Origin: Corynebacterium kalinowskii
GTDB lineage: Bacteria; Actinomycetota; Actinomycetes; Mycobacteriales; Mycobacteriaceae
Length of the DNA: 64,000 nt
Assembly (NCBI RefSeq): GCF_009734385.1
Contig: NZ_CP046452.1
Span: forward strand, 1,302,001-1,366,000
Direction: 5' to 3'
In this document: positions 1-64,000 of the stretch, piece after piece
How the letters are laid out: each line of letters begins with the position of its first letter
How positions within the stretch are numbered: position 1 is the first letter of the stretch
The notes under the pieces: model-generated
Seen by the model: only the letters and a program-made list of their open reading frames with translations
Told to the model about the DNA's origin: nothing
The model's database searches: none
Translations under genes and position numbers: made by a program

Positions 1-956
1 GGAGCGTGGTCAGTAGCCACACAGTCGATGGTTCCGTCGAGGAGTGCTTCTCGCAGTGCAGCAGTGTCGTGGTCTTCGCGCAGCGGAGGATTCACTCGGT
101 ACACGCCGTCGTAGGATTCCAACAGCTTGTCCGTGAGGATGAGGTGGTGTGGGGTGACTTCAGCAGTGATTGGAATGCCCTGCGCCTTGGCCCACTTCAC
201 CAGCTCTACCGAGCCGACCGTAGACAAGTGACAGATGTGCATGCGGGTGCCGTAGTCGCGAGTAAGGAGCGAGTCGCGAGCGACAATGGATTCCTCCGCG
301 GCACGTGGCCATCCTCGGAGCCCGAGTCGCGCTGCGGTCTGGCCCTCGTGTGCAGGTGCGCCGTCGGAAAGCCGCAAGTCCTCGCAGTGCTGGGCAAGCA
401 GAACATCCTGGCCCTTTGCATACTCAATGGCGCGTCGCATGATCATCGGGTTGTCCACGCACTTGCCGTCGTCGGAGAACATGCGCACCTTGGCGGCCGA
501 GCGGGCCATCATGCCGAACTCGGTGATTTCCTTACCTTCAAGTCCCTTGGTGATAGACCCGATGGGGTGGACGTCGCACAGGCCGATGGCCTGGGACTTG
601 AGCCACACGGACTCGGCGATGGTGGGCTGATCCATGACTGGGATGGTGTTGGCCATGGTGAACACAGCCGTGAAGCCACCCTTGGCAGCAGCGGCAGAGC
701 CGGTAGCCAGGGTCTCGGTGTCCTCGCGGCCGGGTTCGCGCAGGTGAACGTGCATGTCTACCAGGCCTGGGAGCAGGATCTGGCCATGTCCATCGATCTC
801 GCGATCCGCAGACACTTCCAGCGATGCGCCCATCTGAGTGATCACGCCGTCCTCGATGAAGACGTCAACGAGGTCTTCGCCGTAAGGCTTTACATTCTTC
901 AGAAGCAGGGATTCGGACGCTGCCGGGGCCAGCTGGCCAGTTTCAGGGAAGTTCAT
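1..956 (-). CDS. pyrC: Dihydroorotase PyrC (3' end beyond window)
   Basis: Dihydroorotase, the third step of de novo UMP synthesis: reversible cyclisation of carbamoyl-aspartate to dihydroorotate in the cytoplasm. The minus frame is open from ATG at 956 to the left window edge, giving about 318 residues of an expected 430-450. Visible metal-site motifs are [12 protein letters not shown] near residue 66 (HxH zinc ligands), a histidine in [14 protein letters not shown], and CVATDHA at the very edge, which is the catalytic aspartate region. It starts 2 nt after the pyrB stop, so it is surely co-transcribed with pyrR and pyrB. The C-terminus cannot be judged. Confidence 0.95.
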
Positions 957-958
957 GA

Positions 959-1885
959 TTAGCTCTCCGTCCCAATCAAAGTGGTAAACAGCACGGCCAT
1001 GCGCACGTGCACACCGTTGCTGACCTGTTGCAGCACTGCCGTCTGCGGGCCGTCTGCGACGTGGTAGTTCATTTCCATGCCACGAAGCATGGGGCCAGGG
1101 TGCATGACGATGGCATCCTCGCGCATCGACGCTGCGCGTGCCTTCGACATGCCATAGAGCGTCGCGTACTCGCGGTGCGACGGGAAGAATCCGCCGTGCA
1201 TACGCTCCTGCTGAACGCGCAGCATCATGACGACGTCGGCGTCCTTGATCTCATCGTCCATCTCGTAGCTGACGCGAACTGGCCAGTTTTCCACTCCGGT
1301 AGGCAACAACGTCGGTGGCGCAACGAGCACGACTTCGTTGCCAAGAGCTGCGTGCAGCTCGACATTGGAGCGCACCACGCGTGAATGCAAGCAGTCACCC
1401 ACGATGACTACCTTCAGGCCGGTCAGTCGGCCGAGGCGTTGGCGCATCGTCACGGCGTCGAGAAGCGCCTGCGTGGGGTGCTGGTGTGCCCCATCGCCGG
1501 CGTTGATGATCGACGGGCCGTTTGGTCCCAGCCACTGCGCGACCTGCTGCGCCGCGCCTGACGACGGGTGTCGCATCACAATCGCGTCGGCGCCTACCGC
1601 AGCTAGTGTTGACGCGGTGTCCTTGAGAGACTCGCCCTTCTTCACTGAGGAGCCGGAGGCGGAGACGTTGATGACGTCTGCGCTCATCCATTTGCCGGCG
1701 GTTTCGAAGGAAGAACGGGTACGGGTGGAGTTCTCGTAGAACATGGTGAAGATGGTGCGGCCACGCAGGGTGGGCAGCTTCTTCACCTCGCGTCCTTCGA
1801 GCGCTGCCCGGAATTTGTCTGCCTCATCGAGCAGGCCAATGATTTCGTCTTTGCTGAGGTCGGAAATGCTCAGGAGGTGCTTCAT
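959..1885 (-). CDS. pyrB: Aspartate carbamoyltransferase catalytic subunit
   Basis: Condenses carbamoyl phosphate with aspartate to carbamoyl-aspartate, the committed step of pyrimidine synthesis. At 308 residues it has the normal length of the catalytic chain. The carbamoyl-phosphate loop is [13 protein letters not shown] near residues 50-62 and the HPTQALLD motif lies near residue 138. It lies between pyrR (3-nt gap) and pyrC (2-nt gap). No regulatory-chain gene pyrI is adjacent, as expected when control is by PyrR rather than by allostery of an E. coli-type holoenzyme. Confidence 0.97.
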
Positions 1886-1888
1886 GTG

Positions 1889-2440
1889 TTAGCTCTCTCG
1901 CTTGATAAAGACACCGTCGTGACCGTCGATTTCCGACAGTCGAACGTTAACGTCTTCGTCTTTTGAAGTGGGGAGGTTTTTGCCAACGTAGTCGGCGCGG
2001 ATCGGCAGCTGGCGGTGTCCGCGGTCAACGAGCACTGCAAGCTGGATGTTTGCCGGGCGCCCCTCGTCGCGGAGGGCGTCGAGTGCGGCGCGGATGGTAC
2101 GGCCCGAGAAGAGGACGTCGTCAACGAGGATGACGATTGCGTCGTCGATGGTCTCGGGTATCACGGTGGGTAGCAGCGCGCGATGCGGTTTGGATCGCAA
2201 ATCGTCGCGGTACAGCGTGATGTCTAGCGAGCCGGTGGGTACTGTCACCCCCGAAAACTCTTCGATCTTGGCAGCCAGGCGCTGCGCAAGGGGCACGCCT
2301 CCTGATGGAATGCCAAGGAGAAGCACGCGGGATTCGCCTGCGTCTAGTGCCGTTTTCTCAATAATCTGGTGCGCGATTCGCGCCACGGTTCGGCCGACGT
2401 CTGCTGCGGACAGCAATTCGGTTTCCATGGTGTCGCTCAT
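1889..2440 (-). CDS. pyrR: Bifunctional pyr operon regulator / uracil phosphoribosyltransferase PyrR
   Basis: PyrR senses UMP/UTP and binds pyr mRNA to repress the operon; most members also have weak uracil phosphoribosyltransferase activity. 183 residues, normal length. The PRPP-binding signature is [18 protein letters not shown] near residue 107. The ATG at 2440 is preceded by a strong GGAGG (2446-2450). It is the first gene of pyrR-pyrB-pyrC and carries a candidate PyrR-binding hairpin in its own leader, so autoregulation at the level of translation is likely. Confidence 0.95.
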
Positions 2441-2445
2441 CGTGA

Positions 2446-2470
2446 CCTCCTTCCCCGCCTCTCTGTGCGG
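2446..2470 (-). promoter_or_regulatory. Candidate PyrR-binding hairpin next to the pyrR Shine-Dalgarno
   Basis: On the minus strand the leader reads CCGC-ACAGAGAG-GCGG (2470-2455), a 4-bp stem whose loop region contains CAGAGAGG, close to the CCNGNGAGG core of known PyrR binding loops. The pyrR SD GGAGG lies only 4 nt downstream (2450-2446). A bound PyrR would cover the ribosome site, the translational mode described for actinobacteria. No terminator/antiterminator pair is visible, which argues against Bacillus-type attenuation. The hairpin is short, so confidence is moderate. Confidence 0.5.
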
Positions 2471-2552
2471 ACCATTAAAGGATGTCTCTATGCTGGTATG
2501 ACAACAGCCAACTTTAGCATCGGTTGGCGTCCCGGACCGAAAGGCACGATCG

Positions 2553-3854
2553 ATGAGCTACACCACCACGCAGTTTCTGCCCTTCGATCGCGATACTGTC
2601 TGGACCTATCACACCCGTTTGGGTGCCGTCGCCCGCCTCACTCCCCCGTTTCTACCAATGACGCCGGTGCGTCAGGCAGCCAGCTTGGCCGATGGCACAA
2701 CGGTATTTGCCCTTCCTGCCGGACTCAAGTGGATCGCACGCCACGACATCACCGCTTATCGACGCGGCCGCCAGTTCGCCGACGACTGTGTCTCGGCGCC
2801 CATCAAGGCACTCGCCCACTGGCGCCACGTGCATCGCTTCGAAGATGCCCCAGGAGGAACGGAGCTGACAGATGTCGTGGACACTCGTGTTCCACGCGCC
2901 GCACTTCGGGCTTCTTTTGCCTATCGGCAGCGCCAGCTCCTTGGCGATCTCACCTCGGCCGCTCGTATTAATCCCACTGCTATAACCGTCGGAATCACTG
3001 GCTCTCGCGGGCTGGTCGGCCGAGCTTTAACGGCCTTTCTGTCCACGCTTGGAGTCGAAGTTGTCCAACTCACCCGCGAGCGGGCCAAACCAGGCCAACG
3101 GCTCTGGAACCCCACCTCGCCAGACCCGCAGCTTCTCGACGGCCTAAACGCTGTCATCCACCTCGCCGGAGAACCCATTCTCGGTCGTTTCAGCGACTCC
3201 CACAAGAAGGCGCTGCGAGATTCCCGCATCGAACCGACCAAGAAACTTGCCGAACTCGTCTCCACCAGCCCCACCTGCCACACGTTTATCTCAGCATCTG
3301 CCATCGGCTACTACGGCCCGAAGTGCGGAACGGATGAACCAGTCGATGTTCACGCTGGTCCCGGCGAAGGTTTCCTCGCTGACGTGGTAGCCGACTGGGA
3401 AGCTGCTGCAACGACCTGCACTAAACGAACAGTGCTCATGCGTACCGGCATGGTGCTATCTGGGCGCGGCGGAGCGTTGCCGGTGTTCAAGGCATTGTTT
3501 TCTACCGGACTTGGTGGTTCCCTTGGCACCGGCGAGCAGTGGATGTCGTGGGTGAGCATTGACGACCTCGTCGATGCTTATGCTGCCGCGCTTTTCAATG
3601 ACTCTTCCGGACCTGTCAATGCGGTCTCCCCCCACCCGGTGCGCAACTCTGAGTTCGCGGAGCTGCTCTCCAAGGAGTTGCGTCGGCCAGCTTTGGTCAA
3701 CATACCGAGCATTGGTCCAAAGCTGCTGCTGGGCAAAGAAGGCGCGACTGAGTTTGCGCTCGCGGACCAACGTGTCGCGACGTCGCTGCGAGATCTGCGC
3801 CATCCCCATCTCGCGCAGGCACTGGGGCATGAATTGGGTGGCGACCATGCTTGA
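2553..3854 (+). CDS. SRPBCC domain fused to TIGR01777-family NAD(P)-binding epimerase
   Basis: 433 residues in two parts. Residues 1 to about 145 resemble an SRPBCC/polyketide-cyclase-like ligand-binding domain (start [16 protein letters not shown]). Residues 148-430 form an extended short-chain dehydrogenase/epimerase domain with the Rossmann motif [12 protein letters not shown] and later [13 protein letters not shown], which holds the YxxxK-region tyrosine in TIGR01777 proteins. Substrate unknown; the family includes cell-division inhibitor SulA-like annotations that are not informative. The stop overlaps the next start by 8 nt, so it is coupled to the two YbjN-like genes. It is divergent from pyrR. 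Confidence 0.8.
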
Positions 3855-4194
3855 TCGCATTGCAGACTTCTTTTCGGCAGAAGGCTTAGAGTTCGTCCGA
3901 GACGAAAGATCGGTGTCCACCGGATTCGAGGACGTGGCGATCACGGTTTTTGCCACGGCAGAAAATCTGCTGGTCAGCGCTCGGTTCCGTGATTCATGGC
4001 GAAATCTCGTCGCCGTCAACGAGTGGAATGCCCACCACGTCAGTCCGACCGCATTCGTGGTGGACGGCGATCTCTATTTCAAACAGGGTCTCGCGTTAGC
4101 CGAGGATCTTGACGACAATCAACTCGGATTCTTCCTTTCCGCCACACTCGGCGCAATCGGATCCGCTTGCGAATGGTTTGCCCAATGGAAGTAA
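3847..4194 (+). CDS. YbjN-like domain protein, first of a pair
   Basis: 115 residues from ATG 3847, which overlaps the upstream stop codon by 8 nt (ATGCTTGA). This start fits coupling better than any earlier one, which would lie deep in the epimerase gene. Sequence such as FVRDERSVSTGFEDVAI and FFLSATLGAIGSACEWF resembles the small YbjN/type III secretion chaperone-like fold of actinobacteria, proteins of unknown biochemical function. Cytoplasmic, no signal or membrane segment. It overlaps the following paralogue by 10 nt, and tandem YbjN pairs are common in corynebacteria. Confidence 0.65.
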   Translation: MLDRIADFFSAEGLEFVRDERSVSTGFEDVAITVFATAENLLVSARFRDSWRNLVAVNEWNAHHVSPTAFVVDGDLYFKQGLALAEDLDDNQLGFFLSATLGAIGSACEWFAQWK

Positions 4195-4541
4195 CATATC
4201 CCCGACTCCTCGCTGCAGCCCGAACGCTAGGAGTGCAGCTCACTCCGACGCCCACAGCGCGACTATGGGTGGCGAACCTCAACGACTGCCTCGTGCAGTT
4301 TCTATCGCTGCCATCCAGCATCGTGCTGCGCATGGATCTTCCCGAAGTGAGCATCCCGGCCTGTAACGACACCAACGCCTCGCCGCTCTTCGTGTCCGCA
4401 GCGCTTATCGACGCCCCTGCGCCGCTCACTCGGTTGGAATACAACTTTCCCACCGCGGCGGGTCTCACCGATCACCAGCTAGAGCATCTGCTGAAGACCG
4501 GACTCGACCATCTTTTTGCTGCTAGGAAGCAGCTACTCTAG
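4185..4541 (+). CDS. YbjN-like domain protein, second of a pair
   Basis: 118 residues from ATG 4185, overlapping the preceding stop (4192-4194), so translationally coupled. The layout resembles its neighbour: an N-terminal helix (PRLLAAARTLGV), a strand-rich middle with WVANLNDCLVQFL, and a C-terminal helix pair (TDHQLEHLLKTGLDHLFAARK). Function unknown; assignment to the YbjN group is by layout and context, not by a strict motif. Its 3' end overlaps the convergent ppk2 gene by 20 nt. Confidence 0.6.
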   Translation: MEVTYPRLLAAARTLGVQLTPTPTARLWVANLNDCLVQFLSLPSSIVLRMDLPEVSIPACNDTNASPLFVSAALIDAPAPLTRLEYNFPTAAGLTDHQLEHLLKTGLDHLFAARKQLL

Positions 4542-5352
4542 CCTTTTCCACTTCGACATCGAAGTCGGCTGCTGGCCACTCGAGATTCTTGCTGCGGAGG
4601 GCATCAAGCAGCAGGAATTTCACTACCATGCGGGCATAAGGCTTATTGTCGCTCGGGACGATGTACCACGGAGCAACGTCAGTGCTGGTCTTTTCAAAAG
4701 CGATCCGGTAAGCCTCTTGGTATGCGTCCCAGTGCCCGCGTTCGTCAACGTCACCCGGATTGTACTTCCAGTACTTGGTTGGATCTTCCAGGCGCTCGGT
4801 GAGGTTTTCTTTCTGGAACTCTTTGGAGATATGCAGAAAGACCTTGATGATCGTGGTGCCACCGTCGACGAGTTCCTTCTCAAACTCATTGATGGCATCG
4901 TAGCGCCGCTCGATTTCCTCCGGACTGGAAAGTTCGTGCACGCGATGGACGATGACATCCTCGTAGTGCGAACGGTCGAAGATCCCGACCTTGCCCGGAC
5001 CTGGCAGGGCTTTGCGGATGCGCCACAGGAAGTCGTGCGAGAGTTCTTCCTTGGTTGGTTTACCAAAACCAGTGATGTGCACACCTTGCGGATCTAATGG
5101 ATCCAGGGTGTGTTTCACCACGCCGCCCTTGCCAGAAGTGTCCATACCCTGCAGAACGATGAGAATGTTTCCGGGATTGTTGCCCGAGCGGAAATTCGCG
5201 TAGAGCTTTTCCTGCAGTTCTCGTAGCTCCGGCTCGATCTCAGCTACCTGACGTTCAATGTTTTCTTTCGACGCCTTGAACCCCGGGGTGCTGGTCGGGT
5301 CGATGGTTGGATCTACGAGAGCTTTGGCCTCGGCAATTGTAAAAGTACTCAT
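4522..5352 (-). CDS. Polyphosphate kinase 2 family protein
   Basis: 276-residue PPK2-type kinase, which transfers phosphate between inorganic polyphosphate and nucleoside di- or monophosphates. Walker A is GMDTSGKGGVVKHTL near residue 70, and the Walker B/lid region is GIFDRSHYEDVIVHR near residue 122. Later W-rich stretches (PTKYWKYNPGD, APWYIVPSDNK) fit a single-domain class I or III enzyme. The domain alone does not tell whether it makes or consumes polyP. It stands alone, facing the YbjN genes and 26 nt upstream of the nusB stop. Corynebacteria store polyP granules, which fits. Confidence 0.88.
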   Translation of the reverse strand: MSTFTIAEAKALVDPTIDPTSTPGFKASKENIERQVAEIEPELRELQEKLYANFRSGNNPGNILIVLQGMDTSGKGGVVKHTLDPLDPQGVHITGFGKPTKEELSHDFLWRIRKALPGPGKVGIFDRSHYEDVIVHRVHELSSPEEIERRYDAINEFEKELVDGGTTIIKVFLHISKEFQKENLTERLEDPTKYWKYNPGDVDERGHWDAYQEAYRIAFEKTSTDVAPWYIVPSDNKPYARMVVKFLLLDALRSKNLEWPAADFDVEVEKARVAAS

Positions 5353-5377
5353 GCCAGGCCAGTGTAGTGGATCTGGA

Positions 5378-5941
5378 CTAAGCCTGATCCTGATTTAGCT
5401 CGTCAGTTTCGACTGAAACGGCTTCAGCTGGGACAGTTTCCTCAGAAAGTTCTTCCTGGGAATCCTCCGTTGGCTCTTCCGCCGTGATTTCGGCAGTGGA
5501 ATCGTCGGAGTGATTCATGACGTCGTCAAGCACTGCGTTGATGTACGGCGGTGCCACATCGGTGGAATATTCAGAAGCTAGCTCGATGCCCTCAACCACG
5601 GCGGTCTTACGCGGAACCTCGGCGTTGAACAGCAACTCCCAGGTAGACACGCGCAAGATGGCGCGGTCAACAGCAGGGATGCGAGGCAGCGTCCAATCCT
5701 CGGCGAGAAAGCGCGCGATCGTTTCATCGATCCGATCCAACTCGAAGGCAACGCCACGCACGATTTCTTGCGTGTACGGAGCCACCGGTGCCACGGGAGG
5801 TTCCGGGAGGCGAGCGAGCTCGACGCGGTCCTCGATCACAGCGATCGGATCGACGTCGCGAGCCTCAGCCTCGAAGAGAATGTCTACCGCGCGACGTCGC
5901 GCCTTGTAGCGCGCGCCGCGACGCTTGAACTTGTCGCTCAT
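5378..5941 (-). CDS. nusB: Transcription antitermination factor NusB
   Basis: NusB binds boxA RNA with NusE (S10) and is needed for rRNA transcription antitermination. Residues 1 to about 140 are the NusB fold: [20 protein letters not shown] at the start, then [17 protein letters not shown] and [27 protein letters not shown]. The last 45 residues form an acidic, low-complexity tail rich in Glu, Ser and Thr, longer than in E. coli NusB (139 residues). The start ATG shares one base with the efp stop (TAATG). Confidence 0.95.
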
Positions 5942-6504
5942 TAGTTGTTTACGCGGGACAGGTAAGAGCCGTCGCGAGTGTCAACCTTGACGATGTTGCC
6001 CGTCTCCAGGAAAAGCGGAACCTGAATCTCGGCACCGGTTTCGAGGGTTGCTGGCTTGGTGCCACCGGTAGAGCGGTCACCCTGCAGGCCTGGATCGGTG
6101 TGTTCAATCTTCAGGTCAACAGAGATAGGCAGTTCAGCAAACAGTGGCTCACCTTCGTGGAAGGAGACCTGAACGACCATGTTTTCCAGCAGGAACTTTG
6201 CACCATCTCCCATGAGATGCGGAGCGAGCTCAATCTGCTCGTAGTTCTTTGCATCCATGAGGACGTAGGAGGTGCCGTCGAAGTACAGGTAGGTCATGTC
6301 GCGGCGATCAACGCTTGCGGTCTCAACCTTGACACCGGCATTGAAGGTCTTGTCGATGATCTTGCCCGAGACAACATCCTTGAGCTTGGTGCGAACGAAA
6401 GCTGGGCCCTTACCCGGCTTCACGTGCTGGAACTCAATGATCTGGTTCAGCTTGCCTTCCATCTTGAGGACAAGGCCGTTCTTAAAGTCAGCGGTAGTCG
6501 CCAC
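5941..6504 (-). CDS. efp: Translation elongation factor P
   Basis: EF-P relieves ribosome stalling at polyproline. 187 residues with the three-barrel length expected. The N-terminal KOW-like domain carries the tip loop [18 protein letters not shown]; the tip residue falls at lysine 32 in PGKGPA, as in lysine-type EF-Ps. No poxA/epmA modification gene is near, as usual in actinobacteria. It lies 35 nt downstream of the Xaa-Pro peptidase gene and overlaps nusB by 1 nt. Confidence 0.97.
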
Positions 6505-6539
6505 GAATTTCTCCCTCTATAGGTCTTAACCCGTACATC

Positions 6540-7628
6540 CTACAACACGATCAGTTCCTTATTCATAATGGTGATAATCTCAGGCGCGCCATCCCTGATG
6601 ATGAGCGAATCCTCAATGCGTACTCCCCCCACTTCAGGAACATAAATGCCGGGCTCGATCGTCAGCGTCATGCCAGATTCGAGTACGCCTTCGCCAGTCT
6701 GAGCTGCATAAGGTGCCTCGTGCACGTCCAGCCCGATTCCGTGACCGGTGGAATGTACAAAGTAATCCTCATAGCCGCCCGCGGTGATGATGTCGCGGCA
6801 TGCCTTATCGACGTCCACCAGCGCCGTTCCCGGGGTCGCAGCTTCAATACCTGCCAGCTGCGCCTGACGAACAAGCTCGTAGATTTCCCGCTGCTGCTCC
6901 GAGGGCTCACCCACCATGAACGTACGGGTCATGTCCGAATTAAAACCCCGGTCATGAGCGCCGAAGTCGATGGTGAGCAAATCACCGTCGCGAATGATCC
7001 GATCGCCCGCGCCGTGGTGTGGCTTGGCGCTGTTCGGACCGGAGGCCACGATGGTATCGAAACTTGGCCGTTCGGCTCCCGACTTACGCATCAAGTACTC
7101 GAGTTCCGCGGCGACATCTCGTTCGGAACGACCACGCAACTCGCCTTGCAGCACAGTTTCCAGAGCACCCGTAGCCAGTGCCGCTACATCACGCAACCGC
7201 TGCAGGGAGACAACGTCCTTTTTAAGGCGTAGTTCTTCGATCACACCAGTGACAGGAACGAGAGTCACGTCCTCCCCCACAGCTTCCTGCAGGCGATCAA
7301 GTTGCGCAACAGAGACATAATCGGCTTCGAACCCGACACGGCGAGGACCCTCGACAGTGGCGAGCAAAGCTTTGGCACTATTGCGCTCAATAATCACCTC
7401 GATATCAGGAACTTCCAGAGCAATCTGAGTGGTGTAGCGACCATCCGTGCACATGGATGCAGACAAATCCTTGGACACCAACAATGCAGCATTCGACCCG
7501 GAAAAGTTCGACAGGAATCGAACGTGAGTCAAATGAGTGACCAGCATCGCGTCAATACGCTGCCCGGCGAGTGTGGCAGCCAAGGCACGTCGACGATTAG
7601 AAAAGCGAGTATCGGCAAAGGAAGTCAT
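6540..7628 (-). CDS. pepQ: M24 family Xaa-Pro aminopeptidase/dipeptidase
   Basis: 362-residue pita-bread metallopeptidase that cleaves X-Pro bonds. The N-terminal creatinase-like domain spans residues 1-130. The catalytic domain carries all five metal ligands: TIDFGAHDRGFNSDMTRTF (two Asp), HSTGHGIGLDVHE (His), TIEPGIYVPEVGGVRIEDS (two Glu). Cytoplasmic. Placement between aroQ (5-nt gap) and efp is the conserved actinobacterial order. Aminopeptidase P versus prolidase cannot be told from motifs, so the symbol is tentative. Confidence 0.88.
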   Translation of the reverse strand: MTSFADTRFSNRRRALAATLAGQRIDAMLVTHLTHVRFLSNFSGSNAALLVSKDLSASMCTDGRYTTQIALEVPDIEVIIERNSAKALLATVEGPRRVGFEADYVSVAQLDRLQEAVGEDVTLVPVTGVIEELRLKKDVVSLQRLRDVAALATGALETVLQGELRGRSERDVAAELEYLMRKSGAERPSFDTIVASGPNSAKPHHGAGDRIIRDGDLLTIDFGAHDRGFNSDMTRTFMVGEPSEQQREIYELVRQAQLAGIEAATPGTALVDVDKACRDIITAGGYEDYFVHSTGHGIGLDVHEAPYAAQTGEGVLESGMTLTIEPGIYVPEVGGVRIEDSLIIRDGAPEIITIMNKELIVL

Positions 7629-7633
7629 GTGAC

Positions 7634-8056
7634 TTATGATACTTCTTCGACAAAGCTCCGAAGCGCTAATTCATATCCTTTTGTTCCAAGACCTGCGATC
7701 ACGCCCTTGGCCACCGGTGACAAGTAGCTGTGAGCGCGGAATGGCTCGCGCGCATGCACATTAGAGATATGTACCTCGATGAACTCCACCTCTACGAGAG
7801 CGTCTCGCAGTGCGACAGACGTGTGAGTGTAGCCACCTGGATTGATGATGACTTGCCAACCGTTCTCGGCTGCTTCGTGTACCCAGTCAATGAGCTGGCC
7901 TTCATGGTTTGACTGGCGAAATTCGACTGCTGCCCCGAGCTCGCGGGCGAGTTCACCGACGCGGGCCTCTACATCAGCGAGCGTCGTATGCCCATAGATC
8001 TCCGGTTGGCGCTTGCCCAGACGGTTCAAGTTGGGGCCATTCAAAACTAAGATCAT
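7634..8056 (-). CDS. aroQ: 3-dehydroquinate dehydratase, type II
   Basis: Converts 3-dehydroquinate to 3-dehydroshikimate, third shikimate step. 140 residues, typical of the dodecameric type II enzyme. Motifs: [20 protein letters not shown] with the catalytic Tyr and Arg, [34 protein letters not shown], and [18 protein letters not shown]. The start overlaps the aroB stop by 4 nt (ATGA), giving strong coupling. Confidence 0.97.
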
Positions 8057-9066
8057 TGATTCATCGCCTCAAATGCTGCACGCAACTGCTCTTTCGTCAT
8101 GCCTTCAAGTCGCGTCGTCTTGCCGACCTGAGTGATGGCCACAAAACGAATGCCTCCGCCCCGGTTCTTCTTGTCGCGAGTCATTGCCTCGTACAGGGCA
8201 TCGAAATCACCCTCATAACGGATCGGCAATCCAACACTGGTGATGATATCGAGGTGACGCTGCAGCAATGGGGCGTCGATAAGCCCCTGCTGGTGCGAGA
8301 GATGGGCGATGAAGCTCATGCCCACGGCAACCGCATTGCCATGGCGCCAACGGTAGTTTTCGACTAGTTCGACGGCGTGTCCGAAAGTGTGGCCGTAGTT
8401 GAGGATCTCGCGCAGGGAACTTTCCTTGAGATCGGCTGCTACGACTCGCGCCTTGACTGCGATCGATCGTTCGATGAGCTCGGGCAGTTTGTCCTCGCCC
8501 GATTCGTAGATGCGCAGGATCTCTTCGTCACCGATGAAGCCGGTCTTGATGATCTCGGCAGAACCCGAAATGATTTCTTCCTCCGGCAGTGTCTTGAGGA
8601 AATCAAGGTCAACGTACACCGCATGCGGTTCGTGGAACGCGCCCACTAGGTTCTTTCCCGCCGCGGTATTGATACCGGTCTTTCCGCCAACCGCAGCATC
8701 GACCATAGCCAGCAGAGTGGTAGGAACTTGTACAACTCGAATCCCGCGCATCCACGCCGAAGCGATGAATCCAGCGATGTCAGTAGTGGCACCACCGCCA
8801 AGCCCGACCACGAGGTCGGAACGGCTAAAGTTCTTCTCCCCTAGAAAATCCCAGGCCCGCTCAGCAACGCCGAGAGTCTTACCGTCTTCGGCATCCGGGA
8901 TCTCGAAAGTGTAGGCCTCGGAAAACTGCGCAGCCAACGCTTCCGCCTGCGAGCGAAGCACCGGTTGATGCACGATGAGAGCCTTGTTCGTTGCGGTCTC
9001 AGCAACGCGATCGAGTAGTCCCGCGCCGATATGGACGTGGTAAGAATCCCCTACTGCAATGCTCAT
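8053..9066 (-). CDS. aroB: 3-dehydroquinate synthase
   Basis: NAD- and metal-dependent conversion of DAHP to 3-dehydroquinate, second shikimate step. 337 residues. The NAD-binding [16 protein letters not shown] lies near residue 89, the substrate lysine region [19 protein letters not shown] near residue 132, and metal ligands come from [10 protein letters not shown] and [11 protein letters not shown]. It overlaps both neighbours (aroK, aroQ) by 4 nt. Confidence 0.97.
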
Positions 9067-9563
9067 TGGTTCTCCAAGTGCGACAAGATTTCAGTGACTA
9101 TCTTCTGTGGGCTAAGGCCATTCGTACGTGCTTTGAAGCTTGCTACCTCGCGGTACAGCGGTTCACGATCAGTCAATATCTGCTGGTACCGCGCCGCGGG
9201 ATCCGCAGCTTGTAGTACCGGACGAGAATCATCCTGAGTACGTCGCAGACCTTCCTCGGCAGAGACATCCAGCCAAATGACCTCGAGGTCTGCGAGTAGG
9301 TCCCTCGTCTTGGGACTCAGCACGGCGCCGCCACCAAGGCTGATGACGCCGCATCCTTGCAGCGCCTCGGCCACGACTTCTTCTTCAATCTCGCGGAACT
9401 TCGGCTCGCCCAGCTCAGAGAAGATCTCGCCGCAGGTTTTGCTGAAGCGCTCTTCGATGATGGCATCGGTGTCAATGAGTTCCATGCTGAGGGCGCGAGC
9501 TAGACGACGCCCAATGGTCGACTTACCTGCACCCGGTGGACCTACTAGGACCAACACACGCAC
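9063..9563 (-). CDS. aroK: Shikimate kinase
   Basis: ATP-dependent 3-phosphorylation of shikimate. 166 residues. P-loop [17 protein letters not shown] at residues 5-21, substrate-binding [10 protein letters not shown] (Asp-Thr-Asp) near 33, [11 protein letters not shown] near 79, and the lid [10 protein letters not shown] near 113. Its start shares one base with the aroC stop, and its stop overlaps the aroB start by 4 nt. Confidence 0.97.
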
Positions 9564-10774
9564 TACTTGAACTCCAATCGCTGATTCACGTAGGCCAAGT
9601 AGCTCTCGGCGTTCCGCTTTGTTTCCGCCAGACTGTCGCCACCAAACTTAGCCAATACAGCGCGTGCTAGCACCAGGGCGACCATAGCCTCGGCCACCAC
9701 CCCAGCCGCGGGAACAGCGCACACGTCGGAACGCTGATGAATGGCGCTGGCTGCGCTGCCGTCTTTCATATCGATAGTCTTCAGCGCTCGGGGAACCGTG
9801 GAAATAGGCTTCATAGCGGCGCGGACCACCAGGGACTCGCCATTCGTCATCCCGCCTTCCAGACCACCGGCACGGTTACTTTCACGATGAATACCGGCTC
9901 CATCACGCACGATTTGATCGTGGGCAGCGCTGCCCCGGCTGCGAGCTTGCGCGAAACCATCGCCCATTTCAACGCCCTTGATGGCCTGGATGCTCATCAG
10001 CGCTGCGGCCAACTGTGCATCCAGTCGCTGCTCACCAGACACGTGGGAACCGAGTCCAATGGGTAGACCATGGACTACGACCTCAACCACACCGCCCAGA
10101 GTATCTCCAGACTTCTTCGCATCTTCGATCTCCGCGATCATCTTCGCTTCTGCATCTTTGTCGAGGGCACGCACTGGCGAGGCATCGATCTGCTCAAGAT
10201 CCGCAAAGCTCGGGAGCTCACCCTCGTAGGAATACTCGCCGATTCCGATAACGTGGGAGACAACCTCGACTCCAAGGACCTCCCGTAGGAAACTGCGGGC
10301 CAGGGTTGCTGCTGCCACACGGGCCGCGGTCTCGCGGGCGGAAGCGCGTTCCAGCACATTGCGGGCATCTTCGAAGTCATACTTGAGCATGCCCGAGTAG
10401 TCCGCATGGCCCGGGCGCGGACGCGTCAGCTGGGCGCCTCGACCGGACTCGAATGCTTTCTGATTCTCTTCATCAGACATATCAACCGCATCAGCGGACA
10501 TGATCGTGGTCCACTTCGGCCACTCGGTATTGCCGATCATGATGGCAACCGGACTACCCAGCGTTTTGCCTAGTCGTACGCCGGTGAGCAGCGTGACCTC
10601 ATCGGCTTCAAACTTCATGCGCGCTCCGCGCCCATAGCCGAGGCGACGGCGTGCGAGCTGGGCGGAGACCTCCTCGGATGACAGTGGCACGCCAGCTGGC
10701 ATGTTCTCTACCATCGCGATAAGGGCTTGGCCGTGGGATTCACCTGCAGTTGTCCATCGAAGCATGCCCAACAT
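9563..10774 (-). CDS. aroC: Chorismate synthase
   Basis: Makes chorismate from EPSP using reduced FMN, last common step to aromatic amino acids and folate. About 400 residues. Motifs: [17 protein letters not shown] at the N-terminus, [23 protein letters not shown] for the FMN site, and [17 protein letters not shown] near the C-terminus. The open start is ATG 10774; a second ATG at 10765 gives the usual MLRWTTAGE beginning and may be the real one. First of four overlapping aro genes. Confidence 0.96.
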
Positions 10775-10795
10775 TGTCTCATGTGACCGGGTTCA

Positions 10796-11182
10796 TTAGT
10801 AGCTGATACCCCCTATTTGGCCACTTGGAAGCACGAACGCCGCTAGCCACGTTGCCACAATCATCGAAGGACCATGTGGCAATGACCGGCGCCGCATTAA
10901 AGCACAGCCAGCAACTGTCAATAGCGATGCCAGTGCTATCGCCATGAGAAGAGCGAGAAAATTGCCGGCTAGTGCAACCGTGCCCAAACTCAGCGCCAAC
11001 TTCACATCTCCACCGCCGATCCCCCGACGGCTATAGAGCGCAGCCCATAACAGGCCACCCCACACGCAGTTCGGATAGCAATAGGCAGCAACAACGGCAG
11101 CGGGCAGCGTCAACCAATCTGGCAAACGCCGAAAGCACACGTCAAAACCACAGAGAATAGTCCCCCACAGATATACCCCCAT
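10796..11182 (-). CDS. A24-family prepilin-peptidase-like membrane protein
   Basis: 128-residue hydrophobic protein with four or five membrane segments. It keeps the aspartyl-protease layout of type IV prepilin peptidases: a first Asp in FRRLPDWLTLPAAVV and the GxGD motif in RRGIGGGDVKLALSLG. The N-methylation domain of PilD is absent. Insertion between aroE and aroC is typical of corynebacteria and mycobacteria. No pilus genes are in the window, so the substrate (Tad-type prepilin is likely) is inferred from the family only. Confidence 0.75.
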   Translation of the reverse strand: MGVYLWGTILCGFDVCFRRLPDWLTLPAAVVAAYCYPNCVWGGLLWAALYSRRGIGGGDVKLALSLGTVALAGNFLALLMAIALASLLTVAGCALMRRRSLPHGPSMIVATWLAAFVLPSGQIGGISY

Positions 11183-11248
11183 GTAGACAAGAATAATTCA
11201 AAACGGTCGTGGCGGGCGAGCCGTTGCCCTTCGAGCAATCTGCCGGAA

Positions 11249-12001
11249 CTAAAACAGTTCGGATTCCAGAGCAGCCCGCATCTCAGGACGCGGGGCCGAA
11301 TAACCGGTGAACAGCTCAAACTGGGCATACGCCTGGTGGGCAAGCATAACGTGTCCAGCCACACACGGAATCCCCTTCTCCTGTGCCTGGGCAATCAAAG
11401 GCGGAGGCCACGGACTGTAGCTGACGTCGAACAACGGGCTGGAAATCTCGAGATGACCAGCAGCGGCTCCGGGCAACGTCGAAATAACCACATCGGCTTT
11501 CGGGATCGGCCCTAAGGGGAGCCAATGAGCGTCGACAAGCTCTGCCAGCTCGGCGGTTCGATCGCTGCGGTTCATTACCGTGATGTCGGTGACTCCGCTT
11601 TCCCGCAGGGCCCACAGGACTGCGCGTGCGGTTCCCCCGGCGCCAAGGACAACAGCCGAGGTAGGGCTGTCGATTCCTAGTTCGTCTAGAGCGCCCAGGA
11701 CGCCGAGACAGTCGGTGTTATCGGCCAGCCATCCATCGTCGGTACGCACCAAAGTGTTCGCGGAACCAATTTCTTTGGCCCTGGGAGTTACCGCGTCCGC
11801 GAACTCCAAGGCTGCGAATTTGCAGGGCATGGTGACGGAGTATCCCGCATAGTCCCGGGAGATGAGTGCCGGCAACTGCTCGGCGGTGCACTCCTGCTTT
11901 TCATAGCTCCAGTCCAGGCCGAGCGCCCGATAACCAGCGGTATGAAGCAACGGAGACAGCGAGTGTTCGATCGGGCTGCCTAATACAGCTGCTTTAGCCA
12001 T
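11249..12001 (-). CDS. aroE: Shikimate dehydrogenase
   Basis: NADPH-dependent reduction of 3-dehydroshikimate. 250 residues. Substrate pocket VLGSPIEHSLSPLLHTAGY at residues 5-23 (Ser-Ser motif), catalytic TMPCK with its lysine near 62, TDCLG with the Asp near 97, and the dinucleotide motif VVLGAGGTARAVLWAL near 117. It starts at ATG 12001, sharing a base with the mltG stop. Some corynebacterial paralogues act on quinate instead; position in the aro cluster favours the biosynthetic role. Confidence 0.94.
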   Translation of the reverse strand: MAKAAVLGSPIEHSLSPLLHTAGYRALGLDWSYEKQECTAEQLPALISRDYAGYSVTMPCKFAALEFADAVTPRAKEIGSANTLVRTDDGWLADNTDCLGVLGALDELGIDSPTSAVVLGAGGTARAVLWALRESGVTDITVMNRSDRTAELAELVDAHWLPLGPIPKADVVISTLPGAAAGHLEISSPLFDVSYSPWPPPLIAQAQEKGIPCVAGHVMLAHQAYAQFELFTGYSAPRPEMRAALESELF

Positions 12002-13152
12002 CAGCGCTGGCTATCCAAGACACCGTTGTCGATCGACTTCTGAGTATCCCGCTGGTGATCCTCAAAGGAGCGGTTGAACACCGTGGTGCCGTCCTTATCG
12101 ATGGTGACGAAGAAGAGCCAATCGCCCTGCGCTGGATTCTCCATGGCCGCAATAGCTTCCATCGAAGCAGCAGAGATTGGTGTCTCTGGCAATCCGTCCT
12201 TGGCATAGGTGTTCCACGGAGTCACGCGGGCGCGATCCTGGTCAGTGGTCGCGATTTCCTGTTCCGGCAAACCGTAGTTGACGGTGGAGTCGAATTCGAG
12301 TCGCATCGGCTCCTTCAGACGGTTGAGAATAACGCGGGCAACCTTGTCAAAATCACCGCGCGGAGCTTCCCGCTCGACCAAAGAGGCGGCTGTGAGCAGC
12401 TCATACGGGCTCAAGCCAATAGCCTGCGAACGCGCGACAATGCCCGATTCCTCATACTGTTTCGCCGAACGCGTGATCAGATCCTGCAGGATCGCTGTGG
12501 CATCGTGCTGCGGGTTGATCACGTACTGGCCAGGGATAATGAGGCCTTCCAGCCGCTTCGGATCGTTGCCACGCTTTGCGACGACTTCCCGCGCCCACTC
12601 TGGCACGCCGAGCGTCGCCGGATCGGCCGTCGCTGCCACCTGCTCCAGCTGGGCAACCTTGACACAGTTGTTGGAATGCTTGCAGGTCACTTCCTCGATA
12701 GTCGAGTAAATGCCCTTTCGGAGCTGACCGCCCACCACTCGTACGTCCGCAAGTGTCTGACCACCCGGGACTTGCAGCAGCTCTACCTTGTTCTGAGGGT
12801 TCACCAGAGCCGAGACAGCTTCCTTGGCCGACATTTCCTTTTGTACCCGATAGAAACCAGGAGTGACGTTTGCGGCGGAATCGTTTTGTCCCGCAGCGGC
12901 TTGGAATGCACCATTGGACTTGACCACGCCGGCTTCCACCAACTCGGGGCCGAGCTCTGAGATAGTTTCGCCTTCGGCGATTTCGACCATTACCTCTTCA
13001 CCGTTGCCAGTGCCCTGGTAGTCCATCAAGCTAGGCGGATTGGCTCGCACATAGGCAACATAAACCACCGTTCCAATCAAGAGGAGTAAACACGCGACGA
13101 GGACAGCCAGCCCACGTTCACGACGCTTCCGGTACTTAGGTTCCATTCTCAT
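12001..13152 (-). CDS. mltG: Endolytic murein transglycosylase MltG
   Basis: Membrane-anchored lytic transglycosylase that cleaves nascent glycan strands and sets chain length. 383 residues: short basic cytoplasmic N-terminus (PKYRKRRERG), one membrane segment at residues 14-34, a LysM-like region, then the YceG catalytic domain with LLTAASLVEREAPRGDFDKVARVILNRL, where the Glu in VEREA is catalytic, and TVNYGLPEQE. It lies 1 nt downstream of the ruvX stop. Confidence 0.93.
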   Translation of the reverse strand: MRMEPKYRKRRERGLAVLVACLLLLIGTVVYVAYVRANPPSLMDYQGTGNGEEVMVEIAEGETISELGPELVEAGVVKSNGAFQAAAGQNDSAANVTPGFYRVQKEMSAKEAVSALVNPQNKVELLQVPGGQTLADVRVVGGQLRKGIYSTIEEVTCKHSNNCVKVAQLEQVAATADPATLGVPEWAREVVAKRGNDPKRLEGLIIPGQYVINPQHDATAILQDLITRSAKQYEESGIVARSQAIGLSPYELLTAASLVEREAPRGDFDKVARVILNRLKEPMRLEFDSTVNYGLPEQEIATTDQDRARVTPWNTYAKDGLPETPISAASMEAIAAMENPAQGDWLFFVTIDKDGTTVFNRSFEDHQRDTQKSIDNGVLDSQR

Positions 13153-13153
13153 G

Positions 13154-13645
13154 TCAGCTTTCAGCCCTTTCTAGGTACCGCTGTCGAGCGTCCAACCAGG
13201 ATTGCAGAATCTCTACTGCTGCCACTTGGTCGATAATCGCGCGGGTTTGCTTCTCCGTCTTGCCAGCTGCGTGCACTGCGCCGAGCGCTGCGACGGTAGT
13301 GAGGCGCTCGTCGCCCATCCGGACAATGACATCGCTGCGGCGACGAATGCGGAAAGCAATCTCTTTAGCGTGCTTGACGCTGCTCGAGCCTTGTCCTTTG
13401 AGGTCGCGTGGCAGGCCGACAACGACCTCAACAACCTCGTGTTCATCAAGCAGCTCCAAGATGCGCTCGATGTCTTCCTGGTCACGGTCCTTAAGACCGG
13501 TCTTACGCGGGATTGTCTCCAAAGGCATGGCTAGGGTTGCCTCTCGATTGGAGTAAGCAACCCCGATCCGGACCGTGCCGACGTCAAGTGCGAGTCGACG
13601 CCCGTGCCCTGGATCATCATGTCCAGGAATGTCCGGTTTCACCAT
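13154..13645 (-). CDS. ruvX: Holliday junction resolvase-like RuvX (YqgF)
   Basis: 163-residue RNase H-like nuclease of the YqgF family, linked to pre-16S rRNA 5' maturation and proposed as a junction resolvase. Motifs: [17 protein letters not shown] with the first Asp near residue 20, [14 protein letters not shown] with the Glu/Gly strand, and [13 protein letters not shown]. Located between alaS and mltG, the usual order. Gap to alaS is 55 nt. Confidence 0.93.
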
Positions 13646-13700
13646 GCATCTAACCTATCGTTTCGCTGAATGAATCAGCTGCAGTTTTGCGGGCGTGTCC

Positions 13701-16358
13701 CTAAAGAGATTCCAATTCCTTCTTGACGGCCTCAAAGCCTGCCTGGAGACCTGCGATGTTGGAACCTGCGCCTTGAGCCATGTCAGGCTTACCGCCGCCA
13801 CGCCCATCAACGTACTGACCGATGAGCTTGACCAAATCACCGCTCTTGACGCCTCGGGCGATAGCGGACTTCGTCGCTGCAACGATGTACGGCGCCTTGC
13901 CCGCTGACTCCGCACCCAGCACGATAACGGCATCCTTGTTGGCGATCTGGCCGCGCATCTCAGTTGCGATGCCGCGCAGCTCGCCAGCTTCGATGCCAGC
14001 CGGAAGCTGAACAGCAATAACGTGGAAACCATTGACATCCTGAGCGGACTCAACGTACTTAAGGCTTTGTGCGACCAACTGTGCGCGGCGCATCCGCTCA
14101 ACTTCCTTTTCGGCAGCCTTGAGCTTTTCGGTGAGCGCCGCGATACGATCCGGCAGTTCCTCCGATGGTGCTTTCAAGGAGGCGGCCAAACCGGCAGCCA
14201 GAGCGCGTTCCTTAGACAGGTAGCTGAAGGAATCCAGGCCGGAGTACGCCTCGATTCGACGAACTCCGGAACCGACAGAGCTCTCGCCGAGCACGGCAAC
14301 TGGACCAATTTGCGAAGAGTGCGCGACGTGCGTTCCGCCACACAGCTCCATGGAGAACGGGCCGCCGATCTCCACCAGGCGCACCTCGTTGCCGTAGTTC
14401 TCACCGAACAGCGCCATCGCACCCATGGCCTTGGCCTCAGCCAAAGTGGTCTCGAAGGTGTTGACGGCCCAGTCATTGTCCACTGCTTGGTTCGTGATCT
14501 GCTCGATCTGGTGCAGCTGCTCTGGGGTCAGTGCTTCGGTGTAGTTGAAGTCAAAGCGGAGGTAGCCAGGCTTATTCATGGAACCTGCCTGGACGGCCGT
14601 CGGGCCGAGCACCTGGCGCAGCGCAGCGTGGATCAAGTGGGTGCCGGTGTGAGCCTGGCGCGCAGCGTGACGCCACTGCTTATCGACGCTCGCAGTCACG
14701 GCCTCCAATCCCAGTTGACCTTCTTGGACAACGGCCTTGTGTACCCACAGCTTCTTGCCGATCTTCTGCACGTCTGTGACGTTGAGCAATGCTCCGACAG
14801 CACGGATCAAGCCGCGGTCGCCCAGCTGGCCGCCAGCTTCGGCATACATCGGCGTGACATCAAGGATGACCTCAACCTCGTCGCCCTGACCAACAGTGGT
14901 CTTCTTTTCACCACCCGAGATCAGTCCGAGGACGCGAGCTTCAGCTTCGAGATTGTCGTAGCCCACGAACTCGGTTGGGTTTTGGTCGACCCACTCGCGG
15001 TAGATCGTCAGATCGGCGTGGCCATGCTTCTTGGCCTGCGAATCGGCCTTGGCACGGGCCTTTTGCTCTGCCATCAGCGAGTGGAAGCCCTCTTCGTCCA
15101 CCTTGAGGCCAGCCTCGGCGGCCATCTCCAGGGTGAGGTCAATCGGGAAACCGTAGGTGTCATGGAGAGTGAACGCCTCGTCACCGGCGATGGTGGTCTT
15201 GCCTGCGGACTTAGCTTCGGCAGCAGCGTCCTCGAAGAGCTTGGTGCCGGATTCCAGGGTGTTGAGGAAGGCCTTCTCCTCGTTGACTGCAACAGCCAAA
15301 ATGCGCTCGCGAGAATCCGCAATCTCTGGGTAGGACGGGGTCATCGTGTCCATGATGGTGTTCATGAACGCTTCCATGGTGGCGCCTTGCGCGCCGAGCA
15401 GTCGTGCAGAACGGATAATGCGGCGCAGCAGGCGGCGCAGAATGTAGCCACGGCCCTCGTTGCCTGGAGTGACACCATCGAGGATCAGCATCATGCCGGT
15501 GCGGGAGTGGTCCGCGATGACGCGGAAACGAATGTTGTCCTGGTCGTTGGAGCCGTATGTTGCGCCGGTGAGCTTTTCTGCGGTGTCGATGACCGGGCGG
15601 AGCAGGTCGGTTTCGTAAACGTTGTCCACGCCCTGTAGCAAGCAAGCGATACGCTCGACGCCCATGCCGGTATCGATGTTCTGCTTCGGCAGTGGGCCGA
15701 GGATTTCGAAGTTGTCCTTACCGATGCCCTCGCCACGCTCGTTCTGCATGAACACGAGGTTCCAGATTTCCAGGTAACGGTTGTCGTCAGCCTCAGGGCC
15801 ACCGTCCTTGCCATGCTCCGGGCCACGGTCGTAATAGATCTCAGAACATGGGCCACATGGGCCTGGTACGCCCATCGACCAGTAATTGTCGGCCATGCCG
15901 AGGCGCTGAATGCGCTCGGCCGGAATACCGATCTGCTTGTGCCAGATGTCGGCAGCTTCGTCATCGTCGAGGTAAACAGTGACCCATAGGCGCTCTGGGT
16001 CGAAGCCGTAGCCGCCGTCCTCGACGGAGTTGGTCAGCAACGACCAAGCGTGCTTGATGGCACCTTCTTTGAAGTAGTTGCCAAAGGAGAAGTTGCCGGC
16101 CATCTGGAAGAAGGTGTTGTGGCGAGTAGTGATGCCCACTTCTTCGATGTCCAACGTACGAACGCACTTCTGGATACTCGTCGCGGTCTCGAAAGGTGGG
16201 GTCTGCTGACCCAGGAAGTATGGCTTGAACGGCACCATGCCGGCGTTGACGAAGAGCAGGTTCGGATCGTCGAGAATCAGGGACGCGCTGGGCACGGCGG
16301 TGTGTCCGGCGTTAACAAAGTGCTGGGTGAACCGTTCCCGGATCTCATGAGTCTGCAC
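13701..16358 (-). CDS. alaS: Alanyl-tRNA synthetase
   Basis: Class II synthetase charging tRNA-Ala. I chose the GTG at 16358 ([18 protein letters not shown]), which gives 885 residues, the usual length, and is preceded by AAGGAA; an upstream ATG at 16442 would add 28 residues unlike the family. Domains: catalytic core 1-240, editing domain with [12 protein letters not shown] (zinc HxxxH) near 585 and [10 protein letters not shown] near 685, and a C-Ala domain at the end rich in Gly ([16 protein letters not shown]). A single-copy essential gene. Confidence 0.95.
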
Positions 16359-16453
16359 GACAGGTGTTCCTTGCTTCAGGTGGCGAATAAAGTTACGGGA
16401 CACTACTTTACCCGCTCTCGCCGACCGCTTTTCGACGGCCATAGCTAAATTAT

Positions 16454-17794
16454 CTAGCCAAGTCCCCGAACAATCCTCCGTAAGCGACCCAGAAAGTCAT
16501 GGAGGCGCTTTTCGGCGCCGTGCGTTGTCGGTTCGTAGTACACCGCTTGATTAAGCTCATCCGGCAGATACTGCTGGGTGACTACGCCTCGTGGGTCATC
16601 GTGTGGGTACTGGTAGCCCACAGCATTGCCGAGTTTCTCGGCTCCCGCATAGTGCCCATCGCGCAAATGCGGTGGCACCACCCCGACATTGCCGCGACGG
16701 ACGTCGGCAAGCGCGCGGTCGATGGCCATATACACCGCGTTCGACTTTGGCGCGGTGGCCAGGTGAACCGTCGCGTGGGCAAGGGTGATGCGCGCTTCCG
16801 GCATGCCGATGAAACTTACCGCGTGGTAGGCAGCAATCGCGGTTTGCAACGCTGTGGAATCGGCCATCCCAATGTCTTCACTGGCGTGAATCACTAAGCG
16901 CCGAGCGATGAAGCGCGGGTCTTCACCGGCGTCGATCATCCGCGCCAGATAGTGCAACGCTGCATCGACATCTGAGCCACGGATGGACTTGATGAACGCC
17001 GAGGTGATGTCATAGTGCTGGTCGCCGTCCCGGTCGTAGCGGGCAACCGCTCGGTTAATGTTCACACCAACAATTTCGGCAGTAAGGGTCTCCCCTTCAG
17101 CAAGCGCCTCGGCGGCGGCTTCTAGGTAGGTCAGGCTGCGACGAGCATCTCCGCCTGCAAGTTGCACGAGCATATCGATGGCATCGTCGGTTGATTTCAA
17201 CTTGGCTGCGTAACCCCGGTCGTCGATAAGCGCCCGCATAAGGACCGCACGAATATCTTCCGGCCCCAAAGATTTCAGTTGGATAAGCAGCGAACGCGAC
17301 AACAGCGGTGCCACCACAGAAAACGACGGGTTCTCCGTGGTCGCAGCGACCAGCAACACCGTGCGATTTTCAACTGCAGCTAGCAATGCATCCTGTTGAG
17401 TCTTGGAGAAGCGATGGACCTCATCGATGAAGAGGACGGTGCGTTTGCCGTGCACCAGATCGCGTCGGGCCTGGTCGATGACCGCGCGCACCTCTTTCAC
17501 CCCTGATGACAGTGCAGACAATCCGACAAAGTTGTCGCCGGCCGCGGCGCTAATCAGCGAAGCTATGGTGGTCTTTCCGGTGCCTGGTGGACCGTACAGG
17601 ATCACCGATGCTTCACCCGAGCCCTCAATGATGCGACGCAGTGGCTTTCCGGGACCGAGCACATGCCCCTGCCCCATCACCTCATCGAGCGAACGCGGCC
17701 GCATCCGCACGGCTAACGGTGCGTCGTGCGATGGGTGAAAATAGTCACTCGCAGAATTGTCAGGTTCGGAGGAAAACAACGATTCTTGGCTCAC
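16454..17794 (-). CDS. rarA: Replication-associated recombination protein RarA (MgsA)
   Basis: AAA+ ATPase acting at stalled forks, related to clamp loaders. GTG at 17794 ([12 protein letters not shown]) gives 446 residues and lies 2 nt after the upstream stop. Longer starts run into that gene. Motifs: [19 protein letters not shown], Walker [17 protein letters not shown] near 68, Walker [13 protein letters not shown] near 121, sensor 1 [10 protein letters not shown]. The C-terminal tetramerisation part is present ([11 protein letters not shown]). Confidence 0.93.
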
Positions 17795-17796
17795 GG

Positions 17797-19047
17797 CTAC
17801 CCATCTGAGTTCCGCAGGCGCTCCACAATGTCGGCCGCGAATCGCCGAACCGACGCAAAGCGGCCATCGTCCCAACGGGCCGTAAACCGAGCTAGCGCCT
17901 CGAAAGTCTCATACAAGTCCTTGCGCACCAAACGACCTTCCGCGGTGCCTTCAGAGAGAAAATCAGCCGTAAACAGATTGAACTCGGCGTCAATATCCGC
18001 TGCAACCAGTGCTTCGATCTCCGGCTCCAGCTCCTGCCCCAGGGAAGTGTCCTCAACCGCCCCCACCAAGGACACTGCCTGGTTCATCGAGCCGTGGTAC
18101 AAGTAGGCGACGCTGGCAAGCGCCCAGCCCACCAAAGCGGTCACGATCCTGTTGCCACGTCGGTCCATGTTGTCAGCGTTCGGCCACATCTCTCGAACTT
18201 CGCGGGCCCACGATTCTACGAATGCATCGACCTCGTCATCGGAGATGATCTGAGCGGATACGAATTGTGGAAATCCGGCGATAACGCAGGCCACGTCAAA
18301 AGTGACATCGCGGAAACCAGCCCATTCGTAATCCAGGAAATACGTGCGCTTGGCAGAAACGATGTTGTCCGGAGACAAGTCAAACGGAGTGAACGCGCGG
18401 TGTTTTCCGGAAGTAAGGCGTCGCTTTGCTTCGCTGGCAGCCACCCGCACTTCCGCGGGGACAGCAACCCCGGATTGCTCAATGAGCTCCAGACCATTGT
18501 CAATGCTGGCGAGCAACGACAAGTCGCGCAAATTCTGCAAGTGCGCGGTATCTGGGTGGCTCTTCAGCATGCGATTGAGCAAAACCTCGAAGTCTGGCTC
18601 ATGCATGGCGGTACCGACGTGGAGCTTGCCCAATGAGCGTCCCAGGTTCCGCAGGTGTTGCTTGCGGAGTTCGTTATTCGGGCTTGCCAGCAGTTCTTCG
18701 TACGTCTCACTGTCGCCCGCGTCGGTGATTACGATGATGCGGTGGTCGATATCGTAAGCGAGCAGCATAGGACCGGGCCGAACTTCTTCGCTCAGCGAAT
18801 TGGTGAACTGGTAGGCAACGATTTCACGTACCAGCGCTGCGTCATCGATGGGATCATCAGAGGCTGGCACATACTTGATCACCACTGACCGCTCGTCCAA
18901 AAATGGCGAGGCAGCAACGCGGGCGCGGAGCACCCTGGCCGAGCCGGAACCACCCAATGTTTCGGGGTCGGAGAGTGTCTGGGTGCCACCGAGTCTGCGA
19001 GTAAGCAGCTCGGCCGCCAGCCCAACTATCTCCGATTCCGTCGGCAT
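17797..19047 (-). CDS. APH/choline-kinase-like phosphotransferase
   Basis: 416 residues from ATG 19047, preceded by AAAGGA at a good distance; an in-frame start 24 nt upstream has no better signal. It has the aminoglycoside phosphotransferase fold: [11 protein letters not shown] (ATP-side lysine) near 60, RSLGKLHVG, catalytic loop [12 protein letters not shown] near 220 and [17 protein letters not shown], the metal-binding Asp. The usual HxD in the catalytic loop is PFD, so the His is missing while the Asp and Asn stay. Substrate unknown. It is 2 nt from rarA. Confidence 0.7.
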
Positions 19048-19160
19048 TTCATGGTCCTTTCGTGAACCCATAAGCTCAGGATGCTCTCATTCTACGTCGA
19101 AAAAGCCCTCGGTAACATACCTTTATTGATAATGGTGTCCTTTGGGCGAACAGGGCAGAA

Positions 19161-19190
19161 AGTGGCTTGGTCAATTTCAGCCAAGCCACT
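19161..19190 (-). terminator. Intrinsic terminator after aspS
   Basis: Perfect 10-bp stem AGTGGCTTGG / CCAAGCCACT around a 10-nt loop, 29 nt past the aspS stop. The downstream minus strand has only a weak T stretch (TTCTG). It separates aspS from the phosphotransferase gene. Confidence 0.7.
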
Positions 19191-19218
19191 TCGCATTAGT
19201 TACGGTAAAAGACGGCGC

Positions 19219-21021
19219 TTACTTGGCAGCCTCAGCGTCCACTGCTTGCTTCGGCTTGGCATCAATGCCAGCTTCCTTACGCTGCTGCGGAGTAATCGGT
19301 GCCGGAGCGTCAGTAAGCGGATCCACGCCGCCACCGGACTTCGGGAAGGCAATGACATCGCGGATCGAATCGAACCCGCCCAGCAGGGAGACGATACGGT
19401 CCCAGCCGAAAGCGATGCCGCCGTGCGGAGGGGCGCCGTAGGAGAATGCCTCTAGCAGGAAGCCGAACTTCTCCTGCGCCTCTTCTTCGGTGATGCCCAT
19501 GACCTTGAACACACGTTCCTGCACGTCACGGCGGTGAATACGGATGGAACCGCCACCAATTTCATTGCCGTTGCAGACCAGGTCATACGCGTAGGCAGTT
19601 GCTTCGCCTGGGTTTTCTTCGAAGTTATCGATCCACTCAGGCTTTGGCGAGGTAAAGGCGTGGTGGACCGCAGTCCAAGCGGAGTGTCCCAGGGCGACGT
19701 CTCCGGATGCCGTGGCGTCCGCTGCTGGCTCGAACAGCGGTGCGTCAACGATCCAGGTGAATGCCCAGTCCCCGTCCTTAATGAGGTCGAGCTTGCGGGC
19801 GATCTCACCACGAGCTGCGCCGAGGAGTGCGCGGGAGCTCTTGACATCTCCGGCGGCAAAGAAGATACAGTCACCAGGTTGTGCGCCAACGTGCTCAGCG
19901 ATGCCGGCACGCTCTTCATCTGTGATGTTCTTGGCCACTGGACCACCCAGCTCGCCGTCTTCACCGATGAGGATGTAAGCCAGGCCCTTGGCGCCACGCT
20001 GCTTGGCCCAATCCTGCCAGGCATCAAGCTGGCGACGTGGCTGGGATGCGCCACCCTGCATAACGACGGCACCGACGTAGTCATTCTTGAACACGCGGAA
20101 TGTGGTGTTTTCGAAGAACTCGGTGCATTCGACGATTTTGATGTCAAAGCGCAGGTCTGGCTTATCCGAGCCGTAGTATTTCATAGCGTCGGCGTAGGTC
20201 ATGCGCGGAATCGGAGTCTGAACTTCGTAACCGATGAGCTTCCAGATTTCGGTAGCGAGCTCCTCGCCCAGCGCCATGACATCGTCCTGGTCCACGAAAG
20301 ACATCTCGATGTCCAACTGGGTGAACTCAGGCTGGCGGTCAGCACGGAAGTCTTCGTCACGGTAGCAGCGAGCGATCTGGTAGTAACGCTCCATACCTGC
20401 CACCATCAGCAGCTGCTTGAACAGCTGAGGGGACTGAGGCAGCGCGTACCAAGAGCCTGGCTTCAGGCGTGCTGGCACCAGGAAGTCGCGGGCACCTTCC
20501 GGGGTGGAACGAGTAAGCGTAGGAGTTTCGATCTCAGTGAACTCATTAGCGTCGAGCACGCGACGCGCAGCTTTACTGACCTCGGAGCGCAGCCGCAAAG
20601 CGTCACCCTGGGACTTGCGACGCAGATCCAGGTAGCGGTACTTCAGGCGGGTTTCTTCGCCCACTTCACCAGAATTAGACTGGTCATCGATCTGGAACGG
20701 AAGCGGAGCAGCCTCATTGAGAATCTCCAGCTCGGTGACGTTGATCTCGATCTCACCGGAAGCAAGGTTCGGGTTCTCGGACCCTTCTGGACGAGCCTCG
20801 ACGACGCCAGTAATGCGCAAACAGTACTCGGAACGCAACGAGTGAGCACGCTCAGCGACGTCACTTTCGCGGAACACCACCTGTGCCAGGCCTGAGCAGT
20901 CACGCATATCGATGAAGATCACGCCGCCGTGATCTCGTCGGCGGGCAACCCAACCGGTGAGGGTAACGGACTGCCCTACTGTGTCTTTACGGAGATCGCC
21001 CGCAAGGTGTGTGCGCAACAC
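19219..21021 (-). CDS. aspS: Aspartyl-tRNA synthetase
   Basis: Class IIb synthetase, 600 residues. N-terminal OB-fold anticodon domain 1-105 ([23 protein letters not shown]), motif 2 [25 protein letters not shown] near 208-232, bacterial GAD insertion about 285-410, motif 3 [15 protein letters not shown] near 548. Whether it also charges tRNA-Asn cannot be decided here, since no asnS or gatCAB is in the window. Own promoter region is shared with the divergent zinc peptidase gene. Confidence 0.96.
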
Positions 21022-21119
21022 TTAGGATGTTCCTTCCAATGGGAATTACTGTTAATAGTCGTGTCGAGTCTACTCGGAAGGCCCTCGAATTGTTGCACTT
21101 GGGGGTTGCTTAAAGAAAG

Positions 21120-22007
21120 ATGGAACACATGACGTTTCGCGAAGATTTCCAGAAGACCGAGAATCGAGCCAGCCGTGGCGGTGGCGGTGGCCGTCTCGCC
21201 GCCGGCGGCGGTATCGGCACGCTGCTTATGGTCGGCTTGTTCTTGCTTATGGGTGGCAACCCTGCGGACATTGGCCAGGTCATTGGCCAACAGCAACAAG
21301 TGCCGGCAGGACAGGAACAGTCGGGTGGCCTCGACGAGTGTAAGACTGGCGCCGACGCCAACAACAACGTGAATTGCCGAATCGAATTCACCGGCATCTC
21401 CGTTGACCGTGTGTGGGAGAAGTTGCTGCCGGAACAAGCTGGAATTCAGTACACGGAACCTGGCTTGGTTGTCTTCGAGAACACCACCAACTCTGGCTGT
21501 GGCACAGCATCCGCAAACACCGGCCCGTTCTACTGCCCTGGTGACCAGTCCACTTACTTCGACGGCAGCTTCTTTGCCATGCTGGAAAAGCTCGGCGGCG
21601 AAAATGCCCCACTGGCGCAGGAGTACATCGTTGCCCACGAATTCGGTCACCACATCCAGAAACTGGAAGGCACCTTGGGCCTTTCCAACTACAACGATCC
21701 TGGTGCCGAATCTAACGCAGTGAAGATCGAACTGCAGGCCGACTGCTACGCCGGCATTTGGGCGCACCATGCCGATGACGGCGAGGACGCCATCCTCAAC
21801 CAAATCACCCCTGAGCAGGTGGAAAGCGCGATGAAGACCGCTGCTGCCGTGGGCGATGACAACATCCAAAAGCGTTCGGGTGGCTCGGTTCGCCCTGACC
21901 TGTGGACACACGGTTCTTCCAAGGACCGCGCGAACGCATTCCTCACCGGCTTCAACGAAGGCACCATGAAGTCCTGTGACACCTTGGGGCGCGGCGTTTA
22001 CAAATAA
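21120..22007 (+). CDS. Neutral zinc metallopeptidase, YpfJ/KPN_02809 family
   Basis: 295 residues (291 if it starts at the second ATG, 21129). Short N-terminus, a Gly-rich patch (SRGGGGGRLAAGGG), one membrane segment at about 30-47, then an extracytoplasmic peptidase domain. The zincin motif VAHEFGHHIQKLEG near residue 178 gives HExxH-like HEFGHH, and AESNAVKIELQADCYAG supplies the distal Glu/Asp. It lies alone between divergent aspS and a strong terminator. Substrates of this family are unknown. Confidence 0.85.
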   Translation: MEHMTFREDFQKTENRASRGGGGGRLAAGGGIGTLLMVGLFLLMGGNPADIGQVIGQQQQVPAGQEQSGGLDECKTGADANNNVNCRIEFTGISVDRVWEKLLPEQAGIQYTEPGLVVFENTTNSGCGTASANTGPFYCPGDQSTYFDGSFFAMLEKLGGENAPLAQEYIVAHEFGHHIQKLEGTLGLSNYNDPGAESNAVKIELQADCYAGIWAHHADDGEDAILNQITPEQVESAMKTAAAVGDDNIQKRSGGSVRPDLWTHGSSKDRANAFLTGFNEGTMKSCDTLGRGVYK

Positions 22008-22023
22008 GTCTCCCGACAGCCAG

Positions 22024-22057
22024 AGAACACCATCCGAAGATTTCCGGATGGTGTTCT
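22024..22057 (+). terminator. Intrinsic terminator after the zinc peptidase gene
   Basis: 13-bp perfect stem AGAACACCATCCG / CGGATGGTGTTCT with an 8-nt loop, then TTTTATAT. The convergent YhgE gene ends right beside it. Confidence 0.9.
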
Positions 22058-22059
22058 TT

Positions 22060-24081
22060 TTATATGTCGAGTTCTGGGTGAAGCTTGTCCAGCGTCAATA
22101 GTCGATCACGCCAGGCAGACAGCGAAGTCACCGTCATTGCGCCCAGCCAGACCAGCACGAGCACCACGATAGAATGCTCTAATCTGCCGTCGAAAACTGA
22201 GTGTCCGCCCACCAACATTTGGCGGAAGAGTTCAACAGAGTAGGAAATCGGATCATAGTGGTGGAACCACCGGAGAAATGCTGGCTGGGTCTCTGGAGGA
22301 TACAGACCACCTGAGGAGACTAGCTGTAGCGCCATCAAAATGATGCAGAGCAAACGACCCGCTGACGTACCAAAGAACGCGTTAATTGCCTGTGTGACAC
22401 CCACGAAGCACATCGACACTCCGACCAGTGCTGCCCACAGCCCAATCGGATGAACGGCATGTGCCTTGAGCACGACCTCAAGCACGAACCACACAGCGGT
22501 GGCCTGCAAACTGCCGATCACGATGCCGGGTATCCAGGAGGAGATCGCCACGCGTACTGGGTGCATTCCGGAGTCGATGGCGCGTCGCTTGAGGGGGCGC
22601 AGCACCATGAACATCATCGTGCCGCCGAGGAACATCGCCAACGAGGAAAAGAACGGTGCAAGTCCCACGCCGAAGGAAGTCAGCGTTTGACCGGTGTTGT
22701 GTGTCTGGACCATCTGGCCGAGCATTGTCGACGCCTTGTCGCGCTTGTCCTCATCGAACTTCGGCGAACGTGAGGCTGCATCACTTAGTTTCAGACTGAG
22801 CTCCCCACTACCTTCATCGAGCTGGACCAATCCGTCACGCAGCGCTGAGGCGCCCACCGAGAGCTGCTGTGTGCCTTCAACGAGTTTGGTCGTCCCATCA
22901 CTGAGGGTTTGCGTGCCGACGACCAACTTGCCTGATCCCTCAGACAGTTGGGTCAAACCGCTCGCGAGTTCACTGGCGCCGGAGTCGGCGGCAGTCATTC
23001 CTAGGCGATATTCCGAATTCGGATCACCCAGTTGGTAGGCCAAGGTGCGGGCACCTTCTTGCAAGCGCTTGAGGTCGGAGGCTGTTGTTGATTGCGGGCC
23101 GAGGCCCTGACCATTAACGGCTGCGATCGTAGCGTCGAACTGGTTGGCAAGCTCCACGGCAGCTGGAACGCCGAGTGCACGCAGCTGCGCCGATGCAGTC
23201 ACAAGCGGTGCAACCACCTGCTCTTGAGCGTTGGTCGCTTGATTCGCCATTGTCACCACCTGATCGACCCCGGCTGAGATCTGCTGGGCCCCGTTGCCGA
23301 GCTGAACTGTTGCGCCGCCCAGCGATGTCAGCCCTTGATCGAGTTGTGAGGCGCCCTTTTTCGCTTCTTTCAGTCCCGTATCTAGCTGCTGAACTCCAGT
23401 AGCCAGCTGCTGAGCGCCTGAATCGAGTTGGGCGCTCTTTTCCGAGAGCGTCCCGGTGCCGTCGGCAAGCTGGCTGGCACCGGTGCGAGCATCTGTCACG
23501 CCCTCCTTGAGTCGCCCCGAGCCGTCTGCTGCCTGGCTGAGGCCATCACCGATCGTGTTGAAGCCGATCAGGAGCTGGTTACTTGCCTGTTTTCCCAGCT
23601 CAGCATCGATCGTTGCCACGACCTGATTCGTAACTTGGTTGCCGAGCATGCTGGCAATGAAGCCGTTGGCGTTGTTGTAGACCGTGGCGATCTGGGCGGA
23701 CTGGGGCTGGTCAGTGTTGACGCTGAGCACAGATTGGGAAAAATCGGTGGGCAGCTCGAGGGCGAAGTAGTAGGTGCCGTCAGCGACTCCACGGGCCGCT
23801 TGCTCTGCGGTGGCTGCCTCGAAACCGACCTTGTCGGTCTGCAGCAGTTTATGCATAACCTGGTCACCAGCATTGATGCGAGTACCGTCTTTGTCCGCTC
23901 CTTGATCGGAATTGACCACGGCTACCGGTAGGTCCTTCAAGCCAGTGATCGGATCCCAGTAGGCCCAAGGAAACAGTCCACCAAAGATCAGCGGAAGCAA
24001 GGTGAGCACGACGAAGGCGGCTCGCGGTAGCTTGCCGCTGGCAAAACGCCGGAGCTCAGAGCCGATGTGGAAGAGATTCAT
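22060..24081 (-). CDS. YhgE/Pip family membrane protein
   Basis: 673 residues with the YhgE/Pip layout: one N-terminal membrane segment (residues 20-40), a long extracytoplasmic region, then about five C-terminal segments (from about 490) like an ABC-2 permease. The outer part holds many copies of a degenerate heptad-like repeat (QLADGTGTLSEK, QLDSGAQQLATGVQQLDTG, QLSEGSGKLVVGTQTL), predicted to form long coiled coils. The family includes phage-infection protein Pip of lactococci. It is 3 nt from the ABC-like gene and divergent from a TetR gene, so together they look like a small regulated export unit. Confidence 0.88.
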   Translation of the reverse strand: MNLFHIGSELRRFASGKLPRAAFVVLTLLPLIFGGLFPWAYWDPITGLKDLPVAVVNSDQGADKDGTRINAGDQVMHKLLQTDKVGFEAATAEQAARGVADGTYYFALELPTDFSQSVLSVNTDQPQSAQIATVYNNANGFIASMLGNQVTNQVVATIDAELGKQASNQLLIGFNTIGDGLSQAADGSGRLKEGVTDARTGASQLADGTGTLSEKSAQLDSGAQQLATGVQQLDTGLKEAKKGASQLDQGLTSLGGATVQLGNGAQQISAGVDQVVTMANQATNAQEQVVAPLVTASAQLRALGVPAAVELANQFDATIAAVNGQGLGPQSTTASDLKRLQEGARTLAYQLGDPNSEYRLGMTAADSGASELASGLTQLSEGSGKLVVGTQTLSDGTTKLVEGTQQLSVGASALRDGLVQLDEGSGELSLKLSDAASRSPKFDEDKRDKASTMLGQMVQTHNTGQTLTSFGVGLAPFFSSLAMFLGGTMMFMVLRPLKRRAIDSGMHPVRVAISSWIPGIVIGSLQATAVWFVLEVVLKAHAVHPIGLWAALVGVSMCFVGVTQAINAFFGTSAGRLLCIILMALQLVSSGGLYPPETQPAFLRWFHHYDPISYSVELFRQMLVGGHSVFDGRLEHSIVVLVLVWLGAMTVTSLSAWRDRLLTLDKLHPELDI

Positions 24082-24084
24082 GGC

Positions 24085-24744
24085 TTACTCCCCTTGTGTC
24101 AAGGAAATGACACGGTCGAATTGCTGGTGGGTGTCGGAATTGGTGGAGGCCACGATGACGGGGGTGCGTTCGGACAGCGTGCGCAGGTGATCGATAAGTT
24201 CAGCACGTATGTCAAGGCTGCGGACTTGGTCGATGTCATCGATCACTACGAGCGCCGGCTCTGGGCGTGCGAGCAAGGCGAGGGCAACCCGTAATACGAA
24301 TCGATGGGTCGGATTCAGAGAACCGACCTGTGCTCGCGGCTCGATTTCGAGTTCAAAAAGGTCCCGAATACTCTGCCAACGTTCGATGTTCGTAATGTCA
24401 GTGGGAGTGCGCCGATACCACGGGCTGGACCACGCCGAAACTTCACGGATGTACGTAGCCACGCGAACGTTTCTGTCTAGGCCATCGATGCTGGACACGC
24501 CCGCCAATGCGATGTGCTTATTCAGAGCGCGTGGACTGTCCAACGTGGACCCATCGGGAAGATCCAGCTCGATGGACCCTTTCACCGGCTTCATTCGGCC
24601 GGCCAGGGTGAGCATCGTGGTTGTGGCAGATGCTTCACGTCCAGTGCAGAGCAAAGTCAGTGCGTTGTCTAGTTCGAAGTCGGGCACGCGCAGCCCCGTC
24701 GCAACCACGAGATCGTGGACACGCAAGAAAGCTGTGTCTGTCAT
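24085..24744 (-). CDS. ABC-ATPase-like protein with degenerate nucleotide motifs
   Basis: 219 residues from ATG 24744; a TTG at 24759 would add 5 residues. The order of elements is that of an ABC ATPase, but the motifs are altered. The Walker A position reads CTGREASATTTMLTLAG, lacking the GK(S/T) lysine; the signature position reads GSLNPTHRFVLRVALALLARP; Walker B is PALVVIDDIDQVRS, with Asp in place of the catalytic Glu. It may bind nucleotide poorly or act as a structural partner of the adjacent YhgE protein. Co-transcribed with it. Confidence 0.7.
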   Translation of the reverse strand: MTDTAFLRVHDLVVATGLRVPDFELDNALTLLCTGREASATTTMLTLAGRMKPVKGSIELDLPDGSTLDSPRALNKHIALAGVSSIDGLDRNVRVATYIREVSAWSSPWYRRTPTDITNIERWQSIRDLFELEIEPRAQVGSLNPTHRFVLRVALALLARPEPALVVIDDIDQVRSLDIRAELIDHLRTLSERTPVIVASTNSDTHQQFDRVISLTQGE

Positions 24745-24788
24745 TGTTAAAAGCCCCAATTTTAACCGGAGGGTGAACTATCAGTTAG

Positions 24789-24801
24789 GATGGTGACCAT
24801 C
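24789..24801. promoter_or_regulatory. Candidate operator of the TetR regulator
   Basis: GATGGT-G-ACCATC, a perfect 6+1+6 palindrome in the 112-bp region between the divergent ABC-like and tetR genes. A TAGGAT box overlaps its left end (24787-24792), reading toward tetR. Position and symmetry fit autorepression and control of the YhgE operon, but binding is inferred. Confidence 0.5.
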
Positions 24802-24856
24802 ATGCTCCGCCATGTGAATATTCGCAAACTGGCACTTCAGGTAAGGATGTATCTGC

Positions 24857-25411
24857 ATGCGTTCTGATGCACTGCGCCGTCGACAAGCAATCCTCGCCGC
24901 GGCCCGCACCGTCTTTGCTCACGGCCCCGACTCCGGCACTCTCGAGGAGGTCGCCCGGGTCGCGAAGGTTGGTATCGCAACGGTGTATCGAAATTTCAAG
25001 GACAAGGACGCTCTGCTCATTGCCACCCTTGATGAGCTGCTCGCACGCATTGTCGACGTCCAATCCACCGCTCTCAAAAGGTTCGCCGATCGCCCCGAGA
25101 CCGCGCTCTCCCTATATGCCCATGACCTGATTAATCTTGGCCTCGCTCCACTCATCGTCAACGCTGACGATGCCCGCGTGCAAGATCTCATGCCGCACTA
25201 CGAAGAGGTTCGCGACCAACTCACCACCAACAACCGTGAAATTATCGCTTTGGCCAAACAGCACGACCTGGTGCGGCGCGACATCACGTCGCTGTTTTTC
25301 ATTTCGGGATTAATCCAATCGGCCAGGCCGCCAGCGCAGACCATTCTGCCGCCCATCGCAGACCTGGAACACCAGATGGTAGATGTCTTTCTCGCAGGAC
25401 TCACGCCCTAG
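24857..25411 (+). CDS. TetR/AcrR family transcriptional regulator
   Basis: 184 residues. The N-terminal helix-turn-helix is typical: RRRQAILAAARTVF, then TLEEVARVAKVGIATVYRNFKDKDALL at residues 32-58. The C-terminal ligand domain is unassigned (SLFFISGLIQSARPP). Divergent from the ABC-like/YhgE genes with a palindrome between them, so it probably represses them and itself; the inducer is unknown. Confidence 0.9.
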   Translation: MRSDALRRRQAILAAARTVFAHGPDSGTLEEVARVAKVGIATVYRNFKDKDALLIATLDELLARIVDVQSTALKRFADRPETALSLYAHDLINLGLAPLIVNADDARVQDLMPHYEEVRDQLTTNNREIIALAKQHDLVRRDITSLFFISGLIQSARPPAQTILPPIADLEHQMVDVFLAGLTP

Positions 25412-25435
25412 AATTCGCCTACTGTGGAGTTCATG

Positions 25436-26143
25436 ATGTCGCCAGCCACACAGTTCCTTTCCGCCTTCAATTCCATCGAGTCACATCTACGTGATGCACT
25501 CAAGGCTAAAAATTCAGACGGCTTCACGTGGATGGTCCGGCTGGCTGCCAAGAAAAAGATCATCACCGAGGCGCAGTCTCGATCACTGCAAGAGTTCGCA
25601 GAATTGCGCAACGCAATCGTGCATGGCGATTTCAGCGACGGTCACGCGATTGCTGATCCTCGGCCCGATACCATCACCCACATCGAGAGCATTCGCGATG
25701 CCATCGTTGCCCCTGTCACGGTGTTAGACGTAGTGGGAGCGAAAGATGTGCAACACCTGACCCCACAATCCAGCATCTTGAAGGCACTCACCCTCATTCG
25801 GGATTCCACCATCTCCCAGTTCCCGCTGTATGAGGGCGGAAAATTCGTAGGGCTGCTGACCACCAACACGATCGCACGCTGGGTAGCCAATGATCTGGAC
25901 GACAATAACCATTTGGATGCCGTCACTATTGCCGACGCTCTTAAGTATGCCGAGCACGCGGAACACGTTGAGTTCTTCCCCCGAGATGTCACTGCCGCCC
26001 ACGCGGTTGCCACGTTTATGCAACCAGGTTCTGCGCAGTTCGCGATCATTACCGAAAATGGCCGACCCCATGAAAAGCCCTTGCGCGCGGTTGGACGCTC
26101 CGACCTCGCCCTGCTGCACCAGGCACTGATCTCCACACCCTAG
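25436..26143 (+). CDS. CBS-domain protein
   Basis: 235 residues from ATG 25436, spaced 6 nt from GGAG; in-frame GTG 25424 and ATG 25433 are closer to or inside that site. The N-terminal helical part (residues 1-70) has ELRNAIVHGDFSDGHAIADP, similar to the RxNxxxH-like surface of HEPN/Cthe_2314-type proteins. Two CBS motifs follow (ILKALTLIRDSTISQFPLYEGGKFVGLLTT and TAAHAVATFMQPGSAQFAIITENGR), which usually bind adenosyl compounds. Function unknown. No obvious partner. Confidence 0.7.
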   Translation: MSPATQFLSAFNSIESHLRDALKAKNSDGFTWMVRLAAKKKIITEAQSRSLQEFAELRNAIVHGDFSDGHAIADPRPDTITHIESIRDAIVAPVTVLDVVGAKDVQHLTPQSSILKALTLIRDSTISQFPLYEGGKFVGLLTTNTIARWVANDLDDNNHLDAVTIADALKYAEHAEHVEFFPRDVTAAHAVATFMQPGSAQFAIITENGRPHEKPLRAVGRSDLALLHQALISTP

Positions 26144-26204
26144 ACAGAATGCTCAAAACTGCGCTATTGTTGTCGTGTCAACATTAGGTTAAACAGGAGT
26201 ACTC

Positions 26205-27317
26205 ATGCAGTTCGGAATCTTCACGATCGGTGATGTCACCACCGACCCCACTAACGGCACCACCCCCACCGAAGCGGAACGAATTCAGTCGATGACTGCC
26301 ATCGCGCTTAAAGCGGAAGAAGTAGGTCTCGATGTTTTCGCCACCGGCGAGCACCACAATCCGCCTTTCGTCCCCTCTTCCCCTACTACCCACTTAGCAT
26401 TCATCGCAGCACAGACGGAAAGACTGATCCTTTCCACTTCTACCACGCTCATCACCACCAACGATCCGGTAAAGATCGCAGAGGATTTTGCCTTCCTACA
26501 GCACTTAGCAGGTGGGCGGGTCGATTTAATGATGGGACGCGGCAACACCGGCCCGGTATACCCGTGGTTTGGCAAAGACATCCGCAAGGGTATTCCACTC
26601 GCCATCGAAAACTACCACCTGCTGCGCAGGCTGTGGCGAGAAGAGATCGTCAATTGGCAGGGTGAATTCCGCACTCCGTTGCAGGGCTACACCAGCACCC
26701 CGGCTCCCCTTGATGGCGTACCGCCATTCGTGTGGCATGGTTCTATCCGCTCTGTAGAAATTGCTGATCAAGCTGCTTTCTACGGTGACGGCTTCTTCCA
26801 TAACAACATTTTCTGGAACAAGGAACACACTGCGAAGATGGTCGGCATTTACCGCCGAAAGTTTGAGCGGTACGGCCACGGCCGCGCAGATCAGGCCATC
26901 GTAGGTCTTGGTGGCCAGTTCTTCGTCGGAGAGACGGAAGAGGCAGCCAAGAAATTCTTCCGCCCTTATTTCGACAATGCGCCAGTCTACGGTCATGGCC
27001 CTTCTCTGGAAGAGTTCACTACGGCTACGCCACTCACGGTTGGTACGGTGGAACAGGTCATCGAACGCACCATGCAGTTTGCCGACTGGGTGGGAGACTA
27101 CCAACGCCAACTGTTCTTGGTTGACCATGCAGGTCTGCCATTGGAAGTCGTTCTCCAGCAGATTGAGATTCTGGGCCGAGACATCGTTCCCGAGCTTCGT
27201 CGTCGCATGGAGGCTCGCCGACCGGACCACGTTCCTTCAAACCCGCCAACCCACGCCACGCTCAGGGCCAACCCTGATTCGGCACACTTTCAGGTCATGC
27301 CAGGAAAGGACATCTAG
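26205..27317 (+). CDS. FMN-dependent LLM-class monooxygenase (CE1758-like)
   Basis: 370-residue luciferase-like TIM-barrel flavoprotein, with a good SD (AGGAG, 5 nt before ATG). Family marks: FGIFTIGDV at the N-terminus, LDVFATGEHHNPPFVPSSP, VDLMMGRGNTGPVYPWFGKD and GGQFFVGETEEAAKKFF. Its TAG overlaps the GTG start of an FMN reductase by one base, so the pair forms a two-component system in which the reductase supplies FMNH2. The oxidised substrate is unknown. Confidence 0.87.
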   Translation: MQFGIFTIGDVTTDPTNGTTPTEAERIQSMTAIALKAEEVGLDVFATGEHHNPPFVPSSPTTHLAFIAAQTERLILSTSTTLITTNDPVKIAEDFAFLQHLAGGRVDLMMGRGNTGPVYPWFGKDIRKGIPLAIENYHLLRRLWREEIVNWQGEFRTPLQGYTSTPAPLDGVPPFVWHGSIRSVEIADQAAFYGDGFFHNNIFWNKEHTAKMVGIYRRKFERYGHGRADQAIVGLGGQFFVGETEEAAKKFFRPYFDNAPVYGHGPSLEEFTTATPLTVGTVEQVIERTMQFADWVGDYQRQLFLVDHAGLPLEVVLQQIEILGRDIVPELRRRMEARRPDHVPSNPPTHATLRANPDSAHFQVMPGKDI

Positions 27318-27958
27318 TGCACCGCATCATCGCCGTCAGCGCGGGCATCTCCGCTCCCTCTAGTACCCGCACTCTTGCGGAACAGCTCGCAGGCGCTACA
27401 GAATCGGCGATCACAGCTCGTGGTGAAGCGGTCCACACTGAATTCCTGGACCTGCGTGACCTAGCGGTCGACCTCGCGCACACTTTCACCTCGCCCGGCT
27501 ATTCCTCCCCCGCGCTCACTGCGGGAATCGAGTCTGTCACTAATGCGGAAGCGCTGATTGCGGTCACGCCTATTTACAAGGCCAGCTATTCCGGACTGTT
27601 CAAGATGTTCTTCGACATCATTGATGCCAAGGCGCTCGTCGATAAGCCCGTGCTGCTGGCTGCCACCGCTGGCACTCCGCGACACTCCCTCGCTCTTGAG
27701 CACGCAGTTCGCCCCCTCTTTTCCTTCCTTCGGGCACGCACCATTCCAACCGCAGTGTTCGCCGCCACCGAAGACTTTGGCGGCGACGCAGCGGATGATC
27801 TCCAAGCTCGCATCGTGCGAGCAGCCAACGAGCTGGCGATGTCCCTCATGGCAGAGAGCTCGACGGTAGGTGGGCTCGGTGGCAGCTTCGCCCGTCACGG
27901 TGAGGACGACGAAGGCACTGGCGGCAGCTTCGCCGACCGGTTGAGGAAATATAACTAG
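27317..27958 (+). CDS. NAD(P)H-dependent FMN reductase (CE1759-like)
   Basis: 213 residues, GTG start overlapping the monooxygenase stop (TAGTG). Flavodoxin-like fold: IIAVSAGISAPSSTRTLAEQL binds FMN phosphate at the N-terminus, EALIAVTPIYKASYSGLFKMFFD near 77, and ATAGTPRHSLALEHAVRPLF near 113. The C-terminal tail is Gly/Asp rich and probably disordered. Role: reduced flavin supply for the preceding gene product. Confidence 0.87.
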   Translation: MHRIIAVSAGISAPSSTRTLAEQLAGATESAITARGEAVHTEFLDLRDLAVDLAHTFTSPGYSSPALTAGIESVTNAEALIAVTPIYKASYSGLFKMFFDIIDAKALVDKPVLLAATAGTPRHSLALEHAVRPLFSFLRARTIPTAVFAATEDFGGDAADDLQARIVRAANELAMSLMAESSTVGGLGGSFARHGEDDEGTGGSFADRLRKYN

Positions 27959-27968
27959 ACTGTGGCAC

Positions 27969-29333
27969 ATGGCCATCAGTGCTGTGGACCTGTTCAGCAT
28001 CGGCATCGGGCCGTCATCCTCACACACCGTTGGCCCGATGCGCGCTGCTGCCCGATTCGCCTCTGACCACCCACATCAGGACGTCCACATCGAGCTGCGC
28101 GGCTCTCTCGCAGCCACTGGGGTCGGCCACGGCACAGACCGCGCCGTCATCCTCGGCCTGGAAGGGTACGCGCCAGATTCAGTGCCCGACAACGTCGATC
28201 CGCCCGCAGGAGAGCCTGTGGCACTTTCGGGACAGCTTTCCGACGGCCGCAAGTACACCATTACGTTTAACACCGATCCGCTGCCGGAACACCCAAATGC
28301 GATGCTCTTCCGCGCGGGCGATGGCGCTGAGGAACGCTTCTTTTCTGTCGGAGGGGGATTCATCCTGACCGGTTCCGAACTCGCCGAGCGCACCAAGCGC
28401 GGCGGTCTGGGAGCAGGAGTTACTACCACGGGGCACCCCGACGATGTCCCCTACTACTTCACCACGAGCGCCCGCCTGCTCATGCTGAGTCATCGCAATG
28501 AGCTGCGTATTTGCGAGATCATGGCAGCCAACGAAACAGCGCTGCACGGCTGGGACAAAGTCGAAGAACATCTCGATCGCGTATGGCACACCATGCAAAA
28601 CTGCGTGCAGTCCGGAATATCTACGGAAGGCACTTTGCCAGGAGGTTTGTCCGTCGAACGCCGCGCCCCGCGCTTGCACAACGCACTACAGAATAGACGC
28701 GATCCACACATCTCGGCCGGTTTCGGGGCGATGGAGTGGGTTAATCTCTTTGCACTGGCGGTCAATGAGGAAAATGCTGCTGGTGGCCGCGTTGTTACCG
28801 CACCTACAAATGGCGCAGCCGGAATCATTCCCGCAGTGATGCACTATGCGCGGGATTTTCTCCCGTCCTTCCAGGATTCAGATGCTCGTCGCTTCCTGCT
28901 CACCGCGGCAGCGATCGGCTTGATCATCAAAGAGAACGCTTCCATTTCAGGGGCAGAAGTTGGCTGCCAGGGCGAAGTGGGCTCCGCCGCGGCGATGGCA
29001 GCGGCCGGGCTTTCGGAGATCCTGGGTGGTACTCCGGAGCAAGTGACCAACGCCGCGGAGATTGCACTCGAGCATAACCTTGGCCTGACCTGCGATCCTG
29101 TCGGTGGCCTCGTCCAAATCCCCTGCATCGAACGCAACGCGATTGCCGCAGTCCAAGCGATTAACGCGGCCCGCCTCGCCAACCTTGGTACCGGCATTCA
29201 CCACGTATCACTCGATGATTGCGTCCGTACCATGGCTGACACCGGCCGCGACATGATGGGCAAATACAAAGAGACCTCCATGGGAGGCCTCGCTGTACAT
29301 ATTGGTTTGCCGGTCAACCACACCGAGTGCTAG
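27969..29333 (+). CDS. sdaA: L-serine ammonia-lyase (L-serine dehydratase), single chain
   Basis: Deaminates L-serine to pyruvate and ammonia using a [4Fe-4S] cluster. 454 residues with fused beta (1-155) and alpha (180-454) domains. Motifs: [18 protein letters not shown] near residue 11, [17 protein letters not shown] and [20 protein letters not shown], which hold the cluster cysteines. It ends convergently with hisS, overlapping by 4 nt. Confidence 0.95.
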
Positions 29334-30607
29334 CCAAGCAAAGCACGCAGCTTTTCGATGATCCCTTCCAAGCTCACGTCCTCTTGGGTGTGCTCGGCTA
29401 GATTCTTCAGCGCTACCTGACCAGACTCGAGCTCACGATCTCCGAGCACCAAGGCATAGGAGGCGCCGGCACGGTCAGCGCCCTTCATTGCACCCTTGAG
29501 TCCACGGTCGCCGTAAGCCATGTCGGCAGAAATACCGGCCATACGGAGATCATTGATCAGGGATACCATGCGACGCTTGGCGTCGGCTCCCATGGCTACG
29601 CCATAAACATCTACCCGTACACCGGCGGTGACCTGCTGCTCTTCCGCCTTGAGCGCCAGCAGAGCGCGGTCGACTCCAAGTCCGAAGCCGACGCCGGAGA
29701 GTTCCTGGCCACCGAGTTGAGCCATCAGACCGTCGTATCGGCCACCGCCGCCAATGCCGGACTGCGCGCCGAGGCCGTCGTGGACGAATTCGAAAGTGGT
29801 CTTGTTGTAGTAATCCAGGCCGCGCACCATTCGGGAGTTGATGGTGTACGGCACCTTCATGTCATCAAGCATGCCGAGGACTGTCTCGAAGTGGGCCTTT
29901 GATTCCGCAGAAAGGTGATCGAGCATGAGCGGTGCGTCGACGAGCATTTCTTTCATTTCAGGGCGTTTGTCATCGAGTACGCGCAAGGGATTGATGTCCG
30001 CGCGGCGACGGGTTTCCTCATCCAGCGGCAGCTTGAACAAGAACTCTTGGAGCTTTTCACGGTAAGCCGGACGGCAGGTGTCGTCGCCGAGGCTGGTGAG
30101 CTCCAGGCGGAAGCCGCTCAGTCCGATGGAGCGGAAGCAACGATCGGCAAGGGCGATGACCTCGGCATCCAGCGCAGGATCATCGACGCCGATGGCCTCG
30201 ACGCCGACTTGTTGCAACTGGCGGTACCGACCAGCCTGGGGGCGTTCGTAACGGAAAAACGGACCGGCGTAGGTCAGCTTAACCGGCAGCTGGCCACGAT
30301 CCAGGCCGTGTTCGATTACGGCGCGCATGACGCCGGCAGTACCCTCCGGGCGGAGGGTTACACTGCGGTCGCCACGGTCGGCGAAGGTGTACATTTCCTT
30401 GGACACCACGTCCGTTGATTCGCCAACGCCACGGGCAAACAAGCCGGTATCTTCAAAGATCGGCAACTCAATGTGCTCGTATCCAGCCAGGTGCGCCTGA
30501 TGCGCGAAAGTGTTGCGCACGGCAAGGAACTCCGGCGACACAGGTGGGACATAGTCAGGCACGCCCTTTGGGGCGCTAAACGGCTGGAATTTCTTTGCTT
30601 CACTCAC
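29330..30607 (-). CDS. hisS: Histidyl-tRNA synthetase
   Basis: Class II synthetase, 425 residues from GTG 30607. Motif 2 region [18 protein letters not shown] and [20 protein letters not shown], His-specific [13 protein letters not shown] (HisA loop) and motif 3 [15 protein letters not shown]. The C-terminal anticodon domain follows from about 325. The downstream MBL gene is 21 nt upstream on the same strand, the usual actinobacterial pair. Confidence 0.96.
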
Positions 30608-30628
30608 ATAGGAAAACTTTACCCTGTC

Positions 30629-31273
30629 CTACCTGAGCTGCTGCAGGAAGGGGTTAGTCATCCGCTCCGCACGAACCGTGGTGGCCTCGCCGTGGCCTGG
30701 CAGGACGTGAAGGGAATCATCAAGCGTGAGCACTTGATCCCGGAGCGAAGCAATCATGTGCTGATGGTTGGAGTGATCCAAGTCCGTGCGCCCAATTGAA
30801 CCCTTGAACAGCACGTCGCCCGAGAAACAAACATGTGAGTCGTTAGAGACCAGCAACACGGATCCCGGCGAGTGTCCCGGAGCATGGTGGATATCGAATT
30901 CGATTCCGGCCATCGTCACGGTTTCGCCGTGGGATAGGTGACGGAGGTCCGCAATGGGTGTCATGTTGTCGGCGTCGAAAAGCTGGCGCGTTTCCGCCCG
31001 CACCCCGGCACCCTTTTCGAGCATGAACTCATCATCAGCGTGAATGTACACCGGCACGCCATAACGCTTGGCGAGGCTGCCGGCGTCACGAGTGTGATCG
31101 ATGTGGCCATGCGTGAGCACGACCGACTCCACAGTTGCGCCCTGCTTTTCGACGACCTCGACCACTCGATCGTGCGCGTGCATTCCCGGGTCGACGATCA
31201 CGCAGTGCCCCTCATGGGACCAGATGTAGCAGTTGGTCTGGAATGGTCCAGCGGCAAAACCCATAATATCCAT
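30629..31273 (-). CDS. MBL-fold metallo-hydrolase, glyoxalase II-like
   Basis: 214 residues from ATG 31273 (MDIMGFAAGPFQTNCYI), the usual beginning of this group; a GTG at 31297 is possible. Metal motif LTHGHIDHTRDAG near residue 56 (HxHxDH), then HAPGHSPGSVLL and LPGHGEATT give the remaining ligands. Glyoxalase II proper is unlikely since mycolate bacteria use mycothiol; a related thioester hydrolase role is possible. Same strand as hisS. Confidence 0.82.
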   Translation of the reverse strand: MDIMGFAAGPFQTNCYIWSHEGHCVIVDPGMHAHDRVVEVVEKQGATVESVVLTHGHIDHTRDAGSLAKRYGVPVYIHADDEFMLEKGAGVRAETRQLFDADNMTPIADLRHLSHGETVTMAGIEFDIHHAPGHSPGSVLLVSNDSHVCFSGDVLFKGSIGRTDLDHSNHQHMIASLRDQVLTLDDSLHVLPGHGEATTVRAERMTNPFLQQLR

Positions 31274-31356
31274 GCCCACCACACTACCGAGGTTCACCTG
31301 TGCATTAAGATGGAAACCTGTTTTAGGACTATCCGCCCACTGGAAAGCAAAGCAAC

Positions 31357-32196
31357 GTGACCTCTAACAAGCAACGACGCGAGCAAGCGCTCCGCAATCT
31401 TGATCGCGAACTAAAGAACCGAGAGCGCGCTGAAAAGGCTAAGCCACTTGGCGTCATTGTGACCGCCGCCCTCGTCATCCTCGCCCTCGTCGGCGGTATT
31501 TGGTTCGCCGCCACGCGCAACTCCGATCCGGCGGAGAACTCAGCTCAGCCTGAGCCGACTGTGGAACAGCCGCAGGCACAGCCCTTGACGATGAAGCGTG
31601 CATCCGCTCTCCCAGAAAAGGTGTCCTGCCAGTACCCTGAGGCCGGACAGTCCGCAAAGCCTGTTAGCGTACCTACCCGCACCGCGGACGTTTCCACAAC
31701 CGGCACGGTGAAGCTGAACCTAGATACCACAGCCGGACCAATCGGCCTCGAGCTGGATCGCGCGGCCTCACCTTGTACGGTCAATGCCATCGAGCATTTG
31801 GCCTACAACGGCTATTACGATGACACCGTGTGCCACCGCATCACCACCAATGGCATCTACGTCCTGCAGTGTGGCGACCCAACTGGCACGGGCACCGGCG
31901 GCCCTGGCTTTAGCTTTGCCAATGAGTATCCGACCGATGAAATGCCTGATGCGCCGCAGGTTATCTACCCTCGCGGTTCACTCGCAATGGCGAACTCTGG
32001 CCCGGATACCAACGGATCCCAGTTCTTCCTGAACTACCAGGACTCCCCACTCCAAGCTAACTACACCTACTTCGGTCGCATCACCGACGAAGGCCTAGGC
32101 ACCTTGGACAAGATAGCTGCCAATGGCGCCGAAGGTGGCGCACCGGACGGCAAGCCGGCCCAAGAGGTGCGCATTACCAAGGCGAACCTAGGCTAA
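31357..32196 (+). CDS. Membrane-anchored cyclophilin-type peptidyl-prolyl isomerase
   Basis: 279 residues, GTG start. Basic cytoplasmic N-terminus (SNKQRREQALRNLDRELKNR), one membrane segment at 32-52, a Pro/Glu/Gln-rich linker, and an extracytoplasmic cyclophilin domain from about 110: SPCTVNAIEHLAYNGYYDD, GTGTGGPGFSFANEYPTD, GSLAMANSGPDTNGSQFF. Likely assists folding of exported proteins. Divergent from the MBL gene and followed by a terminator. Confidence 0.88.
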   Translation: MTSNKQRREQALRNLDRELKNRERAEKAKPLGVIVTAALVILALVGGIWFAATRNSDPAENSAQPEPTVEQPQAQPLTMKRASALPEKVSCQYPEAGQSAKPVSVPTRTADVSTTGTVKLNLDTTAGPIGLELDRAASPCTVNAIEHLAYNGYYDDTVCHRITTNGIYVLQCGDPTGTGTGGPGFSFANEYPTDEMPDAPQVIYPRGSLAMANSGPDTNGSQFFLNYQDSPLQANYTYFGRITDEGLGTLDKIAANGAEGGAPDGKPAQEVRITKANLG

Positions 32197-32222
32197 GAGC
32201 TTCCTAACAGTTAGATAACAAC

Positions 32223-32266
32223 AACCCCGCCTTATCGACGCCATTGATAGCGTCACCGGCGGGGTT
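32223..32266 (+). terminator. Terminator after the cyclophilin gene
   Basis: Outer stem AACCCCGCC / GGCGGGGTT with an inner stem GACGC / GCGTC, ending in TTTTT. Confidence 0.88.
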
Positions 32267-32437
32267 TTTGCCTATTTATGCACTACAGTGTCCAGGGCTG
32301 AGAGCCCTCGCTTCATAGCTGTCCCGCTTCGAGCAGGGGTTCTGCTGCGGGACCACGGTGCTAAACTGTTGCGGAACATCACCAGGGCAATTAGCATGTG
32401 GGAAGGTCCACCGCTTCTTTTGACGTAAAGGAATACC

Positions 32438-32839
32438 ATGAAGCTCATCTCCCGCAAGGCTATCACCGCAACGATCGCTGCTGCTGCAATCTCCACCGCG
32501 TCCCTGACCGCTCCTGCAATGGCTCAGACCACTACGCCAACCACCACTCCGGTTACTACGCCAGCCACCACGCCAGAGGCTCCAGCGAAGGACACCACCA
32601 CGCCAGAGGCTCCAGCGAAGGACAACGGTTCTTCCGCTTCCGGCTCTTCTGATGATTCCGCTGACCTGTCCTCCGAGTTCTTCGTCAAGAAGGACAAGGA
32701 CGGCAACCCAATCGAGATGACCGCTGGCGAGAAGCTGAAGGAAATCATCTCCATCCTGACCGGTGTCGGTGCACTCTTCGGTGCGATCATCACCATCAAC
32801 AACAACATGGATCGCCTGATGAAGAGCTTCCAGATCTAG
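32438..32839 (+). CDS. Small secreted Thr/Pro-rich protein, unknown function
   Basis: 133 residues, clear SD (AAAGGA) before ATG. Sec signal peptide of about 30 residues with the cleavage site APAMA-Q, then a Thr/Pro stretch with two exact-type decapeptides (ATTPEAPAKD, TTTPEAPAKD), a Ser/Asp linker, and a C-terminal amphipathic or membrane-like region EKLKEIISILTGVGALFGAIITIN. Flanked by terminators, so monocistronic. The order signal, proline linker, hydrophobic C-terminus suggests a cell-envelope protein; I recognise no family. Confidence 0.7.
   Translation: MKLISRKAITATIAAAAISTASLTAPAMAQTTTPTTTPVTTPATTPEAPAKDTTTPEAPAKDNGSSASGSSDDSADLSSEFFVKKDKDGNPIEMTAGEKLKEIISILTGVGALFGAIITINNNMDRLMKSFQI
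32564..32623 (+). repeat. Two tandem 30-bp repeats inside the secreted protein gene
   Basis: Units 32564-32593 and 32594-32623 differ only at the first position and encode the decapeptide xTTPEAPAKD. Copy number could vary between strains by slippage. Confidence 0.85.
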
Positions 32840-32862
32840 TTTTACTTTTAGATCAGCTGTTT

Positions 32863-32890
32863 CAGCCCGCCACAATGTAGTGGCGGGCTG
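32863..32890 (+). terminator. Terminator after the secreted protein gene
   Basis: 10-bp perfect stem CAGCCCGCCA / TGGCGGGCTG with an 8-nt loop, followed by TTTG. Located 23 nt after the stop. Confidence 0.8.
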
Positions 32891-33004
32891 TTTGCGTTGG
32901 CGCTCGTGAAACTTGCGTGGGTTGAAACCAATCGGCACCTCACGAATCGCAAGCTACAGGACTTCTTTGTGAGTAGTTCCTACTTCATACGGCATGGAAA
33001 CAAC

Positions 33005-33042
33005 GAAGCCGCTTGCTCTCTTATCAGAGAGCAAGCGGCTTC
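33005..33042 (-). terminator. Terminator after the 5'-nucleotidase gene
   Basis: 17-bp perfect stem starting GAAGCCGCTTGCTCTCT with a 4-nt loop, 16 nt downstream of the nucleotidase stop. One of the strongest hairpins in the window; it may work in both directions. Confidence 0.85.
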
Positions 33043-33057
33043 TACTTGTTGTGAGCA

Positions 33058-35133
33058 TTAGCCCATGTGGTGAGCCTTCAGCTGTTCGCGCACCTGCACT
33101 GGGAGCATGTTCAGCAGCATATTGGCCAGCTGTGGATTGAACTGCAGCGCGGTGTGCAGAGCAACACCGAGTGCTCCGAAGATGCCCAGGACAGCCAAGA
33201 GGCCACCACCGAGAGAGGAACCTGCGGAAGAACCGGAAGATCCGTCAGAAGTTCCGTCGGAGGAGCCACCGGACTTAACCTTGTAACCCTCAATCTCTAC
33301 AGGCATGGTGATGTCGGTGCCAGCGTCAGTGGTGATGGTCAGTGTTGGAGCGCTGTCGCCCTCCTTAGGGACCTCTACCGTGACGGTAGCCTTACCGGAC
33401 TCTGGCAGCTTGTCGATGATGGTGGTATCGATGTCAGCAGTTGCTTCGACACCTGCGAGGTTTACCGTCACGGTCTTGGCGGAGTCGCCCAGAGTGTAGA
33501 TCAAGGAAGACAGGTCAATGGTGACGGTTTCACCAGCGACCAGTGGCTTATCGAAGGTCACACCCACGTTGCTCTGGCCGCCACGTGCCTCAACCGTTGG
33601 GTTGGCCTTCAGGTAACCGATGAAAGCATCGACATCCATGATGCCGGTGTTCGGGAACACTGAGGTCTCATTACCAAAGGCCGTGAAGCCATCGCCGCCA
33701 CCGAGCAGGAAGGTAGAGCCTGCAACAACGTATTCCTTGGCCATGTCAACTGGCTTGCCATCGATGGACATCGAGGTAACGCGCTCGCCCCATGGCTTGG
33801 TTGGATCGTAGGTGTAGGTAAAGTTGTCGGACCAGCCGAGGTGCAGGATCGGACGGGATGCAGTTGGATCGTTGTCCTTCCACTGCTGCTCCAGCGCTTC
33901 CTTCAGCTTCGCACCGGTGTAAGAAGCGTAGGTGAGCTCGTTGCCGAAAGGCTGAACCGCGAAAGCTTCTGCGTATGTTACGTCGCCCTGGAGGAGATCG
34001 TCGCGCACGCCGCCGGCGTTCATGACGCCCAGGTCAGGCTTCACCGACGTATTTACACCCACGTACTGCTTGGTGGCCTCTGCGATCAGGTTGCTCAAGG
34101 TGGACTCGGTACCACGATTGCCACCGGACTTGCCGTCGGCATTGGCACCACGGAAGAAGTCGGTGCCGATGGTAGCTACCGTCTCATTGCCCTTAACCTC
34201 GGCAGCGCTCTTGGCTGCGTCGACGATTGCCTGAACAGCTGGAACCGGGGTGGCACCACACTGAGTGAACATTGCTTCGGCGCTGATCACATCGGCCTTG
34301 ATGTCGGTGATCTTCTTGGTTGCTGGATCGAAGGTTATGTCCAGGTCAGCAAGGCCCTTGCCGTAGTGATCAGCCTGGACGAGGGCAAACTTGGAGCCAT
34401 CAGTACGATCGATGACCTGGTTATCGACCAAGTGCGAGTCTCCTCCCATAGCGATGTCAACGGTTTTGTTGAACATTGCAGGGGTGGAGTAGCCTTCGTG
34501 AACCAGCGCGACAACGATATCAGCTTCGCCGTTGGCCTTAATCTTGTCTGCTGCAGCGTTCGTGGCAGCGTATGGATCACCGAAAGTGATGCCCACGATT
34601 CCAGATGGAGCCACCTTGGATGCGGTCGTATCCGTCACAGAACCCACGAAGGCAACCTTCAGGCCAGCGACATCCTTGACCACGTATTCAGCAAGTTCCG
34701 GAGACTCGCCGTTCACGTTGGCGCCCACGTACTCGAAATCAGCCAAGTCGTTGACACGGCCTGCAAGATCAGCGTAACCAGCGTCGAACTCATGGTTACC
34801 TACTGCGGAGACATCCAGGCCCATTTCATTGAGAGCTGCGATGGTTGGTTCATCATCGAGCAGCGCAGAAATGAATGCAGAGCCACCGATGTTGTCACCG
34901 GAGGAAACGAAAAGCTGTTCGTTGCCCTCAGCAGCTACCGGGAGCATGCAAGCAAGTACGCCAGCGCCTGGCTCCTTGCCATCGAGAGTCTCGATGTGAC
35001 CGTGGAAGTCGGTGATGCCTGCGATATTAAAGGTCACTGGCGTGGTCTGCGCCTGAGCAATTGGCTGGCCGGCTACGGTGAGGCCGGACAGAGCCAGCGC
35101 TGCTACTACGCGCTTGAACATGACGGAAGACAC
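33058..35133 (-). CDS. Exported bifunctional metallophosphatase/5'-nucleotidase
   Basis: 691 residues, GTG 35133 with AGGAG 7 nt away. Signal peptide of about 30 residues (cleavage near AQA-Q). The metallophosphatase domain (residues 33-310) has DFHGHIE, SGDNIGGSAF, GNHEFDAGY and a later HEGYS; the 5'-nucleotidase C-terminal domain spans about 330-520. An Ig-like stretch, a Gly/Ser linker and a C-terminal membrane segment (about 640-665) suggest surface anchoring. Likely releases phosphate and nucleosides from external nucleotides. The gene stands alone with its own terminator. Confidence 0.9.
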   Translation of the reverse strand: MSSVMFKRVVAALALSGLTVAGQPIAQAQTTPVTFNIAGITDFHGHIETLDGKEPGAGVLACMLPVAAEGNEQLFVSSGDNIGGSAFISALLDDEPTIAALNEMGLDVSAVGNHEFDAGYADLAGRVNDLADFEYVGANVNGESPELAEYVVKDVAGLKVAFVGSVTDTTASKVAPSGIVGITFGDPYAATNAAADKIKANGEADIVVALVHEGYSTPAMFNKTVDIAMGGDSHLVDNQVIDRTDGSKFALVQADHYGKGLADLDITFDPATKKITDIKADVISAEAMFTQCGATPVPAVQAIVDAAKSAAEVKGNETVATIGTDFFRGANADGKSGGNRGTESTLSNLIAEATKQYVGVNTSVKPDLGVMNAGGVRDDLLQGDVTYAEAFAVQPFGNELTYASYTGAKLKEALEQQWKDNDPTASRPILHLGWSDNFTYTYDPTKPWGERVTSMSIDGKPVDMAKEYVVAGSTFLLGGGDGFTAFGNETSVFPNTGIMDVDAFIGYLKANPTVEARGGQSNVGVTFDKPLVAGETVTIDLSSLIYTLGDSAKTVTVNLAGVEATADIDTTIIDKLPESGKATVTVEVPKEGDSAPTLTITTDAGTDITMPVEIEGYKVKSGGSSDGTSDGSSGSSAGSSLGGGLLAVLGIFGALGVALHTALQFNPQLANMLLNMLPVQVREQLKAHHMG

Positions 35134-35277
35134 GATAAGGCTCCTGAGTGGTGGGATAGTTACCTAATCGTTGTAACCAATAAGTGCCTAACCTGCAGTG
35201 CAACACGAAATGCGACGTGCACGTTTACCAAAGCGACATAAAGTATTCACATGACAGAAAACCGCACACCCCCAAAG

Positions 35278-37575
35278 TTACCCCCCGGATGTGAGACGGT
35301 ACACGTCATATACTCCTTCGATGTTGCGCAGTCGTGACATGACGGAACCGAGCTGCTTGGTGTCCGACACTTCGAAGGTGAACCGCGCGACCGCTACTCT
35401 GTCATCGGAGGTATGGATACTCATCGCCGTCGTGGTCAGTCTGTCCTCGTTGATGACCCTAGTGATGTCGAGGAGCAGACCGCTGCGATCAATGGCTTCT
35501 AGCTGCAACACCGCAGCGAATACGGAGTTACCTTCCGATGCCCACTCCACGGTGATGAGGCGTTCTTTTTCTTCGTAAAGCTTGGTTGCATTGGTGCAGT
35601 CCGAGCGGTGGACGGACACTCCCCCGCCTCGGGTGATGAAGCCAAAGATCTCGTCGCCAGGCACGGGTGTGCAGCATTTGGCGAGCTTTGCCATGACATC
35701 CCGACTTCCCTCCACAAGGATGCCAGCCCCCTTGCCCGCCTGGTGCTCTCGCTCGGCGGACTTTGCACTGACAATCTCGCTAAACGGAGCTCGCGATGCC
35801 AGTACATCCTGGACTTCTTCGTCGTCACCGTAGTAGGAGGTAATCTGGTCAACCACGTGTTTGGCTGAGATCTTGTTGTCACCGATAGCGCTATACAGTG
35901 AATCCACATCGTGGAAGTTGAGCAGTGACGCAACATCCTTCATCGAGTGGGCATTGAACAAGCGGTGCTTTGGCAGACCGCCGCGTTGGATCTCTGCAGC
36001 AAGCGCATCGCGTCCGGCTTCCAGAGATTCTTCGCGACGCTCCTTGGCAAACCACTGGCGGATCTTAGCCTTCGCGCGAGGCGAGACCACGAACTTCTGC
36101 CAATCCTGGCTCGGACCAGCGGCCGGATCTTTAGAAGTGAAAATTTCAATACGATCGCCCGATTTCAGTGTTGACTCGAGTGCCACGAGCTTGCCGTTGA
36201 CTTTTGCGCCGATGCACCGGTGCCCTACCTCGGTATGAACCGCATATGCGAAGTCGACAGGCGTGGAATCCGCCGGCAGATTGATCACGTCACCCTTCGG
36301 GGTGAAGACGAAGATCTGCTTCGTGGTCAGGTCATAACGGAGGGAGTCCAGGAACTCGTTCGGATCTGCAGCCTCCTTCTGCCAATCCAATAGCTGGCGC
36401 ATCCAGGCGATTTGGTCAACTTCGGTCTGCTCTCCCGATTGCTTGCCCTTGGTCTCCTTATAGCGCCAATGGGCTGCGATGCCGAATTCGGCGTTGTAGT
36501 GCATCTCGTGGGTGCGAACCTGAACTTCCAGCGGTTTGCCGCCGGGCCCGATTACCGTGGTGTGGAGCGACTGGTAAACGCCAAACCGCGGTGCCGAGAT
36601 GTAGTCCTTAAACCTGCCCGGCATAGCCGGGTACAACGCATGAACTGCACCAATGGCTGCGTAGCAATCATGAATGTTGTCCACCAGGATTCGAATGCCC
36701 ACGAGGTCGAAGATCTCGTCAAAATCGCGGCCACGGACAATCATCTTTTGATAGATCGACCAATAGTGCTTCGGTCGCCCAGCGACCTCAGATTCGATGT
36801 GGTTTTCCTTCAACGTGCCGGACACCGAGGCGATAATTTCCGACAAGTACCTGTCGCGGCTCGGTGCACGATCGGCCACCAAGCGAACAATCTCGTCATA
36901 CTTCTTCGGGTAGAGAATTGCGAAGGAAAGATCCTCCAACTCCCATTTCACCGACGCCATTCCGAGGCGGTGTGCGAGCGGAGCGATCACTTCGAGGGTC
37001 TGGCGCGCCTTCTTGGCCTGCTTTTCCGGTGGTAGGAAGCGCATCGTGCGCATATTGTGCAGGCGATCGGCCACCTTGATCACCAGCACGCGCGGATCCT
37101 GGCTCATTGCCACAATCATCTTGCGAATGGTTTCCGCTTCAGCCGAGGCGCCGAGGGCAACCTTGTCGAGTTTGGTTACGCCGTCGACAAGCCGTGCAAC
37201 TTCCGCACCAAAATCGGCGGTGAGGTCGGCGATGGAATAATCGGTGTCTTCGACAGTGTCGTGCAAAAGCGCGGCCACCAGAGTCGTCGTATCCATGCCG
37301 ATTTCGGCCGCAATGGTCGCCACGGCGAGTGGATGCGTGACATAAGGGTCACCGGACTTGCGAATAACGCCCTCATGCAGGCGCTCAGCCGTATCGTAGG
37401 CGCGCTGCAGCAAAGCAGCGTCGGCTTTGGAGTGGAATTGCCGGTGGATACTGAGCAAAGGCTCTAGGACTGGATCGACCTTCGTGCGCCCGCCGGTGAG
37501 GCTCCGCGCCAACCTAGCAGACATGCTGCGCATGCCAACCTGCTGCTTCTGTTGCTTTCGCTCAGCCATACTCAT
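35278..37575 (-). CDS. rel: Bifunctional (p)ppGpp synthetase/hydrolase Rel
   Basis: 765 residues. The HD hydrolase domain has [14 protein letters not shown] near residue 107, the synthetase domain [23 protein letters not shown] near 294-316 and [12 protein letters not shown], followed by TGS ([19 protein letters not shown]), helical and ACT domains. Both active sites look intact, as in the single Rel of actinobacteria. The SD AAGGGG fits the second ATG (37569) as well as the first. Upstream apt is the conserved neighbour. Confidence 0.96.
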
Positions 37576-37644
37576 GCCCCTTAACTAAATATCTCTCTAT
37601 GCTACCTATGCGTGGCAGCCCGATGAGGAACCAGGGGCAATCAA

Positions 37645-38187
37645 CTAGCGGTCATTCAGTACAACAAGCGGGCTACCGGCGAGGCGCTCGCGGCCGCCGA
37701 GTCCTTCAACTTCCAAGACGACCACATATCCGACGACCTCAGCGCCACATTGCTCCAGCAAATCGCGGGCGGCGACGAGAGTGCCACCGGTGGCAAGAAC
37801 GTCGTCGACGAGGACCACACGCTTGCCCTTTAGTTCGATGCCATTGGCAGGAATTTCGAGCGCGGCACTGCCGTACTCCAGCTCGTAGGAGCGAGAGTGC
37901 ACTGGAGGCGGTAACTTGCCTTTCTTGCGGATTGCGAGGATGCCCTGCCCGAGTTTGTAGGCTACTGCGGAACCGACCAAGAATCCGCGGGCATCGAGAC
38001 CACCAATCATGTCGGCGCCCATCTCTTCAGCGGCGACAGCCAACTCATCAACGATCACCCGGAATGCCTCGCCGTTCGCGAGCACAGGCGTCAAGTCCTC
38101 GAACAGCACGCCTTCACTTGGAAAGTTAGGTACCAGGCGGACGAGGTCGGTCAGAGCTTCATGCGCGGTAGCGTATGTGCGGCTCAT
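37645..38187 (-). CDS. apt: Adenine phosphoribosyltransferase
   Basis: Salvages adenine to AMP with PRPP. 180 residues from ATG 38187 ([12 protein letters not shown]) with SD AGAAGGGAA; the longer open frame begins inside the upstream gene. Motifs: [20 protein letters not shown] and PRPP loop [22 protein letters not shown]. The start overlaps the upstream lipoprotein stop by 4 nt. Confidence 0.94.
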
Positions 38188-39815
38188 TGCGGATTCCCTT
38201 CTACCCAACGCTCCATATTCCATCCAATGCCGGACAGCGAGGTGTTGGAAACAACGTTGGCTATTGACTTGTCGTAGACAATGGTGCGCGGTTGCGCAGC
38301 AAGTGGAATTGTATCGGTTTCATCCCACAGTTGGCGTTCTGTAGCACGCAGCTTTTCGACGTCATCGAGTCCGCCGTCCACATGGCCGTAACCCTGGTGG
38401 GGATCGGCGGCATACAAGAACGCGTCCAGCGTACCCTCATAGTCTCGCACCCCACCGCGGAACTGCTCTTTTCGGCTGACGTCTTCCAAAGATGTCTCCT
38501 CGGAGGAAGCGTCCACCACCGTGATTCCTGCAGGTTCACAGGAGCGGGCGATGGCTGCGACCATGGCTTGTTTTCGTGGATCCGGGCCCGAGTAGCCAAC
38601 TCGTACAGTCTTTCCGCGGAGTTTCTCGGCCTCGGCGATGTTGACCGGCAGGTGTTGATCGTTCTGCTCCGCAAGCTGGGAGGTTATCGGTTCACCTGCG
38701 GTAGTCAGACGCGAAGTAATAGGAGTGACGTCTACGCCTGACTCTTGGGACGAGACAGCGGCAATGTCGTTCTGAGCAATGCAGGCGGCGAAGGCACGCC
38801 GCGACTCGGCAGTTTCAAAAACACCTGCGGTGCCCAGGGAGAGCATTTCGGTAAGATGTCCCTGTTCGTGCTCAACGACAAACCGATTCTTTGGATCTTG
38901 CCGGTCTACCCACGTTACGTCCTTGACACCAACCAAATCCGCAACCTCAACGCTGCGAGATTCGTTGGCCTTGGCCAGGTCGGTATTCAGTGGCCACATC
39001 ATGACTCGATCGATGTTTGCTGCGTCGCCATGGAAGTGTTCATTGCGCACCAACTGGACTTCGCCGTTTTGACCTACTGATTCGATCCGGTACGGGCCCG
39101 CCGATACTTGCAGATCCGGGTCAAAGTTGCGTAGATCGAAGCCGTTGTTCCACAGGTCAGCCACCGGCATCAACGCCGCTCGGTTGTCCGACTGGAGCAA
39201 TGCAACAATTTGCTCTTCGCTTAATCCCAAACGATTGGAAATCGCATGGGAAGGAACCACCGTTCCCGGACCGAAAAGTTGACGCCAACGCGCCCCCATG
39301 TGTTCCTTAAACACCACGGTGAACTCACGGGCACCGGCGGTACAATCCACTCGCTCCACTTGCTGCATCAATGGGGCGTGGGAGCGAAACAGTGCGGGAT
39401 TAGCTCCAGCTTTGAACGCCAACAAAAAGTCAGTACATGTGATGGGCACGCCGTCGGAGTATCTTGCTGCCGGATTAATTGAGTACATAACCTGCGTGTT
39501 CGCCCCTGGCAGGAGCTGCGCCATTGCAAGATCACGATTCGGGATCATCTGCCCGGCAGGACCCGAAACGAACACAGGTGGGTATAAGCGACCGGCGAGC
39601 GCATCGCTCGAAGTAGATGCGCCTTCCATCGTTTGGGCGTTTGTGGTGAGCAACGGCGACCCCACCGCGAAACCGAAATGATCCACGGGAGTTTCTGGGC
39701 TAGTCGAGCACCCCGCCAAGGTCGCTGCAGCCACTGCAATCACTGCGGCAACCTTTCTCAGACGCTTATCGACGCCCCCAGGTACCAGTTTCGGTCTCAC
39801 CATGCCGCCCTTCAT
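38184..39815 (-). CDS. Family 5 extracellular solute-binding lipoprotein
   Basis: 543 residues. Lipobox [11 protein letters not shown] near residue 34 after a hydrophobic signal. The rest resembles oligopeptide/dipeptide-binding SBP_bac_5 proteins ([52 protein letters not shown]). No permease or ATPase gene is adjacent. Its place between secF and apt matches the lipoprotein gene at the same site in mycobacteria (Rv2585c-type). Ligand unknown. Alternative start ATG 39803. Confidence 0.85.
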
Positions 39816-39891
39816 TGATTCGCTGATGCGGACCTATCAAGTATAGTCCGTCGGTTTCGATAGCCTATTTTTCCGGGTGTGCATAAGACTA

Positions 39892-39923
39892 TGGGCCAGA
39901 AGGAGTACTCCCCTTCCAGCCCA
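39892..39923 (-). terminator. Possible terminator after secF
   Basis: Imperfect hairpin TGGGCCAGAAGG / CCTTCCAGCCCA, 19 nt past the secF stop. It has mismatches and no strong T run. Confidence 0.45.
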
Positions 39924-39941
39924 TCTACGCCTTCGCTACAA

Positions 39942-41060
39942 CTACTGACCGGGACGCCACGTCTTCCCGTTGCCCTTGGTGTCAAGGTAATCTGTGGCGA
40001 TCTCAGCGCTCATTGGTGCAACGGTACGGGGCGATGCTACGGAGGCCACGGAAGTGTCGTCGTCAAGCTTGCCCGCGCGGTAATCCAACACCGTCTGCTC
40101 ATGCTCGCGCATCTTCTTCTGGCGACGCTTCAGCGACACCAGAATCGGGGTGGCCAGGAATACGGAGGATAGTGCGCCTTCGATAACTCCGATGAGCTGA
40201 ACCAAAGCCAGGTCCTTGAGCGTGCCGACGCCCATCATCCACACGGCGACAACCATCAGCGCGATGATAGGCAGGGCGGAGATAACCGTGGTGGAAATCG
40301 AGCGCATGACCGTCTGATTCACAGCTAAGTTCGCCTGTTCGGCATACGTGCGTCGCCTGGAAGCCTCGAACCCGGCGGTGTTCTCGCGGACCTTGTCAAA
40401 GACCACCACCGTGTCGTAGAGGGAAAAGGAAAGCACGGTGAGCAGGCCGATGACCGTCGCTGGAGTTACCTCAAAGCCGACGAGAGAGTAAATGCCCGAG
40501 ATAACGACAATGTCCACCAAAAGAGCTGCGATTGCGGCAATTGACATGTCGCGCTCAAAACGGATCATGATGTACACGAAGGTCAGAGCTAGGAACACGA
40601 TCATGGAAATGATCATGCGGTTGGTGATCGTTGAGCCCCATGACTCAGACACCGTGGAATCACCCACTGCATCCGGCGAAGCCGTTCCAGTTTGATCTTT
40701 AGGCTGGAACTTCTCGTAGAGTGCGACGCGCGCATTATCGATTTGGTCTTCGGTCAGACGCTCGGCGTTGATCTCCACCATGCGAGTGTCTCCAGCACCC
40801 ACTACCTGAACCAGTTCGGGTGTCACGCCAGTAGCTTCCGTAAACACTTCTTCAACTTGCTCGACGCTGTAGTTAGCATCGGGCATGTTCATCTTGGTGC
40901 CACCCTCGAAATCGATGCCGAGGGAGAAACCGCGGAACACGATCAGCAAAATACTCGCTGCAAGAAGTGCAGCGGTGATGCCGTACCAGAGCTTGCTGCG
41001 GCCGACAAAGTCGATTCCGCCTTCTCCGGTGTATAGACGACTCATAGTAGATGCACTCAT
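39942..41060 (-). CDS. secF: Protein translocase subunit SecF
   Basis: Membrane part of the SecDF complex that uses proton-motive force to aid late steps of protein export. 372 residues with six membrane segments, FSLGIDFEGGTKMNM in the first outer loop, and the TM4-6 bundle with GLLTVLSFSLYDTVVVFDKVRE. The C-terminal tail is charged and cytoplasmic. The start shares a base with the secD stop (TAATG), SD GGAG. Confidence 0.96.
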   Translation of the reverse strand: MSASTMSRLYTGEGGIDFVGRSKLWYGITAALLAASILLIVFRGFSLGIDFEGGTKMNMPDANYSVEQVEEVFTEATGVTPELVQVVGAGDTRMVEINAERLTEDQIDNARVALYEKFQPKDQTGTASPDAVGDSTVSESWGSTITNRMIISMIVFLALTFVYIMIRFERDMSIAAIAALLVDIVVISGIYSLVGFEVTPATVIGLLTVLSFSLYDTVVVFDKVRENTAGFEASRRRTYAEQANLAVNQTVMRSISTTVISALPIIALMVVAVWMMGVGTLKDLALVQLIGVIEGALSSVFLATPILVSLKRRQKKMREHEQTVLDYRAGKLDDDTSVASVASPRTVAPMSAEIATDYLDTKGNGKTWRPGQ

Positions 41061-42859
41061 TAGTTCTTCTCCTCGGTTGCAGCCTGCTCAGTGCCATCAA
41101 ATTCGCCGTCCGCGCGACGACGCTCAGCCACCTTGGCCACAGCGCCCAAACCATTCACCGAGCTCTTAGCAAACCAAGGGTTGCGGGAGGCGAGGATGAC
41201 TAGCGGTCCAGTGAGCAAGAAGGTGACAAAAAGGTCGAAAACGGTGGTCAGTCCCAGGGTAAATGCAAAGCCCTTCACTTCACCCACAGCAAGGATGTAG
41301 AGAACGACGGCTGCGATCAGGGATACGAAGTTACCAGTAAGCACCGTGCGCTTGGCCGAGTCCCATGCCCGCGGGACAGCGGACCGGAAAGTTCTACCAT
41401 CCCTAATCTCATCCTTAATACGTTCGTAAAACACTACGAACGAGTCAGCCGTGGTACCAATACCGATGATGAGACCTGCGACACCCGCGAGATCCAGGGA
41501 ATAGCCAATCCAACGGCCAAGCAGAATCAAGGAACCATAAACAAGCACTCCGGAAGCCACCAGCGTAAACATGGCTAGTACACCGAACACTCGGTAGTAC
41601 GCCAACGCATAGATAGCTACGGCGATCAAGCCGACCAGGCCAGCGATGAGGCCAGCCTTCAAAGAGGCAGTACCCAGCGAAGCCGGTATGGTCGTGGTGG
41701 TACCGCCACGCTCTCCGTTTTCACCGGCAAAGCTCAGTGGTAGCGCGCCGTACTTGAGGTTGTTGGCCAAGTCTTGGGCTTCCTGCTGGGTGAAATCACC
41801 CGTGATCGACGTTGGGGAACCTGCCGGGGTAGCTCCCTGAATGACCGGAGCGGAAATAATCGCAGAGTCAAGCGTGATCGCAACTTGGCGTTGCAGGTAA
41901 TCCTGGGTCACCTTTGCCCAAGTCTCGCCGCCCTTCTCATTGCCTTGTGCCTTGAAGGCGAAGTTGATCTCCATCTGGCCGGTTTGAGAATTGAGCCCGC
42001 CCGCGATCTCACGATTGGCATCAATCTCGTTGCCCGTCAGCCGTTTGCCGCCTTCTGATTCTCCAACCAACAGCGGAACCGGCTCCAGCACATACTTTTG
42101 GCCTTCGCTGTCACAGGTGACAAACGGCTTCGCCGGGTCGTCAGAACCTGCCAAAGGATCGAGCTCTTCGGTGCACTGCAACAGCGCCGCAGCCGCGAAC
42201 TGGACGCTCGGATCATCACTTTGGCGGTCGGAGCGCAGCATCTCCGTGATGTCCTGACGACGCTTCGTGGCTTCGATCGAGTTCTTTGGTTCCTCAGGCG
42301 TGACGGCGGTAATTTCTTTCACCTCGAAAGGCGCCTGGCCTTCCGCCAGCCCCTGGTTCGCCGAATCCACTAGGCCCTTGAATGACTCCGTGGCTTGCTC
42401 TGGCGAGATGACGCCCTTTTCTACCCAGCGATTCGCCATGTCCAGGGTTGTATCCACAACCTTTCCTGGATCAGGGGTGCCTGGCTGAGCCACGGGCCGG
42501 AACATCAGCTGAGAGGTTTGACCCAAAGCACGAGCCTGGGTGGTGTCTTCGCCAGGGACAGTGATTACCAGCGTGTTGCCATCAGAGACAACGCTCGCTC
42601 CGGAGACACCCATACCGTTCACGCGGTTTTCCAAAATCAAGCGAGCCTGAGCAAGCTGATCTGAGGTAGGTTCCGCGCCCTGCGGCACCAGGGTCACACG
42701 TGTTCCGCCCTGCAGATCAATTCCGAGCTTTGGACTAGCGGAGCGATCTCCGGTGAAGAAAACCAAGGCATAGACGCCGAATAATGCCAACAGGAACAAG
42801 GCGATTGCTTGCTTCGGCCATGCCCGGCTGCTCCGTGGTCGTTCTGACGAACTGGACAC
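41060..42859 (-). CDS. secD: Protein translocase subunit SecD
   Basis: 599 residues from GTG 42859 (MSSSSERPRSSRAWP), SD AAAGGAG 8 nt before. The longer open frame to 42946 lacks a ribosome site. A first membrane segment (residues 18-36), then KLGIDLQGGTRVTLVPQG, a large periplasmic P1 domain with Gln/Glu-rich insertions, and the C-terminal bundle (GLIIGIGTTADSFVVFYERIKDE). No yajC gene separates it from ruvB, see findings. Confidence 0.95.
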   Translation of the reverse strand: MSSSSERPRSSRAWPKQAIALFLLALFGVYALVFFTGDRSASPKLGIDLQGGTRVTLVPQGAEPTSDQLAQARLILENRVNGMGVSGASVVSDGNTLVITVPGEDTTQARALGQTSQLMFRPVAQPGTPDPGKVVDTTLDMANRWVEKGVISPEQATESFKGLVDSANQGLAEGQAPFEVKEITAVTPEEPKNSIEATKRRQDITEMLRSDRQSDDPSVQFAAAALLQCTEELDPLAGSDDPAKPFVTCDSEGQKYVLEPVPLLVGESEGGKRLTGNEIDANREIAGGLNSQTGQMEINFAFKAQGNEKGGETWAKVTQDYLQRQVAITLDSAIISAPVIQGATPAGSPTSITGDFTQQEAQDLANNLKYGALPLSFAGENGERGGTTTTIPASLGTASLKAGLIAGLVGLIAVAIYALAYYRVFGVLAMFTLVASGVLVYGSLILLGRWIGYSLDLAGVAGLIIGIGTTADSFVVFYERIKDEIRDGRTFRSAVPRAWDSAKRTVLTGNFVSLIAAVVLYILAVGEVKGFAFTLGLTTVFDLFVTFLLTGPLVILASRNPWFAKSSVNGLGAVAKVAERRRADGEFDGTEQAATEEKN

Positions 42860-42999
42860 TGAGGGGACTCCTTTTGTTGCGCGATCCTCAACCCGAAACT
42901 TGAGGAACGCTACATAGTGAACATCTGTGCAGGTGAGAAAACCCAACGCTTTATGCTACGCCATGAGCAATCTGAGGTGCTGGTGCGCTCGCCCAAACT

Positions 43000-44082
43000 T
43001 TAGAGCAAAGTCTGGTACCCGCCGATTGCATCGGCTGGAGGCTCGAGGCCAATGTGCTGCCACGCCGAGGCCGTCGCAACGCGTCCCCGTGCGGTACGCG
43101 CGATGAGTCCGGCGCGGACCAGGAACGGCTCGCACACCTCTTCCACGGTGCTCGGCTCCTCACCCACTGCCACGGCCAGGGTATTCAGGCCCACCGGACC
43201 GCCGCCGTGGCCGCGGATCAGGGCGTTGAGCACCGCGCGGTCCAGGCGGTCCAAGCCAATCTCATCCACGTCGAAGACGATCAACGCAGCTTTTGCAGCC
43301 CCTAAATCAATGTGTCCGTCGGAATGGACTTCCGCAAAGTCTCGGACGCGGCGAAGCAGACGGTTTGCGATTCGTGGGGTGCCTCGAGACCGAGAGGCGA
43401 TTTCTGAGGCAGCGTCAGCGTCAATGGAAACGCCCAAAATGGACGCTGCTCGAGTCACTACCTTGGTCAGATCCTCATCGTTGTAAAACTCCATCTGGGC
43501 GACAAATCCGAAGCGGTCGCGCAATGGACCAGTCAGCATGCCAGATCGAGTGGTAGCTCCCACCAACGTAAACGGGGCGATTTCCAGCGGGATTGAGGTC
43601 GCACCCGGACCCTTGCCCACAATCACATCGATGCGGAAATCCTCCATCGCCATGTACAGCATTTCTTCGGCTGGCCGGGCGATACGGTGAATCTCATCGA
43701 TGAAAAGGACGTCACCTTCAATCAGGTTGGAAAGCATTGCAGCGAGGTCGCCAGCGCGCTCCAGCGCTGGCCCCGATGTCATGCGCAGACTGGCCCCCAA
43801 TTCCTGGGCCACGATCATTGCCATCGTGGTCTTTCCCAGACCGGGAGGGCCGGAGAGCAAAATATGGTCCGGCGCTACCCCACGATTCTTTGCGCCGGTA
43901 AGTACCAGGTCGAGCTGGCTGCGCACCTTAGGCTGGCCAATGAATTCATCAAGACTACGCGGGCGGAGTGAGACTTCGACATCCGTCTCTCCGCGCTGCT
44001 CCTGCGCGTCAACTACCGAGTCACGCGTCCGCGGTGGCAACCCGCCGGGAATCTGGAACTCGGTCTTCTCAATATCGGACAC
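43000..44082 (-). CDS. ruvB: Holliday junction helicase RuvB
   Basis: AAA+ motor for branch migration. 360 residues. Walker [19 protein letters not shown] near 72, Walker [19 protein letters not shown] near 122, sensor 1 [11 protein letters not shown]-terminal winged helix [14 protein letters not shown]. Order ruvC-ruvA-ruvB is standard. Confidence 0.97.
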
Positions 44083-44091
44083 CGCGACCTC

Positions 44092-44688
44092 CTACTTTCG
44101 GCCGAGCAGGGCAAGCGCCTGCCGGAGCGTGGTCGATCGATCTGCTTCAGGGTCCTGCGCGAGCACTTCGTCCACGCTGGCTGCCGCATTCTTCTCCGGG
44201 AAGCCCAGGCCAATCAGGGCTTCCACAATGTCCGCCGCACCGGCCGGGGCTACGCCGCTTATCGACGCCACCGGCTCCGGCTCACCAAATCCGGCCACCT
44301 TGTCCTTAAGGTCAACGATCATCCGCTCCGCAGTGCGCTTTCCTACTCCTGGAATGCGCTGCAGCTGCTTCACATCACCACTTGAGATGGCATGTGCCAG
44401 CTCAGCAGCGTTGTACATGGCCAAAGCGGCAAGAGCCAGCTTGGGGCCAAGGCCAGAAACTGCCTGCAAGGTGGTGAACATCGCCTTGTTTTCTAGGTCG
44501 CCGAATCCAAAAAGCGTCATAGCATCTTCGCGAACCACCATGGTGACGTAGACGAGGGATTCCTCGCCTCGGCGCAGGTTGCTCAGCGTTTGCGGCGTTG
44601 CAGCGAAGTAGTAACCTACGCCACCGCATTCGATGACCGCCCCACCAAGTTCGATGGCGATAACCGTGCCACGCAGCGATGCGATCAT
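44092..44688 (-). CDS. ruvA: Holliday junction DNA-binding protein RuvA
   Basis: 198 residues. N-terminal OB fold (MIASLRGTVIAIELGGAVIECGG), HhH motifs GLGPKLALAAL and RIPGVGKRTAERMIVDLKDKV, and a C-terminal domain III binding RuvB (VEALIGLGFPEKNA). Start overlaps the ruvC stop by 4 nt. Confidence 0.97.
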   Translation of the reverse strand: MIASLRGTVIAIELGGAVIECGGVGYYFAATPQTLSNLRRGEESLVYVTMVVREDAMTLFGFGDLENKAMFTTLQAVSGLGPKLALAALAMYNAAELAHAISSGDVKQLQRIPGVGKRTAERMIVDLKDKVAGFGEPEPVASISGVAPAGAADIVEALIGLGFPEKNAAASVDEVLAQDPEADRSTTLRQALALLGRK

Positions 44689-45353
44689 GAATTAGTCCTC
44701 CGGTGAGTGTTCGAATGGGTGATCGTGGGCGTTGGCGTCGTGCGTTGTCGGCGAGTGTCATTGAACATTGCTTTCGCTTTGCCCAATTTGCCTGTTTGAG
44801 AGCGCCTCGCCTGGGCCAGCTGTACCTCTGAGATCTTCTGCCTTTCCAGCATAGGGGCTCGCCAACAGTGACAAACGGCAAGGGCTAGAGCATCGGCAGC
44901 GTCGGCCGGCTTAGGGGGCTCGCTCAGACCGAGAATGCGGGTGATCATGATGGTCATCTGCTTCTTATCTGCACGACCGTTGCCCGAGATCGCCTTTTTT
45001 ACCTCAGATGGAGTGTACATATGCACCGGTAGGTCACGCTGAGCTGCTGCTAGCACTAACACCCCCACGGCGTGAGCGGTATGCATGACAGTGGAAACAT
45101 TTCCACGCTCAAAAATTCGTTCAATCGCGACCACATCAGGCTGATACTCATCCATCCACGATCCGACAGCTGTGCTCAAACGTAGCAGGCGTTCGGTGAG
45201 GTCAGCGTCAGCTGGTGTCCGCACAACCCCCACTGATACCGGATAAATCGTGCGCCCTTGTCCGGATTGAACCACGGAGAGTCCACACCGGGTAAGACCC
45301 GGATCTATTCCCATCACCCTTAATCCAACCGCTGTCAACTTACTCCTCACCAA
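44685..45353 (-). CDS. ruvC: Crossover junction endodeoxyribonuclease RuvC
   Basis: Resolves Holliday junctions. RNase H-like core with RVMGIDPGLTRCGLSVV (first Asp), VVAIERIFERGN (Glu), and SGNGRADKKQM plus PADAADALALAVCHCW (last acidic residues). The frame opens at TTG 45353; a TTG at 45338 behind GAGGAG, or the ATG before GIDPGLT, are alternatives, so the start is uncertain. The C-terminal 40 residues are basic and Thr-rich, beyond the catalytic core. Confidence 0.95.
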   Translation of the reverse strand: MVRSKLTAVGLRVMGIDPGLTRCGLSVVQSGQGRTIYPVSVGVVRTPADADLTERLLRLSTAVGSWMDEYQPDVVAIERIFERGNVSTVMHTAHAVGVLVLAAAQRDLPVHMYTPSEVKKAISGNGRADKKQMTIMITRILGLSEPPKPADAADALALAVCHCWRAPMLERQKISEVQLAQARRSQTGKLGKAKAMFNDTRRQRTTPTPTITHSNTHRRTNS

Positions 45354-45515
45354 ATTCTAGATCACTGACACCATCATATAGCACACAATTTCGAAGTTTC
45401 GTGCAACCCGCCAGCCCACACGAGGTTAATCCCACTAACGCGTCCCTAAGATTTCTTCATATGCACCTGATAGGATATTAAGGTCCACTGCTCTACGCAC
45501 AGAAATGTTTAATAT

Positions 45516-46445
45516 ATGAGCAAGATCTACGACATCGGAATCGCCGACATTCAACGAATCGGCTTCTTGACCAGCCCGGGTGTTGGCAATGCTGAGGCCA
45601 TCAAGGCGGCCGCGGTTGCACGTCAACGATTCAATGATGCTGGCATAGATGTCGTAAGTATTCAGGCAAAAGATGACGCCGCCACTATTGACCTGGTTAA
45701 TGAGATGGTCAGGTCTGACTCGATCGATGCCCTCGTAGTTTGTGGGGACGATCCCCTCATCAACCTCGCACTCCAGCCACAGGCAGAATCTGAGAAACCC
45801 CTGGGTCTCATTCCAGCAGGTGAGCATTCCGATCTCGGACGTTCGTTGAATATCCCGATTAATCCCAAACGGGCGGCCGATATCGTCATGCGTGGCTTTT
45901 TTACCACCACCGATCTCGGTCGGGTGTCTAACAATGCTAACGAGACTAGATGGTTTGCCACCATCGCTTGTTCGGGCTTTGACGCGCGAGTAACGCAGCG
46001 CTCCAAGTACTTCGGAGGCCGACTGAGGGCTCTGCGCGCCCCCCTCGGCGCGGTGGCTTCAATTTTTGATTTCCATTCTGCGCCGTGCACCATCACACTA
46101 GACGGCGATCTGGTCATAACGGAAGATATCCTGTTGTGCGCCATCGGAAACACCCAGTATTACGGACAAGGCATGATGATGTGTCCGGAAGCCAATCACC
46201 ATGACGGGCTGTTTGACATCAGTCTTGTCCCAGATTTCAATGAGCGAGAGTTGCTAAGTAGCTTTTGGAAGCTCTACCAGCGAAAGCCCGACAAGTTGGA
46301 CTTCATGACGACCTATCGCGCGAAATCCATCGTCATCGAACATGAGAATCAGCCCAATGCTGCCGACTGTCGGCCGTTCAGCGACGGCTATCTCAAGGCT
46401 GAGGTAGTCGAGGGCGCGGGTAGATTCCTGGTTCCCCGCCCCTAA
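45516..46445 (+). CDS. Diacylglycerol/sphingosine kinase-like protein with altered active site
   Basis: 309 residues. The fold is that of DAGK-catalytic family lipid kinases: N-terminal nucleotide domain (IGFLTSPGVGNAEAIKAA, then SIDALVVCGDDPLINLALQ), a hinge PLGLIPAGEHSDLGRSLN, and a C-terminal beta domain (HDGLFDISLVP). The family GGDGT is CGDDP and the GTGND motif is AGEHSD, so the nucleotide loop is unlike active kinases. It may be inactive or have another substrate. Divergent from ruvC; a TAGGAT box lies at 45471-45476. Confidence 0.75.
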   Translation: MSKIYDIGIADIQRIGFLTSPGVGNAEAIKAAAVARQRFNDAGIDVVSIQAKDDAATIDLVNEMVRSDSIDALVVCGDDPLINLALQPQAESEKPLGLIPAGEHSDLGRSLNIPINPKRAADIVMRGFFTTTDLGRVSNNANETRWFATIACSGFDARVTQRSKYFGGRLRALRAPLGAVASIFDFHSAPCTITLDGDLVITEDILLCAIGNTQYYGQGMMMCPEANHHDGLFDISLVPDFNERELLSSFWKLYQRKPDKLDFMTTYRAKSIVIEHENQPNAADCRPFSDGYLKAEVVEGAGRFLVPRP

Positions 46446-46459
46446 GCAACACATGAAAA

Positions 46460-46487
46460 ATCCCTGACTGAGTTTTCAGTCAGGGAT
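46460..46487 (-). terminator. Terminator after yebC
   Basis: Stem ATCCCTGACTG / CAGTCAGGGAT with a 6-nt loop; on the minus strand it is followed by TTTTT. Sits between the convergent kinase-like gene and yebC and may serve both. Confidence 0.85.
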
Positions 46488-46501
46488 ATCAGGCTTGAAG
46501 G

Positions 46502-47254
46502 CTAAGCCTCAAGCTGCGCGATAACTTCGTCAGTCAGATCCATGTTGGTGTACACGTTCTGGACATCGTCGGAGTCTTCGAGGACGTCGATAAGCTTGAT
46601 GATCTTCTTCGCGTCTTCGACCTCGAGCGGGTTGAGAACCGAGGAGCGGAAGTCGGTGTCGGTGTCATCGACTTCGATGCCAGCATCGGCCAGTGCTTCC
46701 TTCACCGCGGTGGTGTCGGAGGCATCGCAAACGATCTCAAACTGCTCGTCCAGCGCGTTGACTTCTTCGGCACCGGCATCGAGGACAGCCATGAGGACGT
46801 CATCCTCGGAGAGCTCGCCCTTCTTGATCAGCACAATGCCCTTGCGGGAAAACATGTAGGAAACGGACCCAGATTCTGCCAGGTTGCCGTTGTTCTTAGT
46901 GAAGGCCGTGCGAACCTCGGTAGCAGCGCGGTTGCGATTGTCGGTCAAACACTCGACCAACATTGCGACGCCATTCGGTCCGTAGCCTTCGTACATGATG
47001 GTTTCCCAGTCAGAACCACCGGCTTCTTCACCGGAGCCACGCTTACGAGCACGCTCGATGTTGTCGTTAGGAACAGAGGCCTTCTTAGCCTTCTTGATCA
47101 TGTCATCAAGCGTCGGGTTGGATGCCGGATCGCCGCCACCGGTACGAGCGGCCACTTCGATGTTCTTGATCAGCTTGGCAAATTCCTTACCACGCTTGGC
47201 ATCGTTCGCTGCCTTCTTATGCTTCGTCGTCGCCCATTTGGAGTGGCCAGCCAT
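46502..47254 (-). CDS. yebC: YebC/PmpR family protein
   Basis: 250 residues from ATG 47254 ([15 protein letters not shown]), the universal beginning of the family, SD GAAGGGG. Other features: [44 protein letters not shown]. YebC proteins act as transcriptional regulators and, as shown more recently, help ribosomes through proline-rich stretches. Between ruvC and pdxT as in mycobacteria. Confidence 0.95.
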
Positions 47255-47339
47255 GTACCCCTTCACCTTTCTATTTCTGGCACCCCTCCGGGTGCCACTG
47301 GGTAGCTAGTATACGCCCCTGTCTTGTTGAGAAAAGCAA

Positions 47340-47936
47340 TCAGTTCCCTTGTGAAGCGACCTCATTGATGAAAAACTCGTGGACGCGGGTATCTCCGGAA
47401 ACTTCGGGATGGAAACTCGTTGCCATCACGTGTCCGCAGCGCACGGCAACAATTGCCCCTGCAGCCGGGCCACTAGGCACGGTAGCCAACACTTCTACCT
47501 CGTCGCCCACACGCTCCACCCATGGCGCACGAATAAAAACTGCCGGAACGTCTCCCTCAATTCCAGCGAAATCTAAGGCAGCTTCAAACGAATCAACTTG
47601 TCGACCAAAGGCATTACGACGAACAGTGATGTCCAAAGCATTCAAGCTGTGTGCATCTGCGCGGGTGTCTAGTACTTCTTTCGCCAGTAGAATCATGCCG
47701 GCGCAGGTGCCATAGGCCGGCAGGCCACCATTAATCGCAGACCGCAGTGGCTCGAGGAGCCCGCCCAGTTCCAGCAACTTTGACATCGTCGTAGACTCGC
47801 CTCCCGGCAAGATAATGCCATCGAGTCCTTGCAGGTGTTCCACTCTGCGCACCTGCCGATGCGACACGCCGATAGCGTCCAAGGTTCGCTCGTGCTCCGC
47901 AACACCGCCCTGCACTGCCAACACTCCGATGAGCAT
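47340..47936 (-). CDS. pdxT: Pyridoxal 5'-phosphate synthase glutaminase subunit PdxT
   Basis: Class I glutamine amidotransferase that feeds ammonia to PdxS. 198 residues. LPGGESTTMSKLLELG, nucleophile in YGTCAGMILLA (Cys near 79), and the His-Glu pair in TSFHPEVSGD. Starts directly after the tesB stop (ATG 47936, TAA at 47937-47939). Confidence 0.95.
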   Translation of the reverse strand: MLIGVLAVQGGVAEHERTLDAIGVSHRQVRRVEHLQGLDGIILPGGESTTMSKLLELGGLLEPLRSAINGGLPAYGTCAGMILLAKEVLDTRADAHSLNALDITVRRNAFGRQVDSFEAALDFAGIEGDVPAVFIRAPWVERVGDEVEVLATVPSGPAAGAIVAVRCGHVMATSFHPEVSGDTRVHEFFINEVASQGN

Positions 47937-48797
47937 TTAGGATTCTCCCTCTCGCTTAGGAATTGCTTGCTGCCCCGGTTCGAGCGTTCGAGTCAGCCCT
48001 TCTTGAGTTACCACCGCCACGAGCCGTCCTTCTCTATCGAAGATTCGACCGTGAGTCAGCCCGCGCCCATCGCTTGCCGACGGCGAAATCTGGTCATACA
48101 GAAGCCATTCATCAGCGCGGAATGGCCGCAAGAACCACATCGAGTGGTCCAGCGAGGCGACCATGACCTTGGCATCCGGGTGCGGCACCAGTGCCGCCTG
48201 CAGCAGCGTCATGTCCGACATGTAGGCCAGGGTGCAGATATGCATCGTTTCATCATCCGGCAGCTTGGTCTTGGAGCGGAACCACACCACCTGTTGGCTG
48301 GCGGTGTATGGGTTTTCGTCGTAGTCCTCTTTGGGGACCACCCGGATGTCCCAGTCGGACCATTCGTCGTCGACAAGCATGCGATACGCTGGCCTCACCC
48401 GACTGGAGTCTTGGGAAATGTCCTCCGGCATGGGCACCCTGCGCATGACATCGGAATGCACGGGGCCATTTTGGCCACGTTGGTGGAAGCTCGCTTGCAT
48501 GATGAAAGTGGCTTCCCCATCCTGCACCGCCTTGACCTGGCGGGAGCAAAAGCTGCGACCATCGCGCACTCGATCGACAAGGTAGGTCGTTGGCTTCTCT
48601 GGGTTACCGGGAGCCACGAAATAGCCATGCAACGAGTGGACCCGATACTCCGGACCCACGGTTCGTGTTGCTGCAACCAGCGCCTGCGCAGCCACCTGAC
48701 CGCCAAACGTACGCGTCAGCTTTGAGGGGATGATGGGGCCCTGATAAATATTTCGGTCAATAAGTTCCAGATTCAGGACTTTGTTGATATCAGCCAT
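47937..48797 (-). CDS. tesB: Acyl-CoA thioesterase II
   Basis: 286-residue double hotdog thioesterase. Features: FGGQVAAQALVAATRTV near 29, HSLHGYFVAPGNPEKPTTYLVDRVRDGRSF, and a C-terminal hotdog with ASLDHSMWFLRPFRADEWLLYDQ (active-site Asp). Hydrolyses medium and long acyl-CoAs. Clustered with pdxT and pdxS as in mycobacteria (Rv2605c). Confidence 0.92.
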   Translation of the reverse strand: MADINKVLNLELIDRNIYQGPIIPSKLTRTFGGQVAAQALVAATRTVGPEYRVHSLHGYFVAPGNPEKPTTYLVDRVRDGRSFCSRQVKAVQDGEATFIMQASFHQRGQNGPVHSDVMRRVPMPEDISQDSSRVRPAYRMLVDDEWSDWDIRVVPKEDYDENPYTASQQVVWFRSKTKLPDDETMHICTLAYMSDMTLLQAALVPHPDAKVMVASLDHSMWFLRPFRADEWLLYDQISPSASDGRGLTHGRIFDREGRLVAVVTQEGLTRTLEPGQQAIPKREGES

Positions 48798-48837
48798 GTT
48801 CTCTTCCCCATCGCGATGATTGCTAGTGTGTCCAATT

Positions 48838-49299
48838 ATGACACCACGCCGTCTCTATTCCACCATTGCAACCGCCGAAATGATCACCTGGGCCTTATTG
48901 ATCCTGGGAACTATCCTCAAGTATTCCTCAGTCACGCCACTGGGCGTTCGGATCGCCGGCCCGATCCACGGCTTCACATTCCTTACCTACGGCGCCATCA
49001 CTATCTTGCTCTGGATCAACAATCGCTGGTCCCTGCCGCGTTTCGTCGCCGGTCTGATTTCAACGGTCATTCCGTTTGCCACTTTGCCATTCGAGCGCAA
49101 TACCGAGAAAGCAGGGCTTCTCGACGGCCCATGGCGCTTTGCCAACTCCAGCGAACAGCCCCACGGCTTCCTTGAGCACTGTCTGGCTCTGGTGGTGCGT
49201 CGTCCCCTGCTCGCCGCCATCATTATCTTGGTGGCGGTGTCGATTGTCTTCGCGATACTGCTGTCCCTTGGGTCTCCGCTGGAGGCGCTGAAGAAGTAG
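48838..49299 (+). CDS. DUF3817 family membrane protein
   Basis: 153 residues from ATG 48838 (MTPRRLYSTIATAEM); the longer frame from 48820 has no ribosome site. Four membrane segments; GPIHGFTFLTYGAITILLW with a central His and a short loop FERNTEKAGLLDG between segments three and four. Known only as a conserved actinobacterial integral membrane family, sometimes near transporters. Plus strand among minus-strand neighbours, with a shared terminator. Confidence 0.8.
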   Translation: MTPRRLYSTIATAEMITWALLILGTILKYSSVTPLGVRIAGPIHGFTFLTYGAITILLWINNRWSLPRFVAGLISTVIPFATLPFERNTEKAGLLDGPWRFANSSEQPHGFLEHCLALVVRRPLLAAIIILVAVSIVFAILLSLGSPLEALKK

Positions 49300-49314
49300 C
49301 CGGACAACGAAAAA

Positions 49315-49333
49315 AGGCCCCCGAAGGGGCCTT
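49315..49333. terminator. Bidirectional terminator between DUF3817 gene and pdxS
   Basis: 8-bp stem AAGGCCCC / GGGGCCTT with a 3-nt loop, A-rich before and T-containing after, ending both convergent genes. Confidence 0.85.
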
Positions 49334-49344
49334 CTTGCTATTTA

Positions 49345-50241
49345 TTACCAACCGCGTTCGGAGAGTCGGTGTGGAACCGGCTCGTCATCAACGTTGATGC
49401 CAACCATTGCCTCGCCCAATCCGCGGGACACACGAGCGATGGTGTCAGGATCATCAAAGTTCTGAGTTGCCTGAACGATGGCCTTCGCGCGAGCCTCAGG
49501 GTTGCCGGACTTGAAGATACCGGAGCCCACAAAAACGCCTTCAGCACCAAGCTGCATCATCATTGCAGCGTCAGCAGGGGTCGCAATGCCACCTGCGGTG
49601 AACAACACGACCGGGAGCTTACCTGCACGGGCTACTTCGCAGACCAGCTCGTATGGTGCCTGCAGCTCCTTGGCTGCGACATAGAGCTCGTCTGCAGCCA
49701 TGGACTTGAGACGGTTGATCTCGGCGCGGATGGTGCGCATGTGGGTAACGGCGTTAGACACATCGCCAGTGCCTGCCTCGCCCTTAGAACGAATCATGGC
49801 AGCGCCTTCGTTGATGCGACGCAGTGCCTCGCCCAAGTTGGTCGCACCACACACGAACGGCACGGTGAAGTCGAACTTATCAATGTGGTTGGTGTAATCG
49901 GCCGGAGACAGCACCTCAGACTCATCGATGAAGTCAACGCCGAGAGACTGCAGGACCTGGGCCTCCACGAAGTGGCCGATGCGGGCCTTAGCCATCACTG
50001 GGATGGACACGGCGCTAATGATGCCCTCGATCATATCCGGGTCGGACATGCGAGAAATACCGCCCTGGGCACGAATGTCGGCAGGGACACGCTCCAGCGC
50101 CATAACTGCAGTGGCACCAGCGTCTTCAGCGATCTTTGCCTGCTCTGGGGTTACGACATCCATGATGACGCCACCCTTCAACATTTCAGCCAGTCCGCGC
50201 TTCACGCGCGCGGTGCCCTGTGCGGGTTCCATATTTGTCAC
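49345..50241 (-). CDS. pdxS: Pyridoxal 5'-phosphate synthase lyase subunit PdxS
   Basis: Builds PLP from ribose 5-phosphate, glyceraldehyde 3-phosphate and ammonia. GTG 50241 ([20 protein letters not shown]) with AGGAGG 10 nt before gives 298 residues; an earlier TTG would add 11. Lysine sites: [13 protein letters not shown] and [14 protein letters not shown]. Partner pdxT lies about 1.4 kb away, with tesB and the DUF3817 gene in between. Confidence 0.95.
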
Positions 50242-50331
50242 GGCGGTGGTGCCTCCTCTTAATTCTTTGGTCAAAATTTTTCGACTCCCCCTATGTTAAA
50301 CGCTTGAGTGACTCGAGGGAACATCTCCCCC

Positions 50332-50781
50332 TCAAAGCCCGGAGGTCCGCAACTCGAAGTAGACCGGCAGCTTGGCGGTGCCGCCGAGCCGAAACGTGCG
50401 CACCAGGGGCCTGATGCGTAAGGATCTGGTGTCACTGACCGCCTCGTTGTAGAAGCGATGGGCGAGTTCAACTCGGGCGCTGGCGTCGACGATCGACGGG
50501 TGTGTCGAGGTACACGCTTCCATCATCTGCCGTTCGGCGGCGGCCCGGTCGTCGAAAAGCGCCGGCTCGAGGGGGATACCATGCGCGGCTTTGGCCTGAC
50601 TGGCTGCCCCGGGGTCTAGCGCCTCGATGAGCGCGGCCCGGCGATCAAGCGCGGCTGCCAAGTTTTGCAGTGAGGCATCAACGCGGATATGCAGGCGGTT
50701 CAGGCGCTGCGCTGTGAAGTAGGCCCACGAGAGCGCAAGCGTAACGACGACCGCAACCACCGCAACCAGTGCCAGATTCAT
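50332..50781 (-). CDS. LemA-like membrane-anchored protein
   Basis: 149 residues. One N-terminal membrane segment (2-23), then a helical region like the LemA fold: RLNRLHIRVDASLQNLAAALDRRAALIEAL and ARVELAHRFYNEAVSDTR. Function unknown. The 4-nt overlap with pimA places it last in the phosphatidylinositol mannoside operon, a conserved position in corynebacteria. Confidence 0.75.
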   Translation of the reverse strand: MNLALVAVVAVVVTLALSWAYFTAQRLNRLHIRVDASLQNLAAALDRRAALIEALDPGAASQAKAAHGIPLEPALFDDRAAAERQMMEACTSTHPSIVDASARVELAHRFYNEAVSDTRSLRIRPLVRTFRLGGTAKLPVYFELRTSGL

Positions 50782-51875
50782 CGACGCTTCTCCTTGACAT
50801 GCACGATGGTGCCATCGGCAACTGTTTCATAGACCCGCAGGATGTCGGCTCCTACTCGGGCCCAGTCATACACGGCGGCCCGCTGAAGCCCTCGCTCACG
50901 CAGCCTCGTGCGCAGCTCAGAATCGGTGAGCGCCAAGGTCAGGGCCCTAGCGAGATCGTGAGCATCCTCATTGCGAAATACCATGCCTGCGGGTTCGTCA
51001 GTGTGGGTTTGCAGGACGTGTCGGAACGCCTCAATGTCCGAAGCCACCACAACTGCGCCAGCCGCCATCGCCTCCACAAGCACGATGCCGAAGCTCTCTC
51101 CGCCGGTATTGGGGGCGACGTAAATGTCGGCAGCCTGCAAGTATGCCACTTTCTCCGCCTCAGAAACTCGACCGACGAAACTCACCCCCGAGATGTCCCT
51201 TGGTGTACCTCCGCCCATGACTGTCACATGACACGGCGCATTCACCTCCTGGAGGGCATCAAGCAAAATGTCGAGTCCTTTTCGGGGCTCATCGATCCTG
51301 CCGAGGAACACCACCTCCAAGGGATCATTACGGCGTGGCTTCGTGGTCGCGAACAGCTGGGTGTCTACCCCATTCGGAATCAGCACCGGATCGCCGCCAA
51401 GTTGCTCCACTTGCCAGCGCCGGGCCATTTCGGACACCGCGATGCCGCCCCGAATCTTTTCCAACATGGGACGCAGCCCCGCTGCGGCAACCCGAAGCAC
51501 GAGCGACTCCGACGCGCTGGCGTGGTACGTCGCCACAATTGGCCCCTGCGCCAGCGCCATAGCTTGTAGTGAATAGCTTGGAGCATTGGGTTCGTGGATG
51601 TGGAGCACATCAAACTGGCCCTCAGCTATGAATTGCTTCAGCTGCCGGGACACCCGCGGTCCTAAAGCAAGACGGGCCACAGACCCGTTATAGGGCACCG
51701 CGACTGAAGGCCCGCCCTTAACGACATAGCCGGGAAGGTCAATGTCATTGCTGGCCGGACCTATAACCTGGACAAAATGCCCCTGACCGCGAAGGTACTC
51801 AGCAAGGTCCAGGATGTGCGCCTGCACGCCACCGGGTTGGTCAAAGGAATAGGGGCACACGATCCCAATCCGCAT
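50778..51875 (-). CDS. pimA: Phosphatidylinositol alpha-mannosyltransferase PimA
   Basis: GT-B enzyme adding the first mannose from GDP-mannose to position 2 of phosphatidylinositol. 365 residues from ATG 51875 with SD GGGAGG (earlier starts run into patA). Motifs: VCPYSFDQPGGVQAHILDLA near residue 5, LHIHEPNAPSYSLQAMALA, HASASES, FLGRIDEPRKGLDILLDAL and EX7E APNTGGESFGIVLVEAMAAG. First mannosylation step for PIMs and lipomannan. Confidence 0.94.
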   Translation of the reverse strand: MRIGIVCPYSFDQPGGVQAHILDLAEYLRGQGHFVQVIGPASNDIDLPGYVVKGGPSVAVPYNGSVARLALGPRVSRQLKQFIAEGQFDVLHIHEPNAPSYSLQAMALAQGPIVATYHASASESLVLRVAAAGLRPMLEKIRGGIAVSEMARRWQVEQLGGDPVLIPNGVDTQLFATTKPRRNDPLEVVFLGRIDEPRKGLDILLDALQEVNAPCHVTVMGGGTPRDISGVSFVGRVSEAEKVAYLQAADIYVAPNTGGESFGIVLVEAMAAGAVVVASDIEAFRHVLQTHTDEPAGMVFRNEDAHDLARALTLALTDSELRTRLRERGLQRAAVYDWARVGADILRVYETVADGTIVHVKEKRR

Positions 51876-51900
51876 GCCGCCTCCCTTCCCCCACAACCAG

Positions 51901-52785
51901 TTACTTCCGGCTACGTCGATCTGCCAACCATACTGGTTGTAGCATATGCCAATCCTCCGGATGGGCAGCAATACTCGCCTCGAAATTGCGGGCAATCCGC
52001 TGGACCGTTGAGCCCAAATCATCAACGTCGAGTGGCGGCGAGATAGCAAAACCCCAACCGTTAGGTGTGAAGTGCGAGTCCACAGTATGCAGGGCTGCAC
52101 CCGTGGTGAGCGCCAGCTGTGCTGGGCCAGCAGGAAAGGTCGTGTCCTCGCCGAAGAACTTCACCGGCACCCCTTTCCCCTTCAGGTCGCGTTCTCCCAA
52201 CAGACAGACGATGCCACCGTCCAGCAGCACCTTTTGGAGGCGCTCGAAGGGAGGTTCCGCACCCGCGTGAGCCAGGACGCCAAAGCCCAGCTCCTCACGA
52301 AACTCGACGAAAGCCTCAAAGAGCACGTCTGGGCGTAGGCGTTCCGCGACCGTCGTAAAGCTACCTGCGTGGTGCACAAGCCAGACACCAGCCATGTCCC
52401 AATTCCCAGAATGCGGCAGTGTCAAGACCACGCCCTTGCCCTTGGACAGTGAGGCATCCAGGTGCTCGCGCCCGGTGACATGCGGATCGAGGCGCTCCCC
52501 CAAGTCATGACGGCTAAGCACCGGCAGGCGAAAAGCTTCCGCCCAATAGCGGGCATATGAGCGCATGGCTTGTTCGACCAACACATCTGAGGCAGGCTTG
52601 CCGACGGCCCTAGCCAGATTGAGCCGCAGATAACGCGTTGCGCCCTCTTTGCGGGCGACCCGTGCACCGGCGGTTTCAAACAGCCAGCGTGCCATGGGTG
52701 TCGGCAAGAGCCCTACGATTTTCCAAGCGGCGATATATCCGATCGCCGCAGGATCTTTGCTTCGTAGCGCATCGATGAGTTTCAT
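51901..52785 (-). CDS. patA: Phosphatidylinositol mannoside acyltransferase PatA
   Basis: 294 residues, LpxL/HtrB-type acyltransferase with the HxxxxD motif LTLPHSGNWDMAGVWL near residue 130 and ERDLKGKGVPVKFFGED near 195. In this operon it adds a palmitoyl group to a PIM mannose on the inner membrane leaflet. Overlaps pgsA by 4 nt and lies 25 nt before pimA. Confidence 0.92.
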   Translation of the reverse strand: MKLIDALRSKDPAAIGYIAAWKIVGLLPTPMARWLFETAGARVARKEGATRYLRLNLARAVGKPASDVLVEQAMRSYARYWAEAFRLPVLSRHDLGERLDPHVTGREHLDASLSKGKGVVLTLPHSGNWDMAGVWLVHHAGSFTTVAERLRPDVLFEAFVEFREELGFGVLAHAGAEPPFERLQKVLLDGGIVCLLGERDLKGKGVPVKFFGEDTTFPAGPAQLALTTGAALHTVDSHFTPNGWGFAISPPLDVDDLGSTVQRIARNFEASIAAHPEDWHMLQPVWLADRRSRK

Positions 52786-53432
52786 GGGCGCGCAGGCTCC
52801 GCTCCCGGGGGCGGAGCGATGGGATCGTTGGCGCGCTCATTCCGGGCCGCCATCACCAAGCGTTGAATGACTGTCAACACGGAGCCGACTGCGAGAATCC
52901 AGATGGCAGTGTCAATTGCGAAAGGGACGCCGAGTCCGGTTAATCCAAGACCAAGGAGGCCAAGGATCAGCCGCTCAGCACGCTCGACGAGGCCACCGAC
53001 CACGCTGATCCCGCTGGCCTCCGCGCGAGCCTTGACGTAGCTGATCACCTGAGACGAGACCAAAACCGAAAATGCCGCTCCGACGAGCCAAACATTGGCA
53101 TCGTAGCGATAGATCAGCCACCATGTGATGACCGAAAAGAGCACACCGTCAGTGATGCGGTCGCAGGTTGCGTCGAGGGTGGCACCGAAGCTTGTGCCTC
53201 CGCCTCGGAGCCGAGCCATGGTGCCATCGACGAGATCGAAGGCCGTGAACAGTGCCGACAGCACCGCAGCCCAGAAGAGCTCCCCCAGCGGAACGAGGAT
53301 CAGAATGATACCGCAGGCAATAACGGTACCGATGACGGTCACGATGTTGGGGGTCAGCCCGAGCCTGAGGCACGCTTTGGCCACTGGTTCGACTACCACG
53401 GCAGCCGGGCGCCGCCCACGCACACTCAACAC
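52782..53432 (-). CDS. pgsA: Phosphatidylinositol phosphate synthase
   Basis: CDP-alcohol phosphotransferase that condenses CDP-DAG with inositol 1-phosphate; in mycolate bacteria the product is PI-phosphate. GTG 53432 (MLSVRGRRPAAVVVE), GAGG 8 nt before, gives 216 residues, the usual length; the frame stays open upstream into the HIT gene. Signature DGTMARLRGGGTSFGATLDATCD (first part DGTMAR at about residue 67), with six membrane segments. Confidence 0.92.
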   Translation of the reverse strand: MLSVRGRRPAAVVVEPVAKACLRLGLTPNIVTVIGTVIACGIILILVPLGELFWAAVLSALFTAFDLVDGTMARLRGGGTSFGATLDATCDRITDGVLFSVITWWLIYRYDANVWLVGAAFSVLVSSQVISYVKARAEASGISVVGGLVERAERLILGLLGLGLTGLGVPFAIDTAIWILAVGSVLTVIQRLVMAARNERANDPIAPPPGAEPARP

Positions 53433-53460
53433 GTTGTCGTCCTCAATCCTATTCCGCCTG

Positions 53461-54024
53461 CTAGGGGCGTGCTGTTCCTGGTAGATCGTCGCGCTGCGCC
53501 CACTCCGCTGCGAGAATCTTGCGGGTATCACGCAACAACTGTGGCAGCACCTTAGTTTCGCCCAGGACAGTCATGAAATTAGCATCTCCGGACCAACGTG
53601 GCACCACGTGAAGATGAAGGTGATCGCCGATTGATCCACCGGAAGCCCGACCTAGGTTGAATCCGACATTGAAGGCATCCGGATTCGAGACTGACTTGAT
53701 GACCTTGACCACTGACTGGGCAAACAACATCAGCTCCGCTGATTCCTCAAGGGTAAGGTCTTCCAGGTTGGCCACCTTACGATATGGAACCACCATGCAA
53801 TGGCCCGAGTTATACGGGAACAGATTAAGCAGGCAGTAAACCAACTCGCCACGTGCCACGATGAGGCCTTCCTCATCCGGCAGAGTGGGAATCTGAACGA
53901 AGGGGTCCGACTTCTTTTCGGTGCGAGGCTTGGTGGCGATGTAGTTCATTCGATACGGCGCCCACAGGCGCTGCAATCGATCTTCGCCACCAATACCGGT
54001 GTCGACGAAGTTATCGGCGGACAC
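53461..54024 (-). CDS. HIT-domain protein
   Basis: 187 residues from GTG 54024, with AGGAG 7 nt before; ATG 54051 would start deep inside thrS. HIT motif [12 protein letters not shown] near residue 145 and [17 protein letters not shown] before it. Similar to actinobacterial Ap4A phosphorylase-like hydrolases (Rv2613c type). Overlaps the thrS end by 14 nt. Confidence 0.88.
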
Positions 54025-56050
54025 CGAGATTCTCCTCAGTTGGCTGATCATTGATGCGATCGCGGATCCACGTCTCGATCAGGGTAGCGGCCTCATCGAC
54101 TGGCACACCATTGATCTGGGTACCGTCGAGGAACCGGAAGCTCACGGCGTTCTGCTCCACGTCGCGAGCGCCAGCGAGCAGCATGAACGGAACGCGCGCC
54201 TGGGTGTGGTTGCGGATCTTCTTCTGCATGCGGTCATCCGAGGTATCCACATTTGCACGGATACCCTTCTCACGCAGCTTGGTGCATACCTCTTCCAGGT
54301 GAGGCGCAAAGTCGCCTGCCACAGGAATCGCGACCACTTGGTGCGGAGCCAACCAAGCTGGGAAAGCGCCAGCGTAGTGCTCGAGCAGCACGCCGAAGAA
54401 TCGTTCGATAGAACCGAACAACGCGCGGTGAATCATGATTGGGCGCTGCTTAGTGCCATCCGGAGCGGTGTATTCCAGGTTGAAGCGCTCTGGCAAGTTG
54501 AAGTCGAGCTGAACCGTAGACATCTGCCAGGTACGCCCAATAGCGTCGCGGGCCTGAACCGAAATCTTCGGGCCATAGAAGGCGGCGCCCGCTGGGTCTG
54601 GCACAAGCTCCAGGCCAGACTTGGTGGCAACGCGCTCTAGGATTTCGGTCGACTTCTCCCAGATCTCATCGGAGCCGACGAACTTATTGGGGTCCTTAGT
54701 GGAAAGCTCGAGGTAGAAGTCGTCCAGACCATAGTCCTTCAGCAACGAAATAATGAACTCCAGCACCGAGGTGAGTTCAGTTTCCAGCTGATCTTCGGTG
54801 CAGTAGATGTGGGCATCGTCTTGGGTAAAGCCACGCGCGCGGGTAAGACCGTGGATCACGCCGGACTTTTCGTAGCGGTAGACGGTACCGAACTCGAACA
54901 GTCGCAGTGGGAGTTCACGGTAGGAACGGCCTCGGGAGGCGAAGATCAGGTTGTGCATTGGGCAGTTCATTGGCTTGGCGTAGTAGTCCTGCGCCTGCTT
55001 GGTGCAGTTGCCGTGTTCATCGAACTCGCCATCCAGCTGCATCGGAGGGAACATGCCGTCCGCGTAAAAGTCCAGGTGACCAGACTTTTGGAACAAATCA
55101 CCCTTCGTGATATGAGGCGTGTTGACAAAGGAGTAGCCCGAGGCGATGTGGCGGCGACGGGAGTGTTCTTCCATCTCCAGGCGAATAATGCCGCCATTAG
55201 GGTGGAACACTGGGAAACCGGAGCCGATTTCATCTGGGAAGCTGAACAGGTCAAGTTCCGAGCCAAGGCGACGGTGATCGCGCTTCTCGGCCTCAGCGAG
55301 CATCGTCTGATACTCATCGAGGGCTTCCTTAGATTCCCAGGCCGTGCCATAGATACGCTGAAGGCCAGCCTTGGACTGGTCACCACGCCAGTAGGCCGCG
55401 GAAGATCGGGTCAACGCAAACGCAGGAATGTACTTGGTGGTTGGAACGTGTGGTCCACGGCAGAGGTCGTACCACTCAACTTCACCGGAACGTGGGTTGA
55501 CGTTGGAGTAGGCGGTCAGTTCGCCAGAGCCAACTTCCATGGCTTCGTCAGAGTCCGGGTCAACGTTGCCTTTGTCGTCGATAAGCTCCATCTTGAACGG
55601 CTCGTTGGCGTACTCGAGGCGAGCTTCTTCGACGGAAGCATAGGCCTTGCGCTCAAACTTCTGGCCGGACTTGATGATCTTCTTCATCGCTTTTTCGATG
55701 TTCTTCAGATCTTCCGGCGTGAATGGCTCCTTGACATCAAAGTCGTAATAAAAGCCACCCTCGATAGCCGGGCCAATGCCAAGCTTGGTACCTGGGAAGA
55801 GCTGTTGCACAGCCTGCGCCAGGACGTGGGCGCAGGAGTGGCGAATAACACCGCGACCATCTTCGGTGTTTGCTGAGACTGGAGTGAATTCGGAGTCCTC
55901 TGCTGGGACAAAAGACAGGTCCTTGATTGCGCCAGAAGTATCCTTTGCGGCAACGATCGCGTCTTCGCCTTTATTAGGTAACTCGAGGTCCCGCATTGCG
56001 GCACCCACAGCTACTCCTGCTGGTACCTGGAAAGAAGTCATGGTGGTCAC
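54011..56050 (-). CDS. thrS: Threonyl-tRNA synthetase
   Basis: Class II synthetase, about 679 residues. GTG 56050 has AAGGAG 10 nt before; ATG 56041 is an alternative. Domains: TGS-like N-terminus, editing domain with [15 protein letters not shown] (HxxxH) near 90, catalytic core with [19 protein letters not shown] and [14 protein letters not shown], anticodon domain at the end. Begins the HIT-pgsA-patA-pimA run. Confidence 0.95.
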
Positions 56051-56178
56051 GGTGTAGGCGCTCCTTATGCGCTCGTAGCTGACGGCATACCTGGCCGTCA
56101 GCCAAATGGAATTGTCCCAGCCGTTTCCCACGCTAATGGCGGGAAACGAAACTGTATGGACAAATCCTACTCGCTCCC

Positions 56179-57390
56179 CTACTTCTCCAGCAGGCCAGCA
56201 CCCCAATACTGCCCCGCCGTGGTTCCAGGCGGGATGAAGAACACTGCGGAACCGATGTGTTCGATCCACTGATTCAGGCGATCGGACTCATCCAAGCGCT
56301 CCTGAATCGGTTCAAACTGCAGCTTCGGGTTTTGTTGGAAGCATACGAACACCAGGCCCGCATTCGCAGTTTGTTCCGAACCGGGCTCGACCGGGTGGTC
56401 GTAGTTGTACGAACGACGTCGCAAAGCTTGCTCCGGGTGTTCAACCGGTGCTACAGCGCGAGCCATATGGCTTTGCTTATCGATCACTGGCAGCCCGAAG
56501 TCGTCTGTCGCTGCAAAATCAGCAGCATCAAACTCTTCCTTGCCGGTGAGTGGTGCGCCGTTATCCAAGCGACGACCCATTACGATTTCCCGGGACTCGC
56601 GGTCCAAGATTTCCCACTCGTCCAGGTTCATCTTGATGCGGCGAACCACCATCACGGTGCCACCGTGTGCCCACTCCGGACCTTGATCGATCCATACCTG
56701 CCGGTTCAGCTGCATTTCGGTTCGTGGATTGACCGTTCCATCGATCTGCCCGAACAGATTTCGAGGGGTCTGTCCCTTCTCCGTGGCACCGTACGCATGC
56801 AAGAAGCCCTGTTGCATCCACCGTGTGGACACGTAATCGATACCGCCGCGCACCATTTGGCGCGTGGCATGGGACAGCGCAACCGGGTCATCGCAACAGA
56901 TCTGCAAGACAAGATCGGCAGCTCCCCACCGATCATCGAGCTTGTCTCGCTTGTACGGCTTAATCGGAGTGACCCACTCCGGGACCTCCTCACCGATAAT
57001 CTCGAAAAGTCGGGCACCGAAACCACACGTGATGGTCATATTCGATGGAGCGACGGTCAGTTCGGGTTCAAGATCACCAAGCGGGGTTTGACCCGAACAC
57101 AGGCGACGGGCGTCGTCTGTCCAGACCTTCATCAAGCGGATGATTCCCGCGCGGTCGACGCCGGGACGCACAGTAAAGGCGACCATGTTGAGTAGCGCTT
57201 GTCCGGGCGTCGATACGCCCGCTTGGTGCTCCCCATCAAAGTCGTGAACCATGCTGGCGAGCTGGATTTCGGCGGGTTCTGCTGAAGTCCCTGCCTTGTT
57301 TGGGGCAGCACAAGACACGGCGACACCGCCGGCCACCGTGGTGGCTGAGGCGGTGAGGAACCCTCGGCGAGTAAGTCGTTTGTTGCTCAT
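56179..57390 (-). CDS. Tat-exported DyP-type peroxidase (EfeB-like)
   Basis: 403 residues. Twin-arginine signal [13 protein letters not shown], then GVAVSCAAP, where the Cys could also be lipidated. The DyP domain has [18 protein letters not shown] (GxxDG near 218) and [16 protein letters not shown] with the haem ligand region. Peroxidase or iron-from-haem activity outside the membrane. 4 nt downstream of the PCu(A)C gene. No EfeO/EfeU gene is near. Confidence 0.88.
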
Positions 57391-57394
57391 AGTG

Positions 57395-57997
57395 TTAGTG
57401 CATTGCTGGTGCAGAGGTCATGCCACTGTCGCCCATGACGCCGCCATTGGCACCATAGTTTTCCATGCCGGAGGCGATGGTACGAACCTCAGAGTCGACG
57501 GTGACGGAGTCGCCATTGGAGAAGTTCAGCGTGACCTTGACCTTGGATCCAGCCTCGATTGGGTCATTGATGTCCATGATCATGAGGTGGTCGCCACCTG
57601 GCTTGAGCAGGTACTCGCCACCGGCTGGAATGGTGATTCCGCCAGGCTTGAGCTGCATGACACCGTTGACAACCTCGTGGATCTCGTACTTACCCGCGTT
57701 GGTGTCGGTGGTGAAAGACTCGATCTTGATGTCTTCCTTGGTATTGTTCTTCAGATTGCCGAAGATGCCGGTCATGTCTTTGTCAGCAGGCTTTGCCTTC
57801 ACAAAAGTATCAACAAATGCCACATCGCCCTGCTGGTCCGCTGCTGCCTTGGTCGCAGAGGTAGCTTGCTTCTCGACGCTCGTCGCTGTCTCAACCTTGG
57901 ACTCCGAGTCCTTCTGGGAGTTAGCGCACGCCGTGAGGGAGGCTGCAGTCAATGCTGCAACTGCGATGGTGCTGATCTTCTTAAAAGATGCGTTCAT
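57395..57997 (-). CDS. Copper chaperone PCu(A)C lipoprotein
   Basis: 200 residues. Signal peptide with lipobox ASLTACANSQ (Cys 24). A charged/Ser-Thr-rich linker, then the PCu(A)C fold with the metal motif spread over YEIHEVVNGVMQL and GGDHLMIMDIND (H, M, H and M ligands). Delivers Cu(I) to cytochrome oxidase in the family. The start overlaps copC by 4 nt. Confidence 0.88.
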   Translation of the reverse strand: MNASFKKISTIAVAALTAASLTACANSQKDSESKVETATSVEKQATSATKAAADQQGDVAFVDTFVKAKPADKDMTGIFGNLKNNTKEDIKIESFTTDTNAGKYEIHEVVNGVMQLKPGGITIPAGGEYLLKPGGDHLMIMDINDPIEAGSKVKVTLNFSNGDSVTVDSEVRTIASGMENYGANGGVMGDSGMTSAPAMH

Positions 57998-58548
57998 GAT
58001 TTCTTCTTCCTTTGTGAAAGTACAAGAACGATTCCCACAACGATGACGACAAAGGCCACTAGGCCGCCGATCACCCAGTAGAGAAAGGTCTCATTTGAAT
58101 ACGGAGCTTCAGACGAGCTAGCAACCATTTCTTCCGACGTTGACGACTTCTGGGCGGTATCCCCTGCCAACGTAAAAGTGGTCATACCGCGCGTTGCATG
58201 TCCATCAGATGAAGTGATCTGGAAACCGATTTTGTATTTGCCCGGCTCCAACTTCAGATCTGCTGGTATGTCGACGCGGATGATCTGATCTTGAAGAACA
58301 GGATCAGAAGAAAATAACACTTTGCCAGTGTCCTGGTTGCTGAGTGCGACCGTATTGAAGGTGTCCTTCGGTATACCCGAAAACTCCAGCTCCAATTGGG
58401 TTGGGGCCTGCTGCACAGTACTGCCATCAGCCGGAATCGACCGCATGACAACATCATGCGCCAGAGCAGGCGTTGCACCGCCGACCACGGTAGTAAGGAG
58501 GATCATGGTGCTGGCGACAAGCCTGGATGCGAATTGTTTCACATTCAT
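57994..58548 (-). CDS. CopC-domain copper resistance protein with C-terminal anchor
   Basis: 184 residues. Signal peptide ending TPALA-H, which leaves His as the first residue, the usual copper ligand. CopC domain: AHDVVMRSIPADGSTVQQ, GFQITSSDGHATRGMTTF. A Ser/Glu linker, one membrane segment (155-177) and QRKKKS at the C-terminus. First gene of the copC-PCu(A)C-DyP unit. Upstream, a TACCCCCGGGG stretch at 58668-58678 weakly recalls copper-sensor boxes. Confidence 0.9.
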   Translation of the reverse strand: MNVKQFASRLVASTMILLTTVVGGATPALAHDVVMRSIPADGSTVQQAPTQLELEFSGIPKDTFNTVALSNQDTGKVLFSSDPVLQDQIIRVDIPADLKLEPGKYKIGFQITSSDGHATRGMTTFTLAGDTAQKSSTSEEMVASSSEAPYSNETFLYWVIGGLVAFVVIVVGIVLVLSQRKKKS

Positions 58549-58744
58549 CCTTTGCTCGCCCCCTCCTTACATACGTGAACTTCCCGCTTTGATTCACATC
58601 TAAGCGGTTGCGGTCTGGGTAGTAGTCGGAGGCGTTTGATGTTTAGTTCCCAAGATCGATTCCAGTCTACCCCCGGGGCCATGCGTAACTTAAAACCCCA
58701 GATTTAGTCATTACCCCTTGGAAAATGGCGAACAAAATAGCAAA

Positions 58745-58774
58745 ACGAGGAAGCTCTTGAATGAACTTCCTCGT
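58745..58774 (-). terminator. Terminator left of the attachment site
   Basis: 9-bp stem ACGAGGAAG / CTTCCTCGT with a 12-nt loop, T run (TTTTG) on the minus strand. It sits just past the tRNA-3'-like sequence on the minus strand, as expected for a terminator of the tRNA gene that stayed behind after integration. Confidence 0.75.
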
Positions 58775-58778
58775 CTGT

Positions 58779-58794
58779 TGTGGTCCCAGCTGGA
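58779..58794 (-). other. Candidate attL: 3' end of a tRNA gene
   Basis: On the minus strand TCCAGCTGGGACCACA reads as the end of a tRNA: T-stem half CCAGC, acceptor strand TGGGACC, discriminator A. No tRNA body lies to its right (58795 onward is unrelated), and the tRNA-like terminator follows. This is the pattern left when an element integrates in a tRNA 3' end. The matching acceptor would begin GGTCCCA. I cannot name the tRNA. Confidence 0.55.
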
Positions 58795-58806
58795 AACCAC
58801 CCACTA

Positions 58807-58824
58807 GACCTGTTTAGCCAGGTC
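58807..58824. other. Small hairpin inside the element's left end
   Basis: GACCTG-TTTAGC-CAGGTC, 6-bp stem with a 6-nt loop, 13 nt inside the attachment site. May be an integrase arm site or terminator. Confidence 0.35.
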
Positions 58825-59084
58825 ATGCCAGGCTTCACATTAACTACTTTTTCGCCGTGCCCTCATGCGTGCCCACGACTACATTTTTACCCCCGACATC
58901 CGCGCTGGTGAGATCCATTTTACCGGACAATCTGAAAACATGCGTTGACCTGCGGTTTTACAATTCGCCGGCGATGTTTGCCCAGCTCAGACCCTGTTTT
59001 TGGGCAAAACCGTGAAAAACGAGCCTGTCTAAGGCGTTAAAGATCGTCAGGCGACCTACTAGACCCCTCCGAGCTGTTAGGCGC

Positions 59085-59588
59085 TCAGCCGTGGATCTGG
59101 CTATACAGGGTGAGGATCTGGTCACTACTGCCAGGCACCCGCTCAGTGGTCACAGTTGAGGTTGGGGCGCTTCTCAATTCGCGAGTTCTACGCTCTGCCA
59201 TCTCACCCTGTGAGATTTGCCATCTCAGGCCTTCGCGAGCTGTTGGGGTGAGACCGAACGATACGAGCGACTTCTCCCAGGCCTGCGAGCACTTCAATCT
59301 CTCCGAGATCTTGTTATTCGGGTTGATGGCTTCCGCGAGAAAACGTGCTGCGTTGTACAGGCCGTGAACGTCCGAGCTAACCCATTCCGAGGACATGGGA
59401 GACCGGAAAATATCGCGCCACCACGCCTTGACCGGCTCAGGCCACGTTCTCCCCACTCCGAGGAACTGGTCAGCGGGTGGCAATTCCGGGATCTCGTTGT
59501 GCTCGTTCTTCTTGGGGTCTAATTGTTTGCTTGGCTTCCGCTGGTCTGGTCTGAGACCTCCAACTTTTGCTTTTCTCCCGCGTGTCAT
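59085..59588 (-). CDS. Phage terminase small subunit-like protein (TerS)
   Basis: 167 residues, ATG 59588 with AAGGAG. The layout is that of actinophage small terminases: basic N-terminus (RGRKAKVGGLRPDQRKPSKQ), TWPEPVKAWWRDIFRSPMSS, a helical core (LYNAARFLAEAINP) and the conserved FGLTPTAREGLRWQI near residue 115. TerS picks the pac/cos site for packaging. No TerL follows, so alone it would redirect a helper phage's packaging, as TerS of SaPIs does. It is the last gene before the attachment site. Confidence 0.65.
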   Translation of the reverse strand: MTRGRKAKVGGLRPDQRKPSKQLDPKKNEHNEIPELPPADQFLGVGRTWPEPVKAWWRDIFRSPMSSEWVSSDVHGLYNAARFLAEAINPNNKISERLKCSQAWEKSLVSFGLTPTAREGLRWQISQGEMAERRTRELRSAPTSTVTTERVPGSSDQILTLYSQIHG

Positions 59589-59611
59589 GTCTGCTCCTTC
59601 AAAATTGACAA

Positions 59612-59627
59612 TGTGATGTACGTCACA
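59612..59627. promoter_or_regulatory. GlxR/CRP-type binding site upstream of terS
   Basis: TGTGATGTACGTCACA is a perfect match to the corynebacterial GlxR (CRP) consensus TGTGANNTANNTCACA. It lies 24-39 nt upstream of the terS ATG. On the minus strand a TATGAT -10-like box overlaps its upstream edge, so binding would sit on the promoter and probably repress. The match is direct; regulation is inferred. Confidence 0.65.
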
Positions 59628-59910
59628 TCATATCAATTAAGCAACTCTTAACGCGGTTAATGTTCGATTTACTATATAAAAGCCTATTTTTACCAATTTC
59701 TTCAATAGCCAAAAGTACAGCACCGGAGGGGCGCGTGTGCCGACAGGTGGGGCTATCCCCGGCCACCCCTTGACGAGACCGGGGGTGCGCTCCTGCGCTG
59801 GTGTCGCTGCCTGTAAATATCGTCACGGTGACGGCTTTTGAGGGTGTGTCCGAGCGTGTGTCCGTAATGTGTCCACCGACTTTTTCACTGTTTGCGCAGG
59901 TCAGACCCTA

Positions 59911-59929
59911 TGTGTCTACTGTGTCTACC
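59911..59929 (+). repeat. Left 19-bp arm of an exact inverted repeat
   Basis: TGTGTCTACTGTGTCTACC, itself two tandem 9-bp iterons plus one base; its exact reverse complement is at 60013-60031. Confidence 0.9.
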
Positions 59930-60012
59930 ATTTTCGCGATGTGCGCTCGCTACAGTGTATGTACATATGCACCACCTCCCCCTTTATATATATATCTATA
60001 TCTATTAAAAAA

Positions 60013-60031
60013 GGTAGACACAGTAGACACA
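60013..60031 (-). repeat. Right 19-bp arm of an exact inverted repeat
   Basis: GGTAGACACAGTAGACACA on the plus strand, the exact reverse complement of 59911-59929. Confidence 0.9.
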
Positions 60032-60137
60032 CACAGACATCCCCCGAGGTCAGAGCTAATTTTTGTGTGTCCACTTTGGCCGAAAAAAGGCCGACATAAG
60101 GCCGACACACACCAGGAACAATGGACACAAAAGAAAA

Positions 60138-60177
60138 CCGCTCGTTGTGACCTCATAGGAGACCATCAAACGAGCGG
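60138..60177 (-). terminator. Terminator after the primase-helicase gene
   Basis: 9-bp stem CCGCTCGTT / AACGAGCGG around 22 nt; on the minus strand TTTTCTTTT follows. Starts 6 nt past the primase stop and would shield the origin from transcription. Confidence 0.75.
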
Positions 60178-60182
60178 AAGGG

Positions 60183-62915
60183 TTAGGCAGATTCGACCAG
60201 ATACAACGCCGGTTCATCACGCCATGAGATATTGCGGTAGCCAACACTACGGTTAGTCCTGCGATCCGTCGCATTCTTTCCATTGCGAGGAACCTTGAGC
60301 TTATGTTCACATCCCAACTCTGTCAGGTGGTACTTGAGAGCTGAGAGCGTGGCCTTATCGAATGACTCTCCACGGCTCAGTAGACCAGATTCTCGTGCGC
60401 GAACCTCAATCTCCACGATGGATAGGGAATCTCTCGAGTCTTCCGAGAACACCAGGTTCTCCTTGACGAACTGCCATACCGGATCGGCTTCACTCCAAAA
60501 ACGCTCCGTACCCTCCTTGAGCATCGGAGAATCATTCTCGCGGTTGAAGATGTCCACCTCACCAGTCTCACGACGTATCCAGCCACCAATGAGCTGTAGC
60601 AAAACCCAGTAACGCTGGTCATCATCCGTCATCCATTCGTAGCCATGATGTTTACGGCTAAAAGCGCGGATGTCGGACTCCCTGGCATCGCACCAGAATG
60701 CGAAAATACGTCTACGCATACCGGAATCACCGTTCCATGTTGGGGGTTCGTTCGTCTCACCTATCAACGTCGAGTTGAAGACTGCCTGTCTTTTGGTGCC
60801 GTTCTCCTTAGCTGAGATACCGCCACCGCCGAGAACCTGTTTCACCACGGCTTCCGCTGCATCGCTGTTCTTATCCACCTCTGACAGACGTACTGCGAAC
60901 CTGCCAGCTTCGACAAATAGGGAGTGCTGGTGTGAGTTGCCCGATGTCCGAGAACTCAGGTGCCCACTGTTGAGCTTGCCGAAAAGATCATGGTCTACAA
61001 GCCCCAGTCTCGTTTCATTGAACGAGGATGTAATCATGTCGAGGAAACCGGACTTACCAGAGCCACCAGAGCCAAACAGCCACGGCATAACCGCATTGCG
61101 AGAGTCTTTGGTCAGCACCTCCGAGAAAATATCCCAGAGCTGCTGTTGATCGCGGTCATCGGGCGCGAACACCTTCATGAACTCCTCCCCGGCAACGAGG
61201 TTGTTCTTTGGTTGGGCGCGTCGCTTCTCGTATGCTGCCTTGCCTGCTGCCACGTCAAACTTGAGGTAACGAGTCTCAATCTCGTTGCCCCCAAGCGGGC
61301 GCGTGATGATGTCAACCTCCCCAGTTCGTCGGTAGTGCTCGAGACAGAGCCTAAGATCAATGCATTGCCTGCCAGGTAGCCCAATAATGTCCGGGGTCGA
61401 GTTGAACCGGCTCCGAGGAACTTCTCTTCCAGCGTCGATAAGGGCGCTCTCAAGCTGCATAAGCTGCGCACTGCGCTTAGCGCCGTCATCCGCTAGTTGG
61501 ATGGCTCTCCGAACCTGTTCTCCGATATACGACTCTTTAGGGTTGTCAGAATCGACATCGAACCTGCTACGCAATTCCACCAGCAATGGGCGCACACGAT
61601 TCTTAATCTGCGAGTTAAGGTGAGCCTTCGAGACCTCCTCGAGGGTGTGGATATTGAGGATCGAGCCTTCCGAGGAAATCAGATCCGGCGACATGAGAGC
61701 CGTGATCTCAGCCAGCGCGTCACCTACGGAGAGAGTGTCCAGCCAGACAACGGACTTACCCACCAGCTCCGAGAAGGCCTTCTCTGCCTGCTCTGCGCCT
61801 GCAATGGTCGAGAAGTCGAGACCTTCCAGGAGGGCTGTCTTCTCAAGATAAGTCTTCCGCCCCTTCTCGATCTCTGCGCGAACTTTATTCACTTCACCAG
61901 TGACGGCACGCTGAAATTCGCCTTCCGTTGCGTGGTGAGACTTAGGGCGATCAAAGAAGGCCTTCCGAATGGTGCCCAGAGCCTTCTTAAGGCCTGGCTC
62001 ACCTTCAAACACGGCCAGGCGAATAGCCCAGCGTGTCACGGCGCAGAGCGCGTCATGGCTGTTGTTGTCCTGCCAGATCTCCGAGGAGAATTTCTTCGGT
62101 TCATCGCCGGTTAGCTCCGAGGTGAAAATGTCTCCGAGATCTCCGTCAATCTCTGGAGCGGAAGCCGTGAGCCACTGCATCGCCTTGCTGGTGCCGTAGG
62201 ACTCCCCAGTTGGAAGCTCAGGGTCACCAGCAACACCAGCGACCAGATAGTCAAACAGGGCAGAAGGCAGAGCCTGCGCCTTATCTAGTGAGAAGGTGGT
62301 TTCCTCGTCGCTAGTGCCCCGGTAGCACTTGTATTCTTTGCCATCCACGACAGAGCCGGGCGCGATACCGTATCTGTGACCCTTTTGGATCACGTCAACA
62401 TCTGCGCCACAGGAGCGCTGGAACTTATGGCCTGCTACCACGGTGAAGTAAAAGTGACCGGAAGGATTATCGGAGTCTCTGCGAGTTACCCGAATGGTCG
62501 AGTTGAGGATCTGGTCAGCGTCGAGACCTAGCTCCCCACACACCCGCTTGAAGCTCTCATAGCCTTGCTTGCCGTCATACTGGTCAACGTCGAGGATTAT
62601 TACCTCTTGCTCAGTTCCGGGGATCTGCTGCACTCTCACGCCGGTATTGCAGCCAGCGGGTGCGTTATCCCAGAGCTTCTTAATCTCATCGAGCGTCAGG
62701 TTAGGGATGTTGCCCGTGCAGCCCTGAGCAGGCGGGAACTTTTGGCCTGCTGGTAGTGGAAACAGCGCGAGACCGTTCTTAAAATGGGTAGTGACTGCGG
62801 TCACATCGTATGGTAGACTCAAGGGGAACTCCTTCAAATGGTAGTGGTTGATAACCTCCGTTTTGGTGTGAAGCTCCCGGCGTTGTGAACCGGGAGCTTT
62901 GCTCTTGGTGGACAT
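60183..62915 (-). CDS. Prim-pol / SF3 helicase replication protein
   Basis: 910 residues from ATG 62915. N-terminal archaeo-eukaryotic primase-polymerase domain: THFKNGLALFPLPAGQKFPP, VIILDVDQYDG (DxD), SGHFYFTV, ADVDVIQKGHRYGIAPGSV. C-terminal D5-type SF3 helicase: Walker A FGSGGSGKSGFLDM near 645, Walker B-like FAVRLSEVDKNSD, motif C NSTLIGETNEPPTW, GMRRRIFAFW arginine. Likely starts replication at the nearby iterons. A TTG at 62822 behind AAGGAG gives MSLPYDVTAVTTHF, a typical prim-pol beginning (879 residues), so the true start is open. Confidence 0.85.
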   Translation of the reverse strand: MSTKSKAPGSQRRELHTKTEVINHYHLKEFPLSLPYDVTAVTTHFKNGLALFPLPAGQKFPPAQGCTGNIPNLTLDEIKKLWDNAPAGCNTGVRVQQIPGTEQEVIILDVDQYDGKQGYESFKRVCGELGLDADQILNSTIRVTRRDSDNPSGHFYFTVVAGHKFQRSCGADVDVIQKGHRYGIAPGSVVDGKEYKCYRGTSDEETTFSLDKAQALPSALFDYLVAGVAGDPELPTGESYGTSKAMQWLTASAPEIDGDLGDIFTSELTGDEPKKFSSEIWQDNNSHDALCAVTRWAIRLAVFEGEPGLKKALGTIRKAFFDRPKSHHATEGEFQRAVTGEVNKVRAEIEKGRKTYLEKTALLEGLDFSTIAGAEQAEKAFSELVGKSVVWLDTLSVGDALAEITALMSPDLISSEGSILNIHTLEEVSKAHLNSQIKNRVRPLLVELRSRFDVDSDNPKESYIGEQVRRAIQLADDGAKRSAQLMQLESALIDAGREVPRSRFNSTPDIIGLPGRQCIDLRLCLEHYRRTGEVDIITRPLGGNEIETRYLKFDVAAGKAAYEKRRAQPKNNLVAGEEFMKVFAPDDRDQQQLWDIFSEVLTKDSRNAVMPWLFGSGGSGKSGFLDMITSSFNETRLGLVDHDLFGKLNSGHLSSRTSGNSHQHSLFVEAGRFAVRLSEVDKNSDAAEAVVKQVLGGGGISAKENGTKRQAVFNSTLIGETNEPPTWNGDSGMRRRIFAFWCDARESDIRAFSRKHHGYEWMTDDDQRYWVLLQLIGGWIRRETGEVDIFNRENDSPMLKEGTERFWSEADPVWQFVKENLVFSEDSRDSLSIVEIEVRARESGLLSRGESFDKATLSALKYHLTELGCEHKLKVPRNGKNATDRRTNRSVGYRNISWRDEPALYLVESA
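62873..62897 (-). promoter_or_regulatory. Hairpin in the primase leader or 5' coding part
   Basis: Inverted repeat GCTCCCGG / CCGGGAGC, 9-nt loop. If translation begins at TTG 62822, this is a leader hairpin between the mini-gene and the primase; if at ATG 62915, it lies within codons 7-14. Confidence 0.5.
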
Positions 62916-62918
62916 CGT

Positions 62919-63017
62919 TTAGGCCACCTGCTGTTGTTCTTCGTTGAGATCATCGTCAAGGTCGTACAGATACCTAGTCAACGGCTCTTCTTGTTGCTCG
63001 TATAGGTAGGCGACCAT
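62919..63017 (-). CDS. 32-residue acidic mini-protein upstream of the primase
   Basis: ATG 63017, TAA 62919-62921, ending 3 nt before the primase ATG. Highly acidic and Gln-rich: MVAYLYEQQEEPLTRYLYD then LDDDLNEEQQQVA. Two copies of a 12-residue pattern (AYLYEQQEEPLT, RYLYDLDDDLN) resemble the units of the 51-residue protein at 63509. The tight spacing suggests coupling to the primase. Function unknown; small size makes this a candidate only. Confidence 0.5.
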   Translation of the reverse strand: MVAYLYEQQEEPLTRYLYDLDDDLNEEQQQVA

Positions 63018-63044
63018 GCCGGTCTTATTGAACACTTTGACCAA

Positions 63045-63227
63045 CTACGCCACCCGCTCAGGGTTTTGTGCCTTGATCCAGGCTTCTACTTCATCGACCG
63101 GATACCGGACGGCCCCTTCGATCTTGACGAACGGCGGGCCAATTTTTCGCGAGCGCCAGTTAGCCAGCGTGGTGGCCTTGATTCCTGTCGCTTCTTCCAG
63201 CACGTTTGCTGAAATATATTGCTTCAT
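63045..63227 (-). CDS. AlpA/excisionase-like helix-turn-helix protein
   Basis: 60 residues from ATG 63227 (AGGAG 8 nt before); the longer frame from 63296 has no good start. Single winged HTH of the MerR/HTH_17 kind: ISANVLEEATGIKATTLANW, then RSRKIGPPFVKIEGAVRYP and VDEVEAWIKA. Such proteins act as excisionases or, in enterobacterial satellites, as AlpA activators of excision. 27 nt upstream of the mini-gene, so in the primase operon. Confidence 0.75.
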   Translation of the reverse strand: MKQYISANVLEEATGIKATTLANWRSRKIGPPFVKIEGAVRYPVDEVEAWIKAQNPERVA

Positions 63228-63324
63228 CCTTAATACTCCTATTCTCGTTGATTGGATGTTTCTCATTAACCATATCACAAATTCCCGAAATTTCACCCCA
63301 CGACGGGGGTATTGACTTGCACCC

Positions 63325-63337
63325 CTTTAAATTAAAG
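63325..63337. promoter_or_regulatory. Palindrome upstream of the HTH gene
   Basis: CTTTAA-A-TTAAAG, perfect 6+1+6, about 100 bp upstream of the HTH start; likely an operator. Confidence 0.4.
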
Positions 63338-63394
63338 TGTAGGGCGTTTTAGGTTTTAGGTGTGTTAGAATCTTCTCAGAGCTTCCAAAACGGC

Positions 63395-63419
63395 AAGCTC
63401 ATGAACATGTTCATAGCTT
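63395..63419. promoter_or_regulatory. 25-bp interrupted palindrome, candidate operator
   Basis: Core ATGAACATGTTCAT (63401-63414) is a perfect 14-bp palindrome flanked by AAGCT and AGCTT. It lies in the 281-bp gap before the HTH operon, a plausible target of the element's master repressor. Confidence 0.5.
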
Positions 63420-63449
63420 CTACCCAGAGGTTCGACGTGCTTAATAATT

Positions 63450-63507
63450 CAGCACAACGCCCGGCGCACCCGCTCCCAGACCAGAGAACGCGCCGGGCGT
63501 TGTGCTG
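63450..63507 (-). terminator. 18-bp perfect hairpin after the 51-residue gene
   Basis: CAGCACAACGCCCGGCGC and its exact complement around a 22-nt loop, starting 1 nt past the mini-gene stop. No T run follows, so termination is probable but not certain; an RNA structural role is possible. Confidence 0.6.
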
Positions 63508-63508
63508 T

Positions 63509-63664
63509 CTAGCCCTCTAAGGAGTCTGCGTAGCACCCAGTCATCTTGGGTGGCAAGTACTTAGCTAGGCCTGTCTCGCTCTCCTGCTCGAGGTAGCGTC
63601 CTAATCCTGTCTCGCTCTCCCGCTCGAGGTATTTCTCAAGGCTTCCAGAATCAAAATTGTCCAT
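63509..63664 (-). CDS. 51-residue repeat mini-protein
   Basis: ATG 63664 follows the upstream TAG with no gap (TAGATG). After MDNFDSGSLE come 12-residue repeats KYLERESETGLG and RYLEQESETGLA, then KYLPPK and a short tail MTGCYADSLEG. The DNA repeat is visible too. The repeats look like helical, charged units. No family recognised; similar units occur in the 32-residue protein at 62919. Tight coupling to the upstream gene supports translation. Confidence 0.6.
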   Translation of the reverse strand: MDNFDSGSLEKYLERESETGLGRYLEQESETGLAKYLPPKMTGCYADSLEG

Positions 63665-63988
63665 CTACGCCACCGCCTTAACCACGCCTGCTGGTGGGTA
63701 GATCATGACGTATGGCATACCTGTTTCGTCTTCGTCCCAGTCGAGAGTGAATCCGAGGGCTTCCAAGTTCTCCTGTTCAGCCTGCATTCTCTTGTAGCCG
63801 TGACCGTAATTAAACAGCCAATAGCCATGCTCTTCGATACCGTGAACCCACCATCGGCAATTGTGGACATACCGACGCAGCAATTCGCAAACAGACTCAG
63901 CCGGTGCCATGCCTTCGTTGGGTGGCATGACGGAGTACCCGGCGACGATATTCGAGAAAAATGACTGAGAGTCGTAATGGCCTTCCAT
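63665..63988 (-). CDS. Hypothetical protein of the element
   Basis: 107 residues, ATG 63988. Aromatic-rich: SVCELLRRYVHNCRWWVHGIEEHGYWLFNYGHGYKRMQAEQE, then FTLDWDEDETGMPYVMIYPPAG. No signal or membrane segment. I recognise no family; such small proteins are usual in phage and satellite early regions. First gene visible from the right; coupled to the 51-residue gene. Confidence 0.6.
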   Translation of the reverse strand: MEGHYDSQSFFSNIVAGYSVMPPNEGMAPAESVCELLRRYVHNCRWWVHGIEEHGYWLFNYGHGYKRMQAEQENLEALGFTLDWDEDETGMPYVMIYPPAGVVKAVA

Positions 63989-64000
63989 GACAACCTCAAC

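Follow-up and report, generated by a model that had tools for sequence, protein, structure and literature searches.

The right end of the analysed window, a 64,000-nucleotide stretch of the Corynebacterium kalinowskii genome, raises the question of whether its replication gene and its lone terminase small subunit gene (terS) belong to a phage satellite, an integrative plasmid or a prophage remnant. The original prediction was a candidate satellite resembling the phage-inducible chromosomal islands (PICIs). A literature search found no published phage satellite in Corynebacterium; PMC6092414 and PMC10690885 do not mention the genus, and a section of PMC10023795 describes phage-satellite experiments in Actinobacteria as lagging behind.

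Extent and gene content of the element

The sequence was extended to the right, which delimited an element (e1) of 8,461 bp (approximately 8.5 kb). The proposed attachment remnant is an 18-bp repeat (TGTTGTGGTCCCAGCTGG); its second copy, 8,461 bp rightward, lies at the 3' terminus of a complete tRNA-Val(CAC). The tyrosine integrase, intact tRNA and second att site sought in this direction were all found there, and the integrase gene is uninterrupted; the expected size of about 10-16 kb turned out to be too large for e1, which measures 8.46 kb. Besides the two arm-type repeats at the att core, four further CGTGCCC[TA][CA] copies lie at the opposite end of e1, just 5' of int (L002:11091-11127), and CGTGCCC occurs only once elsewhere in e1. 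We infer that these repeats are the arm sites of the integrase.

Table 1. Features of e1; positions above 64000 lie beyond the window, with its numbering continued.
Feature	Position	Strand	Remark
Distal att core, remnant of the tRNA-Val 3' end	58776..58793	.	18-bp exact repeat TGTTGTGGTCCCAGCTGG
Two putative integrase arm-type repeats, CGTGCCCTC / CGTGCCCAC	58856..58876	+	adjoin att core
Distal block, 177 bp	58915..59091	-	94% identity to sister element e2
terS, terminase small subunit, 167 aa	59085..59588	-	Pfam Terminase_7 E 3.6e-12
cosN-like site	59715..59732	-	0 mismatches to GCCCCTNCGGTGCTGTAC
Left arm of cos region, G-run then C-run	59733..59780	-	by eye, no statistic
Iteron cluster, candidate replication origin	59845..60129	.	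TGTGTC/GACACA, 10 hexamers
Motif GGTCTGACCTGCGCAAAC	59890..59907	-	between iterons
Prim-Pol / helicase replication gene, 910 aa	60183..62915	-	Pfam Prim-Pol E 3e-13
Small HTH_17 gene (excisionase/AlpA-like), 60 aa	63045..63227	-	Pfam HTH_17 E 3.4e-7; PHROG E 3e-8
Perfect 18-bp inverted repeat (terminator-like hairpin)	63450..63507	.	
51-aa ORF	63509..63664	-	no family; doubtful as a gene
280-aa gene	63665..64000, whole to 64507	-	no family; cut by window end
175-aa HTH gene	64482-65009	-	
70-aa HTH gene	65207-65419	-	
122-aa gene	65527-65895	-	no family
Tyrosine integrase, 398 aa	65892-67088	-	tRNA end of e1
tRNA-Val	67241-67313	-	

All genes of e1 lie on the minus strand, in agreement with the predicted single orientation. 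The search of the nine e1 proteins against Pfam and PHROG yielded no match to TerL, portal or capsid families, the 51-, 122- and 280-aa proteins being without any family; the 280-aa protein shares 26% identity with the 279-aa product of the gene in the equivalent position of the sister element e2. The sole "tail" label in e1 comes from PHROG, which calls the family of the terS product "minor tail protein"; other evidence contradicts this name. Structural or TerL genes, or a missing integrase or second att site, had been named in advance as findings that would speak against a satellite, and neither was encountered. With its own integrase, two att sites and no recognised TerL, head or tail genes, e1 has the general features of a phage satellite.

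Three HTH_17 proteins are encoded in e1, and PHROG excisionase/regulator matches were obtained. The 60-aa protein, scanned minus its first residue, matched the family "excisionase and transcriptional regulator". The helix-turn-helix part of the AlpA-like assignment was thereby borne out, but the Pfam scan gave no hit to the AlpA family of that database. No PICI-type master repressor, Ccm, CpmAB or capsid-size/head-size gene was recognised in e1, and conjugation families were matched neither in Pfam (nine proteins) nor in NCBIfam (four of the nine). PADLOC, run on three of the nine proteins, returned a single match, in which the HTH of the 175-aa protein aligned with mad1 (E 3.6e-6), and the tRNA alone exceeded the gathering score in the Rfam scan. 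The 177-bp distal block had only matches shorter than 30 bp elsewhere in 242 genus genomes. Its interpretation as a phage cos was unconvincing (105/200 shuffles equally good), as was that as a structured RNA, since folding stood out from the shuffles by no more than 0 to 1 sd, apart from one strand of the e2 copy (2.1 sd).

Replication module

The Prim-Pol domain of the 910-aa protein and its Walker A motif (GSGGSGKS at residue 615) support the predicted prim-pol/SF3 gene, but the C-terminal P4-type helicase/primase match (TIGR01613, E 1.2e-14) was weak and, at 53.9 bits, fell below the cut-off of 108.7. The gene matched 153 of 50,697 phage records as compared with 1 of 72,556 plasmid records. 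These phage matches span at most ~40% of the gene, reach 80% coverage in none of the 153 records and, among the matches listed, correspond to its N-terminal part. Primase matches occurred in 7 of 201 genomes, one of them (G057) at E 9.4e-4. The candidate origin withstood scrutiny: TAGACACA has four copies in 594 bp, a count that no 8-mer exceeded or equalled in 200 shuffles (maximum 3), and the region contains a 24-bp inverted repeat. The gene order typical of PICIs (int, regulator, pri/rep, ori, packaging genes) was also found in e1.

TerS and the cos site

The assignment of the TerS gene near the attachment site was confirmed. Its product is 43% identical over the full 167 aa to the annotated TerS of phage Darwin, Zion and Darwin being the closest relatives, and among the 377 matching phage records (of 50,697) the best were Corynebacterium phages (43%). 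An alignment with seven relatives revealed 35 invariant columns. A Darwin-type TerL was also present in 60 of 74 IMG/VR loci with an e1-type TerS. The genome of e1 contains only one TerL match (25% identity, 978 kb from e1). TerS matches were detected in 4/201 genomes; that of G153 (E 4.6e-7) has an internal stop, and this genome has no TerL match. The predicted TerS structure had a mean pLDDT of 75.6. Its structure search returned no solved structure at E <= 0.001, with solved TerS proteins only at E 3 and above, and a profile search of solved structures returned no TerS.

The window was scanned with GCCCCTNCGGTGCTGTAC, which represents the joined genome ends of Corynebacterium phage Zion and leaves one position undefined; all 17 fixed bases were matched in e1. 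The Zion junction is near-identical in Darwin and P1201. Setting the e1 site beside the genome-end junctions of seven phages predicts a cut between 59720 and 59719, with a 10-nt overhang at 59720-59729 (CCTCCGGTGC); for P1201, a cohesive end of 10 nt is annotated in the equivalent position. The site lies 131 bp 5' of terS in e1 and 93 bp in Darwin and Zion. To the left, a pattern similar to the G-run/C-run is seen by eye in Darwin, Zion, P1201 and sister elements. To the right, the arm adjoining the cut in Darwin, Zion, e2 and G184 (GCGAYAGTTG.GGAAA) is absent from e1.

Searching with the short cos pattern gave 20 IMG/VR contigs for the exact form and 71/242 genomes when two mismatches were allowed. 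Since the e1-family TerS was absent from these contigs and from 12 genome loci with the short pattern, the pattern alone is unspecific. A gapped pattern derived from Darwin, e2 and G184 had no hits in the 242 genus genomes other than e2 and G184, which it must match by construction; its reversed form occurred at one place. Judged by its sequence, e1 appears to carry the packaging signal of a helper phage.

Sister elements

Six further elements share the layout of e1, one in the same genome (e2) and five in other Corynebacterium genomes. The seven elements measure 8.5-16.4 kb, and in each the integrase lies at an RNA gene, the ends are marked by direct repeats and a replication gene is found in between. 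The tRNA-Val(CAC) site is occupied by e1, G184 and G156. The Prim-Pol half is common to e1 and e2, while the helicase half and the iterons differ. At 16.4 kb, e2 also contains a type III restriction system, and in two sister elements an HNH endonuclease gene takes the position of the e1 TerS.

The cos was tested by local alignment of the phage cos (85 bp) with the whole elements, using 60 shuffles each. In 4/7 elements (e1, e2, G155 and G184), the alignments with both the Darwin and the Zion cos beat 60/60 shuffles, on the gene strand and spanning the cut. G003 was borderline (2/60 and 1/60 shuffles equally good for Darwin and Zion, respectively), G187 was not significant (31/60 and 15/60), and G156 has no cos. 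The six sister elements therefore comprise three with a clear phage-like cos in the equivalent place, two doubtful cases and one without. The P1201 cos aligned weakly with e1 (2/60 shuffles equally good) and was not outstanding for G184, G003, G187 and G156 (6, 17, 53 and 56 of 60). A strict pattern (<=3 mismatches) found no cos in e2; a weight matrix whose training set included e1 and G155 located it, and so did a second matrix built from phages only as well as local alignment. Because e2, G155 and G184 have the cos without any TerS match, TerS seems dispensable among such elements.

Proposed mechanism and alternative explanations

We consider it highly probable that e1 is a phage satellite that integrates and is packaged by way of its cos, with TerL, capsid and tail supplied by a phage of the Zion/P1201 type. 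When this phage infects, the HTH genes of e1 would be switched on, and e1 would be excised and then replicated from the iterons into concatemers. The satellite TerS with the helper TerL would cut these at the e1 cos, and the DNA would be packed into heads made by the helper, either as 8.46-kb units in small heads or as multimers in heads of full size. In the next cell, it would circularise via the 10-nt ends and then integrate. As helper we predict a phage that does not reside in the genome of e1. The resident prophage (TerL 2339350-2340987, TerS 2340991-2341428) was rejected for this role: similarity between its TerS and that of e1 is marginal (E 0.03-0.04), and its terS region, compared with the cos side of e1 for three stretches, showed no match (shuffles equally good in 13, 18 and 30 cases of 100). 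We also rejected the agreement of eight 8.46-kb units (67.7 kb) with the Darwin genome as evidence, because any small unit has some fitting multiple.

In an unlikely variant, the satellite TerS would be a decoy that poisons the helper terminase, and helper TerS and TerL would package at the satellite cos. The apparent dispensability of TerS suits this variant, whereas the invariant columns, conserved across all seven aligned relatives, and the location of the e1 TerS beside its cos, as in the phages, argue against it. The e1 right arm, unlike those of the phages, would also be expected if e1 has its own TerS. For the satellite family as a whole, we tentatively suggest a modular packaging cassette on a Zion/P1201-type cos, an idea to which we give somewhat less than even weight. 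Here e2, G184 and partly G155 would keep the helper cosN with the phage-like right arm and use the helper TerS, some members have HNH genes at this place, and e1 would have replaced the arm and acquired its own TerS. The helper's cut site would thus be combined with private recognition, the cos counterpart of redirection by TerS in pac SaPIs.

An integrative plasmid-like element, a Prim-Pol/iteron replicon with an integrase that acquired a cos-terS piece from a phage through recombination and that phages do not mobilise, appears improbable. Its Prim-Pol and iterons do resemble those of plasmids, and e2 would fit with its restriction system, its missing TerS match and the helicase half and iterons that differ from e1 behind a common Prim-Pol half. 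Against this stand the clear cos in equal place and strand in 4/7 elements despite their different integrases, the HNH genes at the terS position in two, the excess of phage over plasmid records among the Prim-Pol matches and the lack of conjugation family matches among the e1 proteins scanned (nine in Pfam, four in NCBIfam). A Zion/P1201-type prophage of which only the ends are left is less probable still: TerS and Prim-Pol are related to proteins of such phages, but the att pair has an uninterrupted integrase, one plan extends across seven elements, the Prim-Pol phage matches cover only part of the gene, and TerL matches in the 242 genus genomes, with E 2e-32 and 28% identity at best, are weak as compared with many IMG/VR TerL proteins at ~42% identity and E near 1e-124. 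The satellite is favoured over both because the cos site resembles that of a defined phage group and sister elements of like layout exist.

Comparison with known satellites

Cos-type PICIs and cos SaPIs are described in PMC5052747 and PMC6092414 as islands with an integrase, a regulator, a primase-replication gene, an origin and a copied helper cos, without structural genes. In these features e1 resembles SaPIbov5 and EcCICFT073. It differs in having terS and cos together, in its single orientation and actinobacterial host, in the lack of a recognised PICI-type repressor, Ccm or CpmAB, and in size (8.46 kb vs ~14 kb for cos SaPIs). The term "PICI-like" is apt for the expected mode of working, but e1 is not filed as a PICI, since neither a master repressor of the PICI kind nor a hit to Pfam AlpA was found; it should nevertheless work like a cos-type PICI. 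The pac SaPIs with their own TerS likewise have TerS without TerL, meant to steer the helper TerL, whereas the site beside the e1 TerS is cos-like and not pac. A capsid-forming PICI (cfPICI) would be expected to have its own capsid, portal and TerL genes, which were not recognised in e1.

The P4-like satellites share with e1 an integrase, a helper-shared cos and HTH regulators, and perhaps a P4-family primase/helicase, for which the e1 match is weak and below the cut-off. P4 is not known to have a TerS, whereas e1 does, and no P4 head-size gene was recognised in e1. The Streptomyces satellites MulchRoom and MiniFlayer are also satellites of Actinomycetota and encode TerL, portal and capsid but no primase, according to the relevant sections of PMC10690885; e1 is the reverse, with a primase and no recognised TerL, portal or capsid. 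The same sections attribute a portal protein to predicted Actinomycetota PICIs, whereas no portal was recognised in e1. The Zierdtviridae phages Zion, Darwin and P1201 share the TerS family, the cos junction and the N-terminal Prim-Pol domain (31-34% identity) but are, by their records, complete phages of 66-71 kb.

Implications

A set of related elements, a predicted helper group and a packaging cut predicted to the base make helper dependence directly testable, and members with and without TerS offer a built-in comparison for TerS specificity. Because one sister element, e2, carries a restriction system, such elements may carry phage defence genes between hosts.

Boundaries and gene content of the element

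Rightward extension in the closed source genome (2,510,218 bp) made the whole element (e1) visible. Its 18-bp att core recurs 8,461 bp away as the 3' end of an intact tRNA-Val(CAC), which confirmed the tRNA-3' attachment remnant of the original prediction. Both the tRNA and the tyrosine integrase sought to the right of the window were found there, side by side. As anticipated, the nine ORFs assigned between the repeats share one orientation, and none matched the terminase large subunit, portal, or capsid families. Repeats of CGTGCCC[TA][CA] occur twice by the distal att core and four times immediately upstream of int, with CGTGCCC found once elsewhere in e1; they look like integrase arm sites.

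An empty site was sought by comparing the joined e1 flanks with 31 genomes, including its own. Among the matches listed, none from a relative spanned the join beyond the tRNA end, the left flank of e1 being poorly conserved. In one relative (G018), a left-flank gene piece lies about 1.5 kb from tRNA-Val, as compared with about 9 kb in the genome of e1. The shorter spacing weakly suggests an empty site there.

Features of e1 and of related loci (plain coordinates refer to the window; G, genus genomes; L, loci from such genomes)
Feature	Location	Strand	Size	Remark
e1			8,461 bp between repeats	tRNA-Val(CAC)
att core of e1, distal copy	58776-58793		18 bp	TGTTGTGGTCCCAGCTGG
e1 tyrosine integrase		-	398 aa	adjoins tRNA
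e1 ORF		-	122 aa	follows integrase in gene list
e1 HTH_17 protein		-	70 aa
e1 HTH_17 protein		-	175 aa
e1 ORF		-	280 aa
e1 ORF		-	51 aa
e1 HTH_17 protein		-	60 aa
e1 Prim-Pol/helicase		-	910 aa
e1 TerS		-	167 aa
e1 cos-like site	59715-59732	-
e1 motif GGTCTGACCTGCGCAAAC	59890-59907			between iterons
e1/e2 shared block	58915-59091; G000:C1:784275-784451		177 bp
e2	G000:C1:768199-784595 (L016/L017)		16.38 kb	own genome; tRNA-Met
G155 element			8.99 kb	tRNA-Met
G187 element			9.10 kb	tRNA-Met
G184 element			11.26 kb	tRNA-Val; transposase gene inside
G003 element			9.37 kb	tmRNA
G156 element			14.04 kb	tRNA-Val; IS-like part (by eye)
Lipoprotein-like genes, G155 and G184	L219:12100-12663, L221:4153-4698
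Membrane-protein-like gene, e2	L017:1030-1617
Motif GGTCTGASSTGSGCAAAC places	L199, L206, L207, L211, L217, 59890-59907, L032, L034, L205
Resident prophage	about 2.31-2.35 Mb (G000:C1 about 2316-2348 kb; L059, L060)

A phage-like cos site in e1

The gap of about 0.6 kb that separates the Prim-Pol gene from terS was first compared with the genome ends of the Corynebacterium phage Darwin. In the best alignment, 22 of 25 columns are identical; it spans the point where the two phage ends join, and its score of 33 exceeded the maximum of 30 in 200 shuffles, this being one of six stretch-by-target comparisons. The genome-end junctions of seven related phages were then compared with one another. The junction (slash) reads GCGCGCCCCTACGGTGC/TGTAC in Zion, GGCCCCTTCGGTGC/TGCAT in P1201, whose record annotates the last 10 nt as the cohesive end, and CACGCGCCCCTCCGGTGC/TGTAC in e1. 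Four phages of Gordonia and Rhodococcus have a different core, CCGCGTAC/TG. With one free position, the Zion junction has a single exact match in the window. This site is 131 bp upstream of terS, while Darwin and Zion are cut 93 bp upstream of theirs. A 20-base version of this pattern allowing up to two mismatches matched the own genome at this site only; genus-wide, 71 of 242 genomes match, and a weak match by itself is therefore of little significance.

Search for the cos site across seven related elements

Relatives of the Prim-Pol gene were found in 7/201 genus genomes, the own genome counted; the seven-element set excludes one weak match (G057). All seven elements have an integrase at an RNA gene, terminal direct repeats of 14-18 bp, and a central replication gene. 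Pfam Prim-Pol was recognized in five of the six replication proteins scanned (e1, G187, G184, G003, and G156), and G155 gave DUF3987 only. The protein of the sister element e2, outside these six, has an N-terminal part nearly that of e1.

An 85-bp phage cos piece was aligned with each whole element and with 60 shuffles, in search of a cos-like junction on the gene strand in the stretch from the replication gene to the distal att site. With the Darwin and Zion queries, e1, e2, G155, and G184 outscored every shuffle, with alignments across the cut. G003 was borderline (2 and 1 shuffles as good, respectively), and G187 (31 and 15) and G156 (40 and 51) were not significant. The P1201 query set only e2 and G155 apart from every shuffle (shuffles as good: e1, 2; G184, 6; G003, 17; G187, 53; G156, 56). 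With a weight matrix derived solely from the three corynephages, the number of shuffles, out of 300, that reached the best distal match was 0 for e1 and G155, 4 for e2 and G003, 28 for G156, and 134 for G187; it was 150 for G184, in which the resemblance to the phage cos lies in the arms, not in the cut site (cosN). The best scores were 23.6 (e1), 22.3 (G155), 15.8 (e2), 14.8 (G003), and 9.1-13.5 (remaining elements), versus 9.7-14.3 in the chromosomal flanks of the seven loci. By eye, the left arm of G187 resembles that of G155, and a NUMOD4/HNH endonuclease gene adjoins the cos-site position in both; in phage NatB6, an HNH gene lies in the stretch from the left end to TerS.

Right of the cut, Darwin, Zion, e2, and G184 carry GCGAYAGTTG.GGAAA or a one-change form (CGCGACAGTTGGGGAAA in Darwin and Zion), G155 carries ACGATAGTTCGGGGAA, and e1 has none of this arm after the cut. 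Darwin, e2, and G184 were the source of the gapped pattern GTGCTGYAN{8,16}CGAYAGTTG, which by construction recovers e2 and G184; it has no further match in 242 genomes (reversed pattern, one place). As a hypothesis from few sequences, members without TerS may use the TerS of the helper and keep its binding arm, and e1 would have its own pair.

The e2 cargo comprises a type III restriction-modification system and a NOV_C-domain protein. A small lipoprotein-like, Thr/Val-rich gene is nearly identical at the distal ends of G155 and G184, and a membrane-protein-like gene of e2 has a similar TVTxTxT stretch; these are candidate surface or exclusion genes. An essentially non-coding block of e1 and e2 shows 94% identity, versus 85-86% in their shared coding parts. 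It includes a form of GGTCTGASSTGSGCAAAC, and a piece like its TTYAACGCCTTAGA..GTTTTTCA recurs by eye toward the distal end of both G155 and G187.

Replication module

The predicted prim-pol replication gene was supported by a Pfam Prim-Pol match. The first ~380 residues of the e1 and e2 proteins are nearly the same, while the helicase halves are poorly alike and the iterons differ (TAGACACA in e1, TTACGGAA in e2), which suggests that helicase half and iterons were swapped as one unit. Allowing one mismatch, GGTCTGASSTGSGCAAAC has 30 places across 25 of the 242 genus genomes; three of these places are in e1 and e2 (reversed pattern, 7 places). Three to five DnaA-like boxes surround each of five places, of which three adjoin rplI/ssb genes, with dnaB apparently next (by eye). 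The motif is among repeated 8-mers in e1, L205, L032, and L034; most remaining places have neither feature. The motif could serve actinobacteria in general as an origin or priming element.

TerS and the predicted helper

The lone TerS gene held up: Pfam Terminase_7, the annotation of other phage records, and a neighboring TerL in many contigs identify the protein. The PHROG name of the family, "minor tail protein" (phrog_226, E 2.3e-25), is apparently a wrong name that was propagated; several RefSeq phage records also bear it (NC_055758.1, NC_055755.1, NC_055763.1). Relatives occur in phages of Corynebacterium, Gordonia, Rhodococcus, and Mycobacterium, with a few of Nocardia and Mycolicibacterium. 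A profile of eight TerS, which includes that of e1 and thus matches it by construction, matched 4/242 genus genomes; the other three matches (G210, G205, G056) are weak (best E 3.6e-8), and each adjoins a TerL. As a single query, e1 TerS matched 4/201 genomes, its own among them; the matches in G056 and G118 adjoin TerL, and G153 (E 4.6e-7) has a stop. A TerS of either phage or satellite origin, on a 2.3-kb metagenome contig (P0002), shares 48% identity with that of e1 and 58% with that of Zion.

The Darwin TerL matched 36 of 242 genus genomes at all (best E 2e-32, 28% identity), and no prophage closely similar to either Darwin or Zion came up in this search. Therefore, the predicted helper is an infecting phage. 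The title of the P1201 paper reportedly calls this phage lytic. The resident prophage, whose TerS and TerL lie next to each other, is not of the predicted helper type; both proteins differ.

Comparison with known satellites

According to the portions of the sources available, pac SaPIs bring their own TerS and proteobacterial PICIs produce a protein redirecting the helper TerS (PMC10023795, PMC10690885, PMC6092414, PMC5052747, PMC6132909 jointly), while packaging of cos SaPIs and EcCICFT073 is left to the helper terminase, which acts at a copied cos (PMC6092414, PMC5052747). Like the pac SaPIs, the e1 element has its own TerS; it also has a phage-like cos. Unlike cos SaPIs and EcCICFT073, it combines a cos-like site with its own TerS. 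Capsid-forming PICIs bring both terminase subunits, whereas e1 has TerS without a recognized TerL. Capsid-forming PICIs aside, the parts of the open-access literature covered (including PMC5506516) yielded no description of a satellite that pairs a TerS of its own with the cos of a helper. Within the same scope, satellite homologues, including predicted PICIs, have been reported in Actinomycetota genomes (PMC10690885), and it has been proposed that small elements of actinobacteria "could belong" to satellites, with validation "lagging behind" (PMC10023795).

The PICI-like reading stands for the predicted mode of working and does not extend to membership by descent. Judged by its sequence, e1 is complete, and it is probably a functional cos-type satellite. 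It is one of seven related elements in the genus, four of which have a clear phage-like cos.
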